Of a stretch of DNA of 64,000 nt, positions 1-64,000 are shown piece by piece. Location: assembly GCF_014281055.1 (NCBI RefSeq), contig NZ_JACRSE010000005.1:186001-250000 (forward strand), in the 5' to 3' direction. This stretch comes from Fluviispira vulneris. Lineage in GTDB: Bacteria > Bdellovibrionota_B > Oligoflexia > Silvanigrellales > Silvanigrellaceae. The notes beneath the pieces are model-generated. The model worked only from the letters and a program-made list of their open reading frames with translations, had not been told where the DNA came from and did no database searches. Positions within the stretch are counted from its first letter, which is position 1. The number at the start of each line of letters is the position of its first letter. The position numbers and the translations under genes were made by a program.

Positions 1-893
1 GTGCCATTACCCTCTCTTTTAAACCCATTTGGATCTAAGTATGGAATTTCAAAGCCAGGTGCTCCTATATCAACTCGTCCACTGCCATAGCGACTGCCCG
101 TTGATAATTGTGAAATATAAATATCCGGCGATCCTTTCTTATATGAGAGTGCTGCCACGCGAATAACAGGATCTTTTTCCTTGTTTTCTTTTGATCTCGG
201 TTTATATGCAGCTGGCCAGTATTGCTTTTCAGCAGGTAAATTATTTATATTTCTTCCATCATTTCCAACGGCTGCAATGATTAAGATATTATTTTCAGAA
301 CCAATTTTTTTAAGCAATTCATTCCATTCTGTCGCATTTTTAGTTCCAATATCTGCTCCTGAAATATTTAAAATATTTTCTTTTTTCATTTTATGTGCTT
401 CATCTACGGCATCATAAAACGAAGTAGGGTGTCCATTTGGAATTACAACTCTATTAATTATAGGTAATTCTGGAAAAATTCCTTTATAGTAACTTTTGCC
501 ATCAAAATAAAGACGCGATCCTATTATTGATGCCATAGCTGTTCCATGAATATAAGCAGGACTTTCAAGATCTTTTTTACTCACTGAACTGTGAACATGC
601 TCATAAGTATAAGAGATATTAAAACTTTCAAGAGGGTGAATAAACGAATCAATTATTGTAACAAATGGTTCGCGAAATTTAAAATACTTTAAGTTTTTAG
701 GAAACTTCATCTGTTCAAAATATTCAGGTCTGTAATCTTTATAGGATCTCACTTCCTGCTCTTCTAGATCTAACAGACTCAGATAATCTTCTGTTTTTTT
801 TCTCGTTTCTGCACTGACTTGGAGAGGATAACCAATTAAAATACAACCTAATAGTGTCAAAGTTGGAAAATGTATCTTTTGCTTTAATTTCAT
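1..893 (-). CDS. Subtilisin-like (S8) secreted serine protease, 3' end outside the window
   Basis: The visible 297 residues begin with a Sec-type signal peptide (hydrophobic residues 10-25, likely cleavage after VSA at 28). The peptidase S8 landmarks follow in order: the catalytic Asp in VTIIDS (D82), the catalytic His in HGTAMAS (H116) and the oxyanion Asn in AAVGNDG (N211). The window stops exactly at a GNGT tetrapeptide, where the catalytic GTS motif is expected, so the nucleophile itself cannot be seen. The start is an ATG at 893 preceded by a GGGG purine block. There is almost no room for a classical inhibitor prodomain (about 50 residues between signal and core). Role inferred: exported protease, for nutrition or predation-like lifestyle; the substrate is unknown. 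Confidence 0.85.
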   Translation of the reverse strand, partial: MKLKQKIHFPTLTLLGCILIGYPLQVSAETRKKTEDYLSLLDLEEQEVRSYKDYRPEYFEQMKFPKNLKYFKFREPFVTIIDSFIHPLESFNISYTYEHVHSSVSKKDLESPAYIHGTAMASIIGSRLYFDGKSYYKGIFPELPIINRVVIPNGHPTSFYDAVDEAHKMKKENILNISGADIGTKNATEWNELLKKIGSENNILIIAAVGNDGRNINNLPAEKQYWPAAYKPRSKENKEKDPVIRVAALSYKKGSPDIYISQLSTGSRYGSGRVDIGAPGFEIPYLDPNGFKREGNG

Positions 894-1148
894 ATTGCCC
901 CAAAAAAAATGAATTGAAAGATAATTCTTTCAATTCACACTTAAGCAATACGTATGCCAATTTTGTAATAATTTAATAAAAAATAAAAGTTTTTATTTTT
1001 ACTTATATTTATAAACAAAATAATGATAAATTTTTTATCCATAAAAATAGAATATATTAATATATTTATTTTAATGAGTTAATTCATTTTTTAAAAATGG
1101 TTGTAAAAAACTCTCTTCTTTTAAAAAATAAAATCTCTAAAAAATTAA
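894..1148. other. AT-rich intergenic stretch
   Basis: About 255 bases, very AT-rich, lying downstream of proS and upstream of the protease gene, both on the minus strand. It should hold the protease promoter. I found no RNA gene, no convincing hairpin with a T-run and no open frame of note. Confidence 0.5.
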
Positions 1149-2906
1149 TCATACATTATTATAATTCTTATATTCAGCAACTATTTCAGATTTTAAAACA
1201 TCAATAATTTCTGTAACTTTAATTTTTCTTGCTTCCATCCGATTGTCTCTGTACTTTAATTCTACACAACCTTCAGCAAGAGTTTTTGGTGAAACAATAA
1301 TTCTATATGGAATTCCAATAAGATCAGCATCGGCAAATTGGGAACCCGGTTTTTCATCTCTGTCATCAAATAACACTTCGTAACCTAAACCTGACAGAGT
1401 TTTATAAAGTTTTTCAGATTCTTCGCTCACAATCTCTTCTTTCCGATTGAGTGCACACAAATGAATTTCATACGGAGCAATCGGCAATGGTAAAATTGGG
1501 CCTCTGTCATCATGGCTTTCTTCAATAATAGCAGGAAGAAGACGTGTTATACCAATTCCATAACATCCCATAATAGGATATTGTTTTTTTCCGTTTTGAT
1601 CGAGAAAAGTACATTCCATATCTTTGGTATATTTTGTTCCTAAGTGAAATATATTTCCAATTTCAATCCCACGTGTTTCTTGCAATGGATTTTCACATAC
1701 TTCACAAGGATCACCTGCACGCGCAGCAGCAATATCACCAATAATCACCTTTTCTTTTTCAAATTCTTTTACAGTTGAAAGAAAATCTCTTTCTGCATTA
1801 AAATTTGTATAATGATAATCTTTTTCATTGGCACCTGTTACTAAATTTGTACTTTTTACAACAGTGTGATCTAAAATAACGTAACAGTTGTGCAGATTGA
1901 GTCCTATTGGTCCCGTGCTTCCAGCGACCGCGCCTGCTTTTACGAGATTTTCATGGGTTGCAGGGACAACTTCTGATTTGACTAAATTACGAACTTTTGC
2001 ACTGATAACATCGAGATCTCCGCGCACAAAAGAAACAACAGGTGTTCCAGAGAGTGTTTGGAAAATAACTGCTTTTGCAGTTTGATCTGGAGTTATCTGT
2101 AAAAATTTACTTAAGCCATCAATCGTTTTTTGGTTTGGCGTGTGAACTTTTTCAAGTTTTTCTAATTTATTTTTTTTAATAATAAATGGTGATGTTGCAA
2201 TTTCTTCGTTAGAACTTGTTTTACAATGTAAACAAGAAATGAGTTTATCTTCACCTGTTGGCACGAGCATTTGAAACTCATGTGAATATTTTCCACCAAA
2301 TACACCGTTATCGGACATAACACTAACGAAGTTTTTACAACCTGTGCGCTTATAAAAACGAATGTAAGCTGCATGCGCTCTGTCATAATATTCTTTGAGA
2401 TCCTCTTCTGTCGCATGAAAACTGTAAGCATCTTTCATAGTAAATTCACGCAAACGGACTAAGCCACCGCGTGGACGTGGCTCATCGCGGAATTTGGATT
2501 GGATCTGGTACATCATAAGAGGAAGTTGTCTGTAACTGGTAATTTCTGTGCGCGCTAAATAAACAACGGGTTCTTCGTGTGTCGGATTCAAGACCATCTG
2601 TTTTTCGTTGCGATCCTGAAAACGAATCATATCTTTGCCGAAAGTTTGGTAACGACCCGTTTCATCCCAAAGTTCTTTTGTTGCTGAACAAGGCATACGC
2701 ACTTCTTGGCCTTCAATCGCATTCATTTCTTCACGACAGATTTTTTCAATTTTTGCAACGCTTCTCATTCCAAGAGGGAGAAGACCATAAATTCCAGCTG
2801 AATACTGGCGCATATAACCTGCTCTTAACATAAATTTATGACTTGGAATTTCGGCATCACGTGGTGATTCTTTTACAGTTTTACCAACCAATTTTGACAT
2901 ACGCAT
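1149..2906 (-). CDS. proS: Prolyl-tRNA synthetase
   Basis: Charges tRNA-Pro with proline in the cytoplasm. The 585-residue protein has the bacterial-type layout: class II catalytic core starting with the RQYSAGIYGLLPLG region (about residues 34-46), motif 2 near FRDEPRPRGGLVRLREF (about 139-155), an inserted editing domain (about 225-405) bounded by CLHC and CEVC cysteine pairs, motif 3 GCYGIGITR (about 447-455) and a C-terminal anticodon-binding domain. I place the start at the ATG at 2906, which has GGAG nine bases upstream; a TTG five codons earlier is less likely. It is last in a same-strand run metG, HAD phosphatase, methyltransferase, proS with short gaps, so co-transcription is likely. 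Confidence 0.97.
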   Translation of the reverse strand: MRMSKLVGKTVKESPRDAEIPSHKFMLRAGYMRQYSAGIYGLLPLGMRSVAKIEKICREEMNAIEGQEVRMPCSATKELWDETGRYQTFGKDMIRFQDRNEKQMVLNPTHEEPVVYLARTEITSYRQLPLMMYQIQSKFRDEPRPRGGLVRLREFTMKDAYSFHATEEDLKEYYDRAHAAYIRFYKRTGCKNFVSVMSDNGVFGGKYSHEFQMLVPTGEDKLISCLHCKTSSNEEIATSPFIIKKNKLEKLEKVHTPNQKTIDGLSKFLQITPDQTAKAVIFQTLSGTPVVSFVRGDLDVISAKVRNLVKSEVVPATHENLVKAGAVAGSTGPIGLNLHNCYVILDHTVVKSTNLVTGANEKDYHYTNFNAERDFLSTVKEFEKEKVIIGDIAAARAGDPCEVCENPLQETRGIEIGNIFHLGTKYTKDMECTFLDQNGKKQYPIMGCYGIGITRLLPAIIEESHDDRGPILPLPIAPYEIHLCALNRKEEIVSEESEKLYKTLSGLGYEVLFDDRDEKPGSQFADADLIGIPYRIIVSPKTLAEGCVELKYRDNRMEARKIKVTEIIDVLKSEIVAEYKNYNNV

Positions 2907-2934
2907 TTTTAAGATCTCCAATTGTCTTTATTAT

Positions 2935-3840
2935 TTAGATACTTTCTTTTTGTAGCAATTCTTCTAATAGAATACTAGCTCCTCCAAGATGATCTTTCAT
3001 TGATAAAAATTCTTTTTCAGCAGTCTCTAAATTGTTACCTCTGCGAATACACGTGATCAATCTATTTTTGGGAGTATGAGTAGAAGGAACAAATTCTGTT
3101 GCAGTTACTTCATAGCCATTTGCCCGAGTTAAACTGATACGAAACATATCAGTAAACTGTGCAGCAATCTCTCTCCTAACCTGTGGGGTATTAAAAACGG
3201 GAGTGAGTGGATGTGTTATTTTATTTTCTTTCCATTTACGCGCAAGCTCTGCTTGGCAACATGGCGCAACGGCGATAAAATCAGCTTTTTCTTTAATTGC
3301 AAGCGCTAAAGCCATATCTGTTGCCGTATCACACGCATGCAAAGCAATCACTGCATTTGGTCTTTTTTCATGTGTCCATTTATAGGTAAATAATGAAGCT
3401 GTTTCGAATTTTAAAATATCTGAAAATCCTAAATTTTGCGCTCTTTGCTTACAATCATTTATTATTTTTGTGTTTGTATCGACACCGATAATTTCGACTG
3501 AGTGATTCCATTTTTCTTTAAAGCACCAAGCCAATAAAAAAGTAAGATAAGATTTTCCACAACCTGCATCAAGAATGCGCACAACTTTATGTCGCTTAAT
3601 CAGTTCTGCAAAATGCTCTTCAAGCAAATTGAACATATGATTTATTTGAATAAATTTCTTAACATTGTCTTGTGACATGGAAGCATCGGAATTTAAAAGT
3701 CCAAGCGAACGCAATAATTTAGGTGCATTGAGAGGAGTGATTGTATAATTTTTCTCTCCCATTAATTTTTTAATTTTTTCCGTTGTCCAATATTTTTGTG
3801 CACGAATAGCGAAGTTTTCAGGTTGTAATTCTAAAGTCAT
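2935..3840 (-). CDS. Class I SAM-dependent methyltransferase (GSTCD/METTL25-like)
   Basis: A 301-residue Rossmann-fold methyltransferase. The SAM-binding motif I is clear as VRILDAGCGKSYLTF (about residues 86-100), with an acidic motif II (IIGVDTN). The segment VIALHACDTATD followed by VAPCCQ is characteristic of the family related to eukaryotic GSTCD/METTL25, whose bacterial substrates are not settled. It lies 6 bases after the HAD phosphatase stop and 28 bases before proS, so it is part of that transcription unit. The Shine-Dalgarno sequence is weak, which fits translation coupled to the gene upstream. Target molecule unknown; RNA or protein are both possible. Confidence 0.8.
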   Translation of the reverse strand: MTLELQPENFAIRAQKYWTTEKIKKLMGEKNYTITPLNAPKLLRSLGLLNSDASMSQDNVKKFIQINHMFNLLEEHFAELIKRHKVVRILDAGCGKSYLTFLLAWCFKEKWNHSVEIIGVDTNTKIINDCKQRAQNLGFSDILKFETASLFTYKWTHEKRPNAVIALHACDTATDMALALAIKEKADFIAVAPCCQAELARKWKENKITHPLTPVFNTPQVRREIAAQFTDMFRISLTRANGYEVTATEFVPSTHTPKNRLITCIRRGNNLETAEKEFLSMKDHLGGASILLEELLQKESI

Positions 3841-3846
3841 TTAATA

Positions 3847-4686
3847 TTATTTACTCACATTGTATAAGCGTTCTAAGAAGACGGCAACGCCATCTGCATC
3901 ATTTGAAACTGTTTTTGCCTTTGCAAATTGCAAAGCATATTGATCGGCATTTCCCATAGCCACACCGAGACCTGCAGATTTAAGCATTTCTGCATCATTC
4001 TGCCCATCCCCAAAAGCAATCACATCCTTAACTTCAATTCCCAAATGTTCACACACCAAGGTCATTGCAGTGCCTTTGTTTGCATTCGAAGCTCCGACTT
4101 CAATCCATGGCCAGCCATTGAAAGTACAAAATTGAATTTTTGACATAAAATATTCATCTTGATCTTTTAAAAAAGCTTCACGATTGCTTTCTGGGGTCAA
4201 GAGGATTAAAAAGCTGATTACTTGTTCTTCTGGGGGATTTTCTATATCCAATTCAAGAACTTCGCTATCATAATGTGTGGTAAATTTATCGACATCAATT
4301 GCATTTGGATATAAACAATAGAAACCTCTTGAAGTATCTACTAATAAGTTTTGGATACTATATTGTGGATTCCCATTTAAAATCATTTTGCATCTATCAA
4401 AAATAAGATCACGATATTTATTTTCGAGATACGTAAGAGACATTGAATAACCATCTCTACTTTTTTTAATATCACTGCCATTTAAAGTAATAATTGGTGT
4501 ATTTAAATTCAGTTTTTCTGTAACCTTATTAACTGATTTAATAGTTCTACCAGTTGCAATAACAACATGAATTCCCTGATCAATAAATGCATTGAGACAA
4601 TCTAAATTCTTTTGTGATATTTCTTTTTTCGAATTTAATAAAGTTCCATCTAAATCAACAAAAATTGCTTTATATCCAAAACTCAT
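3847..4686 (-). CDS. HAD-superfamily Cof-type phosphatase
   Basis: A 279-residue cytoplasmic phosphohydrolase of the Cof/IIB subfamily. Motif I is FVDLDGTLLNS near the N-terminus (nucleophile Asp about residue 11), motif II lies in VVIATGR, and the C-terminal motif IV is GDGQNDAEML, with the large C2 cap between them. Cof proteins dephosphorylate sugar phosphates, FMN or PLP; the substrate cannot be read from sequence. The start ATG at 4686 has AGGGGA four bases upstream. It lies about 48 bases downstream of metG on the same strand. Confidence 0.9.
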   Translation of the reverse strand: MSFGYKAIFVDLDGTLLNSKKEISQKNLDCLNAFIDQGIHVVIATGRTIKSVNKVTEKLNLNTPIITLNGSDIKKSRDGYSMSLTYLENKYRDLIFDRCKMILNGNPQYSIQNLLVDTSRGFYCLYPNAIDVDKFTTHYDSEVLELDIENPPEEQVISFLILLTPESNREAFLKDQDEYFMSKIQFCTFNGWPWIEVGASNANKGTAMTLVCEHLGIEVKDVIAFGDGQNDAEMLKSAGLGVAMGNADQYALQFAKAKTVSNDADGVAVFLERLYNVSK

Positions 4687-4734
4687 AGATTCCCCTGTTG
4701 CTGTACAAAAAATAATTTTTATAGAAGCTATAAT

Positions 4735-6717
4735 TTAAGTTAACAAAGCACCTTCTTTTAGATTTTCTGGGAGATAAATCGGACTCACTTTACCATCTGC
4801 AGTGTCCGTTGCAAGCATCATTCCTTCACTCATACCAAACTTCATTTTCCGAGGTGCTAGATTGCTTACAATTATCACTTTACGATTTGCTATTTCTTCA
4901 GGTTTAACCCATTCTCTAATTCCAGAAAATATTTGTCTTTCACCAAGAGTCCCTAATGAAACAATGAGTCTTAATAATTTTTCTGATCCTTCTACATATT
5001 CAGCACTTAAAACTGTGCCAACATGCATTTGTACTTTAGCAAAATCCTGAATAGGGATAATATTTGGATTTTCAACTGATGCTTCTTTTTTATTATCCAC
5101 TTTAATTATTTTCTTTGCTTCAGGTTTCACACTCGCACTTTCATTTGCAGGTTTCATTTTTAGCATTTCTGCTGCAATGTCAAGACGAGCATAGAGTTTA
5201 GGAATTTCCTTCAAACTAAATTCACTCTGAATTGCAAAAAACTCTTGTGCTCTCGCATATGAGTGACTGAAGTCAGAAGTATCTTCACCTATACTTTGTA
5301 AGAGCTCATTCATTTTTTTAGGAAAAAATGGATAGGCTAAATATCCCGCGACGCGCAAAACTGCAATACTCGAAGCAATAATATTTGCTAATTGTAGCTG
5401 ACTTTCCGCTTCATTCTTTTTTGCAATATCCCATGGTTTTTGCTGAGCAATATGTTTGTCAGTGAGCGAAATAAGCGACCAAATTTCATTCATCACATCG
5501 GCAATTCTAAATTCATCAAAAGCAATTTGTACATTTTTTACTGCATTTTTGCAGGCAATTCCAATTTCTTTTTGTTCTTCTAATAATAAATTATGAGCAA
5601 ATTTTGGAATTTTATTTGCAAAATACTTTTCCACCATTGTCAAAGTTCTTGATAAAAGATTTCCAATTCCATTTGCTAAGTCGGAGTTGTATCTTTCAAG
5701 ATAGGATTTCCATGAAAATTCAATATCTTCACCAGGATTTGTTGCTCTAAAAAAATAATTTACAAAAGTATCGCGACCAAAATGCAAGATTTGTTCCACA
5801 TTGATACCATTCCCTAAACTCTTCGACATCTTATGTGAGTCTTGAAGTATCCATCCTGTAATCAGTAATTTTGGTAAAGGAATATCGAGAGATAAACACA
5901 TCGCAGGCCAAAATATACCATGAAACTTAAGGATGTCTTTTCCTAAAATATGGTGTGCATTTTGCCAATATGCACTTGAATGCGCTTTTTCAATTCCACC
6001 AATACCAGTTACATAGTTTGGCAATGCGTCGAACCAAACATAAGCAACATGCTCAGAATCAAAAGGTAGCTCAACCCCCCAAGATAAACGAGATTTTGGA
6101 CGAGAAATACTGAGATCAGAGTCTAAGTTTTCCAGCATTCCTAAAAGTTCATTAATGTATCTTTCTTGGTGAGTGATTTGTCCTTTAGCAATCAAATCTT
6201 TTAACTGCTCACGATATTTTGAAGTTTTAAAGAAATAATTTTTTTCTTTTCTAAGTTCAGTTGGAATTTTGTGGACTAGGCAATTATTATTCTCATCTCT
6301 TTCACTATTGGTTAAATATCCTTCACATTTATAGCAATAATAACCTTCATGTTCTCCAAAATAAATATCGCCTTTTTTATAACAATAATTCAAAATATTT
6401 TGCACATTTTTTATATGATCTTTATCAGTTGTTCTTATAAATATATCATTATTTATTTCAAATCGCGCAAACTCATTTTTCCATAGAACGGCCATTTCAT
6501 CGACTAACTGTTGAGGAGATTTATTTAGTTCTTTAGCTTTTGTTTCAACAGCTTCGCCATGTTCATCGAGACCGGTTAAAAATTTAACTTTTGCTCCACG
6601 CTGCTCATAATGAGTCTTTAATATGCTTGCTAAAATAGTAGCATAAACATGTCCTGCATGTGGAGTTCCATTTGCATAATAAATTGGAGTTGTAAAATAT
6701 TTATAACAATCTGTCAT
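4735..6717 (-). CDS. metG: Methionyl-tRNA synthetase with C-terminal tRNA-binding domain
   Basis: Charges tRNA-Met, including the initiator. The 660-residue class I enzyme shows the HIGH signature as HAGH (residues 20-23) and KMSKS at 296-300. A zinc-knuckle-like insertion has a CYKC pair near residue 128-131 but only a single further Cys (about 146), so it may be a partly degraded knuckle. The helical anticodon domain follows, then a linker rich in Lys and Glu (about 525-555) and an EMAP-II/Trbp111-like tRNA-binding domain (about 555-660, with MHVGTVLSAE). It starts about 100 bases downstream of rpoZ after a terminator-like hairpin. Confidence 0.97.
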   Translation of the reverse strand: MTDCYKYFTTPIYYANGTPHAGHVYATILASILKTHYEQRGAKVKFLTGLDEHGEAVETKAKELNKSPQQLVDEMAVLWKNEFARFEINNDIFIRTTDKDHIKNVQNILNYCYKKGDIYFGEHEGYYCYKCEGYLTNSERDENNNCLVHKIPTELRKEKNYFFKTSKYREQLKDLIAKGQITHQERYINELLGMLENLDSDLSISRPKSRLSWGVELPFDSEHVAYVWFDALPNYVTGIGGIEKAHSSAYWQNAHHILGKDILKFHGIFWPAMCLSLDIPLPKLLITGWILQDSHKMSKSLGNGINVEQILHFGRDTFVNYFFRATNPGEDIEFSWKSYLERYNSDLANGIGNLLSRTLTMVEKYFANKIPKFAHNLLLEEQKEIGIACKNAVKNVQIAFDEFRIADVMNEIWSLISLTDKHIAQQKPWDIAKKNEAESQLQLANIIASSIAVLRVAGYLAYPFFPKKMNELLQSIGEDTSDFSHSYARAQEFFAIQSEFSLKEIPKLYARLDIAAEMLKMKPANESASVKPEAKKIIKVDNKKEASVENPNIIPIQDFAKVQMHVGTVLSAEYVEGSEKLLRLIVSLGTLGERQIFSGIREWVKPEEIANRKVIIVSNLAPRKMKFGMSEGMMLATDTADGKVSPIYLPENLKEGALLT

Positions 6718-6736
6718 TTCTGCTCTCTTTCAATTC

Positions 6737-6780
6737 AAAATAAAAAACTGGACACCGCATGGAATACAGTATCCAGTTTA
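6737..6780 (-). terminator. Rho-independent terminator after rpoZ
   Basis: On the minus strand, AAACTGGATAC (6779-6769) pairs with GTGTCCAGTTT (6755-6745), one G-U wobble, and is followed by a T-rich run. It lies between the rpoZ stop and the metG start, so metG probably needs its own promoter or receives read-through. Confidence 0.75.
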
Positions 6781-6817
6781 ACGTAAATCTCATGCCTAAA
6801 CAGGAAAAAAAATGTTC

Positions 6818-7045
6818 TTATTTAATACGACCTGGTAGTCTGAGACCGGGAACAATCTCAGCATTTTTAATGCCGACTTTTCCAGCAGCAATTTCGCGCA
6901 ATGCGGTCACTGCTTCTTTGTTTTTGCATTCAACAAGAGCATCACTTCCCTTTTGAAGTTGACGCATACGACGAGCCGCCAGCATAACAACAACAAAGCG
7001 GTTTGGAATTTGATCGAGGCAATCTTGAACTGAAATACGAGCCAT
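6818..7045 (-). CDS. rpoZ: RNA polymerase omega subunit
   Basis: A 75-residue protein opening [17 protein letters not shown] and continuing through [12 protein letters not shown], which matches the conserved N-terminal half of RpoZ, the small subunit that helps assemble beta-prime into RNA polymerase and in many bacteria contributes to ppGpp sensing. The start at 7045 is fixed by AAAGGAAG six bases upstream; a longer upstream reading frame has no comparable ribosome site. A hairpin terminator follows. The C-terminal tail (GLRLPGRIK) is short, as usual in the family. Confidence 0.93.
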
Positions 7046-7232
7046 GTTGCTTCCTTTAAAAAAGAGCAAAAGGTGAGTGAAGATACTGCACAAGCAGCGA
7101 TCCTTTCTTTGTAGCAATAGCTCAAGCATGCGTCAACACGTTTTTATTTTAGTGGTTGGAATTTTGGCTCAGTTTTCCTAACATCATATGGACGAAAGAA
7201 TGAAGCGTTAAAAAGCGCTCTAGGAGAAATAA

Positions 7233-8813
7233 ATGAACTCGCGGTTTTCTAGTAAAAGAATAATAATATCAATTGTTTCAATATCTGCCGTGGCTTTTGC
7301 CATTTATCAGGCTCAAAATTCAAGTAATGAGAATGATTTAAAAAATGCCAAAGAGAAAAAAAGCACTCTCTATGCAGCCTTCGATTCCAAAATACAATCA
7401 GGCGATCCACGTTTGATTGGCAGCGATCCAAATAGCCAATATATTGAAAATTTAAGATTTTTACCTCTGATCGGTTTTGATGAAAATGGCAAACTGCAGA
7501 ACTTTTTAGCTGATGAAATTATCCCTGTCTCAAATAAGTCTTGGCTAATAAAGCTCAAAAAAAACATTAAGTTTAACAATGGCTCCACTCTCACAGCTGA
7601 TGATGTCGTAGCTACCTATAATGCCATAATGAATCCAGAAAAAAACTTTCCCCCAAGCCCAAGAAAAGCTGCATTTAATAGCGTCACAGTCTTTAAAGCC
7701 AAAACTCCAGACGAAATTCTTATCGAATTAAAGGAGCCTGATGCCGCTTTTTTAAACAATCTTGTTATAGGAATCCTACCAAAAGAGGCAATATTAACAG
7801 CAGGTCCCAATAAAGTTGACAATCAAGGCTATGAAAGTGGCCCCTACATATTGAAAAAAGCGGATGCAACCAACTGGCTTCTCTCCCGTAATGAAAATTA
7901 TACTTTCTCTGAAAAACCTAAAATGGAAAATCTTAATTTTAAAATTATTACGGACAGCGGAACAAGGTATGCAGCTCTCATTAAAGGGGATATTGATCTT
8001 GCACAAAATGCAATTGATCCAGATAAAGTTGCACTCATTCAAAAATCAATGAACGATAAATTTCAGATTTTGAGCGCCCCAAAATTAGCAACTACATATT
8101 TAGCTTTTAATTTTCGTGACCCTATTTTTAGTAATTTAAAAGTAAGGCAAGCGATTGCTTATGCTATTGATCGAAAAAGTTTATTGCAGTTCCGCTTACA
8201 AGGACAAGGGACTTTAGCAAAAGGCATGTTTCCAGCAAATAATTTTTATTATGACAATTCTCTTCCAGAAATTCAGTATGATCCGCAAAGAGCAAAAACC
8301 CTGCTAAAAGAAGCAAATATTCAAGATCCAATTACTTTTGCCATTAAAGTTTCAAGTAGCAATAAATCAACTGTTGAAATTGCAAAAGCAATTGCAGCAA
8401 ATTTAAAAGATGTAGGTTTTCAACCAACTGTAGAAATGCTAGAAAACAGTGTATTTTTAGACCAGTTAAAAAAAGGTGTGGCGAGTGTTTGGCTCTCTCC
8501 ATGGGTAGGATTTAAAGATCCCGATCACTTACGTTTTGTCTTTGCATCCAACATGGTTGCACCTGCTGGTGGGAACCGAGGAGCATATTCCAATCCAAAT
8601 ATAGATGATCTTTTACAAGAAGGACGAGAAGAAATAATCCCAGAAAAAAGAAAAATCATATACGATCAAGCTCAACAATTGCTCTCAGCAGAATTGCCTT
8701 ATGTTTACCTATGGCATAGTTTAAATATAGCTGTGACTGGAAAAAATATAGAAGGTTATAAACTTTACGCAGACGGTAGGTACTGGTCAATCGTCAACGT
8801 AACAAAAAATTAA
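7233..8813 (+). CDS. Peptide/nickel-type ABC transporter substrate-binding protein (SBP family 5)
   Basis: Periplasmic binding protein of 526 residues. The N-terminus has basic residues followed by a hydrophobic stretch (about 9-24) with no lipobox Cys, so it is either a cleavable signal or a membrane anchor. The body matches the OppA/DppA/NikA family: GDPRLIGSDPNSQYIENLRF early on, GSTLTADDVVATYN (about 115-130), and the repeated VRQAIAYAIDRKSL signature near residue 305. It is followed at once by two permease genes, so the three form one importer operon. Start ATG at 7233 has TAGGAG upstream. Ligand unknown; short peptides are the commonest in this family. Confidence 0.92.
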   Translation: MNSRFSSKRIIISIVSISAVAFAIYQAQNSSNENDLKNAKEKKSTLYAAFDSKIQSGDPRLIGSDPNSQYIENLRFLPLIGFDENGKLQNFLADEIIPVSNKSWLIKLKKNIKFNNGSTLTADDVVATYNAIMNPEKNFPPSPRKAAFNSVTVFKAKTPDEILIELKEPDAAFLNNLVIGILPKEAILTAGPNKVDNQGYESGPYILKKADATNWLLSRNENYTFSEKPKMENLNFKIITDSGTRYAALIKGDIDLAQNAIDPDKVALIQKSMNDKFQILSAPKLATTYLAFNFRDPIFSNLKVRQAIAYAIDRKSLLQFRLQGQGTLAKGMFPANNFYYDNSLPEIQYDPQRAKTLLKEANIQDPITFAIKVSSSNKSTVEIAKAIAANLKDVGFQPTVEMLENSVFLDQLKKGVASVWLSPWVGFKDPDHLRFVFASNMVAPAGGNRGAYSNPNIDDLLQEGREEIIPEKRKIIYDQAQQLLSAELPYVYLWHSLNIAVTGKNIEGYKLYADGRYWSIVNVTKN

Positions 8814-8822
8814 AGAATTATT

Positions 8823-9743
8823 ATGTTAAAAGTCCTTTTCCAACGTTTCTTACAATTGCTATTTGTTTTATGGGGAATTTCAACAATTATTTTTTTTCTA
8901 CAAAGAATGATTCCTGGAAGCCCTGCAGATAGTATATTAGGAGCAGATGCCTCTGAAATAGATAAAGCTGAATGGCTCACTCGTTTTGGTTTAGATTTAC
9001 CTCTATGGAAACAATATTATTATTTTATTATTAATTTAATCCAAGGTGATTTAGGAAATAGTTACCATGATTTCACTCCTGTGATGGAAATAATTCTTCC
9101 AAGACTATGGCAAACAATGCAACTTGCATCCATTGCTTTTATTTTTTCCCTTCTTTTAGCAACTTTTTTCGGCATGATAAGCGCAGCTAAAGCTGGAAAG
9201 TTTGCCGATAAAACTTCAGCAATTGTTTCTTTACTTGCAATATCGGCTCCTAGTTTTATTATTGGTCCTATTTTAATGTGGATATTCTCTGTTAAACTTG
9301 CAATATTTCCATTGCTCGGCAATGAAGGAGCATCTTCATTCGTTTTACCTGCAATCACACTCGGAGCATCTTTAGCTGCTTTTTCAAGTAGAATGATCCG
9401 CAGTGGAATCGTTGATGTTCTTCAGGAAGATTATATTCGTACTGCAAAAAGCAAAGGACTTTCAGCCTTTCAGATCTTAACAAAACATGCACTACGAAAT
9501 GCATTTCTCCCAACTCTCACAATTTTAGGAATGCAACTTGGGGTCCTTCTTAGTGGAGCTGTTATTACTGAGCAAATATTTAATTGGCCAGGATTAGGCA
9601 GTCTTGTTGTTGAGGCCGTTCAACAAAGAGAATATAATGTCGTCTCAGGATGCGTTATTGTTATGGCTACTATATACGTCATTTGTAACCTTATTGTAGA
9701 TATTCTTTATCGCATTTTCGACCCGAGGGTTCGTTTTTCATGA
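8823..9743 (+). CDS. ABC transporter permease, DppB/OppB type
   Basis: A 306-residue inner-membrane permease with about six transmembrane helices. It has the family's N-terminal signature (LQLLFVLWGISTIIFFLQRMIPG, typical DppB start) and the EAA-loop region DYIRTAKSKGLSAFQILTKH (about 205-224) that docks on the ATPase. The C-terminal FDPRVR motif is usual for the family. It follows the binding-protein stop by 9 bases and overlaps the next permease by the ATGA tetranucleotide, which implies translational coupling. Confidence 0.93.
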   Translation: MLKVLFQRFLQLLFVLWGISTIIFFLQRMIPGSPADSILGADASEIDKAEWLTRFGLDLPLWKQYYYFIINLIQGDLGNSYHDFTPVMEIILPRLWQTMQLASIAFIFSLLLATFFGMISAAKAGKFADKTSAIVSLLAISAPSFIIGPILMWIFSVKLAIFPLLGNEGASSFVLPAITLGASLAAFSSRMIRSGIVDVLQEDYIRTAKSKGLSAFQILTKHALRNAFLPTLTILGMQLGVLLSGAVITEQIFNWPGLGSLVVEAVQQREYNVVSGCVIVMATIYVICNLIVDILYRIFDPRVRFS

Positions 9744-10594
9744 AAGACTTTGTCTCCCGTTTTTTTAAAATTTTAAGTCGTGATAAATTTGCAATTGTAT
9801 CAGCGTTTATACTTATATTTTGGATTACGATTGCTTTCTTTCCAATAATAATCCCTTATTTTGCAAATATACCTTTAGTCCTGCAAGAAAGACTCGCTAG
9901 TCCATCTAGCAAATTCTGGCTAGGCGTGGATGGAAATGGCCAAAGTGTGAGCTTGCTCATTATGAATGGAGCTTCAACCTCGCTGATTGTGAGCCTATTT
10001 ACCGTCAGCATGAGTCTATTTGTTGGTATTCCATTGGGAGCTATTGCTGGTTTTTTTGGCGGGAAAATTGATATTCTTATATCTCGTTTTATAGACATTC
10101 TTCTTGCTTTTCCGCCCATGGTATTGCCTATCGCAATCATGGCTTTTTTTGGCGGAGGTCTTTTAAACGTTGTTATAGCTTTGAGCTTAACAGGTTGGGT
10201 GAGTTATGCACGAGTCGTGCGGGGTCAGTTTTTATCCTTTAAAGAACGTGAATTTGTTGTGGCAGCCCAATCGCTTGGGGCGTCTCCGACAAGAGTCATG
10301 TTCAAACATATATTTCCTAATACAATTTCACCTTTAGCTGTTCAGGCAACTTTTTCTCTCGCAGGAGTCATAATAGCTGAAGCAGGCCTGAGTTTCTTAG
10401 GTTTAGGAGTGAGTCAATCCCACGTAAGTTGGGGAGGACTACTCAATTCGGCGCGTGATTATTTAACAACCAATCCCACACTTGCTTTTTTCCCTGCAAT
10501 AGCCTTATTTTCAGTCGTTGCAAGCCTAAACTTTATTGGCGAGACTCTACGATTGACGTTTGATCCCAAAAGTATAGGCGCTGGACGCATGTAA
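9740..10594 (+). CDS. ABC transporter permease, DppC/OppC type
   Basis: A 284-residue permease with the OppC_N segment at the start and five to six predicted helices. The EAA loop REFVVAAQSLGASPTRVMFKH (about 168-188) is well conserved, as is AEAGLSFLGLG near residue 215. It forms the partner of the DppB-type permease just upstream, with a 4-base overlap. No gene for the cytoplasmic ATPases (DppD/F type) follows, so these must be supplied from elsewhere in the genome. Confidence 0.93.
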   Translation: MKDFVSRFFKILSRDKFAIVSAFILIFWITIAFFPIIIPYFANIPLVLQERLASPSSKFWLGVDGNGQSVSLLIMNGASTSLIVSLFTVSMSLFVGIPLGAIAGFFGGKIDILISRFIDILLAFPPMVLPIAIMAFFGGGLLNVVIALSLTGWVSYARVVRGQFLSFKEREFVVAAQSLGASPTRVMFKHIFPNTISPLAVQATFSLAGVIIAEAGLSFLGLGVSQSHVSWGGLLNSARDYLTTNPTLAFFPAIALFSVVASLNFIGETLRLTFDPKSIGAGRM

Positions 10595-10613
10595 TAATCA
10601 AAGGAAACTATAA

Positions 10614-10997
10614 ATGAATGAAATTTATACACCAATTTCTATTGGTGAGCTTTTAGATAAAATAACTATACTGCAAATCAAGTCAACACAAATTAAAGAC
10701 TCAGAAAAACTCGCAAACATTAACAAAGAACTTCAATTATTAATAGATGTTTGCCAAAAAAATAATATCGACACCAATGACTTTCTTGTGCAAAGCTTGA
10801 AAAAACACAATGAAGAACTTTGGGAAATAGAAGATCAAATTCGCGATAAGGAACGCGCAAAAGAATTTGATGAAGAATTTATCCGTCTAGCACGTGCAGT
10901 TTATTTTACGAACGATAAAAGAGCTGACATCAAAAAGAAAATTAATTTACAATCTGGCAGTTCTTTAGTTGAAGAAAAAAGCTATAATAAGTATTAA
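10614..10997 (+). CDS. DUF6165-like small conserved protein
   Basis: A 127-residue soluble, helical, highly charged protein with no signal or membrane segment. The N-terminal YTPISIGELLDKITILQIKS segment resembles a conserved family of unknown function (DUF6165 by my recollection, found near glycan and sugar genes in many bacteria). It lies 19 bases after the permease stop with a good ribosome site (AAAGGAAAC), so it may be the last gene of the transporter operon. No function can be assigned. Confidence 0.65.
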   Translation: MNEIYTPISIGELLDKITILQIKSTQIKDSEKLANINKELQLLIDVCQKNNIDTNDFLVQSLKKHNEELWEIEDQIRDKERAKEFDEEFIRLARAVYFTNDKRADIKKKINLQSGSSLVEEKSYNKY

Positions 10998-11039
10998 AAT
11001 TAAATTCCTGTGCAACCACTCATATTTTGTTAACTTAAA

Positions 11040-11070
11040 GACAATTCAGAATACATTATTTTGAATTGTC
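11040..11070. terminator. Perfect 9-bp inverted repeat after the transporter operon
   Basis: GACAATTCA (11040-11048) and TGAATTGTC (11062-11070) form a 9-bp stem with a 13-base loop, 40 bases past the DUF6165-like stop. There is no T-run after it on the plus strand, so terminator function is tentative; an operator for the histidine kinase gene downstream is the alternative. Confidence 0.4.
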
Positions 11071-11173
11071 AAAATTCCATCAGCCGTATTTTCTGATTTA
11101 ATTATAAATAATTAAAAACCGATAAAGCTTCGAAAGAAATACTTATATTATTGTCAAAATCAAATGGGTTTAA

Positions 11174-14005
11174 ATGAAAACACCTATACTACCCACAAAC
11201 GAACTCGAGAGGTTAAAGGCTCTCGATAAATTTGATATACTTGATACAATAGCAGAACAATCATTCGATGACCTTAGCTTCCTTGCTGCAAAAATTTGTG
11301 AAACGCCAATTGCTCTCATCAGTTTTATGGATGAAAAACGTCATTGGTTTAAATCTCATTATGGAATTGCTAAGAATGAAGTTCCACGTGATTATAGTTT
11401 TTTTCCACATTTAGAATATATAGATAATATTTTTGAAGTAACAGACACTAATACAGACGAAAAATTTGCATCAAATATAATTGATACCAATTTCCCTAAG
11501 ATACGCTTCATAGCTGCTACACCTCTACAAAACTCCGATGGGTATATTCTTGGCACTTTGTGTGTCATAGATAAAGTTCCCAATAAATTAAATACAGAAC
11601 AGCACTCAGCTCTAAAATCGATTGCTCGGCAAATCGTTGCTCAGTTGGAACTTAGAATAAAACAAAAAGAAATCCAAAATACTCAAAATGATATGCATGC
11701 AATGAGAAAGTCTTTTTCCATAATAGAGTTTGATCCAAACGGAGTTATTTTAAATGCTAATGATAACTCCTTAAAACTTTATGGTTATAAAATTGATGAA
11801 ATAATTGGCAAACACCATGGTATTTTTATTCCCTATGCAGAAAGAATTTCTGAAAACTATAAAAAATTTTGGCTCGATTTAAAAAATGGAATATTTCAAA
11901 GCAACGAATTTAAACGTATAACAAACAATGATACTGAAATTTGGATAAAAGGAATATACAACCCAATTTTTAGTCACGACAATAAAGTTTTAAAAATAAT
12001 AAAAATTTTTCTAGACATCACTGAAGAAAAAAATAAATCCAATGATGCATTACAAAAATTACAATCGCTCTCCAAATCCAATTCAATTATAGAATTTGAT
12101 TTGGAGGGAAATATCATAAGTGTAAATGAAAACTATATGCAACTTATGGAATATTCAGGTGAAGAACTCATAGGAAAACATCATTCTATTTTTGTCCCCG
12201 AAAAAATTAAAAATACTCCAGCATACCGTGATTTTTGGTTAAAACTAAGAGATGGCCATCATCAAATAGGAGAGTTTGAAAGAGTATCAAAAACAGGTAA
12301 AATTATTTATATACGCGGAACCTATAACCCCATTTTTGACATAAATGGTACACTTATTAAAATTGTAAAACATGCACTTGATGTAACAAATGAAAAGATA
12401 ATAAATACAAACAATTACGAAATACTTAAAGCCATTGATCGCTTTTCTTCATTTATTGAATTTAATTTAGACGGAACTATTCTTTCTGCTAATGAAAATT
12501 TTTTAAAGATGATGAAATATTATCGTTCTGAAATTATAGGAAAGCATCATTCAATTTTTTTAAAAGAAGAAGAAATACATTCGACATTTTATGTAGAATT
12601 CTGGGAAAATATAAGAAAAGGAAAAATTCAAACAGGAGAATTCTTACGCATAAATAAATATGGAAAAGAAATATGGATTCGAGGAGTTTATAATCCAATT
12701 TTTAATCTAAATGGTGAGCCTTATAAAGTAATTAAATATTTGAGTGATATTACCTCAGAGAAAATTGCAAAAGATTTAGATAAACAGAGAAGAGATGAAT
12801 TGATTGAAAAGGAAAAAAATTTAAGTAATGCTAATGAACAGTTATTGAAAGCAAAAGAAAAAGCTATTCGTGCAGATCAAATTAAAACAAATTTTTTGTA
12901 TACAATGAGTCATGAAATTCGTACACCGCTCAATGGAATTATCGGTATGTCATCTTTACTGCAAGAAACACAACTGACACCAGAGCAAAAAGAATTTAGT
13001 GAAACCATATCTCAATCAAGTAAAACATTATGTGCATTGATAAATGACATTCTCGATCTCTCAAAAATTGAATCTGGAAAGATGGAAATTGAAGAAATTG
13101 AATTTAACTTTTGCTCTTTTTTTAAGGATATTATAAAACCTTTTTATTTTTCTGCTCAAAAAAAGAATATTTTTTTCAAAACCGAATGCAATGATTATGG
13201 TTTCAAAGTTTATGGAGATTTCCCTAGATTAGGACAAATTATTTCCAATTTAATTTCAAATGCGATTAAATTTACTGCTGAAGGCGGAGTCGAAGTAACA
13301 GCTAATTTGTCTCCACAAAATGATATGACATTATTAAATATAACCATACACGACACTGGTATAGGAATACCTGAAGATGCAAAAAATAATTTATTCCAAT
13401 CTTTTACACAAGCTGAAAAATCAACGAGTCGCAATTTTGGTGGAACCGGCTTAGGGCTTTCCATATCAAAACAACTTATTGAACTTATGAAAGGCAGTAT
13501 TAGTTTTGAAAGCACATATGCGGAAGGAACTACATTTAAAATTGAGTTATTACTTAAAACAGGAAGTCAAATTCAACCAAATCTTACTTTAAATCAAACT
13601 CTATCGGAAAAAGATCAGTTTGCATTTGAAGGAAGAGTTTTGATTGCTGAAGATAATGAAACGAATCAACTTGTTCTTGCGCGAATGTTAGAGAAATGGG
13701 GATGCAAATATCAAATTGTTGACAATGGTACTAAAGTTTTAGTTGCTATGAAAGAAAATCAATTTGATCTGATACTTATGGATTGCCAAATGCCTGAAAC
13801 AGATGGATATACAGCTAGTAAATTGATTAGAAAGAGTAATATCCTAAACAATCAAATCCCCATAATTGCTTTTACAGCTAATATTGTTCAAGGTGAAGCA
13901 GAAAAATGTTTGAGTGCAGGAATGAATGAATACCTAACGAAACCTGTCGATAAAAAATCGTTAGAACTCATACTTAAAAAATATTTAATCTGTAAAAATG
14001 GATAG
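11174..14005 (+). CDS. Hybrid sensor histidine kinase: GAF, three PAS, HisKA, HATPase, receiver
   Basis: A 943-residue cytoplasmic signalling protein without transmembrane helices. Order: GAF-like domain (about 20-160); three PAS domains at about 180-290, 300-410 and 420-530 that are obvious copies, each with IEFD/IEFN, IIGKHHxIF or LIGKHHSIF, EFxR and YNPIF; a coiled linker; HisKA with phospho-His H580 in MSHEIRTPLNG; HATPase with N, G1 (DTGIGIP) and G2 (GGTGLGLS) boxes; and a C-terminal receiver (about 820-940) with IAEDN, the phospho-Asp in LMDCQMP, AFTAN and LTKP. The stop overlaps the start of an HPt gene, giving a complete His-Asp-His relay. Stimulus and final response regulator are unknown. 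Confidence 0.95.
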   Translation: MKTPILPTNELERLKALDKFDILDTIAEQSFDDLSFLAAKICETPIALISFMDEKRHWFKSHYGIAKNEVPRDYSFFPHLEYIDNIFEVTDTNTDEKFASNIIDTNFPKIRFIAATPLQNSDGYILGTLCVIDKVPNKLNTEQHSALKSIARQIVAQLELRIKQKEIQNTQNDMHAMRKSFSIIEFDPNGVILNANDNSLKLYGYKIDEIIGKHHGIFIPYAERISENYKKFWLDLKNGIFQSNEFKRITNNDTEIWIKGIYNPIFSHDNKVLKIIKIFLDITEEKNKSNDALQKLQSLSKSNSIIEFDLEGNIISVNENYMQLMEYSGEELIGKHHSIFVPEKIKNTPAYRDFWLKLRDGHHQIGEFERVSKTGKIIYIRGTYNPIFDINGTLIKIVKHALDVTNEKIINTNNYEILKAIDRFSSFIEFNLDGTILSANENFLKMMKYYRSEIIGKHHSIFLKEEEIHSTFYVEFWENIRKGKIQTGEFLRINKYGKEIWIRGVYNPIFNLNGEPYKVIKYLSDITSEKIAKDLDKQRRDELIEKEKNLSNANEQLLKAKEKAIRADQIKTNFLYTMSHEIRTPLNGIIGMSSLLQETQLTPEQKEFSETISQSSKTLCALINDILDLSKIESGKMEIEEIEFNFCSFFKDIIKPFYFSAQKKNIFFKTECNDYGFKVYGDFPRLGQIISNLISNAIKFTAEGGVEVTANLSPQNDMTLLNITIHDTGIGIPEDAKNNLFQSFTQAEKSTSRNFGGTGLGLSISKQLIELMKGSISFESTYAEGTTFKIELLLKTGSQIQPNLTLNQTLSEKDQFAFEGRVLIAEDNETNQLVLARMLEKWGCKYQIVDNGTKVLVAMKENQFDLILMDCQMPETDGYTASKLIRKSNILNNQIPIIAFTANIVQGEAEKCLSAGMNEYLTKPVDKKSLELILKKYLICKNG

Positions 14006-14378
14006 GAATTTATGCATGATCGATAGAGAAAAACTAAAAAAATATGAAGAACTGCAAATAAATGGAAAACCTGATGTTGTAATCGAAATAATCGAATCCT
14101 TTTTACAAACTTCTAAAAAAATAATTAAATCGCTGTTTTTTTGCTTGCAAAACTCAGACTATAAAGGGGCTAGTGATAACTCTCACAAATTAAAATCAAG
14201 CGCACATGCAATAGGCGCAACAGTTTTAGGTGATCTTTGTGCAAAAATTGAATCATTAAATGAAGAAAATAAAATCGATGATATAAAAATATTTTCAGAA
14301 TTACTAAAGAACGAGTATAAAAATGCTTGCAATGAATTAAATGATATAAAAAAAAGTAGAGGTGTCAAAAATATTTAA
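13998..14378 (+). CDS. HPt phosphotransfer protein
   Basis: A 126-residue all-helical protein. The segment NSHKLKSSAHAIGA (His63) is the HPt signature, where this His would accept a phosphate from the receiver domain of the hybrid kinase just upstream. The two genes overlap by 8 bases, so they are almost certainly translated together and act together. A later Met (residue 7, at 14016) is an alternative start. The gene ends 2 bases short of a convergent gene. Confidence 0.85.
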   Translation: MDRNLCMIDREKLKKYEELQINGKPDVVIEIIESFLQTSKKIIKSLFFCLQNSDYKGASDNSHKLKSSAHAIGATVLGDLCAKIESLNEENKIDDIKIFSELLKNEYKNACNELNDIKKSRGVKNI

Positions 14379-14379
14379 C

Positions 14380-15552
14380 TTATTTATTATATAAATCAAG
14401 AAAACTTTTACCGATTAACTTTCGATAACTTGGAATATTCATAAAATCGATAAATTCTGAAACCTCTAAAATCCGTTCATACATTCTTGCTCCAACCCGT
14501 TCAAGCATCGTTTGTGTCCAAAAAGACTCATTTACAGGGATATTTCCGGTTAAATTATCAGGTTTGCTGCTTGGGCTCCAATAATTACTTTTTGGCTTAT
14601 GAGTTGTATGAGGAATTTCTTTTTCATCATATTTAAAATTTTGTGGTAAATAATTTGTTGTTATTATCGTGATTTTTTTTGCGTTGTATCGCGAATTAAT
14701 AAGATCGTCGAGTTTTTCTAATTGCCACTCATTTTCATTGCGACCTTTACCAAACTCATCAATTATTAATATGTCAACTTCAATCAAATGCTTCAGAATG
14801 GAAAATCCCGATCTTTTTTGCTCATATTCAGCCTTTAATTGATTTAATAAAAATTGAAATTCTACAAAACGCCCCGTCAGATTGTAATTCATGATAAGAT
14901 ATTTGAGCGAAGCTGTTGCAAGCAGTGTTTTTCCAGAGCCAACGGGTCCAGTTAATGTCATAAAATATTTATGATTACCTGCATTTCCACCTTTAATAAT
15001 AGCTACAGAATTGTTACAAAAATTTTCCATTCTATGAATATTTTCGTTCATTTTTTTACGTTGCAAGTCATTTAAATGATCGAAACTAAAAGATTGAAAA
15101 TCTGCTTCCATATATTTACAAGGAATTTCTGCTTGATTTAATAATTCGACTATTCTTTCTGTATGAGTGCAAGCACATGTGTTTGGACTGATATTTTCAA
15201 TAGAATGTTCAAATTCACCTTCGTCTGTTTCAAAGACATGCACTTCTTTTAGCACCCTGTGCCCAGTTCCTTCGCAAAGACGGCATTGCAAACGTGGGTT
15301 GCAGGCAGGACATACAGCAAAACGAAACTTGTTCGCAGACCGTTCAATATATATAGGTTCGCTGTCATCTTGCTCTTCAGTGCCCTCGTCTATTTCATCC
15401 TCAAGGTCTTTCGACTGTGGCATAAAATAATCGCTCTTACCGCAAAGACATTTTGGCATAAGAGTGACAGAAGCCCCCTCTTCGCTTTCTCTCAACTCAA
15501 TTAAATTTTGTAAGGAAGAAAAAATTTCTTCAAACGATCTGCTCGAACTCAT
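14380..15552 (-). CDS. DnaC/IstB-like AAA+ ATPase with Cys-rich N-terminus
   Basis: A 390-residue protein. Residues 30-130 carry Cys pairs (CLC 35-37, CPAC 81-84, CRLC 90-93, CAC 126-128) suggesting a zinc-binding module. The ATPase core has Walker A GPVGSGKT (202-209), Walker B DILIIDE (260-266) and sensor-1 TTN (298-300), and matches DnaC/IstB helicase loaders. Not next to a transposase, so a helicase-loader role at replication or restart is likelier than an IstB role. It sits 10 bases after a small helical protein gene, itself just after eno. Confidence 0.8.
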   Translation of the reverse strand: MSSSRSFEEIFSSLQNLIELRESEEGASVTLMPKCLCGKSDYFMPQSKDLEDEIDEGTEEQDDSEPIYIERSANKFRFAVCPACNPRLQCRLCEGTGHRVLKEVHVFETDEGEFEHSIENISPNTCACTHTERIVELLNQAEIPCKYMEADFQSFSFDHLNDLQRKKMNENIHRMENFCNNSVAIIKGGNAGNHKYFMTLTGPVGSGKTLLATASLKYLIMNYNLTGRFVEFQFLLNQLKAEYEQKRSGFSILKHLIEVDILIIDEFGKGRNENEWQLEKLDDLINSRYNAKKITIITTNYLPQNFKYDEKEIPHTTHKPKSNYWSPSSKPDNLTGNIPVNESFWTQTMLERVGARMYERILEVSEFIDFMNIPSYRKLIGKSFLDLYNK

Positions 15553-15562
15553 TTTTTACTCT

Positions 15563-15871
15563 CTAAAATTCTGTTGATTTGATTAAAACTGCGTGCACCC
15601 GACGGGACAAAGGAACTAAAGTCGAGGGAAATGGTCTTGCTTTGTGCTTACATTCTTCTGCATATTCAAACATAACCTGTGCTATAAAATCTGGTTTTAA
15701 ACCAGAATCCTCCCACGACTTCAAAATATCGAGATCCGCAGAAGACATAGACATTCCTTTTCCTCTTAAATCGAGGAATAAATGCACCAACATGGAATAC
15801 TCTGTTGGAAAAATTTCTGAAGACGATGTCATATTTTTGATATCCGATGCCCACCTATAAGCAATGAGCAT
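15563..15871 (-). CDS. Small helical protein of unknown function, helicase-loader neighbour
   Basis: A 102-residue soluble protein between eno and the DnaC-like gene. Residues 45-100 read as a pattern (DILKSWEDSGLKPDFIAQVM...PSTLVPLSRRV) that recalls the helical DNA- or partner-binding segment of primosomal proteins such as DnaD, but I cannot place it in a named family. Start ATG at 15871 is supported by AAGGA six bases upstream. Its tight link to the ATPase (10-base gap) suggests a shared role. Confidence 0.65.
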   Translation of the reverse strand: MLIAYRWASDIKNMTSSSEIFPTEYSMLVHLFLDLRGKGMSMSSADLDILKSWEDSGLKPDFIAQVMFEYAEECKHKARPFPSTLVPLSRRVHAVLIKSTEF

Positions 15872-15887
15872 CAGACTTCCTTATTGA

Positions 15888-17231
<1,344 letters not shown>

Positions 17232-17323
17232 CTACAAATTTATTGACTCATCAATAGTTCCACAAATTGAGATTGGGTTGTGCCGATTATACGCTAGCTT
17301 TATTACAATTTTTCTATTTGGCT

Positions 17324-17353
17324 ATTGACTTGAGCAGTCAATTACCTGTATTT
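17324..17353 (+). promoter_or_regulatory. Palindrome overlapping a possible HU promoter
   Basis: ATTGACT (17324-17330), a 5-base spacer and AGTCAAT (17336-17342) form a perfect 7-bp inverted repeat. TTGACT inside it would serve as a -35 box, with TATTTA 18 bases on as a weak -10, about 115 bases before the HU start codon. A repressor site overlapping the promoter is plausible but untested. Confidence 0.35.
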
Positions 17354-17468
17354 AAGTAACAGGAGCATGCAGATCTACCATTTTGAAATAACTATCCGTC
17401 AAGTTTGACGCAAAAAAATGGGTTAGGCATTTTTGCTTCTGATATTTCTCACAAAGGAGGCGTTCCCT

Positions 17469-17822
17469 ATGGCTAAGCCAGAGACTGTTTCAACGAGTCA
17501 AATGATTGCAAATGTTGCTGCTAAATTTGATCAACTTCCAAAGAAAATAACTAAGGAAGTGATTGCAGATTTTCTCAACACAGTAGAAAGTGAAGTTGCT
17601 TCTGGTAAGAAACTTCGTATAGACAAAATTGGTATTCTTCAAGTTAAGGAGCGCGCACCACGCATGGGACGCAATCCACAAACGGGTGAAGAAATCAAAA
17701 TTCCTGCTTCTAAGAAAATCGCTTTCCGCGCTGCAAAATCATTGAAAGAACAAGTTACTGGTTCTCGTGCGTCTGCTAAAGCTAAAAAACCTGCTGCTGC
17801 TGCGGTTAAAAAGAAAAAATAA
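17469..17822 (+). CDS. HU-family DNA-binding protein with Lys/Ala tail
   Basis: A 117-residue nucleoid protein. Residues 8-95 match the HU/IHF fold, with the beta-arm signature GRNPQTGEEIKIPASKKIAF (about 73-92). A Lys/Ala-rich tail follows (AKAKKPAAAAVKKKK), which would add non-specific DNA binding. The start at 17469 is set by a near-perfect AAAGGAGG eight bases upstream, a sign of strong expression. A strong terminator follows directly. It is transcribed alone. Confidence 0.93.
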   Translation: MAKPETVSTSQMIANVAAKFDQLPKKITKEVIADFLNTVESEVASGKKLRIDKIGILQVKERAPRMGRNPQTGEEIKIPASKKIAFRAAKSLKEQVTGSRASAKAKKPAAAAVKKKK

Positions 17823-17847
17823 CCACGCAAAAGCAATTTTTTATAAA

Positions 17848-17889
17848 AACTAAAAGCCAGTCGTTTTTTTCTGGCTTTTAGTTTTTTTT
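17848..17889 (+). terminator. Strong Rho-independent terminator after the HU gene
   Basis: AACTAAAAGCCAG (17848-17860) and CTGGCTTTTAGTT (17871-17883) form a 13-bp perfect stem, followed by a T-run. It also faces the convergent secreted-protein gene and could act in both directions. Confidence 0.9.
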
Positions 17890-17891
17890 GT

Positions 17892-18302
17892 TTATCCAAA
17901 ATGTATAAAGACGTGCTCCATTTCTTTTGGAATATTGCTTTCTTCATTTATATCTTTATTAAGTTTTATCAATAATTTTCCATTTTCTATTTTTGCAAAA
18001 TTTAATTTATGATCATAAGATTCCATAATTGGTTTAATTTTATAATTTTTATCACAAACTTTATCAATTTTATTATAAACTTCTCTCTTTACTATCACTA
18101 TATGTTTTATATCAACAGTATTTTTTAGTTTAACCATCATCTGTATGCCATCAACATAAATAAATTTGTCATTGTCATCATATGGAAAGTAGAAATCATT
18201 TGTTTGATCTTCATTTATACAAAAAAGTCTAAACTTTTTTACATCACCTGCATAGCTTTCTTTAACTATTAAAAGAAAAAATAAAGAAACTAAAGCTTTC
18301 AT
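17892..18302 (-). CDS. Small secreted protein, paralogue of the next gene
   Basis: A 136-residue protein with a signal peptide (hydrophobic 4-13, probable cleavage after SYA at 18). The mature part is a beta-rich pattern with two Cys residues (FRLFCIN and KVCDK). It aligns by eye with the gene at 18391-18864 over its length: F-x-x-x-C, N-x-FYxP, a VDG/VKG box, IVIVKREVYNKIDKVC against IIIIKNKDYKKLSKIC, and an EMEHVFIHFG end against EMTHLEFNRYG. No known family recognised. Two exported cysteines may form a disulphide. Confidence 0.65.
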   Translation of the reverse strand: MKALVSLFFLLIVKESYAGDVKKFRLFCINEDQTNDFYFPYDDNDKFIYVDGIQMMVKLKNTVDIKHIVIVKREVYNKIDKVCDKNYKIKPIMESYDHKLNFAKIENGKLLIKLNKDINEESNIPKEMEHVFIHFG

Positions 18303-18390
18303 TAAGTTCTCAATCCCTATATATTTTAAAAAAAATTTTAAGTTCTATTAACCCTATTTATTTCTATGCTTGCTTTTAGAATTTTAATGA

Positions 18391-18864
18391 TTATGCCTTT
18401 CTCCATATCATGTAACTTTCACCGTATCTGTTAAATTCTAGATGCGTCATTTCTTCTATATTTTTATACTCAATTTCTTTACTTCCATCTATAAGAATAA
18501 AGCTGTTTTGTTTCTCAACAGCAAAATAAAAATCACTACCTATATTCGGTTTAACTGGCTGCATAAAGTAATCTTTCATACAAATTTTACTTAATTTTTT
18601 GTAATCTTTATTTTTTATGATTATTATATATTTTTCATTATTATCATTAAATTTAATACTTTCATATCTTAGAACACCTTTTACTAAAAAATATTTATTG
18701 CTACCATATTTAGGGTAATAAAAATTGTTTATATTATTTTTATTCGCACAGGTAATATAGAAATTTCTTTCTTCGCCATACATATTTTCGTCATTATTGG
18801 CAGAGTATACTTGAGAAATCATACCTAATCCAAGCACAACAGAAAGAATATTTACAATTCTCAT
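18391..18864 (-). CDS. Small secreted protein, paralogue of the previous gene
   Basis: A 157-residue exported protein with a signal peptide ending near VYSA (residue 22). It shares with its neighbour the FYITCANKNNINNFYYPK-type block, the VKG box, and the KLSKICMKDY block, so the pair arose by tandem duplication and then diverged strongly. The last ten residues (YMIWRKA) are unique to this copy. An 88-base gap separates the two genes. Function unknown. Confidence 0.65.
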   Translation of the reverse strand: MRIVNILSVVLGLGMISQVYSANNDENMYGEERNFYITCANKNNINNFYYPKYGSNKYFLVKGVLRYESIKFNDNNEKYIIIIKNKDYKKLSKICMKDYFMQPVKPNIGSDFYFAVEKQNSFILIDGSKEIEYKNIEEMTHLEFNRYGESYMIWRKA

Positions 18865-19015
18865 TAATTCACCTTTATAACAAAGTTATTACAAATAAAT
18901 AAAAAAAAGAAAAAAATTCATTTCAAAAAATCCTTTTAGAAATTTTGAGATTGAAAAAAAATCCACTCATTTTTGTGTGGCAAATTTAAGAGTGAAATAT
19001 CAGAAGTTAATTAGC

Positions 19016-20266
19016 TTAAGATTGCAAATTCTCTTGACTGATTTTAAAATTTTCTCTGTTAAAATATGAAAAAATAAAAGTGCCGATATATATTAAAATT
19101 ATAACATATAAAATAAATTGCCAATTAGAATAATCCATCGATCCATCTCTATGACTCATAAGTGAAATAAAACTTGCGGCAACCGCTCCCGATGAAAACT
19201 GTAAAAACTGAAAAAAGCCCATGCACTGACCCGTATTCTCTTTTTTCACACTGAGCATAGCAACTTTGTTAGAAGCAGACATTGATATTGCTCCAGAAAT
19301 GCCAAGAACAATGTAAGCAAGTATAATTAAAAATACTGAGTTTGGCTTTGCCAGCAACATAAACAGTATTCCTAAGATAGGAGATATACTGCCAATGAGA
19401 ATACATTTTACGGGGTCTTTATCTGAAAGAACTCCAAATTTTTTTGCTAACAAAATGACTGATAAAGAATTTGCAGAAATAATTATTGCTGAAGTCATTA
19501 AGTCCAATTTATAAATCACTTGGAGCATGGAAGGTGCGAGCATCCAAAATATATTTGACGCGAAAAACAAACAGAAGATCCTTAGACACGAAAATATATA
19601 CTTCTTGTTTGTAAATATTTCCTCTGGGAAAAATTGGAATAAGGAGAAAAATCTTCTTTCTTTTTTTAAATAATTTATTTCTTTAACTTCATCGATATAT
19701 TTAAGACCTAAGATAAATGAAAAAAGTGCAAGGACGAGTTGAAAGACAAATATAAAAGACCAGTGTGCATATCTTGTTATAAAAGCACCCACAACCGGGG
19801 AAATAAGGGTCGATGACGAAAGGGTTGCTGCAAAAATACCAAACGTCCAACCTATTTTATTTTCGGGAAAAATATTTCTAATTAGCTTCATTTGAGCAGA
19901 AACAATGATAGCATCTGCAATTCCTTGCAATGCTTGCGTAACAAGAAAAAAATAAAAAGATTTTAATAGAATTGATATTAAGCTAAAAACACACGATAAA
20001 ATAAAAATGCCTATGCCAATTAAATACATTTTTTTAGCTGGATTTCGGTCAACAACTTTCCCGAAAAACAAAAGTGAAACGCTAAAGAATGTAAAAAATA
20101 TTGTATTTCGCCAAAATGAGGTTGAAAGACTGGTTAGAAAAGTGACTGATATTTTATCCATGACTAAGTTGATCATGGATGAACTCATGACCCCCGCAAT
20201 GACTCCAACGGATATAATAATAATTAATAATAAATCTTTGTTATCCTCTGTGATTTTATGCTTCAT
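19016..20266 (-). CDS. MFS transporter, drug/solute exporter type
   Basis: A 416-residue inner-membrane protein with about 12 helices. The loop 2-3 motif is present as FGKVVDRNPAKKM and the fifth helix has a motif-C-like stretch (GWTFGIFAATLSSSTLISPVVGAFI), which is typical of proton-driven exporters of the Tet/Bcr type. Substrate unknown. It is divergent from valS, with about 170 bases between the two starts to hold both promoters. Confidence 0.85.
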   Translation of the reverse strand: MKHKITEDNKDLLLIIIISVGVIAGVMSSSMINLVMDKISVTFLTSLSTSFWRNTIFFTFFSVSLLFFGKVVDRNPAKKMYLIGIGIFILSCVFSLISILLKSFYFFLVTQALQGIADAIIVSAQMKLIRNIFPENKIGWTFGIFAATLSSSTLISPVVGAFITRYAHWSFIFVFQLVLALFSFILGLKYIDEVKEINYLKKERRFFSLFQFFPEEIFTNKKYIFSCLRIFCLFFASNIFWMLAPSMLQVIYKLDLMTSAIIISANSLSVILLAKKFGVLSDKDPVKCILIGSISPILGILFMLLAKPNSVFLIILAYIVLGISGAISMSASNKVAMLSVKKENTGQCMGFFQFLQFSSGAVAASFISLMSHRDGSMDYSNWQFILYVIILIYIGTFIFSYFNRENFKISQENLQS

Positions 20267-20436
20267 ACTTACCTAATATATCTGGAATTATAGAATATTA
20301 ATGTTCATCCCAATTCCTTATCACACTCATTTTAAAATACATAATTTATCAATAATTTCACCCATAGATTGTTTGTTGTGCCTGAGAAATTTAAATGATA
20401 GAAAAAGCAGGTGTTTTTGAGCAAAAGGAGTGCCTC

Positions 20437-23100
20437 GTGACAAAATTTGAAGCTTTTGGAAAAGCCTTTGACCCCGCGCAAACCGAGTCAAAGCTTCGTG
20501 ATTATTGGAAAAAAAATAATTTTTACAAATCTGTAAGAAACCCTAATAAAAAACCTTACACGATCACTATGCCCCCACCAAACGTCACGGGCGACCTCAC
20601 CATGGGGCATATGATGTTCACCTTGCAGGACATTCTTATCCGTTGGCACAGAGCCAAAGGTCTTGAAGCCTGCTGGATTCCGGGCACAGATCACGCAAGT
20701 ATTGCAACCGAAGCAAAAGTCACGAAATTACTCGCCGATCAAGGAATTTCTAAACGAGAAATTGGCCGCGAAGCATTTTTAAAACATGCTTTTGAGTGGA
20801 AAGAAAAATACGGGGGACGGATAATCGAAAGTTTAAACACCCTTGGCATAAGCTGCGATTGGTCACGCAATACCTTTACAATGGATGAAAAATATTCATC
20901 TGGCGTTATTAAAGCCATAGTTAAACTTTATAAAGACGGGCTTATTTACAAAAGTCACCGTTTAGTGAACTGGTGCCCCGTTAGCCAATCGGTTATTTCC
21001 GATGAAGAAGTTTTTCCAGAAGAACGCAGTGGTTCACTTTGGCACATTCGTTACGTTGTAGAAGACAATCCGAAACAAAGCATTGTGGTTGCCACCACCC
21101 GTCCAGAGACATTGTTTGGCGATTTAGCCGTTGCTGTCCATCCAAGCGATGAACGTTATGCGCATTTAATCGGTAAAAATGTCATCGTTCCTGTGTGCAA
21201 CCGTTCTATACCAGTTATTGCAGACCATTATGTTGAAAAAGAATTCGGCACGGGGATCGTAAAAATCACGCCTGCGCACGACATGAATGACTTTGAAGTG
21301 GGCAAACGCCATAAACTCGGTCTACTCAATATTATGCATCCAAACGCAACTTTAAATGACAACGTTCCTACTGAATATCGTGGACTCGATCGCTATGTGG
21401 CACGTAAAAAACTCGTTGCCGAACTCGACTCCATCGGTTTACTCGACAAAATCACTCCGCATAAACTTGTCGTAGGCATTTCGGAACGGGGAAATGTGCC
21501 CATTGAGTACTACCTCAGTGAACAATGGTACATAAAAATGGACAAACTTGCAGAAATGACCTTGAATGCAACCCGTTCTGGCAAGCTCAAACTCATTCCT
21601 GCCCACCAAGAAAAAACTTGGGAACATTGGCTCACAAATATTCAAGACTGGTGTATCTCTCGCCAACTTTGGTGGGGACATCGCCTCCCTATTTACACTT
21701 GTCAAAGCTGTCAACATGTTCACTGCGAAGAGCAAGCTCCGATTCATTGCGAAAAATGTGGGCACAAAGTCTTGCAGCAAGAAGACGATGTCCTTGACAC
21801 TTGGGCGAGTTCGTGGCTTTGGACATTTGCAGTGCACAACTGGGCGCATCCAAATTCCGAAGAAAAGAAAGACCTTGCCTACTATTACCCTACAGAAGTT
21901 ATAGTCACAGGTGCTGATATTATCTTCTTTTGGATTGCCAGAATGGTAATGGCTGGTGAATATTTTATGGGTGAAACGCCCTTTAAGCACTGTTACTTTA
22001 CTCCAATTGTCCGCGACTCTGTTGGTCGAAAAATGAGTAAATCGCTCGGAAACTCACCCGATGTTTCTGGCGTTATGCAAAAGTATGGGACCGACGCCAT
22101 GCGTTTCTCACTCGTAAACCAGATCGTCACAGGCCAAGATATTTTTTGGAGCGATGAATGCTGTGATTTAGGCAAAACATTTGCAAACAAAATTTGGAAT
22201 GCAACCCGTTTCCTTACGATGAATGCAGTGAAGCTCGATATCGATCCCGCACAAATCTCATTTGATGATTTAAAGCTTCGCTCAAATGACACAATTATGG
22301 GCTGGATAACAAGCGAGTTCTTCCATGTTGTCAGCAAAACCCATGAGAATATTGCGCGCTATGAATTCTCCCAATACACAAGTTCTATGTATGAATTTGT
22401 TTGGATGATTTATTGTGACTGGTTTGTTGAACTGATGAAACCACGCATAAGCGACGAAGCAAACAAAGAACTTGCACGGGAGACCATCACCCTTGCTTTC
22501 CAAATTTTTGATGGTGTTTTAAGATTATTACACCCAATTATGCCTTTTGTAACTGAAGAAATTTGGCAACAATTAAACCCAAGTCGCCAAGGAAAAACCA
22601 TTGGCTTCGAAAAACTGCCTGAACCAAACACAGACATGATCGATACAAATTCCATCAAATATATGCGAGAAGTGCAAGGGGTTGTTGGCGCTGTCAGGAC
22701 AATTCGCGGTAAATTCAACATACACCCTGGAACTGATTTATCAGTTTATATGCGTGATTCACACACTCGCTTTGGCAACCTGATCCCACAGATGGAAGCT
22801 CTGGCAAAAGCTAAGTTTTATTTTGAAAGTGAGCAAAAAGGTTTCTGCGCTCCAGCACTCATCAATGGCTCTGAAATCTTTGTCAGCCTTGAAGGTCTTG
22901 TCGATAAATCAGCAGAGCGTGACAGGCTTATGAAAAAAATTGAAAAAGTTTCCGCTACTATAAATGGAATTGAGCGTAGACTGAGCAATCAAGAATTTGT
23001 GAAGGGTGCTCCTGCTCATATTCTTGACGGGGCTAAAAAACAACTTGAATCCAATCAAAAAGAGCTTGAGATGTTGCAAGACTCATTGAAAGAGCTTTAA
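20437..23100 (+). CDS. valS: Valyl-tRNA synthetase
   Basis: Charges tRNA-Val. The 887-residue class I enzyme shows PPPNVTGDLTMGHMM (HIGH signature region), the CP1 editing domain (about 190-330, with ATTRPETLFGD), a zinc-ribbon-like CQSCQHVHCEEQ...CEKCGHK insertion, GRKMSKSLGNSPD (KMSKS) and a C-terminal coiled coil (about 825-887). I place the start at the GTG at 20437, which has AAGGAG six bases upstream; an ATG 14 codons earlier has no such site. Codon choice looks more G+C rich than neighbouring genes, which could mark high expression or foreign origin. A terminator follows. Confidence 0.96.
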   Translation: MTKFEAFGKAFDPAQTESKLRDYWKKNNFYKSVRNPNKKPYTITMPPPNVTGDLTMGHMMFTLQDILIRWHRAKGLEACWIPGTDHASIATEAKVTKLLADQGISKREIGREAFLKHAFEWKEKYGGRIIESLNTLGISCDWSRNTFTMDEKYSSGVIKAIVKLYKDGLIYKSHRLVNWCPVSQSVISDEEVFPEERSGSLWHIRYVVEDNPKQSIVVATTRPETLFGDLAVAVHPSDERYAHLIGKNVIVPVCNRSIPVIADHYVEKEFGTGIVKITPAHDMNDFEVGKRHKLGLLNIMHPNATLNDNVPTEYRGLDRYVARKKLVAELDSIGLLDKITPHKLVVGISERGNVPIEYYLSEQWYIKMDKLAEMTLNATRSGKLKLIPAHQEKTWEHWLTNIQDWCISRQLWWGHRLPIYTCQSCQHVHCEEQAPIHCEKCGHKVLQQEDDVLDTWASSWLWTFAVHNWAHPNSEEKKDLAYYYPTEVIVTGADIIFFWIARMVMAGEYFMGETPFKHCYFTPIVRDSVGRKMSKSLGNSPDVSGVMQKYGTDAMRFSLVNQIVTGQDIFWSDECCDLGKTFANKIWNATRFLTMNAVKLDIDPAQISFDDLKLRSNDTIMGWITSEFFHVVSKTHENIARYEFSQYTSSMYEFVWMIYCDWFVELMKPRISDEANKELARETITLAFQIFDGVLRLLHPIMPFVTEEIWQQLNPSRQGKTIGFEKLPEPNTDMIDTNSIKYMREVQGVVGAVRTIRGKFNIHPGTDLSVYMRDSHTRFGNLIPQMEALAKAKFYFESEQKGFCAPALINGSEIFVSLEGLVDKSAERDRLMKKIEKVSATINGIERRLSNQEFVKGAPAHILDGAKKQLESNQKELEMLQDSLKEL

Positions 23101-23103
23101 AAT

Positions 23104-23130
23104 AAAGAGAGCATTTAGCTCTCTTTTTTC
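23104..23130 (+). terminator. Rho-independent terminator after valS
   Basis: AAAGAGAGC (23104-23112) and GCTCTCTTT (23118-23126) flank a 5-base loop, followed by a T-run. It sits only 25 bases before the orn start. Confidence 0.85.
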
Positions 23131-23154
23131 TTTTTTCTTGGATGAATTTAACAG

Positions 23155-23670
23155 ATGAAATATTTATATTGGCTTGATATGGAAATGTCAGGACTCGATC
23201 ACACAAAAGAACGCATATTAGAAGTCGCATTAGTTATTACGGATTTATCTTTTCATGTTGTAAAAGAATATATCAGCGTCGTTTATCAACATGACGACGT
23301 GCTCAAGGGAATGGATACGTGGTGCACTGAGCATCATGGAAAAAGCGGTCTCACAGCAAAAGTAGCAAATGGTAAGCCTGAAAAAGAGGTTGAACAAGAA
23401 ATCATTGCTCTGATAAAAGAATTTTCTCCACAAGAAAAAGTAATTCTTGCTGGCAATACAATTGGTCAAGATCGGAAATTTATTGATCAATGGATGCCTG
23501 AACTTGCAAAAAATCTTCATTATAGAATGCTTGATGTTTCAAGTTTTAAAATTGTTTATGAAAATATTTTTAATAAAAAATATGATAAAAAACATAAACA
23601 TAGAGCTCTAGAGGATATCATTGAATCCATTGAAGAACTCAAGTTCTATTTACAATATGTGAATGTTTAA
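23155..23670 (+). CDS. orn: Oligoribonuclease
   Basis: A 171-residue 3'-5' exonuclease that degrades 2- to 5-mer RNAs, including pGpG from cyclic-di-GMP turnover. The DEDDh active site is complete: LDMEMSGLD (Asp and Glu of ExoI), GNTIGQDRKFI (Asp of ExoII) and HRALEDI (His and Asp of ExoIII). Length is slightly short of the usual 180 residues. It lies between two terminators, so it is probably monocistronic. Confidence 0.95.
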   Translation: MKYLYWLDMEMSGLDHTKERILEVALVITDLSFHVVKEYISVVYQHDDVLKGMDTWCTEHHGKSGLTAKVANGKPEKEVEQEIIALIKEFSPQEKVILAGNTIGQDRKFIDQWMPELAKNLHYRMLDVSSFKIVYENIFNKKYDKKHKHRALEDIIESIEELKFYLQYVNV

Positions 23671-23676
23671 TTACAG

Positions 23677-23706
23677 TCTCCTCTTGCAAAAGAGGAGATT
23701 TTTTTT
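23677..23706 (+). terminator. Rho-independent terminator after orn
   Basis: TCTCCTCTT (23677-23685) and AAGAGGAGA (23690-23698) form a 9-bp stem with a 4-base loop, then eight T residues. Confidence 0.9.
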
Positions 23707-23864
23707 GCAATCTTTTTTTATTTTTTTTTAACTGGTGTTCCCTGAAAAAAACTGAATATTTTTAATAAATTAATAATGTAATATTTTTGGTATAAAAATT
23801 GCATGCATGATTTTTGATTTGAATTATTTTTAATATTCATTTCATTATATATTGGAGATTTGTT

Positions 23865-26243
23865 ATGCTAATACCTTCATATAAGATTCAAAAAGAATGT
23901 GAAAAATATGAACTATTGGCTAATGATAAAATTTATACAAAAGAATCAGAGGAGTTTTTTACAGAAAATATTTCTTTAACACTTGAGAAATTTAATAGCT
24001 ATTATAGACCGTTGGTCAATTCTACCTCCGCTTTCTTAACTTGTTTATCTTATTTTAGCATGATCAAAACACCACAAAAGTATAACAACAAGAAAGTATT
24101 TAAGCATCTTCTAGACATTTTCCATAATTATAATAACAAAGCCTATCTTGCGCAAAAAATTGACCCTGCCCGCACTTATGATCCAAAGAAAAATTGGCAA
24201 GAATTTATAGGCAAAGAAAAACTATCGACTCTCAAACTTTACCCAGAATATGACTCTTTAAAACAAAGCATAGAAGGCCATTTCAAAGCCATTGATGTAA
24301 AAGCTAAACCATCAGGGAATGAACATTATTTTAAAAAGGAACAATCCTCCAAAGGTGAACATTTTGTAAGAATTTATCGAAATGAATTTAATTTACATAA
24401 GAAAAAATACAAACTTATACCTGGGTTGTATGATAAAGAGAAAATTTTTCGCACTTTAAAAGACCTCAATACTGAATTAACACGTGAAAGCAATAAAAAA
24501 AATGTTACAGACAGATTAGATTATTATTGTACATTGAATGATATGCAAATTTATAAATTATTTGTCTCACCCATTGTCGGCTTTCATGGAATATTATTTG
24601 GTATACTCATACCACCAATTACAGGAACAGCTATGGCTGCAACTGTTGTAGGAACTGGGATTGGCACTGGGATAGGAACCGCTAAAAATCATTTTTCTCA
24701 TTTTGTGAAAAGAATTTACAATGTTGGAATTAGACAAAATTCTTTTAGAAGACTTGATAGAAATAAATTAGCAGATAGATTAAATGACTCAATCGAAAAC
24801 AACGACATTAGAAAAATGGGTTCTATTATTGCTGAACTAAAGAAAGTGAATCTAAAAGTTGGAAATTTTAATTTCTTTTTTTCCAATGCTTTTAAATATT
24901 ATTGTGAATTGAAAAAAGAAACAGATAAATATGCTAAAGATCTCTTTGTCGACGATAAACAATTTCAGATTATTTTACCAAGATTACAAAAATTATATTA
25001 TAAAACTCTTTGTTATTTTAGAAAAAAAGAAGTACTCGAAGAGACACTTCGTCTACAAGTGAGTTCCTTAAAAGCAATTAATATCAATTCCGCTTTTCTT
25101 ATTCGCAATAATGCAAAAGTCAAAAAATTTATTAAAAATCATCTTAACAAAGATGAAAAATCACAAAGAGAACTTATCCAAAAATCAATCACTAAAATTT
25201 GCGGTAAAAATGCAAAGAATTTAAGTTTAATCGAAGATGTCATTTTATTATCATTAAGAACAGAATCTATCGATGAAGAATTTATTAATAATAATTCCAT
25301 CTGTGCAACTCTAAAAACAGGTTTAGCTGAACAAGTTGACGATGTTTTAGGAAACTTTGGGTCCTTGAATGAAGGAATAAAGTTTGGCGTGCGCACCACC
25401 GCAAAAATAACTCCTACCGATTCCTTATTTTCAAAACTTTCTAATGACTCGACTCACTTTGATTTAGGTCTGTGGCTCACAATGTCAGCTTTAGAAGGAA
25501 TTCTTTATTTATCTGAATCAAATAAAGCTAGTCAAAAGTACCAAATGATCACAAAATGGGTCAGTAACTTAACAGGTGCAATGTATTTATCCCGTGTCGG
25601 GATGAGCTCTGCATATATAATTGTCAATAAATGGACAAATCTTTTTAGCAATTCTGTTATGGATTATTTATATTTAAATCCATTTGGCATCATCACTGAT
25701 ATTTTTAGTTTGAAAATTGGTGGAGCTGTTTCATCAAATCATGCCGCTATATGGAGGCAAATCATAATAGAGTTTGATGAATTTAAGAAAAAATATGCAA
25801 AAAATAAATGGACTCCAGCCTATGATTATTTTATAAAATCTAGGCCAAGTGATCCTTCTGAAGTTATTCATAATATATCTGATATGTATAAAAATAAACT
25901 TACAGGTATTATAAATATGATTGAGAATATTCATAACGATTCTTTAAATTTGATCGAATCGATCCAAAAATTTGAAGAGAAAAAATCTAAGACATTATTT
26001 AAGACGAGTATTGATGATGTCATTAATAATTATACAAAAGTTATTATAAAAACATTTTCTCTTGCTAAAGAACTTGAGACCTTTGATTTGTATTTGGAAT
26101 TTCTTACAGAAATGAATGAAGAAATTGATATCACCCTTAAGATCAATTTTGCTTTGCTTGCAATTGAAAATAAGGGTGTTTTCTCAATTATCCAATTTTT
26201 ATCAGACCCTTACGTAAAAAAACATATTTTAGATAAAGACTGA
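23865..26243 (+). CDS. Large helical protein with glycine-zipper hairpin, unknown function
   Basis: A 792-residue protein that I do not recognise. There is no signal peptide. Most of it is charged and helical. Residues 233-272 form a Gly-rich hydrophobic hairpin (ILFGILIPPITGTAMAAT then VVGTGIGTGIGT), the kind of glycine zipper that inserts in membranes in pore-forming or membrane-deforming proteins. A second, weaker hydrophobic zone lies around 560-640. Start ATG at 23865 has TTGGAG close upstream. It stands alone after the orn terminator. A pore-forming effector or membrane-interacting cytoskeletal-like protein are guesses only. Confidence 0.55.
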   Translation: MLIPSYKIQKECEKYELLANDKIYTKESEEFFTENISLTLEKFNSYYRPLVNSTSAFLTCLSYFSMIKTPQKYNNKKVFKHLLDIFHNYNNKAYLAQKIDPARTYDPKKNWQEFIGKEKLSTLKLYPEYDSLKQSIEGHFKAIDVKAKPSGNEHYFKKEQSSKGEHFVRIYRNEFNLHKKKYKLIPGLYDKEKIFRTLKDLNTELTRESNKKNVTDRLDYYCTLNDMQIYKLFVSPIVGFHGILFGILIPPITGTAMAATVVGTGIGTGIGTAKNHFSHFVKRIYNVGIRQNSFRRLDRNKLADRLNDSIENNDIRKMGSIIAELKKVNLKVGNFNFFFSNAFKYYCELKKETDKYAKDLFVDDKQFQIILPRLQKLYYKTLCYFRKKEVLEETLRLQVSSLKAININSAFLIRNNAKVKKFIKNHLNKDEKSQRELIQKSITKICGKNAKNLSLIEDVILLSLRTESIDEEFINNNSICATLKTGLAEQVDDVLGNFGSLNEGIKFGVRTTAKITPTDSLFSKLSNDSTHFDLGLWLTMSALEGILYLSESNKASQKYQMITKWVSNLTGAMYLSRVGMSSAYIIVNKWTNLFSNSVMDYLYLNPFGIITDIFSLKIGGAVSSNHAAIWRQIIIEFDEFKKKYAKNKWTPAYDYFIKSRPSDPSEVIHNISDMYKNKLTGIINMIENIHNDSLNLIESIQKFEEKKSKTLFKTSIDDVINNYTKVIIKTFSLAKELETFDLYLEFLTEMNEEIDITLKINFALLAIENKGVFSIIQFLSDPYVKKHILDKD

Positions 26244-26257
26244 TTGGCAGTTAAGTA

Positions 26258-26797
26258 TTAGCGATTGACCTTTGTGCCTTCATTTATAGAACGTAAAATT
26301 TCATCACGCGGGATGAGATCCGTTGGCAAAGTCGCTCTTCTTACGTTTGCTCTGTAAAGAATTGCACCTCTTAATTTAGTATAATCAAGATCGGCATCCT
26401 CTAAATTCGCTCTTGTAAGATTTGCTCCTTCTAAATTCGCATTCCATAAGCTTGCATTTGCAAAATTACACCCTTCTAAATTCGAGTCTTTAAAATTCAC
26501 ATAAGAAAGATTTGAAGTTTCAAAATTGCAATTGGAAAAATCCAATTTTGCTAGATTCGCTTTACGAAAATCTAATTTAGAAAAATCACGGGTGGTTTGC
26601 AAAATATCAATTGCTTCTTTACGTGTGAGAGTTTTTGGTTTTGTTTCGTCAGAATCTATATCACCACGGATTTCAGAATGTATTTCATCCTCTTCTTCTG
26701 CGTCATCATCAAAATCATCATCATCTTCTTCGATCACACGTCGAGCCATTAAACTCATTTTTATAGGTTTATCATTACGATTGAGAACAACTACCAT
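26258..26797 (-). CDS. Pentapeptide-repeat protein with acidic N-terminus
   Basis: A 179-residue protein. Residues 75-165 are pentapeptide repeats of the A(N/D)LxX type (LDFRKANLAKLDFSNCNF ... NLEGANLTRANLEDADLDY), which fold as a right-handed quadrilateral beta-helix. Before it is an acidic run (EEDDDDFDDDAEEEDE, about 23-40). Some such proteins mimic DNA and protect gyrase, but the family is broad and the acidic N-terminus here is unusual. Start at 26797 has AAGGAGG upstream. Confidence 0.8.
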   Translation of the reverse strand: MVVVLNRNDKPIKMSLMARRVIEEDDDDFDDDAEEEDEIHSEIRGDIDSDETKPKTLTRKEAIDILQTTRDFSKLDFRKANLAKLDFSNCNFETSNLSYVNFKDSNLEGCNFANASLWNANLEGANLTRANLEDADLDYTKLRGAILYRANVRRATLPTDLIPRDEILRSINEGTKVNR

Positions 26798-26867
26798 TTT
26801 CAGAAAACCTCCTTAATTGGGTTCGCTTGCCGCTCTACATTGCCCCAAAATTAAAAAAAATCAAGAA

Positions 26868-26905
26868 TAAAAAAAGAGAGCAGTCAAAAAGAACCGCTCT
26901 CTTTT
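26868..26905 (-). terminator. Rho-independent terminator after the XRE/IrrE-like gene
   Basis: On the minus strand AAAAGAGAGC (26905-26896) pairs with GCTCTCTTTT (26881-26872), followed by more T residues. It separates the regulator gene from the pentapeptide-repeat gene. Confidence 0.85.
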
Positions 26906-26976
26906 AAGAGTATAGAATTTTCTTAGAAAATGGAAAACAAATTCACTCATTCCTTTAAGAAATTCATGCAAAACTT

Positions 26977-27981
26977 TTAGTGGACAGAGTTTGGTACAGG
27001 AGTCTGTGCAGGACGCGCTGATTTCTTTGAGAAAGAAAGTGAATTTGCGTCATCGCCAAACTCTTCGTCGAGGTATTCTTCTTCAACCATATCAGTTTTG
27101 TCTTGAACAGAAATTCTAGCTTCAAGCGCTGCAGCTTCGAATACGTTATTTGAAGCTGTTTCAAATAGAATTGAAGACAATCTTGAGCGAATAACAGATT
27201 TTGGAGCCCAGAAGAGATCCGCTAAAGCTTTGATCATATTTACACGTGTGGAAATTTTTTGGATTTCTACAGCGAGAGCTTCTCTTGGCACTAAAAGTGC
27301 ATTGGCAAAATCGACGATCTCAGCTTGTGAAAGAGTTTCGCAGCGACTTGTAAATTTGAATTTTTCTCTTTCAGAAAGAAGAACAATTCTTGCAATTTCA
27401 CGTGCAATTGCAGTGCGTGTGTGCGCTCTGATATCGCCCTTACGGAAACGAATTGCGTAATGTCCTGGTTTTACACGGGAACTACGAGCAAGTTTGTCAG
27501 ATACGTCACCTGGCATAAGTTGGATAAATGGAAATGCAGAAATCAATTCTGGAATATGAACTGGAATTGCATTGATATTTGCTTTTGAAAGAATTTCTTG
27601 TGCAACTTTTTCGATTTCAAGACTTCTATCACGACGTTCAATACGAACACCTGGCTCTTCTAAAGAAAGTCTTCTTTCTTCTTCAGCATCACAGAAATCG
27701 CACCAAGCTTCATCGAGATCAACGAGGCCATCAGCAAGATCCTGAATGATTTCAAGATCAACATCGAGTGCTTTAGCTAAATTTTCAAGCGCTTGCACAT
27801 TACGTATTGCTTTTTTACCACGCTTCCAATGACTTGTATCACTTGGATTGTAATTCAAAATGGAACCAAGATCTTGGTCATGAACCTTTTCATTTGGCTG
27901 ACGAAGTTCTAAAACGCGAAAGCAAAAACGGAAAAGTTGGACAGATTGTGGAAATCTAACTGCTTCTTGTAACTTACGCAT
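26977..27981 (-). CDS. XRE-type regulator with degenerate IrrE/ImmA-like domain
   Basis: A 334-residue protein. Residues 15-80 resemble a helix-turn-helix (LGSILNYNPSDTSHWKRGKKAIRN). Residues 130-275 follow the ImmA/IrrE (M78) domain: the IAREIARIVLL helix stands where active members have HELGHxLL, and the downstream SQAEIVDFANALLVPREAL block and final IRSRLSSIL match the family's C-terminal helices. The zinc ligands are lost, so it is likely a ligand- or protein-sensing pseudo-peptidase. The acidic Ser-rich tail (280-334) is disordered. Start ATG at 27981 has AAAGGGAA upstream. Confidence 0.75.
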   Translation of the reverse strand: MRKLQEAVRFPQSVQLFRFCFRVLELRQPNEKVHDQDLGSILNYNPSDTSHWKRGKKAIRNVQALENLAKALDVDLEIIQDLADGLVDLDEAWCDFCDAEEERRLSLEEPGVRIERRDRSLEIEKVAQEILSKANINAIPVHIPELISAFPFIQLMPGDVSDKLARSSRVKPGHYAIRFRKGDIRAHTRTAIAREIARIVLLSEREKFKFTSRCETLSQAEIVDFANALLVPREALAVEIQKISTRVNMIKALADLFWAPKSVIRSRLSSILFETASNNVFEAAALEARISVQDKTDMVEEEYLDEEFGDDANSLSFSKKSARPAQTPVPNSVH

Positions 27982-28331
27982 AATAATTCCCTTTCTAGCA
28001 ATAATTAAAAAAAACATTAAAAATTAAAAAAATCACAAAATTAAAACAGTTGTGCAAAAAAATCGTATATGTAGTAAATTCAATTAACGATTCTTCCATG
28101 TAAGTTGATTACTCTTCAATTGAAGAAAGTACCAGAGTCTTTTCAATCCGTCAAAATTTAAGACATTTTTACAAGAGATATAAAGGTTTAATTTCTTAGA
28201 GAAAAATCCTCAATATATGAATTTATGTTATATTTATAAGGAATTAAAAATATTAAAAGCATTCTCATAGAATCAAGTGTCTTCTTAAAAGACACTTAAG
28301 AGAAGAGATGGATAAAAGAAAAGAGAGATTT
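27982..28331. other. Intergenic region with a 9-bp perfect inverted repeat
   Basis: 350 bases without a gene. It should carry the promoter of the regulator gene. AAGTGTCTT (28275-28283) and AAGACACTT (28289-28297) form a perfect hairpin with a 5-base loop about 35 bases downstream of the fumarylacetoacetase stop; no T-run follows on the minus strand. Confidence 0.5.
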
Positions 28332-29597
28332 TTAGCAGGGTAAGACTTTCGCAGATAGCTCACCAAAACCTATTCGAACATCTCCTTTTATTGCAAAACC
28401 TTTGAATAGAATTGTATCCCCATCTTCAATAAAAGATCTTGTTGAGCCATCAGGGAGAGTTATAGGTTTTGTTCCTTTCCAAGCAAGCTCAAGCATGGAT
28501 CCAAATGAATTTGGTAACGGGCCGCTAATTGTACCACTGGCATAAACATCACCAACGCTGACAGGAGAGCCATTTGAAGTCATATGAGCCAATTGTTGGA
28601 ATAAATTCCAATACATATATTTGTAATTTGTACTTGAAATTAAAAAAGGCTCACTCATCTTGTCCGACTGTAGGTAAATTTCGAGCTGAATATCAAAGAG
28701 TCCATTCTTTTTACACTGTAAATATTCGAGCTCGGTGACATCTTTGTCTTGACTAGGAAGAGCGAAGGGTGCAAGCGCTTCGAGCGAAACTATCCATGGA
28801 GAAAGTGAACTTGCAAAGCTTTTGCCTAAAAATGGGCCAAGTGGTACATATTCCCAACGCTGTATATCACGCGCAGACCAATCATTAAAAAGTGCAAGAC
28901 CAAAAATATAATCAGATGTTTGATCCGGAGAAATCATCTCACCCATTTCGCTTTTTTTATTTGTAATAAAAGCCATTTCTAGCTCAAAATCCAATTGCTT
29001 TGTCGAGCCAAAAACAGGGGAATTGGAGTCCGCAAGACACATTTGGCCTTTTGGTCTTTTAAAATTTGTTCCACTTACAATAATAGAACTCGAGCGTCCA
29101 TGATAGCCAATGGGAATGTGTTTCCAGTTTGGTAACAGTGGATTTTTCTCGTCTCTAAACATTTTTCCTACATTAGTTGCATGATCGAGACTTGAATAAA
29201 AGTCGACATAGTCATTTACTTGAATAGGTAAGAGCATTTTTACAGAATGTGTCGGGATAAGAATTGTTTCTAAATGTTCTGGATGTTTCTTCAATTTCGA
29301 ATTTAAATCAGAAAAAAGTTCTTGAATTGCATAGCGAACATTATTACAAATTTTATTACCTAAAGATAAAAATTCATTCAATTTGTTATTGTCAAAATGT
29401 TCTGCTTTTAAACCAGCAATATGAGTCAAATATCCAAGCTTAAATAAACTACTAAGATCAATTACATTGTCCCCGAGTGCAGCACCCACACGGGCAGTAG
29501 ATTTTAGATTATTTGTATAAAAGACGCCAAAAGGGATATTATAAATCGAAAAATCATGATTTTTAGGAATATCGATCCAACTTTTTATTTCCTTCAT
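28332..29597 (-). CDS. fahA: Fumarylacetoacetase
   Basis: Last step of tyrosine/homogentisate breakdown: fumarylacetoacetate to fumarate and acetoacetate. The 421-residue protein has the FAH N-terminal domain (IPKNHDFSIYNIPFGVF) and catalytic core with VNDYVDFYSSLDHATNVG (catalytic His), LDFELEMAF, FNDWSARDIQRWEYVPLGPF and GDVYASGTISGP, all as in the Mg-dependent family. Start at 29597 has AAAGG upstream and falls just after the stop of the preceding gene (14-base gap). No other pathway genes (hmgA, maiA) are in view. Confidence 0.96.
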   Translation of the reverse strand: MKEIKSWIDIPKNHDFSIYNIPFGVFYTNNLKSTARVGAALGDNVIDLSSLFKLGYLTHIAGLKAEHFDNNKLNEFLSLGNKICNNVRYAIQELFSDLNSKLKKHPEHLETILIPTHSVKMLLPIQVNDYVDFYSSLDHATNVGKMFRDEKNPLLPNWKHIPIGYHGRSSSIIVSGTNFKRPKGQMCLADSNSPVFGSTKQLDFELEMAFITNKKSEMGEMISPDQTSDYIFGLALFNDWSARDIQRWEYVPLGPFLGKSFASSLSPWIVSLEALAPFALPSQDKDVTELEYLQCKKNGLFDIQLEIYLQSDKMSEPFLISSTNYKYMYWNLFQQLAHMTSNGSPVSVGDVYASGTISGPLPNSFGSMLELAWKGTKPITLPDGSTRSFIEDGDTILFKGFAIKGDVRIGFGELSAKVLPC

Positions 29598-29610
29598 AAG
29601 ACTACCTTTA

Positions 29611-30579
29611 CTAAGTAAGAATTTTATGCTCAATAAGATGCTCTATGGGTTCTAAAAAACTACATGTTCCAAAACTTTTTATATATTTTTTTCTAAGATT
29701 TTCAATCTCTTTATTTGTTAATAAAAAGTTTCGAATTTTTAATCCATCGTGAGAAAATTTAAAATCTTCATATGTATAATCAGAGATTATTTCTTCTATT
29801 TCTTCTTCAGTGATTCCACCTTTATATAAAAGCATCATAGAAGAAAAAACATTTAAAAATCCATGCAACACAGTTCCAACTTCTTGATTAAAGTTTGGTA
29901 TTGGCACATGCAACCCAGCAGTTGCTTTTATTCCTAATTTATTTTGGGCACATAAGCTAATAAATTGCGCAATTTTTTTTGCTGAGGGTATTTGATCTTT
30001 TTTAACCCCTCCCGTCCTGAGTTTTATTTGCACTTGATTATCAGAATTACTTCTGTTATATTCGAATATTTCATTTATTTTTTTGTTAAAATTATCATTT
30101 AATGGGATTTCACAAAAATATTCTATTTTTTTATTTAACGTAGAAAACTGCTTGAATAAAATTGACAAATACTCTTCTATCCTTTTATTTGAATTTGCAA
30201 TGAGAATATCTTCTGCTGGCAAAAATTCTATGGAGAGAATATCAAGCGAAGTCTCAAAGTTTTTTGAAAGTAATTTAATGTTTTGAAAATCCTTTTGCAG
30301 TATACTTGGAAAATCACTAAAATTCTTACATGTTGAAAGAATTATTGAAAAGTTTGCTTTTCTTTTTCCAACTTGTGAAAAAGAATTATGTGTATTAAGA
30401 AAAGAAATAGTTTCAACTATTTTATTTGCTGGAAGTACAAATTTTCCTAGCATATCTTCATATTCATGTGATAAATATTCTGCATAGTTCTTAAGTGATT
30501 CTTCTAACGAAAGCTGCGCTGGTGGGAACATTCCAGCGTAATCTAAAAGCTCATTCATAAAAACTTTTAAACTTTGCAT
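29611..30579 (-). CDS. Conserved protein of the fumarylacetoacetase operon, unknown function
   Basis: A 322-residue soluble protein beginning with a segment (MNELLDYAGMFPPAQLSLEE) that I recall from a widespread uncharacterised family; a later KLRTGGV and KATAGLH region (about 192-225) is also typical. It lies immediately upstream of fahA with a 14-base gap. Barrel-like alternation of helices and strands suggests a TIM-barrel enzyme or a relic of one, but no catalytic set is recognisable. A role in tyrosine breakdown is inferred from position only. Confidence 0.65.
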   Translation of the reverse strand: MQSLKVFMNELLDYAGMFPPAQLSLEESLKNYAEYLSHEYEDMLGKFVLPANKIVETISFLNTHNSFSQVGKRKANFSIILSTCKNFSDFPSILQKDFQNIKLLSKNFETSLDILSIEFLPAEDILIANSNKRIEEYLSILFKQFSTLNKKIEYFCEIPLNDNFNKKINEIFEYNRSNSDNQVQIKLRTGGVKKDQIPSAKKIAQFISLCAQNKLGIKATAGLHVPIPNFNQEVGTVLHGFLNVFSSMMLLYKGGITEEEIEEIISDYTYEDFKFSHDGLKIRNFLLTNKEIENLRKKYIKSFGTCSFLEPIEHLIEHKILT

Positions 30580-30682
30580 AATTTCTCCTAGTGTTAAAAA
30601 TGAATGAATTGATTTCTTGTTTCAAACAAAGAAATTGCGCTATCTTTAAAGAGACGATAATTTTGAATGGAGAGTAAGCTGA

Positions 30683-32554
30683 ATGCATAATGTTTTTATC
30701 CAAGATCTCGCAGCCATCCTTCTCACAGGAGGAGCGTTCGGTTGGATGTTTAAAAAATTTTTCAAGTTGCCTTTAATCTTAGGCTATATATTTGGGGGTG
30801 TCCTCCTTTCTTTACCGATATCCTACACTCCTTATGTTGTTAGTAAAGAATCAGCCAATACCCTAGCAGAGATAGGGGTTTTATTATTAATGTTTTCTAT
30901 GGGACTGCATTTTGGCTTGCGCAAAATTCAATCTCTTGGGGTCTCTCCTGCTATTGTAGGGGCGTCTCAAGCTCTTTTAATGTGGTTAATAGGCACCAAT
31001 GTCGCTCCCTTTTTTAATATTACAGGCTTTGAAGCTCTCTTTTTAGGTGCCGTCATAGCAACTGCATCGACAGCGGTCATAGTTAAAATCCTTGAAGATC
31101 ATCAACTGAAAAGCGCCCGTTTCGCAGAAAAACTTATGGCAGTTTTGTTGATAGAGGATTCGATAGCAATTTTTATGATCATTTGGCTTTCCACCTCTTC
31201 GAGTGGAGAAAGCATTCAATTGATGGAAATTATCCCAATTTTTATCTTTAGTATTTTACTCTGGTGGTTTTTAGGTACTTTATTGTTACCACGTATTATT
31301 CATTCAGCATTTAAAACTGGAAAAGAAGAACTTCTAGTTATTTTAAGCATTGGCCTTGCACTTGGTCTTGCCTATTTATCAGCTTCTTGGAATTTCTCAG
31401 CTGCACTTGGTGCATTTATAATGGGATCTATTCTTTCTGATTGTAGAGAATTGAAAAAAATAGAATTAGTCATTGAACCCGTTAAAAACTTATTTACTTT
31501 AGTTTTCTTTGTTTCTGTTGGATTCCTTTTTTCTCCAGAAATAATTCTCGAAAAGTGGAGTCTTATTTTAGCGCTCGTTGCCACAATCATAATTTGCAAA
31601 ATTGGTCTTAATCTAATTTTTAATTTATTTGTTGGTCAAGGTATTAAAGACTCAATTCGAATAAGTGGGAGTATGGGACAAATTGGAGAACTTTCATTTG
31701 TTATAGCACAAGTTGGAGTGAGTCTTGGCGTTATAGAAAATAAAACTTTTTCTGCTATCGTAGCTACTGCTGTAATAACTATGTTATTAACTCCATTCAT
31801 ATTTAAGTTTTCTATTAAATTGGCAGAAAATCCAGAAACACTTATACCGAAACCAATTTATAAGTTTATTGAATCTTATTCACAAGCAGTTATTAATTTT
31901 TCACTCGAAAATAAAATGGCTCCCTTTTATAAAAGATTTTCAATTTTTAAATGGATTCGTTATTTAACAGAAAATACAAAAAGTCGATTGAAAAAAAACT
32001 TTATGTTGATGACTTCAAAAAACGTAACAGCTACACTTGACCGTCTTGCTCCTTGGGATGAATATTTAGTACATGTGCATGTTGGTGCAGATGCTGATAT
32101 CACAGGTCGTAACTTAATTGATCTTAAACTTAGAGAGAAATTTTCTGTTAATATTGTAGCAATTGAACGCAATAATAGAACAATTATATCTCCAAAAGCA
32201 ACTGAAGTTGTTATTCCTGGCGATACCTTATTAGTCTATGGTAATGAAGAATCAATTACAAAATTGGAAATATTTTGCTCAAAAGAAAAACAAGAAGAAG
32301 AAAATCCACTCACGATTGATCAATGTTTACTTGCTGGGGTAAATCTCCACGAAAAACATCCATTTATTGGTAAAAGCATTTTAGAACTTGGAATAAGAGT
32401 GAATTATAATTGTATTGTCCTAGCTGTTAATAGAAATAATGTAAGAATAAAGAACCCCGTTTCAAACTTTATTTTTGATCACAATGATGAGCTTTTTATA
32501 TTTGGAACGAGAAATTCATTAGAAAAAATAAAAGAATTACATGCTAGCGTTTAG
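30683..32554 (+). CDS. CPA2 monovalent cation/proton antiporter with two TrkA-C domains
   Basis: A 623-residue inner-membrane protein. Residues 1-390 form the Na/H exchanger fold with about 12-13 helices (GVLLLMFSMGLHFGLRK, ATASTAVIVKILEDH). The C-terminal third lacks the NAD-binding TrkA-N (RCK-N) domain of KefB/KefC but has two consecutive TrkA-C domains (about 455-535 and 545-620), so it resembles YbaL/KefB relatives regulated by another ligand. The 3' end overlaps the convergent pncB gene by 18 bases. Confidence 0.9.
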   Translation: MHNVFIQDLAAILLTGGAFGWMFKKFFKLPLILGYIFGGVLLSLPISYTPYVVSKESANTLAEIGVLLLMFSMGLHFGLRKIQSLGVSPAIVGASQALLMWLIGTNVAPFFNITGFEALFLGAVIATASTAVIVKILEDHQLKSARFAEKLMAVLLIEDSIAIFMIIWLSTSSSGESIQLMEIIPIFIFSILLWWFLGTLLLPRIIHSAFKTGKEELLVILSIGLALGLAYLSASWNFSAALGAFIMGSILSDCRELKKIELVIEPVKNLFTLVFFVSVGFLFSPEIILEKWSLILALVATIIICKIGLNLIFNLFVGQGIKDSIRISGSMGQIGELSFVIAQVGVSLGVIENKTFSAIVATAVITMLLTPFIFKFSIKLAENPETLIPKPIYKFIESYSQAVINFSLENKMAPFYKRFSIFKWIRYLTENTKSRLKKNFMLMTSKNVTATLDRLAPWDEYLVHVHVGADADITGRNLIDLKLREKFSVNIVAIERNNRTIISPKATEVVIPGDTLLVYGNEESITKLEIFCSKEKQEEENPLTIDQCLLAGVNLHEKHPFIGKSILELGIRVNYNCIVLAVNRNNVRIKNPVSNFIFDHNDELFIFGTRNSLEKIKELHASV

Positions 32555-34051
32555 ATCTGGTGTTCTTTTTTCGTTTTGGTCTTTTTTTTTAAATTTATAA
32601 ATTAAATTTAATTTATAATCGTGTAATTTCTTTTCGAGACCTGCTGGATAATGATGCGGGTTCATTAATCTTCTTATACTTGCATGCAGTTTTCTTAATT
32701 GAGTAAAAGTCCTCTCTCTTATTTCAATAAGTGTAGGGGTCTTATATACAAGTTTACCATCTCGATAAATCGGTATTAATAGATCTTCTGATTCACAATT
32801 CTTAGGTATTTCACAGAAGCGCGTGAAATCTTCTGGATCAATTATTAGAGTTGACTTAATCTTATCTGAACTTAAAGTATCAAATATCATATCTGCTTCA
32901 AATAAGTTTTTATTGGAATACCTACGTACCTGCAGAATTCCTGGGGTAGAAATTTTCATAGACTGTTCAGATAATTTTATCCGATGTTCCCAATGCCCTG
33001 CTGAAGATTTAATAGCTGAAATTTTATAAACTGCTCCTAATGCGGGTTGATCAAAAGCAGTGACCAATTGAGTGCCAACTCCCCAAACAGCTATTTGAGC
33101 TCCTTGCTCTTTAAGGCTGGCAATGACATTTTCATCTAAATCATTGCTCGCAACAATAACTGCTTCATGAAAACCAGCTTTATCAAGCATTTTTCTTGCC
33201 TCAATACTTAAATATGCAAGATCCCCAGAATCGAGGCGAATACCACCCATTTTTTTACCTTGAGTCTTAAGCCAATTGCCAACTTCAATCGCTTTTTTAA
33301 CACCTTCTAAACTGTTATAGGTGTCGACTAAAAAAATAACATTATTGGGCATTGCACGAGCAAAAGCATAAAAAGATTCCACTTCGTTATCAAAAGCCAT
33401 CACCCAGCTGTGTGAGTGCGTTCCACGCACAGGAATATCAAAAATTTTCCCTGCTAAGGTGTTCGAAGTAGCAGAACAGCCCCCAATAAATGCAGCTCGA
33501 CTGGCACTCAATCCACCATCAACACCCTGCGCTCTGCGCAAACCAAATTCAAGCACTTGGCTCGTACCCGCCACAGACACAACCCGTGCTGCCTTGGTGG
33601 AAATTAAAGAATGAAAATTAATAATATTGAGTAAAGGAGTTTCTAATAGCTGACATTGAATAAGTGGACCCGATATTCTTAATAAAGGTTCATAAGGAAA
33701 AACAATTGTTCCCTCCTGAATAGCATCAAGGTTACAAGTAAAAGACATATTTTTAAGATATACAATAAAGTCTTTTTCAAATAATTCATTTCCATCCGAA
33801 TCTTTAATTGAACTCAAGTAACTCAGATCATCTTCAGAAAACTTAAATTGATTTAAATAGTCAATGACTAGCTCAAGTCCTGAATTTAATGTAAACCCTC
33901 CGTTAAAAGGGTTCTTACGAAAATAGAGGTGAAAAACACTTTCTCTTTCAGAAATACCGGATTTCCAATATCCATATGCCATGGTTAATTGATAAAAATC
34001 AGTTAATAATGTTAGAGAACCCTTGTAAACTGTTTCAAAAAATGAGCTCAT
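32537..34051 (-). CDS. pncB: Nicotinate phosphoribosyltransferase
   Basis: Joins nicotinate to PRPP in the Preiss-Handler NAD salvage route. The 504-residue protein has the N-terminal LLTDFYQLTMAYGYW signature, the active-site loop FGLRRAQGVDGGLSASRAAF, GTHSHSWVMAF and IRLDSGDLAYLS for phosphoribosyl binding. Start ATG at 34051 has AAGG upstream. It follows the Nudix gene by 25 bases. Co-directional Nudix, MFS and SDR genes make a likely operon. Confidence 0.95.
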   Translation of the reverse strand: MSSFFETVYKGSLTLLTDFYQLTMAYGYWKSGISERESVFHLYFRKNPFNGGFTLNSGLELVIDYLNQFKFSEDDLSYLSSIKDSDGNELFEKDFIVYLKNMSFTCNLDAIQEGTIVFPYEPLLRISGPLIQCQLLETPLLNIINFHSLISTKAARVVSVAGTSQVLEFGLRRAQGVDGGLSASRAAFIGGCSATSNTLAGKIFDIPVRGTHSHSWVMAFDNEVESFYAFARAMPNNVIFLVDTYNSLEGVKKAIEVGNWLKTQGKKMGGIRLDSGDLAYLSIEARKMLDKAGFHEAVIVASNDLDENVIASLKEQGAQIAVWGVGTQLVTAFDQPALGAVYKISAIKSSAGHWEHRIKLSEQSMKISTPGILQVRRYSNKNLFEADMIFDTLSSDKIKSTLIIDPEDFTRFCEIPKNCESEDLLIPIYRDGKLVYKTPTLIEIRERTFTQLRKLHASIRRLMNPHHYPAGLEKKLHDYKLNLIYKFKKKDQNEKRTPDLNASM

Positions 34052-34076
34052 GAATATTTACCTTAATTTTTTTTTC

Positions 34077-34547
34077 TTACCACTTGTTTTGTCGCTCACA
34101 GCCTTCAAAAAACTCAGCAAGCCTTCTTCTAGTAGCTCTTGTGATATCATAAGGCAAATCCTCAAGCGAAAACCACTTGGCTTCTTTTATCTCCGGACTT
34201 TCAAAGGGCTGAATGTCAAATTTTTTTATAACATAAAAACAAACAAAGTCATCAACACCAAGAATTTTATGATAATAGCAATCAATAATAACGGGAAATT
34301 CATTTACAATTATTCCTGCTTCTTCACGCACTTCACGGATAATTGCATCTCGAGGCGATTCACCTTTTTCCACTCCTCCACCAGGAAAATGCCAGCCATT
34401 TAAATAGGTATGTTTGACAAGTAATATTTTATTTTCTTTATTTATTACGAGCCCTCTCACACCACTCGTACGCACACCACAAATTCTTTGAATAATTTTC
34501 TTCAAAATATGATAAATGGTGTAAATTGATACTGAGATTTTCCGCAT
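34077..34547 (-). CDS. Nudix hydrolase
   Basis: A 156-residue hydrolase of nucleoside-diphosphate-linked substrates. The Nudix box is complete in GGGVEKGESPRDAIIREVREEAGI, written here as GVEKGES...REVREEAGI, with catalytic Glu residues in REVREE. I choose the ATG at 34547 (AGGAAAACT upstream), since the longer frame overlaps the MFS gene and is hydrophobic. Next to pncB, so an NAD or ADP-ribose related substrate is possible. Confidence 0.88.
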   Translation of the reverse strand: MRKISVSIYTIYHILKKIIQRICGVRTSGVRGLVINKENKILLVKHTYLNGWHFPGGGVEKGESPRDAIIREVREEAGIIVNEFPVIIDCYYHKILGVDDFVCFYVIKKFDIQPFESPEIKEAKWFSLEDLPYDITRATRRRLAEFFEGCERQNKW

Positions 34548-34563
34548 AGTTTTCCTATTTATT

Positions 34564-35730
34564 TTACTTTTTCCGCAAAAGTGGAATAAAATATACAAGA
34601 ACAGGCAAGAGCATAGCAAGAACAAATCCATATTCTTCTGAAGAACTCATACCAAACCCTGCAACAGGAGGTCCTATCAAGGATCCCAAGCCAAACATAG
34701 CAACAACCGCCGTATTTGCTCCTGCTAAACTGCTTCCTTTGTATTTTTTACCAACAATAATAAGTGCCAGAGTATAAAAACCAGAAATACATGCACCCCA
34801 AAAGAAGAGGATTGGATATAAAACAAAAGGTGTGTTGATAAAAATTCCAATTCCAATTGCCCCTATTATTCCAATCAAAGTACATAAAATAAGCGCTTTT
34901 TTTTCACTATATTTATCTGCAATAGCTCCAACAAAAAATTGTAAACACGCTTGCCCTATCCCTACAGTCACAAGTAAAGAAACAGAAACTCTTTCAGTTA
35001 ACCCACTGTAGACGCCATAAATGGGCAGTAAATTAAAAGCTGTTGTTTCCAAATATCCATAGACAAGAGCTGCGCCCATTGCGATGGGTGAAGACAAAAT
35101 AATTGGTTTTAAAGCGGTTTTCTCTTCACTTTTAATATCAGGTATTTGTTTTCTAGCCATAATAATTGGCACAAAAACAAGTAAGAGAAAAAAGGAACCC
35201 ACAGCGAATGGCAAAAATCCTTTACTTCCTGTTAATGCTAAAATCCCTGCCCCCAAAAAATAGCCAATACTAAGGCAAGAAGAAAAAATCCCCATAATGC
35301 GCCCACGCATAGAATCGGATGACAACTCTCCTATCCACGTTTCACTTGCCACAAAAATCCCGTCAAGGCAGGCACCAAAAACGAAACGAAGAACAAACCA
35401 CAAAAATACGCTTTGTGTGAAAAAGAAGGACAGAAAACACAATACAGCAAGAAAAACAGCAAAAGTAATAAAACTTTTTAAGCCATATTTTTCCATAAAC
35501 TTTAAAAAAATAGGCGAAAGGACAAATGCAGCAATTGCTGGCATAGAGGTGTTTAAACCAATCATAATTGAAGAATATCCCATTTCTTTCATTACAAATG
35601 AAAGGAGTGGAAGGGAAAGTCCAAAACCAATTCCTGTAGCAGCCACACAACTCAACCCAGCAATGATTCCTGAACGCGACAGGGCGTTGTTCTTAGCAGC
35701 TAAAGTGTTTGATTTTTCTAAAGAACTCAT
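34564..35730 (-). CDS. MFS transporter (YcaD-like)
   Basis: A 388-residue inner-membrane protein with about 12 helices. The 5th-helix region SETWIGELSSDSMRGRIMG (about 120-138) is typical of YcaD-like MFS proteins. The start at 35730 follows an AGGAAA site. The frame is open for 50 codons further upstream, but that part overlaps the SDR gene. Substrate unknown. It lies between an SDR and a Nudix gene on the minus strand. Confidence 0.85.
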   Translation of the reverse strand: MSSLEKSNTLAAKNNALSRSGIIAGLSCVAATGIGFGLSLPLLSFVMKEMGYSSIMIGLNTSMPAIAAFVLSPIFLKFMEKYGLKSFITFAVFLAVLCFLSFFFTQSVFLWFVLRFVFGACLDGIFVASETWIGELSSDSMRGRIMGIFSSCLSIGYFLGAGILALTGSKGFLPFAVGSFFLLLVFVPIIMARKQIPDIKSEEKTALKPIILSSPIAMGAALVYGYLETTAFNLLPIYGVYSGLTERVSVSLLVTVGIGQACLQFFVGAIADKYSEKKALILCTLIGIIGAIGIGIFINTPFVLYPILFFWGACISGFYTLALIIVGKKYKGSSLAGANTAVVAMFGLGSLIGPPVAGFGMSSSEEYGFVLAMLLPVLVYFIPLLRKK

Positions 35731-35833
35731 AATATTTCTGTTTCCTAAGGGCAAAAATTCTGTTTGCAAACCCGGTTTGCTGAAAAACAAATGAATGTTT
35801 CTGTCATTTTTAAGCAAATAGCAAATAAAAGAG

Positions 35834-36571
35834 TCATTCAGGATAACTTTTAAACTGATATCCATCAGGGAGAAGCTCATCTTGCAATTTTTTATTACTG
35901 ACTTTCTTATTCATTTTTTTTATGTAAGTAGTTGGAAATGAAAAATTTAAATCAATTTCTTTTTTTTCTTTTAATTCATTAACTACCTCTGAATTTTTTT
36001 TATAAAATCCATTACAAATATTAATCCGTGATTTGGCTTTAAATTTCTCAAGTAAAATATTTATACAATAAACAATATCATCAACATGAATTAAGTTTAT
36101 AATTCCATCCGGATCTTGAACTCTGCCTTGTATAAACCAATTTTTAGGTAAGCGATTCGGTCCAAATATCCCTGCTAAGTGAACAATATACGCTCCTTGA
36201 AGCCGCAATTCTTCCTCCGTTTTTATCCGCAGTTTTGCATAATCAAGAGGAGTGTTTTCATCGATGATTTCATTGTCATATGCATGGATATATGCTGAGA
36301 TTGTACTTAATATTAAAATTTTTTTATTTAAACAATAGTATGAAAAAAATTCTTTTGCGTATTGACTTTCTTCTTCGCTTTCAGCAACTGAAAATGTCCA
36401 AATAATATTTTCACAAACTGGTAGATTTTTCCATGAATCTTTATTTGTTAATTCAAAATATATAGTATCATCTTGAGAATTACTTTTACGGCTTGTCGCT
36501 AAGACATTTGGAAACTTTTTACAGTAATTTGTTCCTACATAACCTTTACCTAAAACTATCGTTTGACTCAT
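35834..36571 (-). CDS. Extended SDR / NAD-dependent epimerase-like protein (YeeZ-like)
   Basis: A 245-residue Rossmann-fold protein. The N-terminus VLGKGYVGTNYCKKF is a divergent GxGxxG dinucleotide-binding loop; LILSTISAY and the YAKLRIKTEEEL segment give a plausible Ser-Tyr-Lys active site (YxxxK-like, here shifted). LAGIFGPNRLP and the LIHVDDI motif are typical of YeeZ-type SDRs. Start at 36571 is chosen because it follows the preceding stop and has GGAATGGGT before it; 36577 is an alternative. Confidence 0.75.
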   Translation of the reverse strand: MSQTIVLGKGYVGTNYCKKFPNVLATSRKSNSQDDTIYFELTNKDSWKNLPVCENIIWTFSVAESEEESQYAKEFFSYYCLNKKILILSTISAYIHAYDNEIIDENTPLDYAKLRIKTEEELRLQGAYIVHLAGIFGPNRLPKNWFIQGRVQDPDGIINLIHVDDIVYCINILLEKFKAKSRINICNGFYKKNSEVVNELKEKKEIDLNFSFPTTYIKKMNKKVSNKKLQDELLPDGYQFKSYPE

Positions 36572-36584
36572 ACCCATTCCAATC

Positions 36585-37259
36585 TCATTTCGTTGCACCA
36601 TTCTGTCCCTGCTCTTGCACAGGATTATTATCAGATTGATTAGGCGTTTGCTCTGATTTATTTTGCGGTGACATCATGGATTGCTCAGAAGCTGGTACAG
36701 GTTGTGAAAATTCTTTTGGGAGTATGGGGCCGTGGGTGGTTCGGCCTGTTTCTTTAGAGTATGTGCCTTTTGGAACTGGTAGATCTGGAAATTCAGCTTT
36801 TGGAAATTTTGGCAATTCACCAGGCATCATTGGATGATAGCTTTGCTCAACCCCCACTTCATATTGAGGTGCTTCAATATTAATATTGCCATTTTTATCA
36901 ATCCGGACGGTTACATTTTCTAAATCTTGATTGCGAACAGTGCTGATATTGACTCCGTTTAAAAATATAATTCGACCAGACATATAAGTCGATTCATATG
37001 GCATCCTTTTTGAAATTGTATTGCCTGACGGCTGGATTGTGCCTCCACGAGCTGGCAAAGTAAAACTAGGAATAATCATTTGCTCAATATTCTGTGTTTG
37101 AATCGGAATTGGCGCACTTCCCACTCGTTGAATTCCAGTGCCTTGCAATGGCTGCGTTTGAATTGGGAGTTCTTTTGGCAATTGTTGCGCATTTAAATAC
37201 GGATGTATTATGCTAAGAATTGCAATTTTAATAATTATTTTTATAAATTTTCTTTTCAT
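36585..37259 (-). CDS. Secreted Pro/Gln-rich protein, unknown function
   Basis: A 224-residue protein. A basic N-terminus and hydrophobic stretch (KIIIKIAILSIIHP) lead to a probable signal cleavage after LNA, at about residue 24. The rest is low in order: Pro-, Gln- and Gly-rich, with a central well-formed block around GRIIFLNGVNISTVRNQDLENV and VRIDKNGNINIEAP that could be a small beta domain. The Gln/Asn-rich C-terminus (SEQTPNQSDNNPVQEQG) looks disordered. Start at 37259 has GGAAATTC upstream. Periplasmic location inferred. Confidence 0.65.
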   Translation of the reverse strand: MKRKFIKIIIKIAILSIIHPYLNAQQLPKELPIQTQPLQGTGIQRVGSAPIPIQTQNIEQMIIPSFTLPARGGTIQPSGNTISKRMPYESTYMSGRIIFLNGVNISTVRNQDLENVTVRIDKNGNINIEAPQYEVGVEQSYHPMMPGELPKFPKAEFPDLPVPKGTYSKETGRTTHGPILPKEFSQPVPASEQSMMSPQNKSEQTPNQSDNNPVQEQGQNGATK

Positions 37260-37414
37260 TTTTTGAATTTCCATTTTAATTTTATTCAAAGAATAACATT
37301 GTATTGTATCTTTAAAAAACATATGAAACGGAGAGAAAATATTGCCGTATTCGTTTTTTTTCAAACACGTACTTTATACTCTATTCCGCAATGAAACATT
37401 ATAAAGGAGTTTTC

Positions 37415-38329
37415 ATGCCAAAATTTTTAGCTATATTTTTAGTCATATGCTCTACCTTTTTCTGGGGAGCAAACTTTAATGTTGGGAAATATGTTGTCAA
37501 CGATTTTGCCCCCATGATTGCAACGGCACTGCGATTTCTAATTGCTTCAATACTTATATTTACAATTGTAATGATAAAAGATCGAAATTTTTTGCAAACG
37601 TTCAAAAATAATTTTAAAATGTATTTTATTCTTGGTATTATTGGTGTTGCGGGTTTCAATGGCTTATTTCTTTTTGGGGTAAAATACTCATCTCCCATAA
37701 ATTGCGCACTCATCATGTCTACAAACCCTTTAGTCACAAATATATTTGCATATTTTATTTTAAAAAAGAAAATATTTTCATATCAAAAAATAGGGATGCT
37801 CATAAGTCTTGTAGGAGTCATCATAATATTAACTCAAGGTTCTCTACATGCTTTATTGAATCTTAATTTTGCATTTGGCGATATTTTAATCATTATCGGC
37901 AACATATGCTGGGCTCTGTATGGTGTTTTGAGTATTCGCTATTTAAGTAAATCTTCTCCTCTTGCCACAACTGCATCGACCATGATTATTGGCACGATTG
38001 CTCTTATCGTATTTTCCTTTTTTGAAGGACATGTCGATCAAGCGTTTCATCAATCTTCATCTATTTATCTTGCCATCACTTTTATGGCAATTTGTGGCGC
38101 TGTGCTTGCCTACTTATTTTGGAATATTGGTATGGCGCGACTGGGAGCAGCACAAACATCTATCTTTTTTAATTTCGTGCCTGTTTTTACTGTACTTGTT
38201 TCAATTTTCTTAGGGCATCCAATTTATTTAATCCAAATTGTTGGTGGTGTCATTATTCTTTGCGGTGTGATAATTTCTTCGAATGTTATTCAGTTACCTA
38301 TTAAAGTAAAAAAATATCAGAGGCATTAA
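37415..38329 (+). CDS. DMT-superfamily transporter (EamA family)
   Basis: A 304-residue inner-membrane protein with ten predicted helices in two EamA repeats. The first repeat opens with STFFWGANFNVGKYVV and ends with the FNGLFLFGVKYSS helix; the second has GNICWALYGVLSIRYL. Family members export amino acids, purines or other metabolites. Start ATG at 37415 has AAAGGAG five bases upstream. It is convergent with the toxin island and has no obvious partner. Confidence 0.88.
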   Translation: MPKFLAIFLVICSTFFWGANFNVGKYVVNDFAPMIATALRFLIASILIFTIVMIKDRNFLQTFKNNFKMYFILGIIGVAGFNGLFLFGVKYSSPINCALIMSTNPLVTNIFAYFILKKKIFSYQKIGMLISLVGVIIILTQGSLHALLNLNFAFGDILIIIGNICWALYGVLSIRYLSKSSPLATTASTMIIGTIALIVFSFFEGHVDQAFHQSSSIYLAITFMAICGAVLAYLFWNIGMARLGAAQTSIFFNFVPVFTVLVSIFLGHPIYLIQIVGGVIILCGVIISSNVIQLPIKVKKYQRH

Positions 38330-38440
38330 ATTGTAATCCAAAAACTTTTTACAAAATAAAGCGAAAATTTAAATCGAATGGAATAGTGAAACTAATTAAC
38401 ATAAAAGCTTCTCATTTTTTTGCGAGACTCTTCTGTTGGC

Positions 38441-39533
38441 CTAATTTATCGCTTGCTGAATTTGGCACTCGTATTCATAAGGATTATCAGTTTCTTCTAG
38501 AGCAACTCTGCGAATTTCATCAATATCTCTTTGCATGGCTTCCTTAAATCGCCCTGTTTGTATGTTTCATTCCATTCTCCACCTCCTAGGTTATTCTCTG
38601 CATCTTGCGGCACGAGGTTAATTTTCTCTCCGGGCCGACCAAAGCGATTGGCGATAATATGACCACCTTGATCCATTTTTTTCTTCGTATAAGGAACTAA
38701 CTTCCCTTTTTTAGCAGCAGTAATTTGCTGATACCCGTTTCTATCTTTTCCTTTTACTAAATCTAAATCAGTTTCGACAGAAGAGGTGCGGGCTAAATGA
38801 TCCGTCTCAAATTTAATTTTGTTATCAACAAAATAAATAGTGTCAGCTTCAGGATTATTTAATTCTTTATTACAATTTCCTTTTTTACCAGAATTTACAT
38901 AAACCACAGGCTTTTGTTTTGGAGCAGTTTTGCTTCCCCCATTTGCTTGTGAATTTCCGTTAATAGAAGTCTAAGAATGACTTCCTCCATTAAACTGTGA
39001 TTGAGCGGCTAACTTTTTTTCCTGTCGACTCAAACAATAACGAGAGCTAAGAGCATGAATTAAATTTTTGCCATTTGCGTTCGCTCTATATTCACCAATG
39101 CGTGATAGTGCTTGCAATTTATATTTATCTTTTACAGGATCTAAATCTAATACATCACTTAAAAGTTCAGTTTTTTCTTTATAACTTTCTTCTTCTGCAA
39201 TAGCATTTTCACAAATATTAAAAAAATCTAAAACTTTATCGCCAAAACTTTCTTCTTCAACATTACTCGTGATTTTTTCAATAAAATTTTCTTGAGCTAA
39301 TTTTTGTGAGACTAAAGTGCAACCACAGGATGCTTTGTGTCCATTTAATGCAACAGGTCTACCATTTATGAGAAAATTTTCATCTCCCTCAATGATGACA
39401 CCTGTACCATGGGAACAAATGACAGAATCACCCACTAAAGCAATATTTAATCCGCCAATTTCATAACCAGAACATTGAACGACAATGCCACCACCTGTTG
39501 TTGTTCTCCTTTTAAAATAACACCCTTTTTCAT
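38441..39533 (-). pseudogene. Broken PAAR-nuclease effector (type VI secretion)
   Basis: Three lesions disrupt one reading frame. The ATG at 39533 opens MKKGVILKGE, matching the intact PAAR gene's MQKGIVVEGD; a 1-base loss in the ACAACAACA stretch (about 39495-39505) breaks it. The next frame holds a PAAR domain (IVVQCSG...CGCTLVS). A TAG stop at 38971-38973 follows, but the same frame continues into a DNA/RNA non-specific endonuclease-like domain with DQGGHIIANRFGRPGE (about 38640-38690). After GGGEWNETYKQG a 1-base loss shifts the frame, and the downstream text (RFKEAMQRDIDEIRRVA) matches the C-terminus of the AHH-type toxin at 41519. Probably non-functional. Confidence 0.8.
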
Positions 39534-39585
39534 AGTGCAACTTCCTATTGCTCTTTAGGAATAATTATTATTTCAATAGATAAAT

Positions 39586-40155
39586 TTATTTTATAGTGAC
39601 TGCATTTGTCGCACCCTTAAGCTGAATTTCTTTCGCTGTAACTATGACAATCCCTGATTCTTCAAGGGTAATTTTTACATTTCCAACTTTAAATGTAATT
39701 GATTTTTCAGCTTTGAATTCGATATTTTCTTTTGCCTGCAAGCGTAATTTATTTAATGTATTTAAATCTATATTGCCTTTAGCATTTTGAACTATTTCTT
39801 TCTCTGTTTCGAATTCAATGTTTTCATTGGCACTTAATTTAATATGCTTTTCGGCCACAATTACTGATTGCTCTTGTGTGCTTAAAATAAAATGCTTTTC
39901 GCTGAACATTTCTATTTGTTCTTTAGCATAAATGGAATAATATTTTTCAGTCCTTATTTCCATTTCCTCTTTTGCTTCATGCAGCATATTTTTTTGCGTT
40001 TTAAACTCCATCTGCTCTTTTGAAGTGGAGAGCATGTTTTTAGAAGTTTTCATAGACATGGTTGACATAGACTGTGTTAAATGATCCCCAAAGGAACGGA
40101 TTTTCATATGCTTTGCTGCAGAGATATCGACGGAGGATTTTTTGTGATCCATCAC
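39586..40155 (-). pseudogene. Decapitated vgrG: C-terminal beta-helix tail only
   Basis: A 189-residue open frame (GTG start) that begins within VgrG tail sequence (MDHKKSSVDISAAKHMKIRS) and is almost identical to residues 576-645 of the intact VgrG (42525-44816), then diverges while keeping 16-residue repeats of the KEQIEMFSEKHFILST type. Homology runs on upstream of the start to 40213 and then stops abruptly; a stop codon lies upstream in frame. The gp27/gp5 head is missing, so it cannot form a spike alone. It could serve as a donor of tail sequence. Confidence 0.8.
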
Positions 40156-40213
40156 GAGGAAATTATTTTTCTTATTTTCAGACGGCTGATCGTAAATGGC
40201 GAGGACATGTTTA
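39951..40213. repeat. Direct repeat A, copy 1 (vgrG remnant)
   Basis: 263 bases that match 42890-43152 in the intact vgrG with about 13 differences counted by eye (about 95 percent). Same orientation, 2.9 kb apart. The match ends sharply at both ends, marking the breakpoint of the vgrG remnant. Confidence 0.85.
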
Positions 40214-40297
40214 ATTATCTTGCGAACTATTGGGTATTATTTATCAGGATTTTAATTAATACAAATGACAATGGGTATATTGGTTTCGACTGTAATT

Positions 40298-40735
40298 TTA
40301 TTTTATATTAAGACTGCAACCTTCTTTAAAGTCAACATAGACGCATGCACATTCAGCAACTCGTTCATCTGCATGTGGAACATAAATTCTTAGTTTATTA
40401 TTTTTTAAATTGACACCCATAAGATCTTGTTCATATTTAATTTTCTTAGAAGTCAAAATTCTAAGTAAATGCTGATAGTCATTTCCAAGTAGGTAAACGT
40501 TATCTTCAATTAAAATACGATTGGGTTGGAAAATTTCTAAACCTTCAAGTTTATTTGTCTCATCATCGTAGAATGCATGAATAACCAAATTATAAAAATC
40601 ATCTGAAGTTACTTTACAAATGGGGGTTTTTTTAAAAGCCTGTACTTTGGAACTAAATATTTTTCTTACTTCATCCCTAGTCATGCCCACTTTTAATTGT
40701 CCTTTTTTTGCATCATCTATGAATTCAAATATCAT
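40298..40735 (-). CDS. Predicted immunity protein
   Basis: A 145-residue cytoplasmic protein with no signal. It aligns by eye with the first 150 residues of the neighbouring fusion protein: an N-terminal KKGQLKVGMTRDEVRKIF against KKGILKKELNPSEVRNII, a central KIKYE against KIEYI, LRIYVPHAD against IGLYIPDID and VYVDFKEGCS against IYVDFSKKDCS. It lies 9 bases after the fusion gene, at the position where an immunity gene for the second nuclease domain is expected. Family not recognised. Likely binds and neutralises the toxin domain fused upstream. Confidence 0.6.
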   Translation of the reverse strand: MIFEFIDDAKKGQLKVGMTRDEVRKIFSSKVQAFKKTPICKVTSDDFYNLVIHAFYDDETNKLEGLEIFQPNRILIEDNVYLLGNDYQHLLRILTSKKIKYEQDLMGVNLKNNKLRIYVPHADERVAECACVYVDFKEGCSLNIK

Positions 40736-40744
40736 ATTTTCCTC

Positions 40745-41509
40745 TTATTTTTTTATAATAAAATCTTTTGGATTTAATGTCCTAGCATATTCTTTCATTT
40801 CCTTAATTGCGATTGAATATGTTGAACTAGTTTTCGACTTAATGTCATTTTCATCTTTTTTAATAGCTTCCATTACTTTGCTGTTTTGAACAAGTTGCTT
40901 TTGAAGTTCTAAGTATTTTAACGTCTTCAGATTTTTTCCATGACTGGCTAAGTACCTTTCATCACCATAATTCATTCTTATAGCAGGACCAGCATTAGGA
41001 GTAATTTTGCTATTCATATATGTTACTTTAGAAGGAATGTGATGAGATGTTAATCTTTCAAAAGAGATGCTGCAATCTTTTTTGCTAAAATCTACATAAA
41101 TTGCTTTTACAATAATTGGTCCATCATCTTCTGTAGGATTTTCAATGTCGATATCTGGAATGTATAAACCAATATTTTCATTTTCTAATTTAATTCCTGT
41201 GTCGTGTTTAATATATTCAATTTTTTTAATTTTTAAATGCTCTAATAATTTTTCATAGGAACAAAATAAATTAAAACCATTATAATCAAACCAATAGTTA
41301 TGTTCACTTATTCCAAAATTAAATAATTCATTATTCTTATTGTACATAGCATTTAACTTGATTGAATTAAAAGAATCATTTTGAGAACTAAACTCAGTTG
41401 ATTCGTAATAAGTAAAATTGCTTTTGATAATGTTTCTAACCTCGCTTGGATTTAATTCTTTTTTTAAAATCCCCTTTTTATAATTATTATAATATTTAAA
41501 AATAAACAT
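40745..41509 (-). CDS. Immunity-like domain fused to AHH-type nuclease domain
   Basis: A 254-residue protein in two parts. Residues 1-150 are a complete copy of the predicted immunity protein encoded just downstream, ending at YVDFSKKDCSISF. Residues 152-254 are a nuclease-like domain related to the end of the adjacent PAAR effector: SHHIPSKVTY, GPAIRM, SHGKNLKTLKYLELQKQLVQ, YSIAIKEMKEYARTLNP. The DH pair of the effector (residues 246-247) is DE here. There is no PAAR or secretion domain. It follows the PAAR effector by 9 bases. The simplest reading is loss of the stop between an immunity gene and a second toxin cassette. Confidence 0.75.
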   Translation of the reverse strand: MFIFKYYNNYKKGILKKELNPSEVRNIIKSNFTYYESTEFSSQNDSFNSIKLNAMYNKNNELFNFGISEHNYWFDYNGFNLFCSYEKLLEHLKIKKIEYIKHDTGIKLENENIGLYIPDIDIENPTEDDGPIIVKAIYVDFSKKDCSISFERLTSHHIPSKVTYMNSKITPNAGPAIRMNYGDERYLASHGKNLKTLKYLELQKQLVQNSKVMEAIKKDENDIKSKTSSTYSIAIKEMKEYARTLNPKDFIIKK

Positions 41510-41518
41510 ATAGCATCC

Positions 41519-42481
41519 TTATTTAAAATCACTTGGATTTAAAGTTTTTAAATATTCTTCCATTTCTTGAATTGCGCATTTATATTTATTAGGATCTCCC
41601 TTTTTGACAGCAATTCTATAGACATCATCAATATCCATTTGGACGGCTTCCTTTAATCTACCTTGTTGAATAAAATCTTTTTGCTTATCTATATATTGTA
41701 TGCTCTCTAGGCCCTTACTTCCATGACTCATTGTATCTATATGATCTTCTGGATCCATCTGTATAGCAGGACCTTTCATTGCTCTTCCATCGGGATTCAT
41801 TTTTGATCCTTTATAAGCGCTTTTTGCAGGAATATGGTGTGAATCTTTTCCATCACCAATTGGCAAACGTGTTTTCTCATGTACGCCACCCCTGTATTTA
41901 TTGTTAGAACAATCCAACTTAGTCTCAACGTCAGATTTCTTAATTTTATTTATTTGATCTTGCTGCTTTTGTAAAGAATTTTGATTTTGATTTACAACGT
42001 AATTATCTCTGAAAGAACAAGCTAAACCTTTTGCAATAATAAGCGGAGAGCGCTTCAGTCTTGAATTTTCTGGTTTGTCATAATCTTTACAAACATATTC
42101 TATTGGGTCATCAACAAATTCATGTATATTATTTATTGTTTCTACAATAAATTCTTCAATTTCTTCTTCTATTTTATATAATACACTTTTTAAATTTTCA
42201 AAAAAAGAAGGTTCTGGAACGTCTATTTTATTTTTTTCACCAATTTGTTCTGCAATTAAACTGCAGCCGCAAGAAGTTTTATGTCCTTCAAGAGCAATCC
42301 CTCGCCCGTCTATTTTAATATTTGAATCTCCTTCGGAAATAGCTCCAAATCCATGAGACGCACAATGAATTAGATCTCCTTCTAGGGCAATTTTAAAACC
42401 ATCGACATATGTGCCAGTTCCTTTCACAACGACTCCACCATTTGAAAGCGGATCTCCTTCGACAACAATTCCTTTTTGCAT
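41519..42481 (-). CDS. PAAR-domain effector with AHH-type nuclease C-terminus
   Basis: A 320-residue polymorphic toxin. Residues 1-80 form a PAAR domain, which caps the VgrG spike: GDLIHCASHG, IKIDGRGIALEGHKTSCGCSLI. An acidic linker follows (about 90-195). Residues 200-320 are an HNH/EndoVII-like nuclease related to the AHH family: SHHIPAK (His215-216), GPAIQMDPEDH (D246, H247), SHG and a helical tail (QGRLKEAVQMDIDDV). It lies 43 bases after vgrG and is followed by an immunity-like gene, the usual order. Expected to be delivered into a neighbour cell and cut nucleic acid; the nuclease assignment is by motif only. Confidence 0.78.
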   Translation of the reverse strand: MQKGIVVEGDPLSNGGVVVKGTGTYVDGFKIALEGDLIHCASHGFGAISEGDSNIKIDGRGIALEGHKTSCGCSLIAEQIGEKNKIDVPEPSFFENLKSVLYKIEEEIEEFIVETINNIHEFVDDPIEYVCKDYDKPENSRLKRSPLIIAKGLACSFRDNYVVNQNQNSLQKQQDQINKIKKSDVETKLDCSNNKYRGGVHEKTRLPIGDGKDSHHIPAKSAYKGSKMNPDGRAMKGPAIQMDPEDHIDTMSHGSKGLESIQYIDKQKDFIQQGRLKEAVQMDIDDVYRIAVKKGDPNKYKCAIQEMEEYLKTLNPSDFK

Positions 42482-42524
42482 TTTGCAACATCCTATTGCT
42501 TAATACATTAAAATTTTTATTCTG

Positions 42525-44816
42525 TTAATTTATTTTATGAGCTCTTGAAGCTCCTTGAATAATTATTTCTTTCCCTTTAAATATTATATTCCCTGAAGGA
42601 TCTAAGATTATTTGGCTTTCACCAGCTTGAATAATTATTTTTTTTTCAGATTTTATCATAATGTCATCTTTTGCAGATAGATCTAAATTTTTATCCGTTA
42701 ATAATTCCATAAATTCTTTTGAAGTAATTGATATATGAGTGTCAGCTTTGAGCTCTGAGTATTCAAATGAATTTACAGAAAAATATTGATCTGTTTTAAT
42801 TTCAGCCTGTTCTTTTGTCGCTAAAAGATAATATTTATCAGAAAATATTTCTATCTGCTCTTTTGCTTGCAAATGAAAATTCTTTTCCGTCCTTATTTCC
42901 ATTTCCTCTTTGGCTTCGTGCAGCATATTTTTTTGCGTTTTAAACTCCATCTGCTCTTTTGAGGTAGAGAGCATATTCTTAGAAGTTTTCATAGACATGG
43001 TTGACATAGATTGAGTTAAATGATCCCCAAAGGAACGGATTTTCATATGCTTTGCTGCAGAGATATCGACGGAGGATTTTTTGTGATCCATAACGAGGAA
43101 GTTATTTTTCTTATTTTCAGACGGTTGATCGTAAATGGCGAGTACGTGTTTATTCTCTTTGGCGCTCACAGGATATTTGCATTTTTGGTTATACAGACAG
43201 CCGAGCACTACGGGGAGATCGGGATCGCCATCTTCAAACGAAACAACCACTTCGTCACCATGGCGAGGGGTGACAAACATTCCATAATTTTGGCTTGCCC
43301 ACGGGCTCATAAAGCGGGCTAAGATATAATCTGACTTTACGGGTAAACCCTTATATTGCCAAGGTAACATCACCTTAATATAATTCTTTTCACCATCGAG
43401 ATCTATTTTCTCATCATCTGCTTTTACGATTCCATGCATTGTTCCATCGATATAATTGCGTTCATAATCTTGTTTTATTCCGTAAGTTATTTCCGCTGGA
43501 TGCATATTCATTTCTGTGAAGTATTGGCAATTGTTTTTTCCGAATTGAGATTGGCAATTAAATACAAAACGCAAATTATGCACACGATAATTTTTTAACT
43601 TTTTTAACTCGCCGTATATTTTTTTGAATTTATCCCTGTCATAATTGGCATTCACCCTGCTGCCTAAATAAATATCGAGGCAATTTGTCATTCCACTTGC
43701 TTGAAAAGTCGGAAATGTGTTTTTTAATTCTAGTTTTTCTGCGCGTCTATCGAGAAATTTAATACTCGAATCGGTTAATGAGTATTTTTTAGCCCCCTCC
43801 TGTCCATAGGTCCATTTTAATTGCAAAGGGGTTTTGTGTTTAGGCGGAAGTTTTGAAACAGCTTCTTTGCTTTTTAAGGGAACACCATGTCTGCGCGCGT
43901 CGGAATCAAGCACTTGAATAGGTGCAGGAATACCCGTATTTATAAAACGCAGGCCGTATAAAAAATTCTTTTTTTCAAACGATTGCTCAGCCAGAGTTTC
44001 CCACATAACACTTTGATCGTCGATTAAATCCAGCGTGGTTTCTTTTTTTATTCCTGTTGGAATTAACATCTCGGGTGCTAAGATTTCATCAAATATCATT
44101 ATTTCGCATTTTTTATCTTTGAAGGTAACAACATATTCCCAATCTTCTTCTTCAATCAGGCGTAAAACAAAATCCCAATGTGACTCTCCATTTTGCACAC
44201 AATTGATTCGATTGCTTTTAACGGGATAGGTAATGCAAAAGTCAGGCTTAAATTTTTCGGTTAATAAACTCTCTTTGCAGAAATCCGCAAAAACATCTTC
44301 AATTATTTCTTCGACAGTTTTATTAACATAAGCGCGATAAGCATTGGTCTGTTGCATAAATGCAGGCAGAGGTGCCGCAGCGATCTGCAGAATGATTGTT
44401 TCGACCCCATCATGTTCAACGGATGAAATTTGAAAGTTTTGGATATAACCATTAAATTCTCTGACTTTGAGTGAGTAACCATTGAGCAAGTGTGCATGAA
44501 TTTCTTTGAAATAAAAATAAGCCGATATATTTTCGCTATCAATCACATGTCCATGCAATTGCATATCGGATAAAAATTTTACAAATTCATTTTTACTGAG
44601 TTCAATCCTTAAGTCTATTCTAAACAAAGAGCTTATACTTTCTTTTATTTCAAACTGGGAAACTCCACTTTCAAATATTATTTTTTTATCGGCAATAAAC
44701 TCCACGATAAATCTATGGCCGGTGTTATTTTCAACCGCAGAAAGAACATCTAAACAGGGATAAGGCTTGATTACTAATTTCTTTGCTGCACTGACGACAT
44801 TTGCTAATAAATCCAT
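42525..44816 (-). CDS. vgrG: VgrG spike protein of a type VI secretion system
   Basis: A 763-residue protein. The head (1-390) matches gp27-like VgrG (HVIDSENISAYF, CVQNGESHWDFVLRLIEEEDWEY), the middle (about 430-545) is the gp5 OB-fold (YIKVMLPWQYKG, WASQNYGMFVTPRHGDEVVVSFEDGDPDLPVVLG, cut here as GDEVVVSFEDGDPD). From residue 588 to 731 there are nine contiguous 16-residue repeats, for example KEQMEFKTQKNMLHEA and KEEMEIRTEKNFHLQA, forming a beta-helical spike. It trimerises at the Hcp tube tip and carries the PAAR effector encoded 43 bases downstream. No other type VI core genes are in the window, so it is an orphan. Confidence 0.93.
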   Translation of the reverse strand: MDLLANVVSAAKKLVIKPYPCLDVLSAVENNTGHRFIVEFIADKKIIFESGVSQFEIKESISSLFRIDLRIELSKNEFVKFLSDMQLHGHVIDSENISAYFYFKEIHAHLLNGYSLKVREFNGYIQNFQISSVEHDGVETIILQIAAAPLPAFMQQTNAYRAYVNKTVEEIIEDVFADFCKESLLTEKFKPDFCITYPVKSNRINCVQNGESHWDFVLRLIEEEDWEYVVTFKDKKCEIMIFDEILAPEMLIPTGIKKETTLDLIDDQSVMWETLAEQSFEKKNFLYGLRFINTGIPAPIQVLDSDARRHGVPLKSKEAVSKLPPKHKTPLQLKWTYGQEGAKKYSLTDSSIKFLDRRAEKLELKNTFPTFQASGMTNCLDIYLGSRVNANYDRDKFKKIYGELKKLKNYRVHNLRFVFNCQSQFGKNNCQYFTEMNMHPAEITYGIKQDYERNYIDGTMHGIVKADDEKIDLDGEKNYIKVMLPWQYKGLPVKSDYILARFMSPWASQNYGMFVTPRHGDEVVVSFEDGDPDLPVVLGCLYNQKCKYPVSAKENKHVLAIYDQPSENKKNNFLVMDHKKSSVDISAAKHMKIRSFGDHLTQSMSTMSMKTSKNMLSTSKEQMEFKTQKNMLHEAKEEMEIRTEKNFHLQAKEQIEIFSDKYYLLATKEQAEIKTDQYFSVNSFEYSELKADTHISITSKEFMELLTDKNLDLSAKDDIMIKSEKKIIIQAGESQIILDPSGNIIFKGKEIIIQGASRAHKIN
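42890..43152. repeat. Direct repeat A, copy 2 (intact vgrG)
   Basis: Partner of 39951-40213, inside vgrG at the OB-fold to tail junction. Recombination between the two copies would delete the effector and immunity genes in between or swap VgrG tails. Confidence 0.85.
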
Positions 44817-45339
44817 TTGACCCTCACACTAAGACAAGAATTTTTTACATAAATGGATAAATAAATATTTTAATTTACTTATTACTTATTTTTCTATTCA
44901 ATTTTTATAGATATTGATTCATTATCTTTTTGTGTAAAATTAAAATAGCAAATATAACCTTGCGCTGGTATATAGATATTAATTCTGATTTTTAGAACAC
45001 TCTGCTCAATGGCTGCTATTCAATTCATAATCGATAACTTTCAATACTAAAGCTTAATTTGTCGAATGGCTTGTATCATTAAAAATAAATTCCTTCAACT
45101 CTATTATTATAATTATTTTTTTTTGATATTTTTGCGTTTTTGTATGCAAAAAAAAGTTATTATAAATTCATCTCGTTGTTTTCAATAATGAGATAGAGAT
45201 AGCTCACCATATTTTTTTCTAAAATGATCTTTTAAGTTTTTCGAAATTGAGATAGTCTGTCCTGCATATGACTTATATCATTTTTATCTAAAGAAGATAT
45301 GAAGCACTATATATTACACATAAAACAAGAAGGAATTCC
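44817..45339. other. AT-rich intergenic region between vgrG and the TauE-like gene
   Basis: 523 bases between divergently transcribed genes; it must hold the promoters of both. Several A- and T-tracts, but I found no RNA gene, no strong inverted repeat and no gene remnant. Confidence 0.5.
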
Positions 45340-46143
45340 ATGTCTTTTTCTCTTTGTATTATACTTTACCTCCTCACTGGTTCTATTGCTGGTATTTTAG
45401 CTGGACTTCTTGGCATTGGTGGTGGAGCAATTGTTGTTCCATCTCTTGCGTTTATCTTCCTGCATAGTGGGATGCCAAAAGAACACATTATGCATTTAGC
45501 AATTGGCACTTCGTTGACTGCCATGTTTTTTACATCCTTTTTTTCCAGTTATTCCCATCATAAGAAAGGACGAGTCGAGTGGGATATCCTGTTAAAAACA
45601 GCCCCAGGAATATGCCTAGGTGTTTTTGTGGGAGCTTTTTTTTCGGCAAGAATGAATACGGAAACACTGACGATCGTGTTTGCTATTTATTTAATTTTTA
45701 TCTCAATACAAATGTTTCTTAAAAAAGATAAAGTAACAGAAAAAAAGACCCTTTTTAAAGAATCAAAATCGACATTAGCTAGTGGCGGAGTGATTATTGG
45801 TTTGCTTTCTGGGTTATTAGGTGTGGGAGGAGGAACCCTCACAGTTCCTTTTCTAACTTATCTTGGCAAAAGTGTGCACAAAGCAATAGGGACATCTGCA
45901 GCCTGTGGATTTATTATAACTATAGTTGGCACAATTTGTTTCACGTTATTAAGTGGCGAGGCTAAAAATCTTCCAGAAGGAACGATTGGATTTATTTATC
46001 TACCAGCAGCACTTGGCGTTACAGTCATGAGCTCAATTTTTGCACCCATCGGTGCAAAAATATCGGGTCAATTGTCTCCAAAAGTTTTACTCAAATGTTT
46101 TTCGATTCTATTACTTGCAGTCGCAGTAAAAATGCTCGTTTGA
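45340..46143 (+). CDS. TauE/SafE-family sulfite/anion exporter-like protein
   Basis: A 267-residue inner-membrane protein with about eight helices in two halves, each opening with the family's glycine-rich signature (GLLGIGGGAIVVPSL near residue 21 and GLLGVGGGTLTVPFL near 160). Members move sulfite, organosulfonates or related anions. Start at 45340 has GAAGGA close upstream. It ends 6 bases from a convergent oxidoreductase gene. Confidence 0.9.
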   Translation: MSFSLCIILYLLTGSIAGILAGLLGIGGGAIVVPSLAFIFLHSGMPKEHIMHLAIGTSLTAMFFTSFFSSYSHHKKGRVEWDILLKTAPGICLGVFVGAFFSARMNTETLTIVFAIYLIFISIQMFLKKDKVTEKKTLFKESKSTLASGGVIIGLLSGLLGVGGGTLTVPFLTYLGKSVHKAIGTSAACGFIITIVGTICFTLLSGEAKNLPEGTIGFIYLPAALGVTVMSSIFAPIGAKISGQLSPKVLLKCFSILLLAVAVKMLV

Positions 46144-46149
46144 AATTGT

Positions 46150-47244
46150 TTAAAACAATTTTTCAAGCAGAGTTCCCACCATGGGGGCAAAAAGAAAACC
46201 ACTTTTATGTGCGCCTGCACAAACATATCCAGTCGTATGTTCACTCTTTAAATTGAGTTTTTCGATAACTAATTCGCTATGACCATAGCCTATTCTTACG
46301 CCTGTTTTATATTCCAAATTTTTTATATTTGTCTTTGTTAAATAAGGTTCATTTGCAAAAGATTCAGAACAAAGCTTTATGAGTTCCTTATTCTTCTCGA
46401 ATAGCTCAGTTTCATTGAAAATATTGATATCGTTAATCTTAAGCGTAGAAGATGAAATTGATTGATTTTCAATTGGACCACTCATTGTCACTTTCGTTTT
46501 CATATTTTCAGCAATTTTTTCCATGAGAACATAATCTTCGCTATAATTTTCAAAAATATTTTTTCCATAAAATGTTGTACCCACAGTCATTCTTTTTGTT
46601 TTTTTCATTTGTTCCGGTATAGGTATCTCTAGATCTCTTAACAAAAGCTCAGTCCAAGCACCTGTGCAAAAAATAATGTTATGCTTGTGCCCTACTTCGC
46701 TTAGTTTATCCAAATCAATTTTAGTAAATTGTTTATTTATAAAATTTACTTTACGCTTAGATAATACATCAGTTAAAAGTTGCATGAGAATAAAGGAATT
46801 CACCCAACCTTCTTGTTGATAAATTATTTTTCTTTTACCCTCTTTTAAAATAAAATCAATGGGGAGGTTTTTATTTCTCAATTCATCATCATTTTGCTTG
46901 ACTCTTCTATAATGCTTATCTCTATTAAACTCACTCGTAAAAAAATCTACGCCAAGGCCTATTTTAAAAACTGTTTTTATATTTTGCTCAGATTTAACTT
47001 CTTTTAACAAATTTTCTATCCAGTTTTGATAACATTTTTTCGCATCTAACTTAACTTGAAAATGTTTATCTCTACCGTATAATTGTCCTTTAGTTGCTAG
47101 GTTTGCTGCAGCTGCATATGACCCTGCTAAAGTATTATTCGTAGATATGATTTGAATATCCGTTCCATTTTTTTTATCTCGTGAAAGATATTCTGCTATG
47201 GATAACCCTAATATTCCAGAACCAATTATAGATATTTTTTTCAT
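46150..47244 (-). CDS. FAD-dependent oxidoreductase (DAO family)
   Basis: A 364-residue flavoenzyme. The N-terminal FAD loop is ISIIGSGILGLSIAEYLSRD; a further FCTGAWTELLLRDLEIPIP segment (about 195-213) is typical of the DAO fold, and the C-terminus TTGYVCAGAHKSGFLFAPMVG closes the FAD site. The family includes D-amino-acid, glycine and sarcosine oxidases; the substrate is not clear. Ribosome site is weak. Not obviously linked to its neighbours. Confidence 0.8.
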   Translation of the reverse strand: MKKISIIGSGILGLSIAEYLSRDKKNGTDIQIISTNNTLAGSYAAAANLATKGQLYGRDKHFQVKLDAKKCYQNWIENLLKEVKSEQNIKTVFKIGLGVDFFTSEFNRDKHYRRVKQNDDELRNKNLPIDFILKEGKRKIIYQQEGWVNSFILMQLLTDVLSKRKVNFINKQFTKIDLDKLSEVGHKHNIIFCTGAWTELLLRDLEIPIPEQMKKTKRMTVGTTFYGKNIFENYSEDYVLMEKIAENMKTKVTMSGPIENQSISSSTLKINDINIFNETELFEKNKELIKLCSESFANEPYLTKTNIKNLEYKTGVRIGYGHSELVIEKLNLKSEHTTGYVCAGAHKSGFLFAPMVGTLLEKLF

Positions 47245-47499
47245 TTATAGAGTCTCACTTTCAACTTACAATCATGACTTTCAGAAACCGATTGTGTTAT
47301 ATTGGTATACTTTAAAAATAAAAAGAATAAAATAAAATTTGGCTCATACTTCCTAATTTACCTATGCACATGGCTCATTTTTTTAGATTATAAAAATATT
47401 TTTACGAAATTTGCATTTATAATTTTATCATTATAAAAATCTAGGACCAGGCAGAAAAGCTGTTAGGTTATTTTAAAAGAAAGTGAAGAGGACAATATC

Positions 47500-48723
47500 T
47501 TGCAAGATAACAATCAATCCTATTTTAATAAGACATTTTTTATTTTAAGCCTCGGATATTTAATCGATTATTTTGATCTCACTCTTTTTGCCGTCATTCG
47601 GAACAGCGCACTTTCAGCAATAGGTGTGAGTGAAGCGGATATGCTTTCCACAAGTTTGCTAATGTTCAATTTACAAGCTCTTGGCTGTGTAATTGGAGGT
47701 GTTATTTTTGGTATTTGGGGAGATAAATATGGCAGAATATCAGCAGTTCGTGCTGGTATATTATTATACTCAATTGCCAATTTAGCCAATATTTTCGTAA
47801 CTAATGTGCCTGCTTTTGGCTTAATGCGCTTTTTAGCAGGCGTAGGACTCGCAGCTGAATTAGCGGCATCGATCACTTTATTAAGTGAAATTTATTCCAA
47901 AGAAAAAAGAGGTATTGCGTCTGGAATTTTATATTCCTTTGGAATACTTGGTGGAATACTTGCTACATTTGTAGGGAGTCATTTACATTGGCAGCAGGTT
48001 TTTTTAATTGGTGGAATTTCAGGGATTATTCTTTTATGCTTAAGATTTGCTTTTGTAGACTCGAAAATATTTATAGATTTAACAAAAAATAAAGAAACAC
48101 CTAGAGGTAGTCTTAAATTAATGTTTTTGAAGAAGGAAAGCTTTAAAAAACTTGTATGTCTCACATTAGGAGTTTTCCCATTTTGGTTTGTTGCTTTTAC
48201 TGTAAATTTCTCACCTGAAATTGCTAAACGCTCTCTTTATCCTTTCACACCCAGTCAATCTATCTCTCTTGCATTCTTTTTTGTTGGCAGTTTAATCGGC
48301 GCACTCTTTTTCCCATTTCTAAGCAAATTTTTTAAAAGTCGAAAAAAATCTATTTTTATAGCTCTTTTTCTGATGCTGAGCGCATTTTCAACCTTTGCTT
48401 TGCCGAATTTTATGCAATTAGAAATCTTTTATAGCGTACTTTTTATTGGTGGTTTCACCAATGGCTACCTTGGCATTTATTTGCTTTTTTGTGCAGAAGT
48501 TTTTGGCACGAATCAGAGAGTCACTGCAACATCTCTCATTTCGAATATTTCAAGAGGTTCGCTAATATTAAGCAATTTGCTGGTGCCATTTGTTGCTACA
48601 TTTTTTTATAAAATGGGAACAGGAGTTGCTCTTTGCGCAGCTTTTTTCTTTCTTCTTGGAATAATCCCCATTTTTGTTATTAAAGATACGTTTAATAAAA
48701 ATATAAACTTTATCGAGAAATAA
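47500..48723 (+). CDS. MFS transporter, metabolite/proton symporter-like
   Basis: A 407-residue inner-membrane protein with 12 predicted helices. The loop 2-3 signature IWGDKYGRISAVRAG is clear, and the LMRFLAGVGLAAELAAS helix 4 with the following EIYSKEKRGIASG loop recalls the proline/shikimate-type symporter group. The start is a TTG at 47500 with AGAGGA seven bases upstream; no ATG nearby fits as well. Convergent with ctpA, 1 base apart. Confidence 0.85.
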   Translation: MQDNNQSYFNKTFFILSLGYLIDYFDLTLFAVIRNSALSAIGVSEADMLSTSLLMFNLQALGCVIGGVIFGIWGDKYGRISAVRAGILLYSIANLANIFVTNVPAFGLMRFLAGVGLAAELAASITLLSEIYSKEKRGIASGILYSFGILGGILATFVGSHLHWQQVFLIGGISGIILLCLRFAFVDSKIFIDLTKNKETPRGSLKLMFLKKESFKKLVCLTLGVFPFWFVAFTVNFSPEIAKRSLYPFTPSQSISLAFFFVGSLIGALFFPFLSKFFKSRKKSIFIALFLMLSAFSTFALPNFMQLEIFYSVLFIGGFTNGYLGIYLLFCAEVFGTNQRVTATSLISNISRGSLILSNLLVPFVATFFYKMGTGVALCAAFFFLLGIIPIFVIKDTFNKNINFIEK

Positions 48724-48724
48724 G

Positions 48725-50152
48725 TTATTTACCCGTATTTTCCATAGCAAATGCAAACTTTCCCATGCTCTTTAAATACATATATGCACTTTTCACCTGA
48801 TAATCATCACGCAAGGAAAGCGGCCAACGATCGGTATCTTTGTCTTCTTTTTTATTTTGCAGAGCAACTGTGTTTTGATCTTTTGCCTCTATATGTTTAT
48901 CTAAATCAGCTTCTCGCCGCGCTCGACCTATATTGGATTCACTTTGCACTTGCTGAACTTTGCCTAAGATGGATTGTGAAATAAGTGGTATATCGGGTGT
49001 TATTCCCTTTGCTTGAATACTCCGACCTTTCGGTGTGTAATACCGCGCAATTGTCAGTTTCAAAGCGCCACCATTTGGCAAAGGAACTATATTTTGGACG
49101 CTCCCTTTCCCAAAAGTTTGAGTTCCCATAATAATTGCTCTCTCTCTATCTTGTAATGCGCCTGCAACAATTTCACTTGCGCTTGCAGTCCCTTCATTTA
49201 CGAGAACAATCATTGGAAAATACGATAAAGTATTTCTCTTAACTGCATATTCAACATCTTCAGGTTTATTTTGATCTCTTCCAATTGTTGAAACAATTAT
49301 TCCTGAATCTATAAATAAATTAGTTACACGCACAGCTTGATCCAATAGTCCGCCAGGATTGTTTCTGAGATCTAAAATAAGTCCTTTTACTTTTCCGTTA
49401 TTTTTTACTTCAAATTCTTTAATACTTTTTGCAAGTTGCTCAGAAGCATCTTCCTGAAATATTGTTAATTTAGTATAAATATACCCAGAACCTAATTGAT
49501 GCATAACTACGCTATTGCTTCGAATAATTTCACGCTCTAAAGTAACACGTTTCGTAATTATAGTTTTAGATGATTTATCGGGTGTATAATATTCAAGCGT
49601 AATATCTGTCCCAACCGCACCACGCATTTTTGAAAGAGCTTCTTCTATATTTTTAGAATTTACAATAGTGTCATTTACATTGGTGATAAAATCACCTGCA
49701 CGAATTCCTGCTCTCTCTGCAGGTGAGTTATCGATAACTTCAATGACTTCTAATTTTCCACCCGCTGGATTTACCACAACTCCTATTCCACCAAACTTTC
49801 CGCTAGTATCTGTTGAAAAGTCTGAATATTGTTTTTGTGATAAATATGTTGTGTGAGGATCTAAATCCGATGTCATGCCTTTTAAAGCTTTTTCTATTAA
49901 AACATCTGGATTGACTACACTTGGATCCACATAACTTGACTCTAAAAGGTTAAGTGCTTTTGAAAACGCTTCAAGAGCTTGATATTTTTTATTTTCAATT
50001 TCAGCTCTCTCACTTATAACATGTTCATTTGTTACAGGTGGTGGAGTGACTCCCGCAAAAGTGGAATTCGCTAAAATATTTAAATTAAATAGAAAATTTG
50101 GGAAAAATAAAAATATAATTTTATTAATTTTTTTTCTTTTTATTTTTAACAT
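48725..50152 (-). CDS. ctpA: Carboxyl-terminal processing protease (S41)
   Basis: A 475-residue periplasmic protease. It has an N-terminal hydrophobic signal (about 10-30), a PDZ domain (about 105-190, GIGVVVNPAGGKLEVIEV) and the S41 catalytic region with EGTASASEIVAGAL (catalytic Ser) and TFGKGSVQNI (catalytic Lys). These proteases trim C-termini of exported proteins and penicillin-binding-protein related substrates. Start at 50152 has GAGGA eight bases upstream. The tail (residues 415-475) is charged and probably flexible. Confidence 0.95.
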   Translation of the reverse strand: MLKIKRKKINKIIFLFFPNFLFNLNILANSTFAGVTPPPVTNEHVISERAEIENKKYQALEAFSKALNLLESSYVDPSVVNPDVLIEKALKGMTSDLDPHTTYLSQKQYSDFSTDTSGKFGGIGVVVNPAGGKLEVIEVIDNSPAERAGIRAGDFITNVNDTIVNSKNIEEALSKMRGAVGTDITLEYYTPDKSSKTIITKRVTLEREIIRSNSVVMHQLGSGYIYTKLTIFQEDASEQLAKSIKEFEVKNNGKVKGLILDLRNNPGGLLDQAVRVTNLFIDSGIIVSTIGRDQNKPEDVEYAVKRNTLSYFPMIVLVNEGTASASEIVAGALQDRERAIIMGTQTFGKGSVQNIVPLPNGGALKLTIARYYTPKGRSIQAKGITPDIPLISQSILGKVQQVQSESNIGRARREADLDKHIEAKDQNTVALQNKKEDKDTDRWPLSLRDDYQVKSAYMYLKSMGKFAFAMENTGK

Positions 50153-50505
50153 AACGATATTCCTCAATAAAAAAATTGAATATCTTTACAATAGAAGTCA
50201 ATCAATATGATAGGATTAAAAGCAGACTATTGTAAGCATGCAATTAGATCCTAATTGACATCAAATAATAACTTGACTGCATAAATGAGCAAAAAAATAT
50301 TTTCTTGATACCATCCTCATAAAAAAACAAAAATTAATTTGATTTTTTTCTAAATTAGACAATATAAAATTGCATATATTACGTCAATTAATTGACATTG
50401 ATTCCTCATTATTTTTTGGGCACTAATAAGTACATATTTTATTGATACATAGTATAAATTTTTATTACACCAAATTTTAATTTAATTAAAATAATAAAGA
50501 CATTA
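50153..50505. other. AT-rich region upstream of ctpA
   Basis: About 350 bases with long A/T tracts; holds the ctpA promoter. I see no gene or RNA. Confidence 0.45.
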
Positions 50506-50506
50506 A

Positions 50507-50849
50507 GTTGTCGAAGAATTCGGCGATGGTAAATTAAATATCCATGCTAATGAAATTGGCGTCTGTGCAAATTATCCGTCCATTATTCGCTTTATTGAAA
50601 ATTTTTGGAATTATAAATATTTAAGCAATTTGAACGCAGATAATATTGAACTTAAAAAAAATACGCTGTCAATTCCCTTGGACACGGTGGAGGTTTAACC
50701 GGAATTCCTAGGCACCATCACATTTTCTTCTTAGAGATTATTTAAAATACTTTGCTAAAGTATCAGAAAACTCTATAAATGCTCGCTTATTATCGATGCA
50801 TTTATTAATTAAAATTAATATTTACCTTGGTATTATTAATGATGTTTAA
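50507..50849 (+). pseudogene. Gene remnant in three frames
   Basis: Open text in three different frames lies end to end with no start codon: VVEEFGDGKLNIHANEIGV onwards (50507-50698), then LGHGGGLTGIPRHHHIFFL (about 50673-50740), then YLKYFAKVSENSINARLLSM onwards (to about 50849). Base composition is less AT-rich than the flanks. It reads as a decayed coding sequence with frameshifts. I cannot name the original family; the GHGGG motif is suggestive of a hydrolase but too short to rely on. Confidence 0.45.
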
Positions 50850-51242
50850 CAAGTATTTATTGAAGTTAAATACACTAAATATGACTTATTAATAAATTAA
50901 AAAAAATAATTTAAATACCTATAAATAATATTTTTTTATTTAAATAAATTCATTAAAATTTAAATCACAAATGTAAAAAAACCTTCAAAATACCAGAATT
51001 ATATAATAAGGCTCAAATTGAAATCTTGTAGAGATATAAATTATAATAAAAAATTATGCATTAAAAAATTAATTAAAATCATAAAAATATATAAAAATTA
51101 TTTAAACTTATACAATACGAACTAGTTTAAATATACAAATAAATAACGACAAAATATTGACATAAAAAATATAAATATAATTTTATTAATGCTATTTTTT
51201 CTTTTCTAATTAAACAAAATTATTTTTTCAGGAGATTAAAAA
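50850..51242. other. Extremely AT-rich stretch upstream of the lectin gene
   Basis: About 390 bases of very AT-rich sequence with long runs such as poly(A/T) mixes. It probably includes the lectin promoter. Nothing else seen. Confidence 0.45.
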
Positions 51243-51731
51243 ATGTTATTTTCTTTTATTAAAAATACATTAAAACACACAAAGAAGTTAGCTTTTTTAG
51301 GCTTTGCAACCGCTAGCTCTTTACCTGCAATTGCCAATGCGGAGGAATGCTTTTTTATGCAAGATAAAGCAACTGGCCATTATCTTGATGGTAATAATTC
51401 CTCTATTTATACACAAAATTTTAATAATGGAATGTATCAAAGATGGAGTTTAATTCACACGGGTGATGGGAAATCTGTATTTTTAGTAAATAAAGCCACA
51501 GGAAAAGCTCTTGATGGCAATGGAAAAGCTCTTTATCCACATGTCCCGAATGGTGGTGCATATCAAAAGTGGGAATTGGTTTCATCCCGTGATGGTGGAA
51601 ATTTGTTTTATGTAAGACACCAAATTTCAGGGAAAGTTTTAGATAGCAACCATGCCTATAATGCTTATTTATTCGATTACAATGGTGGTGATTTTCAAAT
51701 TTGGAGATTTCACTCAACAAGTTGTAATTGA
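51243..51731 (+). CDS. Secreted beta-trefoil (ricin-B-like) lectin
   Basis: A 162-residue protein. A long signal peptide ends around IANA/EE (residue 33). The mature part has three copies of a roughly 42-residue unit: KATGHYLDGN...YQRWSL, KATGKALDGN...YQKWEL and QISGKVLDSN...FQIWRF, with the QxW motif of ricin-B type beta-trefoils. No catalytic domain. Start at 51243 has AGGAG at 51231. Likely an exported sugar-binding protein, possibly one part of a toxin or an adhesin. It stands among degraded sequence. Confidence 0.8.
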   Translation: MLFSFIKNTLKHTKKLAFLGFATASSLPAIANAEECFFMQDKATGHYLDGNNSSIYTQNFNNGMYQRWSLIHTGDGKSVFLVNKATGKALDGNGKALYPHVPNGGAYQKWELVSSRDGGNLFYVRHQISGKVLDSNHAYNAYLFDYNGGDFQIWRFHSTSCN

Positions 51732-51805
51732 TAACTTTGCTCCTTGATTTAAAATTCAACTCTAAATACAATTATTTTCTAACAACTCACAAAAGGAAAT
51801 GATAT

Positions 51806-52598
51806 ATGACCTGCTCTTCTGGATCAGTGTAGTCTGCAGCGGATAAAACGCTTAAAGCCAAAGAACAAATTGAAAAATATGCTTCAGGCTCAAAATGACA
51901 AGATTCAAGCAATATTTGAGCAAGCAATTGCTCAGCACTTAAAAAATGCCAAAGTTTCGGATGCAAGAGAGATTGATACGATTGCAGAAATTAAAACAGA
52001 ATATATCAGTGAATTTAGCTTGGAGGTCATAGCTGGAGTTGTGACAAGAGCTTTAAAGGCTCTTGAAAAAGCAAAAGATCCTACAGTTAAAACGCCTGCA
52101 ACAGATGAAGACGCCATAGAAGCATATATTGCTGTTGTAAATTCCGTTGCTGAAGCAGCAAAATCATCTGCATCATCTTCGTCTAGTCTTTCCTTCTCCA
52201 TGTGCCGTTTATCTCCAGGATTATTTGCTTTCCTATATGCTGTTTCAACAAATATCAAAGATGAAGATACGTTCGGTACAGAAGCCGTGTGCTCAACGGC
52301 AATTTACTACAGTCTCATGGAAAGTATCGAAGATGTGAAAAATGAAGCAACCTTTCAAGCCTCACTCATAGATGCAAATAATCTTTTAAATATGAAAACT
52401 CTGCAAGCAGGGCTTACAGAAGATTTAAAAAATAAGAAAATTACAATTGAGACTTGGTTGACAAAGGATCAGAGTTATTCAAAAGCAATCAAGCAAATAG
52501 AGGAACGTCTTGCCAATGCTCATTTCAAACCTGAAAACTCTTTAAAAGTCTTGAAAGCAACTATTACTAATAAAATATACTTGCATATATTTATATAA
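51806..52598 (+). pseudogene. Helical unknown gene with broken 5' end
   Basis: The remaining long frame (from 51879 ATG or 51870 TTG to 52598) gives about 240 residues, helical and soluble, with no known family. A better start lies at 51806, with AAAAGG upstream; it runs MTCSSGSV, a TAG stop at 51830-51832, then SAADKTLKAKEQIEKYASGSK, and a 1-base loss in the AAAA run near 51895 would join it to NDKIQAIFEQAI in the main frame. I infer a decayed gene, though the later start could still be used. Confidence 0.45.
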
Positions 52599-52620
52599 TT
52601 CAGACTTCTTAATAATAAAT

Positions 52621-52667
52621 AAAAACCAAGAGCTATTAATTATTTATAAATAGCTCTTGGTTTTTAT
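52621..52667. terminator. Bidirectional terminator between the unknown gene and sdhB
   Basis: AAAAACCAAGAGCTATT (52621-52637) and AATAGCTCTTGGTTTTT (52649-52665) make a 17-bp perfect stem, with A and T runs outside on each side. It can end transcription from both strands. Confidence 0.9.
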
Positions 52668-52728
52668 TTATTATTAACCTTACAGATCGAAAAAATATTT
52701 TTTAAACAACGTTATAAAAACTTGTTAA

Positions 52729-53550
52729 TTAAGCTGGAGATCCTTCACTTGCTCCCCCGCCTGAACGTGGATAACTTTTGCGACCAGAAATCATTGAGCG
52801 CATAAATTCACGATTTAAACGTGCGATATTTTCAAGACTGATATCTTTTGGACATGCACCAGCACAACTGCCCATATTTGTACACGATCCAAAATCTTCT
52901 GCGTCCATTTGGTAAACCATTTTTGCAACGCGCTCAGATCGTTCAGCTTGCCCTTGAGGTAACAAAGTCAATTGAGAAACCTTAGCAGAGACAAACAACA
53001 TAGCCGCTCCGTTACGACAAGCTGCAACACATGCGCCACAGCCTATACACGTTGCGGCATCGAAAGCTAAATCAGCTTTTTCTTTTGCAATTGGCAAAGC
53101 ATTTCCGTCTGGTGCACTTCCAGTATTCACAGAAACATAACCACCCGCTTGTATAATACGATCAAAAGCGGATCTATCGACCACTAAGTCTTTCATAACA
53201 GGAAAAGATTTTGCTCTAAAAGGCTCGATCACAATAGTTTGTCCATCACGATAATGGCGCATATGCAATTGGCAGGCGGTAGTTGATTTTTGTGGTCCAT
53301 GTGGGTTGCCATCAATCACCATTGAGCACGATCCACATATCCCTTCGCGGCAATCATGTTCAAAAGCAACGGGCTCTTCACCTTTTAAAATCAATTTTTG
53401 GTTAAGGATATCAAGCATTTCAAGAAATGACATATCTGGATTGACACCTTCGAGATCATAATCGCAGAGTTTACCTTCTGCATGCTGATCTTTTTGTCTC
53501 CAAACTTTAAGGTGTAAAGTCATATGTTTATTAGAGCTTTTATTTTTCAT
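52729..53550 (-). CDS. sdhB: Succinate dehydrogenase iron-sulfur subunit
   Basis: A 273-residue subunit of respiratory complex II. The [2Fe-2S] ligands are in [15 protein letters not shown] and a single C further on (TACQLH); the [4Fe-4S] and [3Fe-4S] ligands are in [13 protein letters not shown] and [16 protein letters not shown] place the start at 53550 with AGGA nine bases upstream and after the sdhA stop. It is the last gene of the C-A-B operon. The 3' end faces a strong terminator. Confidence 0.95.
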
Positions 53551-53569
53551 AAGAAATTGTCCTTCTTGT

Positions 53570-55489
53570 TTACTTATAACTGCGTTGGGTTGGATGACAA
53601 TATTCAAATTCCAATTTTTCAACATGACGCTCAGGTTTTTTACCATCCCCTTTGTATTCCCAAGCAGCTACATGGGCAAAATTCTTATCATCACGCTTTG
53701 CTTCGTTGTCTGGAGTTTGATGTTCTTCTCTAAAATGTCCACCACAGGATTCTTCTCTTGTGAGGGCATCGAGACACATTGTTTCACCAAGTTCTATAAA
53801 GTCGGCAACTCTGCCAGCTTTCTCAAGTTCTTGATTGAGTCCTTCACCGTGACCAGTGATAGCAACATTTTGCCAAAACTCTTCGCGAATTTTTGGAATC
53901 TGTTTAAGTGCTTTTTGTAGGCCTTCTTTATTGCGCGCCATTCCACAATAATCCCACATAATATGCCCCAATTCTTTATGAAATTGATCGACAGTTTTGT
54001 TACCTTTGATTCCAAGTAACTTAGTAGTTCTTGCTTTCGCACTTGCTAAAGCTTCTTTGAAAGCAGGGTGGTCTGTTGTTACTTTAGGAAGGGTGGTCCC
54101 CCCAATATAGTTTGTCAGGGTCGTTGGGATGACAAAATATCCATCCGCAAGACCTTGCATAAGCGCAGATGCTCCTAAGCGATTCGCACCATGGTCAGAA
54201 AAGTTTGCCTCACCAAGGACATGCAAGCCTGGGATAGTCGATTGGAGATTGTAATCCACCCAAAGACCACCCATTGTATAGTGAACTGCAGGGTAAATGC
54301 GCATTGGCGATTTATAAGGATTTTCACCGGCAATTTTCTCGTACATTTGGAAGAGATTTCCATATTTTTCACGGATTTTATCTTCTCCTAAACGTTTAAT
54401 TGCGTCGGCAAAATCCAGATAAACAGCTAGTTTTGATGGACCAACTCCTTGACCATTGTCACATTCGAGCTTAGCTGCACGGGATGCAACATCACGAGGA
54501 ACCAAGTTACCAAAACTTGGGTAACGGCGCTCTAAATAGTAATCTCTTTCATTTTCAGGAATTTGCGCAGGTGGACGGGTGTCGCCTGCCTTTTTTGGTA
54601 TCCAACAACGACCGTCATTGCGCAGAGATTCTGACATAAGAGTCAATTTCGACTGATGATCACCAGAAACTGGAATACAAGTCGGGTGAATTTGGGTGTA
54701 ACAAGGGTTAGCAATCAAAGCGCCTTTTTTGTGCGCTCGCCAAATAGCAGAGGCATTCGAGGCTTTTGCATTGGTCGAAAGATAAAAAACGTTACCATAT
54801 CCACCTGTCGCTAAAACGACAGCATCGGCGTGATGTGTTTCAAATTCACCCGTTGCGAGATTGCGCACAACAATTCCTCGTGCGTGCCCGTCAATGACAA
54901 CAAGTTCAACCATTTCACGGCGTGGATACATGTCGACATTGCCGTCTGAGACCTGTCTCATCATGGCTTGATAAGCACCAATCAACAATTGCTGTCCCGT
55001 TTGACCGCGTGCATAAAATGTACGAGAAACCTGTGTTCCACCAAAAGATCTTGTATCTAAAAGACCACCATATTCACGTGCAAAAGGCACACCAAGTGCA
55101 ACACAGTGGTCAATTATACGCACTGATGTTTCCGCTAAACGATAGACATTTGATTCTCTTGCACGGTAATCTCCACCTTTAATTGTTTCATAAAAGAGGC
55201 GATAAATGGAGTCGCCGTCATTTTTATAGTTTTTAGCTGCATTGATACCACCTTGAGCGGCAATTGAGTGCGCTCGGCGTGGAGAATCATGAATGAAAAA
55301 ACTTTTCACATGATAACCCATTTCACCCAATGATGCTGCTGCCGATGCACCACCCAAACCTGTTCCTACAATTATTATGGAATGTTTTCTACGGTTTGCA
55401 GGATTTACAAGCTTTGAAGAGAAACGATGGTTCGTCCATCTGTCTTCAATTGGACCTGTTGGAGATTTGGAATCGAGGTTGATTGCCAT
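53570..55489 (-). CDS. sdhA: Succinate dehydrogenase flavoprotein subunit
   Basis: A 639-residue FAD-binding subunit. The FAD loop is [20 protein letters not shown]; the covalent-FAD His lies in [11 protein letters not shown]-type sequence ([13 protein letters not shown]); the active-site region [28 protein letters not shown] is shortened here to HPTCIPVSG; and [20 protein letters not shown] is present. Length and motifs match the b558-type (Bacillus/Bdellovibrio-like) enzyme. Start ATG at 55489 has GAGG upstream, 6 bases after sdhC. Confidence 0.96.
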
Positions 55490-55495
55490 TTGATA

Positions 55496-56161
55496 TTACC
55501 TCGCAAAATAGACAAAAAGTGGTTGAGAAATAAAACCAGCAGCAACAACAACTGCATAGGTATAACCGAAAATTTTAAAGAATTTATTATAACGTGGATG
55601 GCTGAGACCGAGCGTTTGAAAAATAGATTGCACACCGTGATAAAGATGTAAGCCAATTAAAATCATAACAAGTGCATAACCTGCAACATAAAGTGGTTCA
55701 TGAAATTTTTCGATCACCAATTTATAAATATCTCTCATTTCAATGCCATTATAAGTAACAAAATATTCTGGACCAAATTTAAAAGTAATAAGGTGCCAAA
55801 TCACAAATGCAAGCGTAGCAGTTCCTGTGTAAATCATGGTTCTCGATGCAATAGAAGCTGATTTTTCACGCATAGGTGCAACGGCATAAAATTTTGGTTT
55901 TGTTCGAGAGTTTCTTACCACTAAAGTCAAACCCGTTACGGCATGAAATAATAAAACAGCCACTAAAAATGCCTCAATCAAATAGATCAATGGATTGGAA
56001 GTGAGTGCATGACTATAATTATTATATGCTTCTGCACCAACAACAATAAGCATATTTCCTATCATATGAACCATGACAAATAACGACCAAACGATAGCAG
56101 TTAATGCCATTAAGTATTTTTTACCAATGGTACTCGTTAAGAAACTAGAATTTGCTGACAT
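55496..56161 (-). CDS. sdhC: Succinate dehydrogenase cytochrome b558 subunit
   Basis: A 221-residue membrane subunit with five predicted helices, which binds haem b and quinone. The single-subunit membrane anchor, the WSLFVMVHMIGNMLI and GLHLYHGVQSIFQTLG segments with conserved His residues, and the C-A-B order mark the b558 family, not the enterobacterial CDAB type. Start has AGGAG upstream. First gene of the operon. Confidence 0.93.
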   Translation of the reverse strand: MSANSSFLTSTIGKKYLMALTAIVWSLFVMVHMIGNMLIVVGAEAYNNYSHALTSNPLIYLIEAFLVAVLLFHAVTGLTLVVRNSRTKPKFYAVAPMREKSASIASRTMIYTGTATLAFVIWHLITFKFGPEYFVTYNGIEMRDIYKLVIEKFHEPLYVAGYALVMILIGLHLYHGVQSIFQTLGLSHPRYNKFFKIFGYTYAVVVAAGFISQPLFVYFAR

Positions 56162-56649
56162 AGAGCAATTCTCCTAATAAATGATCAGAAAAAACAAAAC
56201 CTCTCAATACACAATTGAGCATTCACACTCAACCTGTCAAACGTATAAAGATAATATTCTCATAAGACAAATTGCAAGTTTTGCATGCGGATTACAATTT
56301 GCTTGAAAGATAATACAAATCAATAAAACACATCGGTATTATCAAGCTGCTTCTCAATTTTAACATGCAATACGGATGACATATTTTCTGCTGATTCCTG
56401 ATTGATCTTATCAAATTTTGCCGCACATTTTTTGCCTGTGTTGAGTTTTTGAAATTTGCATGAAATACATTTTTGATTCGCCTTTAGATTAAACGCCAGG
56501 TATAAAATATTTCTTAAATAAAATAAAAAAATTTTATACGTTGTTTTTTCAGTCAGATAAAAACCCAGCTAAGCTAAAAATTTAAAAACTTGATCTTTTA
56601 AAATTTTATTTTAAGATTTTTTAAATATTTAATTCATGTAGGAGGATTT
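56162..56649. other. Intergenic region upstream of sdhC with a small palindrome
   Basis: 488 bases between divergent genes. CTCAAT (56203-56208) and ATTGAG (56214-56219) form a short inverted repeat about 45 bases before sdhC, and a TTGACA lies at 56240-56235 on the minus strand without a clear -10. No RNA gene seen. Confidence 0.4.
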
Positions 56650-56976
56650 ATGAAAATTTTAGTTTCTTTAATTATTTTTGCAGGATTTATTGTGAGTTGT
56701 GGGAAGGATAAGGGCGAAAATGTAGAGTATGCGCAGTGTAAAAAAGAAGATCCAACCAATCAAGTTTGTCAGTTTATTGGAACTATAAATAATATTAAAA
56801 TCGAATTATACCCCTATGATGAATGCGAAAATGATAGACAGTTTTATTTAAAAAATAATATTATAACTCAGAATGAATACAACACACTTGTTAAGTTTAA
56901 TTTTAGACCAATTATAAGCCGCTTAAAGACTCTTTCTACAGTTGTTGACTGCCACCCCAAACCTAAAGAGAATTAA
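56650..56976 (+). CDS. Small lipoprotein, unknown function
   Basis: A 108-residue exported lipoprotein. The signal peptide ends in a lipobox IVSC with Cys17, followed by GKD. The mature part holds four further Cys residues and no family that I recognise. Start has AGGAGG. The end overlaps the LysE-type gene by 4 bases, convergent. Confidence 0.7.
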   Translation: MKILVSLIIFAGFIVSCGKDKGENVEYAQCKKEDPTNQVCQFIGTINNIKIELYPYDECENDRQFYLKNNIITQNEYNTLVKFNFRPIISRLKTLSTVVDCHPKPKEN

Positions 56977-57596
56977 CCCACCTTAGACACAAGCAAGGTC
57001 ACAGCAAAAAAGCACATAACGAGACCGGAAAAGATTGAAATATAGCGAGCTTTGTTTTGTAAAAATCCGGATGCTTTGCGAGCAAGTAAAAGATAAGTTA
57101 ACATTGATAAACACGTAACGATAATTTGAATAATACACAACGTAATAAGTTGAGAAAATGCTTTCTCATCCTGCGTTATAAACTGTGGAATAAGGGCAAC
57201 ATATATAAATAATACTTTTGGGTTCGTGATACAGCATAAAAAGGCTTCACTAAAAAGAGCTTTTTTCGACCGCTCTGCAATTGATTCGGTTAAAGAAAAT
57301 TTTAGATTGCCTTTGCTCATAAAAGACTTAATTCCCAAATAAAATAGATACAAAGCACCGACTATTTTTAGTCCCATAAAAAAATTGGGTGATATTTTTA
57401 AGACACCACCAACACAAAATACAGTGACTGCGGCAAAAAATAAAAGAGCAAAAGCAGTACCTGGAACCGCAAATAAAGCATTATTTAATTTATACTTTAA
57501 GCCATTGTTGATCATGAGGACAACATTTGGCCCTGGTGAATAAGCAAGTGCCAAAACTGTCCAAGTAAACAACAAATAAACATTTAAATTTTCCAT
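56973..57596 (-). CDS. LysE/RhtB-type amino acid exporter
   Basis: A 207-residue inner-membrane protein with six predicted helices and the LysE signature near the start (ALAYSPGPNVVLMINNGLKY) as well as CITNPKVLFIYVALIPQF. It exports amino acids such as homoserine, threonine or lysine. Last gene of a tight six-gene run (11 bases after the AlaX-like gene). In that context it would export the pathway product. Confidence 0.9.
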   Translation of the reverse strand: MENLNVYLLFTWTVLALAYSPGPNVVLMINNGLKYKLNNALFAVPGTAFALLFFAAVTVFCVGGVLKISPNFFMGLKIVGALYLFYLGIKSFMSKGNLKFSLTESIAERSKKALFSEAFLCCITNPKVLFIYVALIPQFITQDEKAFSQLITLCIIQIIVTCLSMLTYLLLARKASGFLQNKARYISIFSGLVMCFFAVTLLVSKVG

Positions 57597-57607
57597 ATAT
57601 TTCCTTA

Positions 57608-58375
57608 TTAAACTAATTTGTCATGAAAACGATCGAGCAAAGGGGTAAAATTCATATTTTTAATTTCGAAATAAATGCGTTCAATTCCTTTTGACTTTCC
57701 TTTACGCTTGATATGAATATCACCCACATCATACAGAGCATCGAGGTGAGTTCCGCCACAAGGAATGGAAATGCCATTCATCCTCCAGATTCGGCATTCT
57801 GGCTCACCGGGAATTTCAACCATTTCAACCTTGTCTTTATTTAGAATAGACTTCTCAACGAATGACTTTATAAACTTTACATCATCTTCAAGAAATTTTT
57901 CAACTCCAACATCAAACCGGCCACCATCATTGCCAATAAGGCAGCCAAAAGTCGTTTCAGGAACTGTACTTCTGAGTTCTGTCATACCCATATACACTAC
58001 ATGTGATACTGTGTGACTTATGGTCAATTCACAACGGTTTTTCAGATCGATTTCGACTTCAATCTCTCCAGAATCTGGCAATAAGTCAAAATTTTCTTGC
58101 GCTAGAGTCAAGCGAACTTCTCCCTCAACATTTATCAGAGGAAAATCTTTTCTAACGACTGAGCGCCCTATTCCTACAGACTTTTGTGTGTCAATAAAAG
58201 GTAAAATTAAATCTTTATATTTAACCACTCCTTTATCTCCCAACTGACCGCCTCCTTCCGGATAGGCAATGGATCGCGCCAATGCGATTGTATTGCAGTC
58301 TCTTTTTTCAAATTGGGAGATCGCTCGTCTACTGTATGGGAATTGATAATAGAGTTTTTCTGTTTTATAAGTCAT
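57608..58375 (-). CDS. AlaX-like alanyl-tRNA editing hydrolase
   Basis: A 255-residue standalone editing protein related to the editing domain of AlaRS/ThrRS. It has the YPEGGGQLGDKG box, HTVSH (zinc HxxxH) and PCGGTH (zinc C and H), so the metal site is complete. Such proteins deacylate tRNAs wrongly charged with Ser, Gly or other small amino acids. The start at 58375 overlaps the class V gene stop by 4 bases (ATGA). In this operon it may protect the host from misincorporating an unusual amino acid. Confidence 0.88.
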   Translation of the reverse strand: MTYKTEKLYYQFPYSRRAISQFEKRDCNTIALARSIAYPEGGGQLGDKGVVKYKDLILPFIDTQKSVGIGRSVVRKDFPLINVEGEVRLTLAQENFDLLPDSGEIEVEIDLKNRCELTISHTVSHVVYMGMTELRSTVPETTFGCLIGNDGGRFDVGVEKFLEDDVKFIKSFVEKSILNKDKVEMVEIPGEPECRIWRMNGISIPCGGTHLDALYDVGDIHIKRKGKSKGIERIYFEIKNMNFTPLLDRFHDKLV

Positions 58376-59457
58376 AAAATTCCTTTCAAACATGTGCGAA
58401 TTCTTTGTAATAAATCTTCTAAATTCACCGTTGCATCGGGACTGAGTCGAATGCATTCATTTCTAATTTTTGCAATGACGCCGAATTCAAGCAGTTTATT
58501 ATAAATTTCCAAAGTATCAATATTTTCTAAGGTAAATGACACAATACCTGAGCATTTATCTTCTTCAATTGGTGAATGAACATTTGCTCCATAACTTAAT
58601 AATAGCTGAGTTATAGCAAAAGAATTTTGTTTTATTTTTTTTACGACAATATCATAGTTTTCATTTAATAATTCTGATATTGCACTCTGTAAACTTATAA
58701 ATGAAACTCCACTTAAAGTTCCTAATTCAAATCTTAGCAATGTATGATCAATTTGACGATTTTTGCAATCGTACTGATTCCGATCTGAAAAACTATTGTA
58801 GCCAAAAATAGTTTGTTCTATGAGCAAATTCATTCTCTCTGAAACAAGAGCAAACGCAGCTCCCTCGAGGGCACGAAGCCATTTGTGGCCAGCAGAAATA
58901 AAAAAATCAATTTCGTGAATGTCAAAATCAATTGCGCAGGAACCAATTCCTTGCACAGCATCCACAGCAAAAATTACGTTGTTTTTTCGACACCATTGTG
59001 AAAGTTCTTTTAGATTATTTTTATAGCCATTCCAATAATTCACCCATTCTATCAACATAACATCAATTTTTACATCTTGTAAATCTTTAACTTTAATTTC
59101 ACCTTTATCATTTCCAATCTCGATTACTTTATAATTATTTTTTTCAAAAGATAATTTTATACCACCAATTGTTGGAAAATATTCTTTTGGAATGGCAATA
59201 ACACTTCCTTCTTTCAGTTTTAATTGTGAAAGTATGATACTCATAGCATCGGTTGTTGAAGTATAAAAAAGAACACTATTCTGCTTATTTTTTAAAAGTT
59301 CTGAAATTTTTACGCGGCACTCTTCTACTTTTTCCCAACCACTTTTATAGCCTGTTAAATAAAAATTATTTTCCTTATAAGAGTTTATAAACTCCATAAC
59401 AACTGAGTGCGTTTCAGAGCGCAGTTGGCCAACAGATGCTGTATTTGCATAAATCAT
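58372..59457 (-). CDS. Class V aminotransferase-like PLP enzyme
   Basis: A 361-residue fold-type-I PLP enzyme. The PLP Lys is in SAGHKWLRALEG (about 199), preceded by AVDAVQGIGS (Asp binding the pyridine N). This subgroup includes cysteine desulfurases, serine-pyruvate aminotransferases and isopenicillin-epimerase-like proteins; the exact reaction is not evident. Start is an ATG at 59457 with AGG upstream. It overlaps the AlaX-like gene by 4 bases. Confidence 0.85.
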   Translation of the reverse strand: MIYANTASVGQLRSETHSVVMEFINSYKENNFYLTGYKSGWEKVEECRVKISELLKNKQNSVLFYTSTTDAMSIILSQLKLKEGSVIAIPKEYFPTIGGIKLSFEKNNYKVIEIGNDKGEIKVKDLQDVKIDVMLIEWVNYWNGYKNNLKELSQWCRKNNVIFAVDAVQGIGSCAIDFDIHEIDFFISAGHKWLRALEGAAFALVSERMNLLIEQTIFGYNSFSDRNQYDCKNRQIDHTLLRFELGTLSGVSFISLQSAISELLNENYDIVVKKIKQNSFAITQLLLSYGANVHSPIEEDKCSGIVSFTLENIDTLEIYNKLLEFGVIAKIRNECIRLSPDATVNLEDLLQRIRTCLKGIL

Positions 59458-59471
59458 TTTCAATACCTATT

Positions 59472-60398
59472 TTAAATTTTAAGAGCACAATTGATTTCAT
59501 CTGTATAGGTTTCTCCTCTATCAGGAGAAATGATTAGAACTATTTCGTTTGTATTACATTGCTTTAAAAGTTGTTTTTTAGCAATACTCAATGCTAAACA
59601 TGTACTCATACCAACTGTATAAGAATTTCTGTTTGTGAATATTTTCATTTCATGCAGTGTTCTATAAATATTAGACACAAGAATTTCATCGATATATTTT
59701 GCCGCTTCTAAAAATGTCAAACATATTTCATCTTCAGAACCCACACCCCGACATGTTGATAATTTATATGTAATTGATCGTTTTGCCTGATTCACAATGC
59801 TACTCGAAATATCACAACCAACTATTTTTGTTGCAAATCCATTTTCTTTAAGTGCGAGGCTTACCCCTGCAAGCAGCCCCCCAGTACCGACAGGAGCTAC
59901 AACATACTTTGGTTTGATCTGCATTGCTTTAAGATCGTTTACCAATTGCATTCCTAAAGTTTCTTTAAATGCATTTATAAGATCTAAATTATTATGTTGA
60001 TCAAATGAATACCAACCTTCTTTATCAATTAGATAATTTAATTCTTCTATACGGACAGAATTATTTTTTACCATTTTAAAGCAACCATTTTTGCTCTCGA
60101 CTACTTTTGCTAAATAGGGATGAGGAACTTTTGTCGTAATAAACTGAGTTTTCCCTTTTGCTAGATGTACACAATGTGATAATGCCATTGACCAAGAGCC
60201 ACTGCTTCTATCTGCTACTTTAGAAAGGTCGATTTTTTTATCTAACGCCTTTTTTACTAAGTATGCTGCGGAACGAAATTTATGATTGTAATTCAGCGAT
60301 CCTCCTTCTAATTTTATATAAATACGTTCGTCATCGGGAGATTGAACAAGAGGAGTCTGCAAATACATAATTCTGTTTAAACAATCTATACTGTTCAT
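59472..60398 (-). CDS. Fold-type-II PLP enzyme (cysteine synthase/threonine-lyase like)
   Basis: A 308-residue enzyme of the tryptophan synthase beta superfamily. The PLP Lys is in NYNHKFRSA (about residue 40), followed by SSGSWSMALSH, which fills the substrate-phosphate or carboxylate loop, and GTGGLLAGVS, which binds the PLP phosphate. Such enzymes do beta- or gamma-replacement or elimination on activated Ser/Thr/homoserine. Start at 60398 has AGGA six bases upstream. The upstream gene is a threonine/serine-kinase-like protein, so an O-phospho amino acid is a likely substrate. Confidence 0.82.
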   Translation of the reverse strand: MNSIDCLNRIMYLQTPLVQSPDDERIYIKLEGGSLNYNHKFRSAAYLVKKALDKKIDLSKVADRSSGSWSMALSHCVHLAKGKTQFITTKVPHPYLAKVVESKNGCFKMVKNNSVRIEELNYLIDKEGWYSFDQHNNLDLINAFKETLGMQLVNDLKAMQIKPKYVVAPVGTGGLLAGVSLALKENGFATKIVGCDISSSIVNQAKRSITYKLSTCRGVGSEDEICLTFLEAAKYIDEILVSNIYRTLHEMKIFTNRNSYTVGMSTCLALSIAKKQLLKQCNTNEIVLIISPDRGETYTDEINCALKI

Positions 60399-60418
60399 AG
60401 TTTTTCCTAAATAATATT

Positions 60419-61042
60419 CTAAAGACAAATAACTTCATCACAATAAAGGTGTTGTTTATTTAAATAAAATTCATTTAATTCTAATGAATCACATATTATT
60501 ATATTTTGATTATTATAAGTCAAAACTTTTTCTATATATTTCTCTTGTGATTTTTCTTCGTTGTAGAGTAATACTTTTGAACAGACTTCTACACCTGTAA
60601 AATGATTAGGCAAAGCTAATAACCCTTCTTGAATATAGTACTTATCACTCTGTACATAAACATACCCACTTAGAAATGAAAGACCCAAACTTTTATTCTG
60701 CATTGTTTGAATAATATCAATTTGTAAATTTTTTACATTCGATCGATTACTTATAGCTTGTAAAAGTGACAAAATATACAAACAACATATATCGTCAGTA
60801 TTGCCAATTTTATTTCTCAGATAGTTTAGTAAAATATTAAAATTTTGTGGCAATTTATCAAGCAATTCTCTTATATAAATATTTTCACTTATCAACGAAC
60901 AAGAGTAGTCATAGATTTTTAAAAAATCATTATCTATCTCGACTTTGAATGAAATATTTAAATCTGAATTTGTAACTGGAATAATAACTTCTAGATCCTG
61001 ACTAACTATAGGTAAATAAGTATTATAAAATTTTATTTCCAT
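60419..61042 (-). CDS. Unknown protein in the kinase/PLP operon
   Basis: A 207-residue soluble protein with no recognised domain. It is beta-rich at both ends with a helical middle. There are no obvious catalytic clusters. The start is an ATG at 61042; a GTG at 61054 overlapping the kinase stop is possible. The gene lies between the kinase and PLP enzyme, so it is translated with them and is likely part of the same pathway. Confidence 0.6.
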   Translation of the reverse strand: MEIKFYNTYLPIVSQDLEVIIPVTNSDLNISFKVEIDNDFLKIYDYSCSLISENIYIRELLDKLPQNFNILLNYLRNKIGNTDDICCLYILSLLQAISNRSNVKNLQIDIIQTMQNKSLGLSFLSGYVYVQSDKYYIQEGLLALPNHFTGVEVCSKVLLYNEEKSQEKYIEKVLTYNNQNIIICDSLELNEFYLNKQHLYCDEVICL

Positions 61043-61050
61043 TTTATTTC

Positions 61051-61923
61051 TCACACATCATATGACATGATTTTTGAATAAGTACTTCTGTAAATTTCAA
61101 ATGCAAAATTCTTTCTATTCAAAATATTTACAATATTACTTTTTTTAATATTATATTCAGGATCTGTTATATTTAAAATAATCCCGATAGCTGTCCCAGA
61201 GTGAGCAACACATACCCCACAAGCTCGATTCGCCAAACATATTTCTAAGATTTCGTCAAAATTCTTTTTTGGCAAATAATTCTGACTGATTTGTGCACTC
61301 ATTGTAGCACATTTCCCTAAAATTTCAGTATTCCTAATCTTTAGAGCAAACTTAAGCTGCTGATAAATTATTTCAAATTTTCTTAATTCATCATTGCTGT
61401 ATTTTATATTTTTTGAATTAAATTTTAAAGTATCAACCTCGCCTTCTTCCATTATACCAATTATTTCAAAAGGGATAAAACCTAGGCTTTCCTTTAGTAG
61501 GCAGTCATGATGATAATAGGCATTAAAACCAGAATACATCACACCATCCGTTGGTTCGACCTGACGGCAAATTGAGGAAATCAAATCACGCTCACTCTCT
61601 TCATCATATTTTTCATTATGCAATATAGCTTTTAAAGTAGCGACTATATCAGCTGAGCTAGAAGCTAGCCCTTTGCCACGAGTCAATTCTGAAAGAATTA
61701 CAAGTGAATAATTTCCTTTTTTTCCTAATTTCTCTCTTAATATATCAGCAGCTCGATAGCTTTTTGCATAAATATCTCTGTTATCAAGAATAGTTCCTTC
61801 AAGATATTTTACGCAAGAAAATTTTTGAATTGGAAGCGTAACTAGAAAAGGTTTAGAATGAATAACTCCTTGGATAAGTTCACCAAAGGTACCGTTACAA
61901 ACAGCTTGTGATTGAGTGTGCAT
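61051..61923 (-). CDS. GHMP-family kinase, PduX (L-threonine kinase) like
   Basis: A 290-residue small-molecule kinase. Features match PduX: CNGTFGELIQG (about residue 8-18), the ATP loop GKGLASSSADI (about 95-105), QVEPTDGVMYSG and the C-terminal GVCVAHSGTAIGI. PduX makes O-phospho-L-threonine for the cobalamin nucleotide loop, but no cobalamin gene is near. In this operon the phosphorylated amino acid would feed the PLP enzyme downstream. Start at 61923 is the best fit by length to PduX; a TTG at 61974 is an alternative. Confidence 0.82.
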   Translation of the reverse strand: MHTQSQAVCNGTFGELIQGVIHSKPFLVTLPIQKFSCVKYLEGTILDNRDIYAKSYRAADILREKLGKKGNYSLVILSELTRGKGLASSSADIVATLKAILHNEKYDEESERDLISSICRQVEPTDGVMYSGFNAYYHHDCLLKESLGFIPFEIIGIMEEGEVDTLKFNSKNIKYSNDELRKFEIIYQQLKFALKIRNTEILGKCATMSAQISQNYLPKKNFDEILEICLANRACGVCVAHSGTAIGIILNITDPEYNIKKSNIVNILNRKNFAFEIYRSTYSKIMSYDV

Positions 61924-62423
61924 ATATGTATTAAATCTTTCTATAGAATAATAAAAAAATTCTTCAAATATCAAAAAGTGAATATTTAATCCTATAAATT
62001 ACATTTCATAACAATTACATTTAATGAACTACTCTTAAAGATTTTTCAGTGCAAGATTATTTATTAAATTTTTTATTTCATATTTTTATATAGACTTCCA
62101 ATTATTTTAATAGAAATTATGATATTTTTCAAATTCATAATTCCTAGATTACCATAAATAATATCTGCTTAAATTAATTTCTTAAGGCAAATAAGAAATT
62201 TGATTAAAATATAAATGTAAGTCTTTTTTATTTTATCCACGATTATTTCTAAAATAATATATATTAAGTATTATTTTATTTTTTATAAAAAAATTCTAAT
62301 TTTTGAACAAGATAAATTCACCAACTCCTTCCTTAAGAGCATCTTCAATTCTTAGAATTTTGTGAAATAGAATAAAAACAGAAGCTTAATAGAAATAATG
62401 AATTTAATTATATATGTGCTATA
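61924..62423. other. AT-rich intergenic region ahead of the kinase operon
   Basis: About 500 bases, extremely AT-rich, between the minus-strand operon and rsmA, which is also minus. It must hold the operon promoter and the end of the rsmA transcript. No RNA gene or clear operator found. Confidence 0.45.
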
Positions 62424-63326
62424 TCATTTAGAATAGAAAAATTTGTGCATTGCAAGAATTGTAGATGGAGATAATACATCAGGCCTGGTTTCTTCGCTGA
62501 TACCGAGTGAGGAAGCTAATTGCCAAAATTCACTCATTTTACCCGGATTTTTTTCCTCAAGCTGCTGAAGCTGCGCATGCAAAGCTCTTCTTAGCATTTT
62601 TCGCCGCGCGCTAAATAAAACAGTTGTAAAAGAACTAAAAGCATTGTCTTCTTCTTGAGTTGGAAATGAAAAGCTCTTCGGACTAAGCAAAACAATAGCA
62701 GAATCAACTTTCGGCTGAGGAACAAAACATTTTGCAGGGACGACAAAAAGTTTTTTGACTTCAAAAAAAAGTTGAATACGTACGCTCAAGCGTCCGTAAT
62801 CCTTTGTTCCTGGCTTTGCCTGAAGCCTATCTGCAACTTCATTTTGCACCATGAAAATGCCATGTGTATAAAATTTATAATATTTACAAAACCAAAAAAG
62901 AATGTCACTTGTAATATAATAAGGTAAATTTCCAACGCAAATACATTTTTGCTCTAAACTAAGAGAACGATCTTCACTTGGATCCCATTTTAAAATATCA
63001 GTCTGCACAACTTGAAATTGCTCTTTATAATCTTTTGCTAAAGTTTCATTTAACCCTTGCACTGATCGTTCGTCTTTTTCTAGTGCTGTTATTTTTATAT
63101 TTTTTTGTAGAAGAGGAAGGGTCAATGCACCTGATCCTGGACCAATTTCATGCACATATTTTTGTTCTTTTTCACTAAAAAGTGTATTAATAGAACTGGC
63201 TATTTTTTCAACTACGTTTGCATCTCTTAAAAAATTCTGACCAAGGGATTTCTTTGCGTGAAGATGAAAAGCATGGTCTGCTTTCTCTTTTTTGAATTCT
63301 TTTTCTTTTTTGAATTTACTGCGCAT
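62424..63326 (-). CDS. rsmA: 16S rRNA dimethyladenosine transferase
   Basis: A 300-residue methyltransferase that dimethylates the two adjacent adenosines near the 3' end of 16S rRNA. Signatures: KKSLGQNFLRD, SAM motif I HEIGPGSGALTLPL, NLPYYITSDIL (catalytic motif IV) and FVPQPKVDSAIV. The N-terminus is Lys-rich (KFKKEKEFKKEK). I place the start at 63326 with AGGA upstream; longer frames run into the divergent gene. Confidence 0.95.
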   Translation of the reverse strand: MRSKFKKEKEFKKEKADHAFHLHAKKSLGQNFLRDANVVEKIASSINTLFSEKEQKYVHEIGPGSGALTLPLLQKNIKITALEKDERSVQGLNETLAKDYKEQFQVVQTDILKWDPSEDRSLSLEQKCICVGNLPYYITSDILFWFCKYYKFYTHGIFMVQNEVADRLQAKPGTKDYGRLSVRIQLFFEVKKLFVVPAKCFVPQPKVDSAIVLLSPKSFSFPTQEEDNAFSSFTTVLFSARRKMLRRALHAQLQQLEEKNPGKMSEFWQLASSLGISEETRPDVLSPSTILAMHKFFYSK

Positions 63327-63394
63327 AGCCGTCCTGCCAGTTGAAGGTTTAGAGGAGATGACTCCAGTCATTGCTTTGCAAGAAGGAGAGTTCG

Positions 63395-64000
63395 GTGTCA
63401 AGCAATCCTTTTAGACTTTACGAATGTCCAGCAACACGTTCCGACAGAATCAAGTTTATGCTAGAAGAGTTAAGCATCCCATATGATTTAAAATTGATTG
63501 ACCTCGCAAAAGGGGATCACAAGACCAGTGAGTTTTTAAAATTAAATCCTTATGGTGCCGTTCCTGTGCTTGAAGACATAGAGAAAAAGCTTTTTATATC
63601 TGAATCAGGTGCTATCTGTGAATATATTGCAATGAACTATAAACAAAAGCTTTATTACCCCAATGAAATGAGCGATGAATTTATTCGATATAAAGAACTT
63701 ATGTATTTTGCTGTCAGTTCTCTAGATCCTATCTGTTTAACTATTTTGCATCATGCAAAATCGCTTGCTCCTGAAAATCGATCGGTATATCTTCTTGAAG
63801 ATGCCATTAAGAATTTCTCTTATTGTGCACAATTCTTAGAACATGCGCTAAAAGATAAAACTTATGTACTTGGCAACAGTATAAGCACACCGGATTTTAT
63901 CATTGCAGCAACACTGATTTGGGTCAAAGAAGAAGTTGCAAAACACCCTATACTGCAAAAGTATATCGAAAATATTTTAAAACTGCCTTCTATGATAAAA
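63395..64000 (+). CDS. Glutathione S-transferase-like protein, 3' end outside the window
   Basis: The visible 202 residues match the GST fold. The N-terminal thioredoxin-like domain has LYECPATRSDRIKFMLEEL and the cis-Pro and substrate loop NPYGAVPVLED, with SESGAICEYIA as the G-site Ser-containing segment. A helical C-terminal domain follows. The start is a GTG at 63395, with AAGGAG six bases upstream. It is divergent from rsmA with about 70 bases between. Confidence 0.88.
   Translation, partial: MSSNPFRLYECPATRSDRIKFMLEELSIPYDLKLIDLAKGDHKTSEFLKLNPYGAVPVLEDIEKKLFISESGAICEYIAMNYKQKLYYPNEMSDEFIRYKELMYFAVSSLDPICLTILHHAKSLAPENRSVYLLEDAIKNFSYCAQFLEHALKDKTYVLGNSISTPDFIIAATLIWVKEEVAKHPILQKYIENILKLPSMIK

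Follow-up and report, generated by a model that had tools for sequence, protein, structure and literature searches.

A set made up of a kinase, a cysteine-synthase-like PLP enzyme (PALP), an ATP-grasp protein and an argininosuccinate-lyase (ASL)-like protein is, we presume, the one proposed to make 2,3-diaminobutyrate for uridyl-peptide and lipopeptide antibiotics. The synthesis of L-2,3-diaminopropionate for staphyloferrin B follows another described route, that of SbnA and SbnB, whose kinase, SbnI, belongs to another kinase family. SbnA itself acts on O-phosphoserine and glutamate and so provides a precedent for β-substitution of phosphoserine (PMC12414870), and the DABA of uridyl-peptide antibiotics has been found to derive from threonine and ammonia (PMC10714638). 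In the window, by which we mean the whole stretch of 64 000 nucleotides of Fluviispira vulneris DNA that was analysed (C5:186001–250000), a kinase gene and a PALP gene lie together with four others in a compact operon. We read this operon, with a probability of roughly 0.5, as an accessory pathway for a β-substituted non-protein α-amino acid that would be made, guarded against and exported by its products, and the product of its kinase may also serve a distant NRPS/PKS cluster on contig C3.

Organization and distribution of the operon

The operon consists of six co-directional ORFs on the minus strand of the window, running from 61923 to 56973. The first, K (61051–61923, 290 aa), encodes a GHMP-family small-molecule kinase (PF00288, 1e-8; ATP motif GKGLASSSAD) and is a candidate L-threonine/L-serine O-kinase. 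It is followed by U (60419–61042), a gene of 207–211 codons, depending on its start, with no assigned family; by the PALP gene (59472–60398, from ATG 60398; PF00291, 3e-25), encoding a cysteine-synthase/SbnA-like PLP enzyme of fold-type II and a candidate β-replacement enzyme; and by V (58372–59457, from ATG 59457; PF00266, 1e-26), encoding a class V (fold-type I) PLP enzyme that is a candidate C–X lyase or aminotransferase. The last two genes encode a stand-alone aminoacyl-tRNA editing hydrolase of the AlaX-M type (57608–58375; AlaX/tRNA_SAD family; NCBIfam AlaXM, 2.4e-18) and a predicted amino-acid exporter of the LysE/RhtB family (56973–57596), which matches the LysE profile over its full length (PF01810, residues 16–204, 1.7e-22) and lies nearest to homoserine/threonine efflux profiles (88–90 bits).

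The claim of the preliminary description that six genes are packed into one operon stands, all six ORFs being present in the order given there and spaced by −4 to +20 bases: K–U +8 nt, U–PALP +20, PALP–V +14, V–AlaX −4 (ATGA) and AlaX–LysE +11. The 8-nt gap between K and U is measured from ATG 61042, and becomes a 4-nt overlap if U starts at GTG 61054. The G+C content of U is 24%, compared with 32% for the operon, and a promoter and terminator scan of the operon gave no informative signal. Outside the operon, ksgA (rRNA adenine dimethyltransferase; 62424–63401, minus strand; PF00398, 2e-58) marks the site at one end, and sdhC (succinate dehydrogenase/fumarate reductase cytochrome b subunit; 55496–56161, minus strand), a neighbour kept in both occupied and empty sites, lies at the other. 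A small predicted lipoprotein ORF without a family match (56650–56976, plus strand) points at the end of the operon and overlaps the last bases of the exporter gene. A role of the operon in anti-phage defence was considered and discarded, because PADLOC matched it to no such system and gave only a generic class V similarity to DndA/SspA.

The identical six genes, in the same order and at the same ksgA/sdhC site, were found in F. multicolorata (G005; NZ_WFLN01000009.1, L015), with protein identities between the two species of 84% for PALP, 83% for the LysE exporter, 81% for AlaX, 66% for V and 50% for U. The pN/pS ratios of the operon genes between these two carriers are 0.15–0.47 (0.23 for ksgA, by way of comparison), and the genes, U included, are therefore selected as proteins; the ratio of 0.47 for U, taken with its conserved place in F. 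multicolorata, argues that it is a real gene. Four congeners (G002, G003, G006 and G007) were examined at the corresponding site, and in each of them ksgA and sdhC lie close together with none of the six genes there. U was present in two of 58 genomes of the phylum, both of them the Fluviispira carriers, and absent from the other 56, in a genome set among which F. sanaruensis, the closest species, was not recognised. With two carriers and four empty congener sites, we regard the operon as a recent gain or as a patchily kept accessory. Scattering of the genes in related genomes, which would speak against reading them as an operon, was not seen, and both of the two carriers share the gene order.

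A PALP profile run over 84 980 species returned F. multicolorata as the sole match, a result that depends on poorly chosen peptide patterns and does not prove absence elsewhere. Viral contigs gave no match to the operon, and among plasmids U was unmatched and PALP had one match, at 25% identity. One congener (G003) has a lone relative of AlaX (L088:7803–8564; 55% over 201 residues), which adjoins metK and glyS and for which the CxxxH zinc end was not found in any frame; here, one of the six genes does occur alone, in an apparently degenerate form.

The kinase and its relatives

K is 36% identical (157 bits) to a kinase of Rhizobium gallicum that adjoins a PALP and a lyase, and scores 137–157 bits against kinases on Rhizobium, Mesorhizobium, Kitasatospora and Streptomyces plasmids, compared with 101 bits against a kinase from a cobalamin cluster and 70 bits against Salmonella PduX. 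The label ‘PduX-like’ given to it in the preliminary description was therefore too specific. The kinases nearest to K have as neighbours genes for cysteine-synthase-like PALPs, ATP-grasp proteins and ASL-like proteins, or fusions thereof; the same kinds of gene accompany more distant kinases of its broad group in Sulfuriferula, Azospirillum and Streptomyces, and a kinase and PALP with an ATP-grasp gene only, or alone, occur in Pantoea and Mesorhizobium. Several of the clusters containing K-related kinases are NRPS clusters. The same description held that a kinase plus a cysteine-synthase-like enzyme is known chemistry for making diamino or related acids and, its PduX label apart, this agrees with the kinship of K to PALP-adjoining kinases in clusters of the diamino-acid type and with the PDRGxxY motif that the window PALP has in common with SbnA.

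The remote similarity to PduX and to the cobalamin-cluster kinase, together with the GHMP fold and the GELxQG and GKGxASS motifs that K shares with PduX, would be explained if K were a PduX making threonine phosphate for the aminopropanol of the cobalamin pathway. However, K is only 27% identical to PduX and, in the tree, groups with the nearest kinase set and outside the PduX clade (support 90/87); placement of K on the side of PduX was not rejected by an AU test (p 0.129). Nor is there a cobalamin-salvage context for K, as the operon contains neither CbiB nor another cobalamin gene, and CbiB is absent from the F. vulneris genome according to a search that was positive in eight of 14 named control genomes. 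We therefore give this explanation almost no weight, and continue to treat K as a candidate kinase of an amino-acid pathway.

A genome-wide search with K matched only K itself, and a search for the GHMP family gave K, three grouped hits on contig C2 that probably belong to the mevalonate pathway, and one ThrB-like gene next to that for threonine synthase. In F. multicolorata, K (L015:5407–6230) has lost 49 nt, a deletion that disrupts its reading frame, with both halves still conserved, and the other five operon genes are intact and under purifying selection; K may be dispensable or replaceable in this species. The broken K might be substituted by a second F. multicolorata kinase, a member of the PduX group whose gene is grouped with that of an SbnA-like PALP; otherwise, K would be unneeded for the rest of the operon there. 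We also observed, in four members of the genus, a three-gene set consisting of an SbnA-like PALP, an ANKH/MATE-like transporter and a PduX-group GHMP kinase (L075:6274–9553, L076:5633–8893, L077:5971–9292 and L078:5461–8731), which looks like another phospho-amino-acid pathway.

The remaining proteins and a possible pathway

In the window PALP, the PLP lysine (Lys50), the phosphate loop (GTGG) and the end motif (PDRGETY) are preserved; the loop that is usually SGN reads SSGSWS, with Ser in place of the Asn, and the partner PALPs read SSGT at this loop. SbnA was a full-length match to it among solved structures, and the SbnA profile TIGR03945 was its best NCBIfam match, but the score of 85 bits against a curated cut-off of 350 led us to reject it as SbnA proper. 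The protein is very divergent, with about 20–27% identity to any partner and a branch length of 5.3, and on this long branch its joining to the partner PALP clade had an AU p value of 0.475. From the PDRGxxY-type motif and the PLP lysine, we read it as a putative β-replacement enzyme. A separate SbnA-like PALP, adjoining an ATP-grasp protein, was seen on the same contig about 20 kb past the operon, beyond the window (L055:7593–9917), and this pair is a possible further amino-acid or dipeptide pathway.

V carries its PLP lysine within the sequence SAGHKW. When aligned with two proteins of desulfurase type encoded by the same genome, it shows no His at the PLP-stacking position and a gap at the catalytic mobile Cys loop, and V was rejected as a cysteine desulfurase for these reasons; lyase or transaminase chemistry like that of EgtE or PvdN seems likelier. 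The structure model of V was weak (pLDDT 43). So was that of U (pLDDT 51), with which a fold search gave no significant match, and U had no significant match in Pfam, NCBIfam or the PDB. A suspected relationship of U to DUF2877 was unsupported by Pfam. The C-terminus of U, EVICL, is invariant between the two species.

The zinc ligands of AlaX, HxxxH (121/125) and CxxxH (206/210), are complete in both species, and the protein matches the AlaX structure 2e1b in the PDB at 1.5e-11. It shares its domain layout and zinc ligands with AlaX-M editing hydrolases, but is found in a biosynthetic-looking operon and has only about 31% identity to its nearest plasmid relatives. The combination of AlaX with the exporter would suit protection from an amino acid resembling threonine or alanine.

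From these assignments, we infer the following course of reactions. K would phosphorylate the side-chain hydroxyl of L-threonine or, less probably, that of L-serine, and PALP would eliminate the phosphate to leave a PLP-bound aminocrotonate (or aminoacrylate), to which it would then add a nucleophile. V, acting otherwise than as a desulfurase, would convert the adduct into the final amino acid by cleavage or transamination. AlaX would hydrolyse tRNA mischarged with the product or an intermediate, and the RhtB-type carrier would export the product. The scheme assigns no step to U. The phospho-amino acid formed by K may, in addition, be supplied to the distant NRPS/PKS cluster on C3. Counting against the scheme are the broken frame of K in F. 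multicolorata, the divergence of the window PALP, the AU result for K and the lone AlaX relative of G003.

AlaX and the RhtB-type carrier are defensive functions, and many members of the PALP and class V families are lyases, so that the operon might instead detoxify or recycle a toxic amino acid, such as an environmental analogue of threonine or alanine, by phosphorylation, PLP elimination, tRNA editing and efflux. However, the relatives of K sit in biosynthetic-looking NRPS, ATP-grasp and ASL clusters, and the PALP has the β-replacement motif PDRGxxY rather than a deaminase pattern. We consider detoxification unlikely, and favour synthesis of a non-protein amino acid.

A distant NRPS/PKS cluster and comparison with known modules

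On C3, at about 512–537 kb (L054 and L073), the genome contains an NRPS/PKS cluster with a diamino-acid-type PALP, an ATP-grasp/ASL fusion, a methyltransferase, a MATE-like transporter and a penicillin-amidase-like protein. The PALP of this cluster (376 aa; L054:9099–10229) groups with the rhizobial kinase-linked PALPs (support 84/86), and the gene next to it encodes the fused ATP-grasp/argininosuccinate-lyase protein (L054:6443–9109), which scores 877 bits against NF002563 (cut-off 625). The genome-wide searches with K and the GHMP family found no kinase belonging to the cluster itself, and K is the only candidate kinase in the genome that could feed it. Among eight genomes of the genus, an ortholog of the C3 PALP (82%) was found only in F. 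multicolorata (L079), so that the species bearing the operon and those with a diamino-acid module lacking a kinase are the same two. The operon and the C3 module thus co-occur in exactly two of the eight genomes, which would fit K working for both loci, the two related species counting as one independent case.

The presence on C3 of a PALP of the kinase-linked type and an ATP-grasp/ASL fusion but no kinase, the position of K as the sole candidate and the co-occurrence of the two loci would also be expected if K mainly served the C3 cluster, providing O-phosphothreonine for 2,3-diaminobutyrate, and the other five genes were a resistance and salvage set for that compound or unrelated cargo. This is possible, but we think it doubtful. 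K shares its operon with a PALP of its own, the usual partner of such kinases, and in F. multicolorata the PALP and lyase ORFs of the NRPS cluster are intact although K is broken; the co-occurrence amounts to a single independent case, and the C3 PALP could draw on phosphoserine made on the way to serine. We also considered that both loci share one phospho-threonine kinase, such that C3 makes the diamino acid, the self-protected operon uses the same activated intermediate and its class V lyase to form another amino acid not yet described, and the two are combined in one natural product; this scheme is rather improbable.

The possible link between the operon and the C3 cluster through a shared kinase is a new and testable point, and suggests that an NRPS cluster may rely on a kinase encoded far from it, which programs for finding clusters would overlook. 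If the operon is indeed an accessory amino-acid pathway, it would also offer a clean test case for AlaX proteins as a means of self-resistance and a starting point for finding hidden amino-acid products in the Silvanigrellales, a group that has been little studied.

The open-access literature yielded nothing relevant on the six-gene set or on AlaX in biosynthetic clusters, and no record searched, apart from those of the two Fluviispira species, contained the set with V, AlaX, the exporter and U. The earlier statement that no described system has this set may accordingly hold for the six genes together, but it fails for the kinase and PALP core, which represents a module type already known and recurring on many plasmids. 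Two rhizobial plasmids carry kinase/PALP/ATP-grasp-lyase operons without adjacent NRPS genes (L019, 7860–12624, and L020, 7815–12655), annotated as hypothetical or lyase, and these are possible unrecognised diamino-acid makers.

With the SbnA/SbnB pathway, the window operon shares the logic of a kinase followed by β-substitution of the phospho-amino acid by a fold-type II PLP enzyme, but it lacks an ornithine-cyclodeaminase-like partner of the SbnB type. With the kinase/PALP/ATP-grasp/ASL module of NRPS and rhizobial clusters, it shares the subgroup to which the kinase belongs and the proximity of kinase and PALP, although here U lies between the two and the PALP is far diverged. The ATP-grasp protein and the ASL-family lyase of that module are absent from the operon and are found at C3 instead, whereas V, AlaX, the RhtB-type exporter and U are additions of the window operon to it.

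What the first reader, a model, noticed from the sequence alone, without database searches (positions are those of the whole stretch)
57608..58375. AlaX-like editing protein as candidate self-resistance factor
A complete zinc site (HTVSH and PCGGTH) and 4-base overlap with a PLP biosynthetic gene suggest that the hydrolase clears tRNAs mischarged with the operon's product. Free-standing editing domains as part of biosynthetic operons are rarely described.
Basis: inference. Interest (0 to 1): 0.55.

Follow-up and report, generated by a model that had tools for sequence, protein, structure and literature searches.

The report
Editing enzyme guarding an amino-acid operon
A bacterial gene cluster that looks built to make and export an unusual amino acid carries a proofreading enzyme that probably strips that amino acid off transfer RNAs, so that the producer does not build it into its own proteins.

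Summary
Confirmed: 58375-57608 (minus) encodes a 255-aa free-standing AlaX-type protein with intact HxxxH (H121, H125) and CxxxH (C206, H210), starting inside the stop codon of a class-V PLP gene (ATGA). It is gene five of a tight six-gene operon: PduX-like kinase, unknown orf, SbnA-like PLP enzyme, class-V PLP enzyme, AlaX, LysE/RhtB exporter. The operon is an accessory block between ksgA and sdhC, seen in 2 of 8 genus genomes. The host's AlaRS and ThrRS keep their own editing domains. A third congener has a lone AlaX that lacks PCGGTH. On plasmids, AlaX recurs beside amino-acid exporters and amino-acid biosynthesis (coronamic-acid genes plus LysE in Pseudomonas tremae; acetyltransferase, cysteine-synthase-like enzyme and exporter in Xenorhabdus and Salmonella; LysE or DMT in Priestia and Agrobacterium), though most AlaX loci viewed have no exporter beside them. 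The window protein belongs to a divergent branch with a 13-20-residue insertion. Best reading: trans-editing self-protection against the operon's own product, working like FthB/FthC for 4-fluorothreonine but from the AlaX superfamily. Neither product nor tRNA is known; nothing was tested biochemically. New variant of a known kind.

The parts
61051..61923 (-). GHMP kinase homologous to PduX L-threonine kinase (start at the ATG matching the orthologue; the longer listed ORF begins at TTG 61974)
   Evidence: Pfam GHMP_kinases_N above cut-off; 25.5% to an annotated PduX and 26.8% to an annotated L-threonine kinase; 34-36% to kinases beside PLP (cysteine-synthase-type) and lyase-family genes in Rhizobium and Kitasatospora. 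Interrupted by a frame-breaking gap in L003.
60419..61042 (-). 207-aa protein of no known family (orf211)
   Evidence: No Pfam or NCBIfam family above cut-off, no convincing PDB relative (best E 0.25); 51% to the orthologue; matched in 2 of 58 phylum genomes; model pLDDT 53.7, no confident fold match.
59472..60398 (-). Fold-type II PLP enzyme, SbnA-like (predicted beta-replacement enzyme)
   Evidence: PALP above cut-off; best NCBIfam SbnA, below its cut-off; best PDB matches 5b53/5b55 (cysteine synthase), then SbnA 5d87; Lys kept, SSG-S in place of GGN/AGN-TG.
58372..59457 (-). Class-V (cysteine-desulfurase-like) PLP enzyme, probably not a desulfurase
   Evidence: Aminotran_5; PLP Lys in SAGHKW; the Cys aligned near the desulfurase Cys (RNECIRLSP) is Arg in the orthologue (RNDRIRVSP).
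57608..58375 (-). AlaX-type free-standing aminoacyl-tRNA editing protein (the finding)
58372..58375 (-). ATGA: start codon of alaX overlapping the stop codon of the class-V gene
   Evidence: kept in L003
58001..58015 (-). HTVSH, first half of the zinc site (H121, H125)
57746..57763 (-). PCGGTH, second half of the zinc site (C206, H210)
58265..58273 (-). S35-I36-A37 in place of the usual T-x-F before the Gly-rich loop
58115..58192 (-). Segment D62-V87 with the branch-specific insertion (26 residues; 9-11 in the AlaX proteins outside the branch and in AlaRS)
56973..57596 (-). LysE/RhtB-family amino-acid exporter, 11 nt after alaX
   Evidence: Pfam LysE 80.3 vs 25.6 bits; homoserine/threonine efflux models match below their cut-offs; one of 4 LysE matches in the genome

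Best explanation
The operon makes a small non-proteinogenic L-amino acid and protects its host from it. Inferred steps: the PduX-like kinase phosphorylates threonine (possibly serine or homoserine); the SbnA-like PLP enzyme replaces the phosphate by another group (beta-replacement); the class-V PLP enzyme and orf211 finish the product; the LysE/RhtB protein exports it. Product left inside is mistaken for alanine, threonine, serine or valine by a host synthetase, and the AlaX-type zinc hydrolase removes it from the tRNA before translation. Shown: gene order, motifs, homologies, conservation, accessory status and recurrence of AlaX with exporters. Inferred: every chemical step, the product, the tRNA and the hydrolysis.
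For: Six co-directional genes with gaps of 8, 20, 14, -4 and 11 nt. Accessory block between ksgA and sdhC: 6.3 kb in G000 and 8.2 kb in G010, against 0.36-0.80 kb in the 5 other genus genomes where both genes lie on one contig; in G013 (72% complete) they lie on different contigs. Whether gain or loss is not determined. Host AlaRS and ThrRS keep HxxxH and CxxxH, so ordinary Ser/Gly clearance is covered. Free-standing AlaX in 3 of 15 order genomes; the one without the operon (G014) has no PCGGTH in any frame. Strong constraint on alaX, PALP and lysE (pN/pS 0.150, 0.155, 0.168; ksgA 0.228). Kinase relates to kinases in kinase / PLP / lyase sets, one in an NRPS cluster. Independent AlaX associations: coronamic-acid genes + AlaX + LysE; AlaX + ValRS + serine ammonia-lyase + DMT + acetyltransferase + CysK-like; AlaX + CysK-like + acetyltransferase + methyltransferase + AzlC; LysE-AlaX; AlaX-DMT-dehydrogenase-ArgE-like. 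Functional precedent FthB/FthC (passages).
Against: No product or activity is known. Most free-standing AlaX loci that I viewed have no amino-acid exporter beside them: Cetobacterium, three Legionella, Haloterrigena (an amino-acid symporter is its nearest listed upstream gene), Vibrio tritonius, Chimaeribacter, Cupriavidus, Undibacterium, Sinorhizobium, Halorientalis and, by scanned neighbour ORFs, Vibrio THAF, Niallia, Acetoanaerobium. The plasmid gene tables are incomplete, so some negatives may be missed genes. In S. meliloti AlaX follows a plain cysteine synthase A, so an AlaX/beta-replacement link can occur in what looks like ordinary sulphur metabolism. The kinase is broken in the only orthologous operon found. 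In G014 a truncated alaX lies near metK and directly before glyQS, without the operon. The class-V enzyme and orf211 have no assigned step. Support for the insertion group is moderate (88/80) and branches are long; two of its seven members (Cetobacterium, Comamonas) sit in no recognisable pathway.
Confidence: 0.6

Rival explanations
1. Ordinary AlaX: it backs up AlaRS by clearing Ser-tRNAAla (or Gly-tRNAAla), needed because the operon shifts serine/threonine pools; it sits in the operon for dosage, not for a special substrate.
For: Zinc site and family are those of AlaX. AlaX is described as redundant Ser-tRNAAla clearance (passages). AlaX next to cysteine synthase A in S. meliloti. Many AlaX loci stand without exporter or pathway.
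Against: 12 of 15 order genomes have no free-standing AlaX at E 1e-5 and the operon-less copy lacks PCGGTH. Altered motif and insertion. Pairing with an exporter.
Confidence: 0.2
2. Detoxification of a foreign amino acid: the operon modifies and exports an environmental toxic amino acid, and AlaX clears tRNAs charged with it, as CtdA does beside canavanine degradation genes.
For: CtdA precedent, encoded directly before canavanine utilisation genes (passages). Exporter and kinase would fit detoxification; accessory, patchy distribution. Cetobacterium and Comamonas members of the branch sit outside any recognisable pathway.
Against: The kinase's and PLP enzyme's relatives are named or placed as anabolic (PduX function in passages). 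No gene of recognised uptake or catabolism among the six.
Confidence: 0.12
3. Biosynthetic use of tRNA: AlaX releases a product assembled on tRNA, with the class-V enzyme acting on phospho-aminoacyl-tRNA in the manner of SepCysS.
For: Class-V hits include Sep-tRNA:Cys-tRNA synthase models (E 3.8e-5 and 0.025); AlaX would be the releasing hydrolase.
Against: These hits rank below many other class-V models; no synthetase gene among the six and no tRNA gene in the window; PduX acts on free threonine (passages).
Confidence: 0.04

Closest known systems
FthB / FthC of 4-fluorothreonine producers (Streptomyces cattleya, McMurry and Chang 2017)
   Same: Stand-alone deacylase plus amino-acid transporter conserved in the locus that makes the toxic amino acid (passages of other papers; the original paper is not held)
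   Different: FthB is related to ProXp-ST1, which I place in the INS superfamily (the superfamily label partly recalled); the window protein is AlaX-type with a tRNA_SAD zinc site. Product unknown here.
AlaX-M (Pyrococcus, PDB 2e1b)
   Same: Homology along the length, same zinc ligands, no C-Ala domain
   Different: Below the AlaXM cut-off, T-x-F becomes S-x-A, 13-20-residue insertion relative to the AlaX rows aligned
CtdA (canavanyl-tRNAArg deacylase, B3/4 family)
   Same: Free-standing editing protein linked to genes handling one toxic amino acid (passages)
   Different: Degradation rather than biosynthesis; other family
AlaX gene of the coronamic-acid cluster, Pseudomonas tremae plasmid
   Same: AlaX followed directly by LysE at the end of genes for a non-proteinogenic amino acid
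   Different: Belongs to the Legionella/Vibrio AlaX branch, no insertion, HxxxE instead of HxxxH
SbnA and kinase/PLP/lyase cassettes (recalled: 2,3-diaminopropionate and 2,3-diaminobutyrate pathways)
   Same: PduX-like kinase homologue next to a fold-type II PLP enzyme
   Different: No lyase-family gene and no SbnB-like gene among the six; class-V enzyme and orf211 instead

Membership tests
AlaX / AlaRS-editing superfamily | tRNA_SAD domain above curated cut-off | tested here: met
   25.7 vs 24 bits
AlaX / AlaRS-editing superfamily | Zinc ligands HxxxH and CxxxH | tested here: met
   H121, H125, C206, H210 aligned
AlaX / AlaRS-editing superfamily | T-x-F before the Gly-rich GGQ loop | tested here: not met
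   S-I-A here and in the two genus relatives, S-V-A in Cetobacterium, T-V-A in Comamonas; T-x-F in 17 and Phe in 18 of 25 rows. I treat it as a variant residue, not as a defining catalytic one.
AlaXM equivalog (NCBIfam NF040865) | Score over the curated cut-off | tested here: not met
   67.5 vs 300 bits
AlaX / AlaRS-editing superfamily | Hydrolysis of Ser-tRNAAla | not testable with these tools
   needs enzyme assay
FthB-type self-protection | ProXp-ST1-related (INS) protein | tested here: not met
   Window protein is tRNA_SAD/AlaX; FthB described as ProXp-ST1-related
FthB-type self-protection | Deacylase gene inside the producing locus with a paired amino-acid exporter | tested here: inconclusive
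   AlaX + LysE in one operon of biosynthetic look, but the product is unproven
FthB-type self-protection | Hydrolyses product-tRNA, spares cognate aminoacyl-tRNA | not testable with these tools
   needs enzyme assay
SbnA-type diamino-acid pathway | SbnA equivalog score | tested here: not met
   85 vs 350 bits
Cysteine desulfurase (class V) | Conserved catalytic Cys | tested here: not met
   Cys in the window, Arg in L003

The most novel reading that the evidence does not exclude
AlaX-type editing domains have repeatedly become self-immunity enzymes of amino-acid antimetabolite pathways. One branch, marked by a 13-20-residue insertion and in part by loss of the T-x-F phenylalanine, is specialised for removing beta-substituted non-proteinogenic amino acids from tRNA, so AlaX plus exporter is a genome-mining flag for unknown amino-acid toxins.
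Probability: 0.4. Interest if true: 0.75.

Novelty: new variant of a known kind. Interest (0 to 1): 0.58.

Why it matters
It would extend producer self-protection by tRNA proofreading from the one studied case that I know of (FthB) to the widespread AlaX superfamily, and give a practical marker (AlaX next to an amino-acid exporter) for finding amino-acid antimetabolites. It also predicts that AlaX substrate range can be retuned, which is directly testable with one protein and charged tRNAs.

Tried and rejected
AlphaFold2 on AlaX with two sequences failed (pLDDT 29.3), so the placement of A37 and of the insertion relative to the pocket is motif inference only. orf211: model pLDDT 53.7, Foldseek best E 0.13, no family, no convincing PDB relative: left unassigned. 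The idea that the class-V enzyme is a cysteine desulfurase was dropped because the Cys is not conserved. Phage collection: one weak hit. The Salmonella cluster in E. coli genomes by megablast: none. orf211 in plasmids: none. PALP in plasmids: 67 records, best about 25% identity, not followed up. PALP in viral contigs: none. Promoter scan of 56500-62500: 46 sites against 31.9 (sd 5.2) in shuffles, terminators 2 against 2.6; not used. Paper searches for AlaX in self-resistance or biosynthetic clusters: 0 papers; 35, 20 listed; 0; 10; 957, 30 listed; among the titles listed I saw none that reports it, but most subscription papers are not held. Searches on Thr30, coronamic acid/CmaU and diaminobutyrate gave nothing used except PMC9700786 on PduX.

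Full report
Observation. The minus strand at 58375-57608 encodes a 255-residue protein beginning MTYKTEKLYY. An ATG further upstream is open, but the ATG at 58375 has GAAAGGA five bases before it and matches an ATG of the orthologue. The last four bases of the class-V PLP gene are its first four (ATGA), and the same overlap is present in Fluviispira multicolorata. tRNA_SAD passes its Pfam cut-off narrowly. HTVSH and PCGGTH align with the ligands of AlaX and AlaRS. The AlaXM model matches along the whole length but far below its cut-off. The nearest PDB chains by sequence are 2e1b (AlaX-M, named so) and 9iuw.

Operon. With starts set by the orthologue, the gaps are 8, 20, 14, -4 and 11 nt: GHMP kinase, orf211, fold-type II PLP enzyme, class-V PLP enzyme, AlaX, LysE. 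The kinase is homologous to an annotated PduX and an annotated L-threonine kinase (25.5% and 26.8%) and closer to kinases that stand beside PLP (cysteine-synthase-type) and 'lyase family' genes in Rhizobium gallicum and, within an NRPS cluster, Kitasatospora (34-36%). PduX makes phosphothreonine from free threonine (passages of PMC9700786). The PLP enzyme's best NCBIfam model is SbnA (below cut-off); its best PDB matches are 5b53/5b55 and then SbnA. I recall, from no call, that 5b53 is an O-phosphoserine sulfhydrylase and that SbnA uses O-phosphoserine. It keeps the PLP lysine and has SSG-S where the CysK-type enzymes aligned have GGN/AGN-TG, like the kinase-linked Rhizobium and Kitasatospora enzymes (SSG-T). 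So a kinase-then-beta-replacement order is likely; it is inference. The class-V enzyme is unlikely to be a desulfurase, since the Cys near the aligned place is Arg in the orthologue. LysE best resembles homoserine/threonine efflux models, below their cut-offs.

Distribution. In the order, 7 of 15 genomes match AlaX at E 1e-5 or better. Four of these are in open frames of 767-953 aa, which I take to be AlaRS; three are free-standing: G000, G010, G014. PALP at E 1e-25 and orf211 at E 1e-3 occur in 2 of 58 phylum genomes, G000 and G010. ksgA and sdhC are 0.36-0.80 kb apart in G008, G009, G011, G012 and G014, on different contigs in G013 (72% complete), and separated by 6.3 and 8.2 kb in G000 and G010: the operon is an accessory block, by gain or by loss elsewhere. 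A LysE paralogue (47-51%) lies elsewhere in G000, G011, G012 and G014, so the operon's exporter may be recruited from the genus's own stock. G014 has an AlaX (55% over 201 residues) near metK and directly before glyQS, with no PCGGTH in any frame.

Constraint. Between the two operons pN/pS is 0.150 for alaX, 0.155 PALP, 0.168 lysE, 0.333 class V, 0.472 orf211, against 0.228 for ksgA and 0.04-0.06 for sdh genes. Synonymous sites are near saturation, so only pN/pS is used. The kinase of F. multicolorata is broken by a frame-disrupting gap; the pathway may be dying there while AlaX and exporter are kept. This counts against a simple story.

Housekeeping need. The genome has three tRNA_SAD matches at E 0.01: AlaRS, ThrRS and AlaX. 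The AlaRS ligands are intact by alignment. The second gene reads as ThrRS by eye, with HSTAH and CRGPH in place. There is no obvious gap for AlaX to fill.

Other AlaX genes. The plasmid search with the window protein gave 24 records; with the P. tremae and Xenorhabdus proteins 65 and 50, and with the Cetobacterium protein 18. These lists overlap and include AlaRS; I opened 22 records (23 calls: 31-35, 37-45, 50-58; one record twice), chosen for variety and annotation, not at random. One of the 22 was AlaRS (L024). Four had no usable gene table (L024, L026, L027, L028); for the last three I scanned the nearest ORFs. An amino-acid exporter directly beside AlaX on the same strand: window, its orthologue, P. 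tremae (LysE after coronamic-acid genes), Priestia (LysE), Agrobacterium (DMT): 5 of the 23 AlaX rows, or 4 of 22 if the orthologue is dropped. Exporter a few genes away within a set of amino-acid genes: Salmonella serovar India (AzlC) and Xenorhabdus (DMT); Comamonas has an EamA gene two genes away with an opposite-strand gene between. No exporter beside it: Cetobacterium, three Legionella, Haloterrigena, Vibrio tritonius, Chimaeribacter, Cupriavidus, Undibacterium, S. meliloti, Halorientalis and, for scanned ORFs, Vibrio THAF, Niallia, Acetoanaerobium: 14 rows; the remaining row, G014, also has none. With 4 LysE matches in 3.6 Mb of the host chance adjacency is rare, but I have no matched background for the other genomes, so no P value is given. 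In eight other Pseudomonas plasmid records the coronamic-acid AlaX is a two-piece match with no annotated gene (one region viewed).

Branch. In the first alignment and three further ones the stretch D62-V87 is 24-29 residues in window, Fluviispira, G014, Cetobacterium, Comamonas, Salmonella and Xenorhabdus and 9-11 in the other 16 AlaX and 2 AlaRS rows. The seven form one side of a branch with support 88/80; window, its two genus relatives, Comamonas and Cetobacterium 100/96. These five also have Ala where 18 of 25 rows have Phe; two Legionella rows have Gly, and Salmonella and Xenorhabdus keep Phe. A wider pocket is a guess; the structure model failed. Two lineages of this branch, the window operon and the Xenorhabdus/Salmonella sets, are tied to a fold-type II PLP enzyme plus an activating enzyme (kinase or serine acetyltransferase), although the PLP enzymes are only distantly related (26% over about half their length).

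Reading. Self-protective trans-editing fits the positive evidence best. It works like FthB/FthC (passages), but FthB is ProXp-ST1-related, so this is not an FthB. Housekeeping AlaX and a CtdA-like response to a foreign amino acid are live rivals. I put the chance of product-linked editing at 0.6.

Noticed in passing
L020 5998-7266 (Pseudomonas tremae plasmid); L036: An AlaX gene lies between coronamic-acid genes and LysE; in eight other Pseudomonas plasmid records it is interrupted and unannotated.
   Followed up: partly
L029 34-9059 (Xenorhabdus sp. TH1 plasmid): AlaX next to a ValRS gene, serine ammonia-lyase, DMT exporter, serine acetyltransferase and a cysteine-synthase-like enzyme: looks like a self-protected amino-acid pathway, perhaps a valine mimic.
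   Followed up: partly
L018 2827-6699 (Salmonella serovar India plasmid): Related AlaX (56%), cysteine-synthase-like (66%) and acetyltransferase (60%) genes plus a methyltransferase and AzlC; no megablast match in E. coli genomes.
   Followed up: partly
alignment: Six AlaX rows (Pseudomonas, three Legionella, two Vibrio) have HxxxE instead of HxxxH in the first zinc motif.
   Followed up: no
L016 8986-9753 (Comamonas endophytica plasmid): AlaX of the same branch as the window protein, interrupted by one in-frame stop, with CGGIH instead of CGGTH.
   Followed up: no
window 60419-61042: orf211, a fast-evolving protein of no known family, matched in 2 of 58 phylum genomes and both times in this operon.
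   Followed up: partly
window 38497-44816: VgrG-like protein (Phage_GPD, Phage_base_V), two PAAR proteins and a small DNA/RNA non-specific endonuclease-domain protein: looks like a type VI secretion effector locus.
   Followed up: partly
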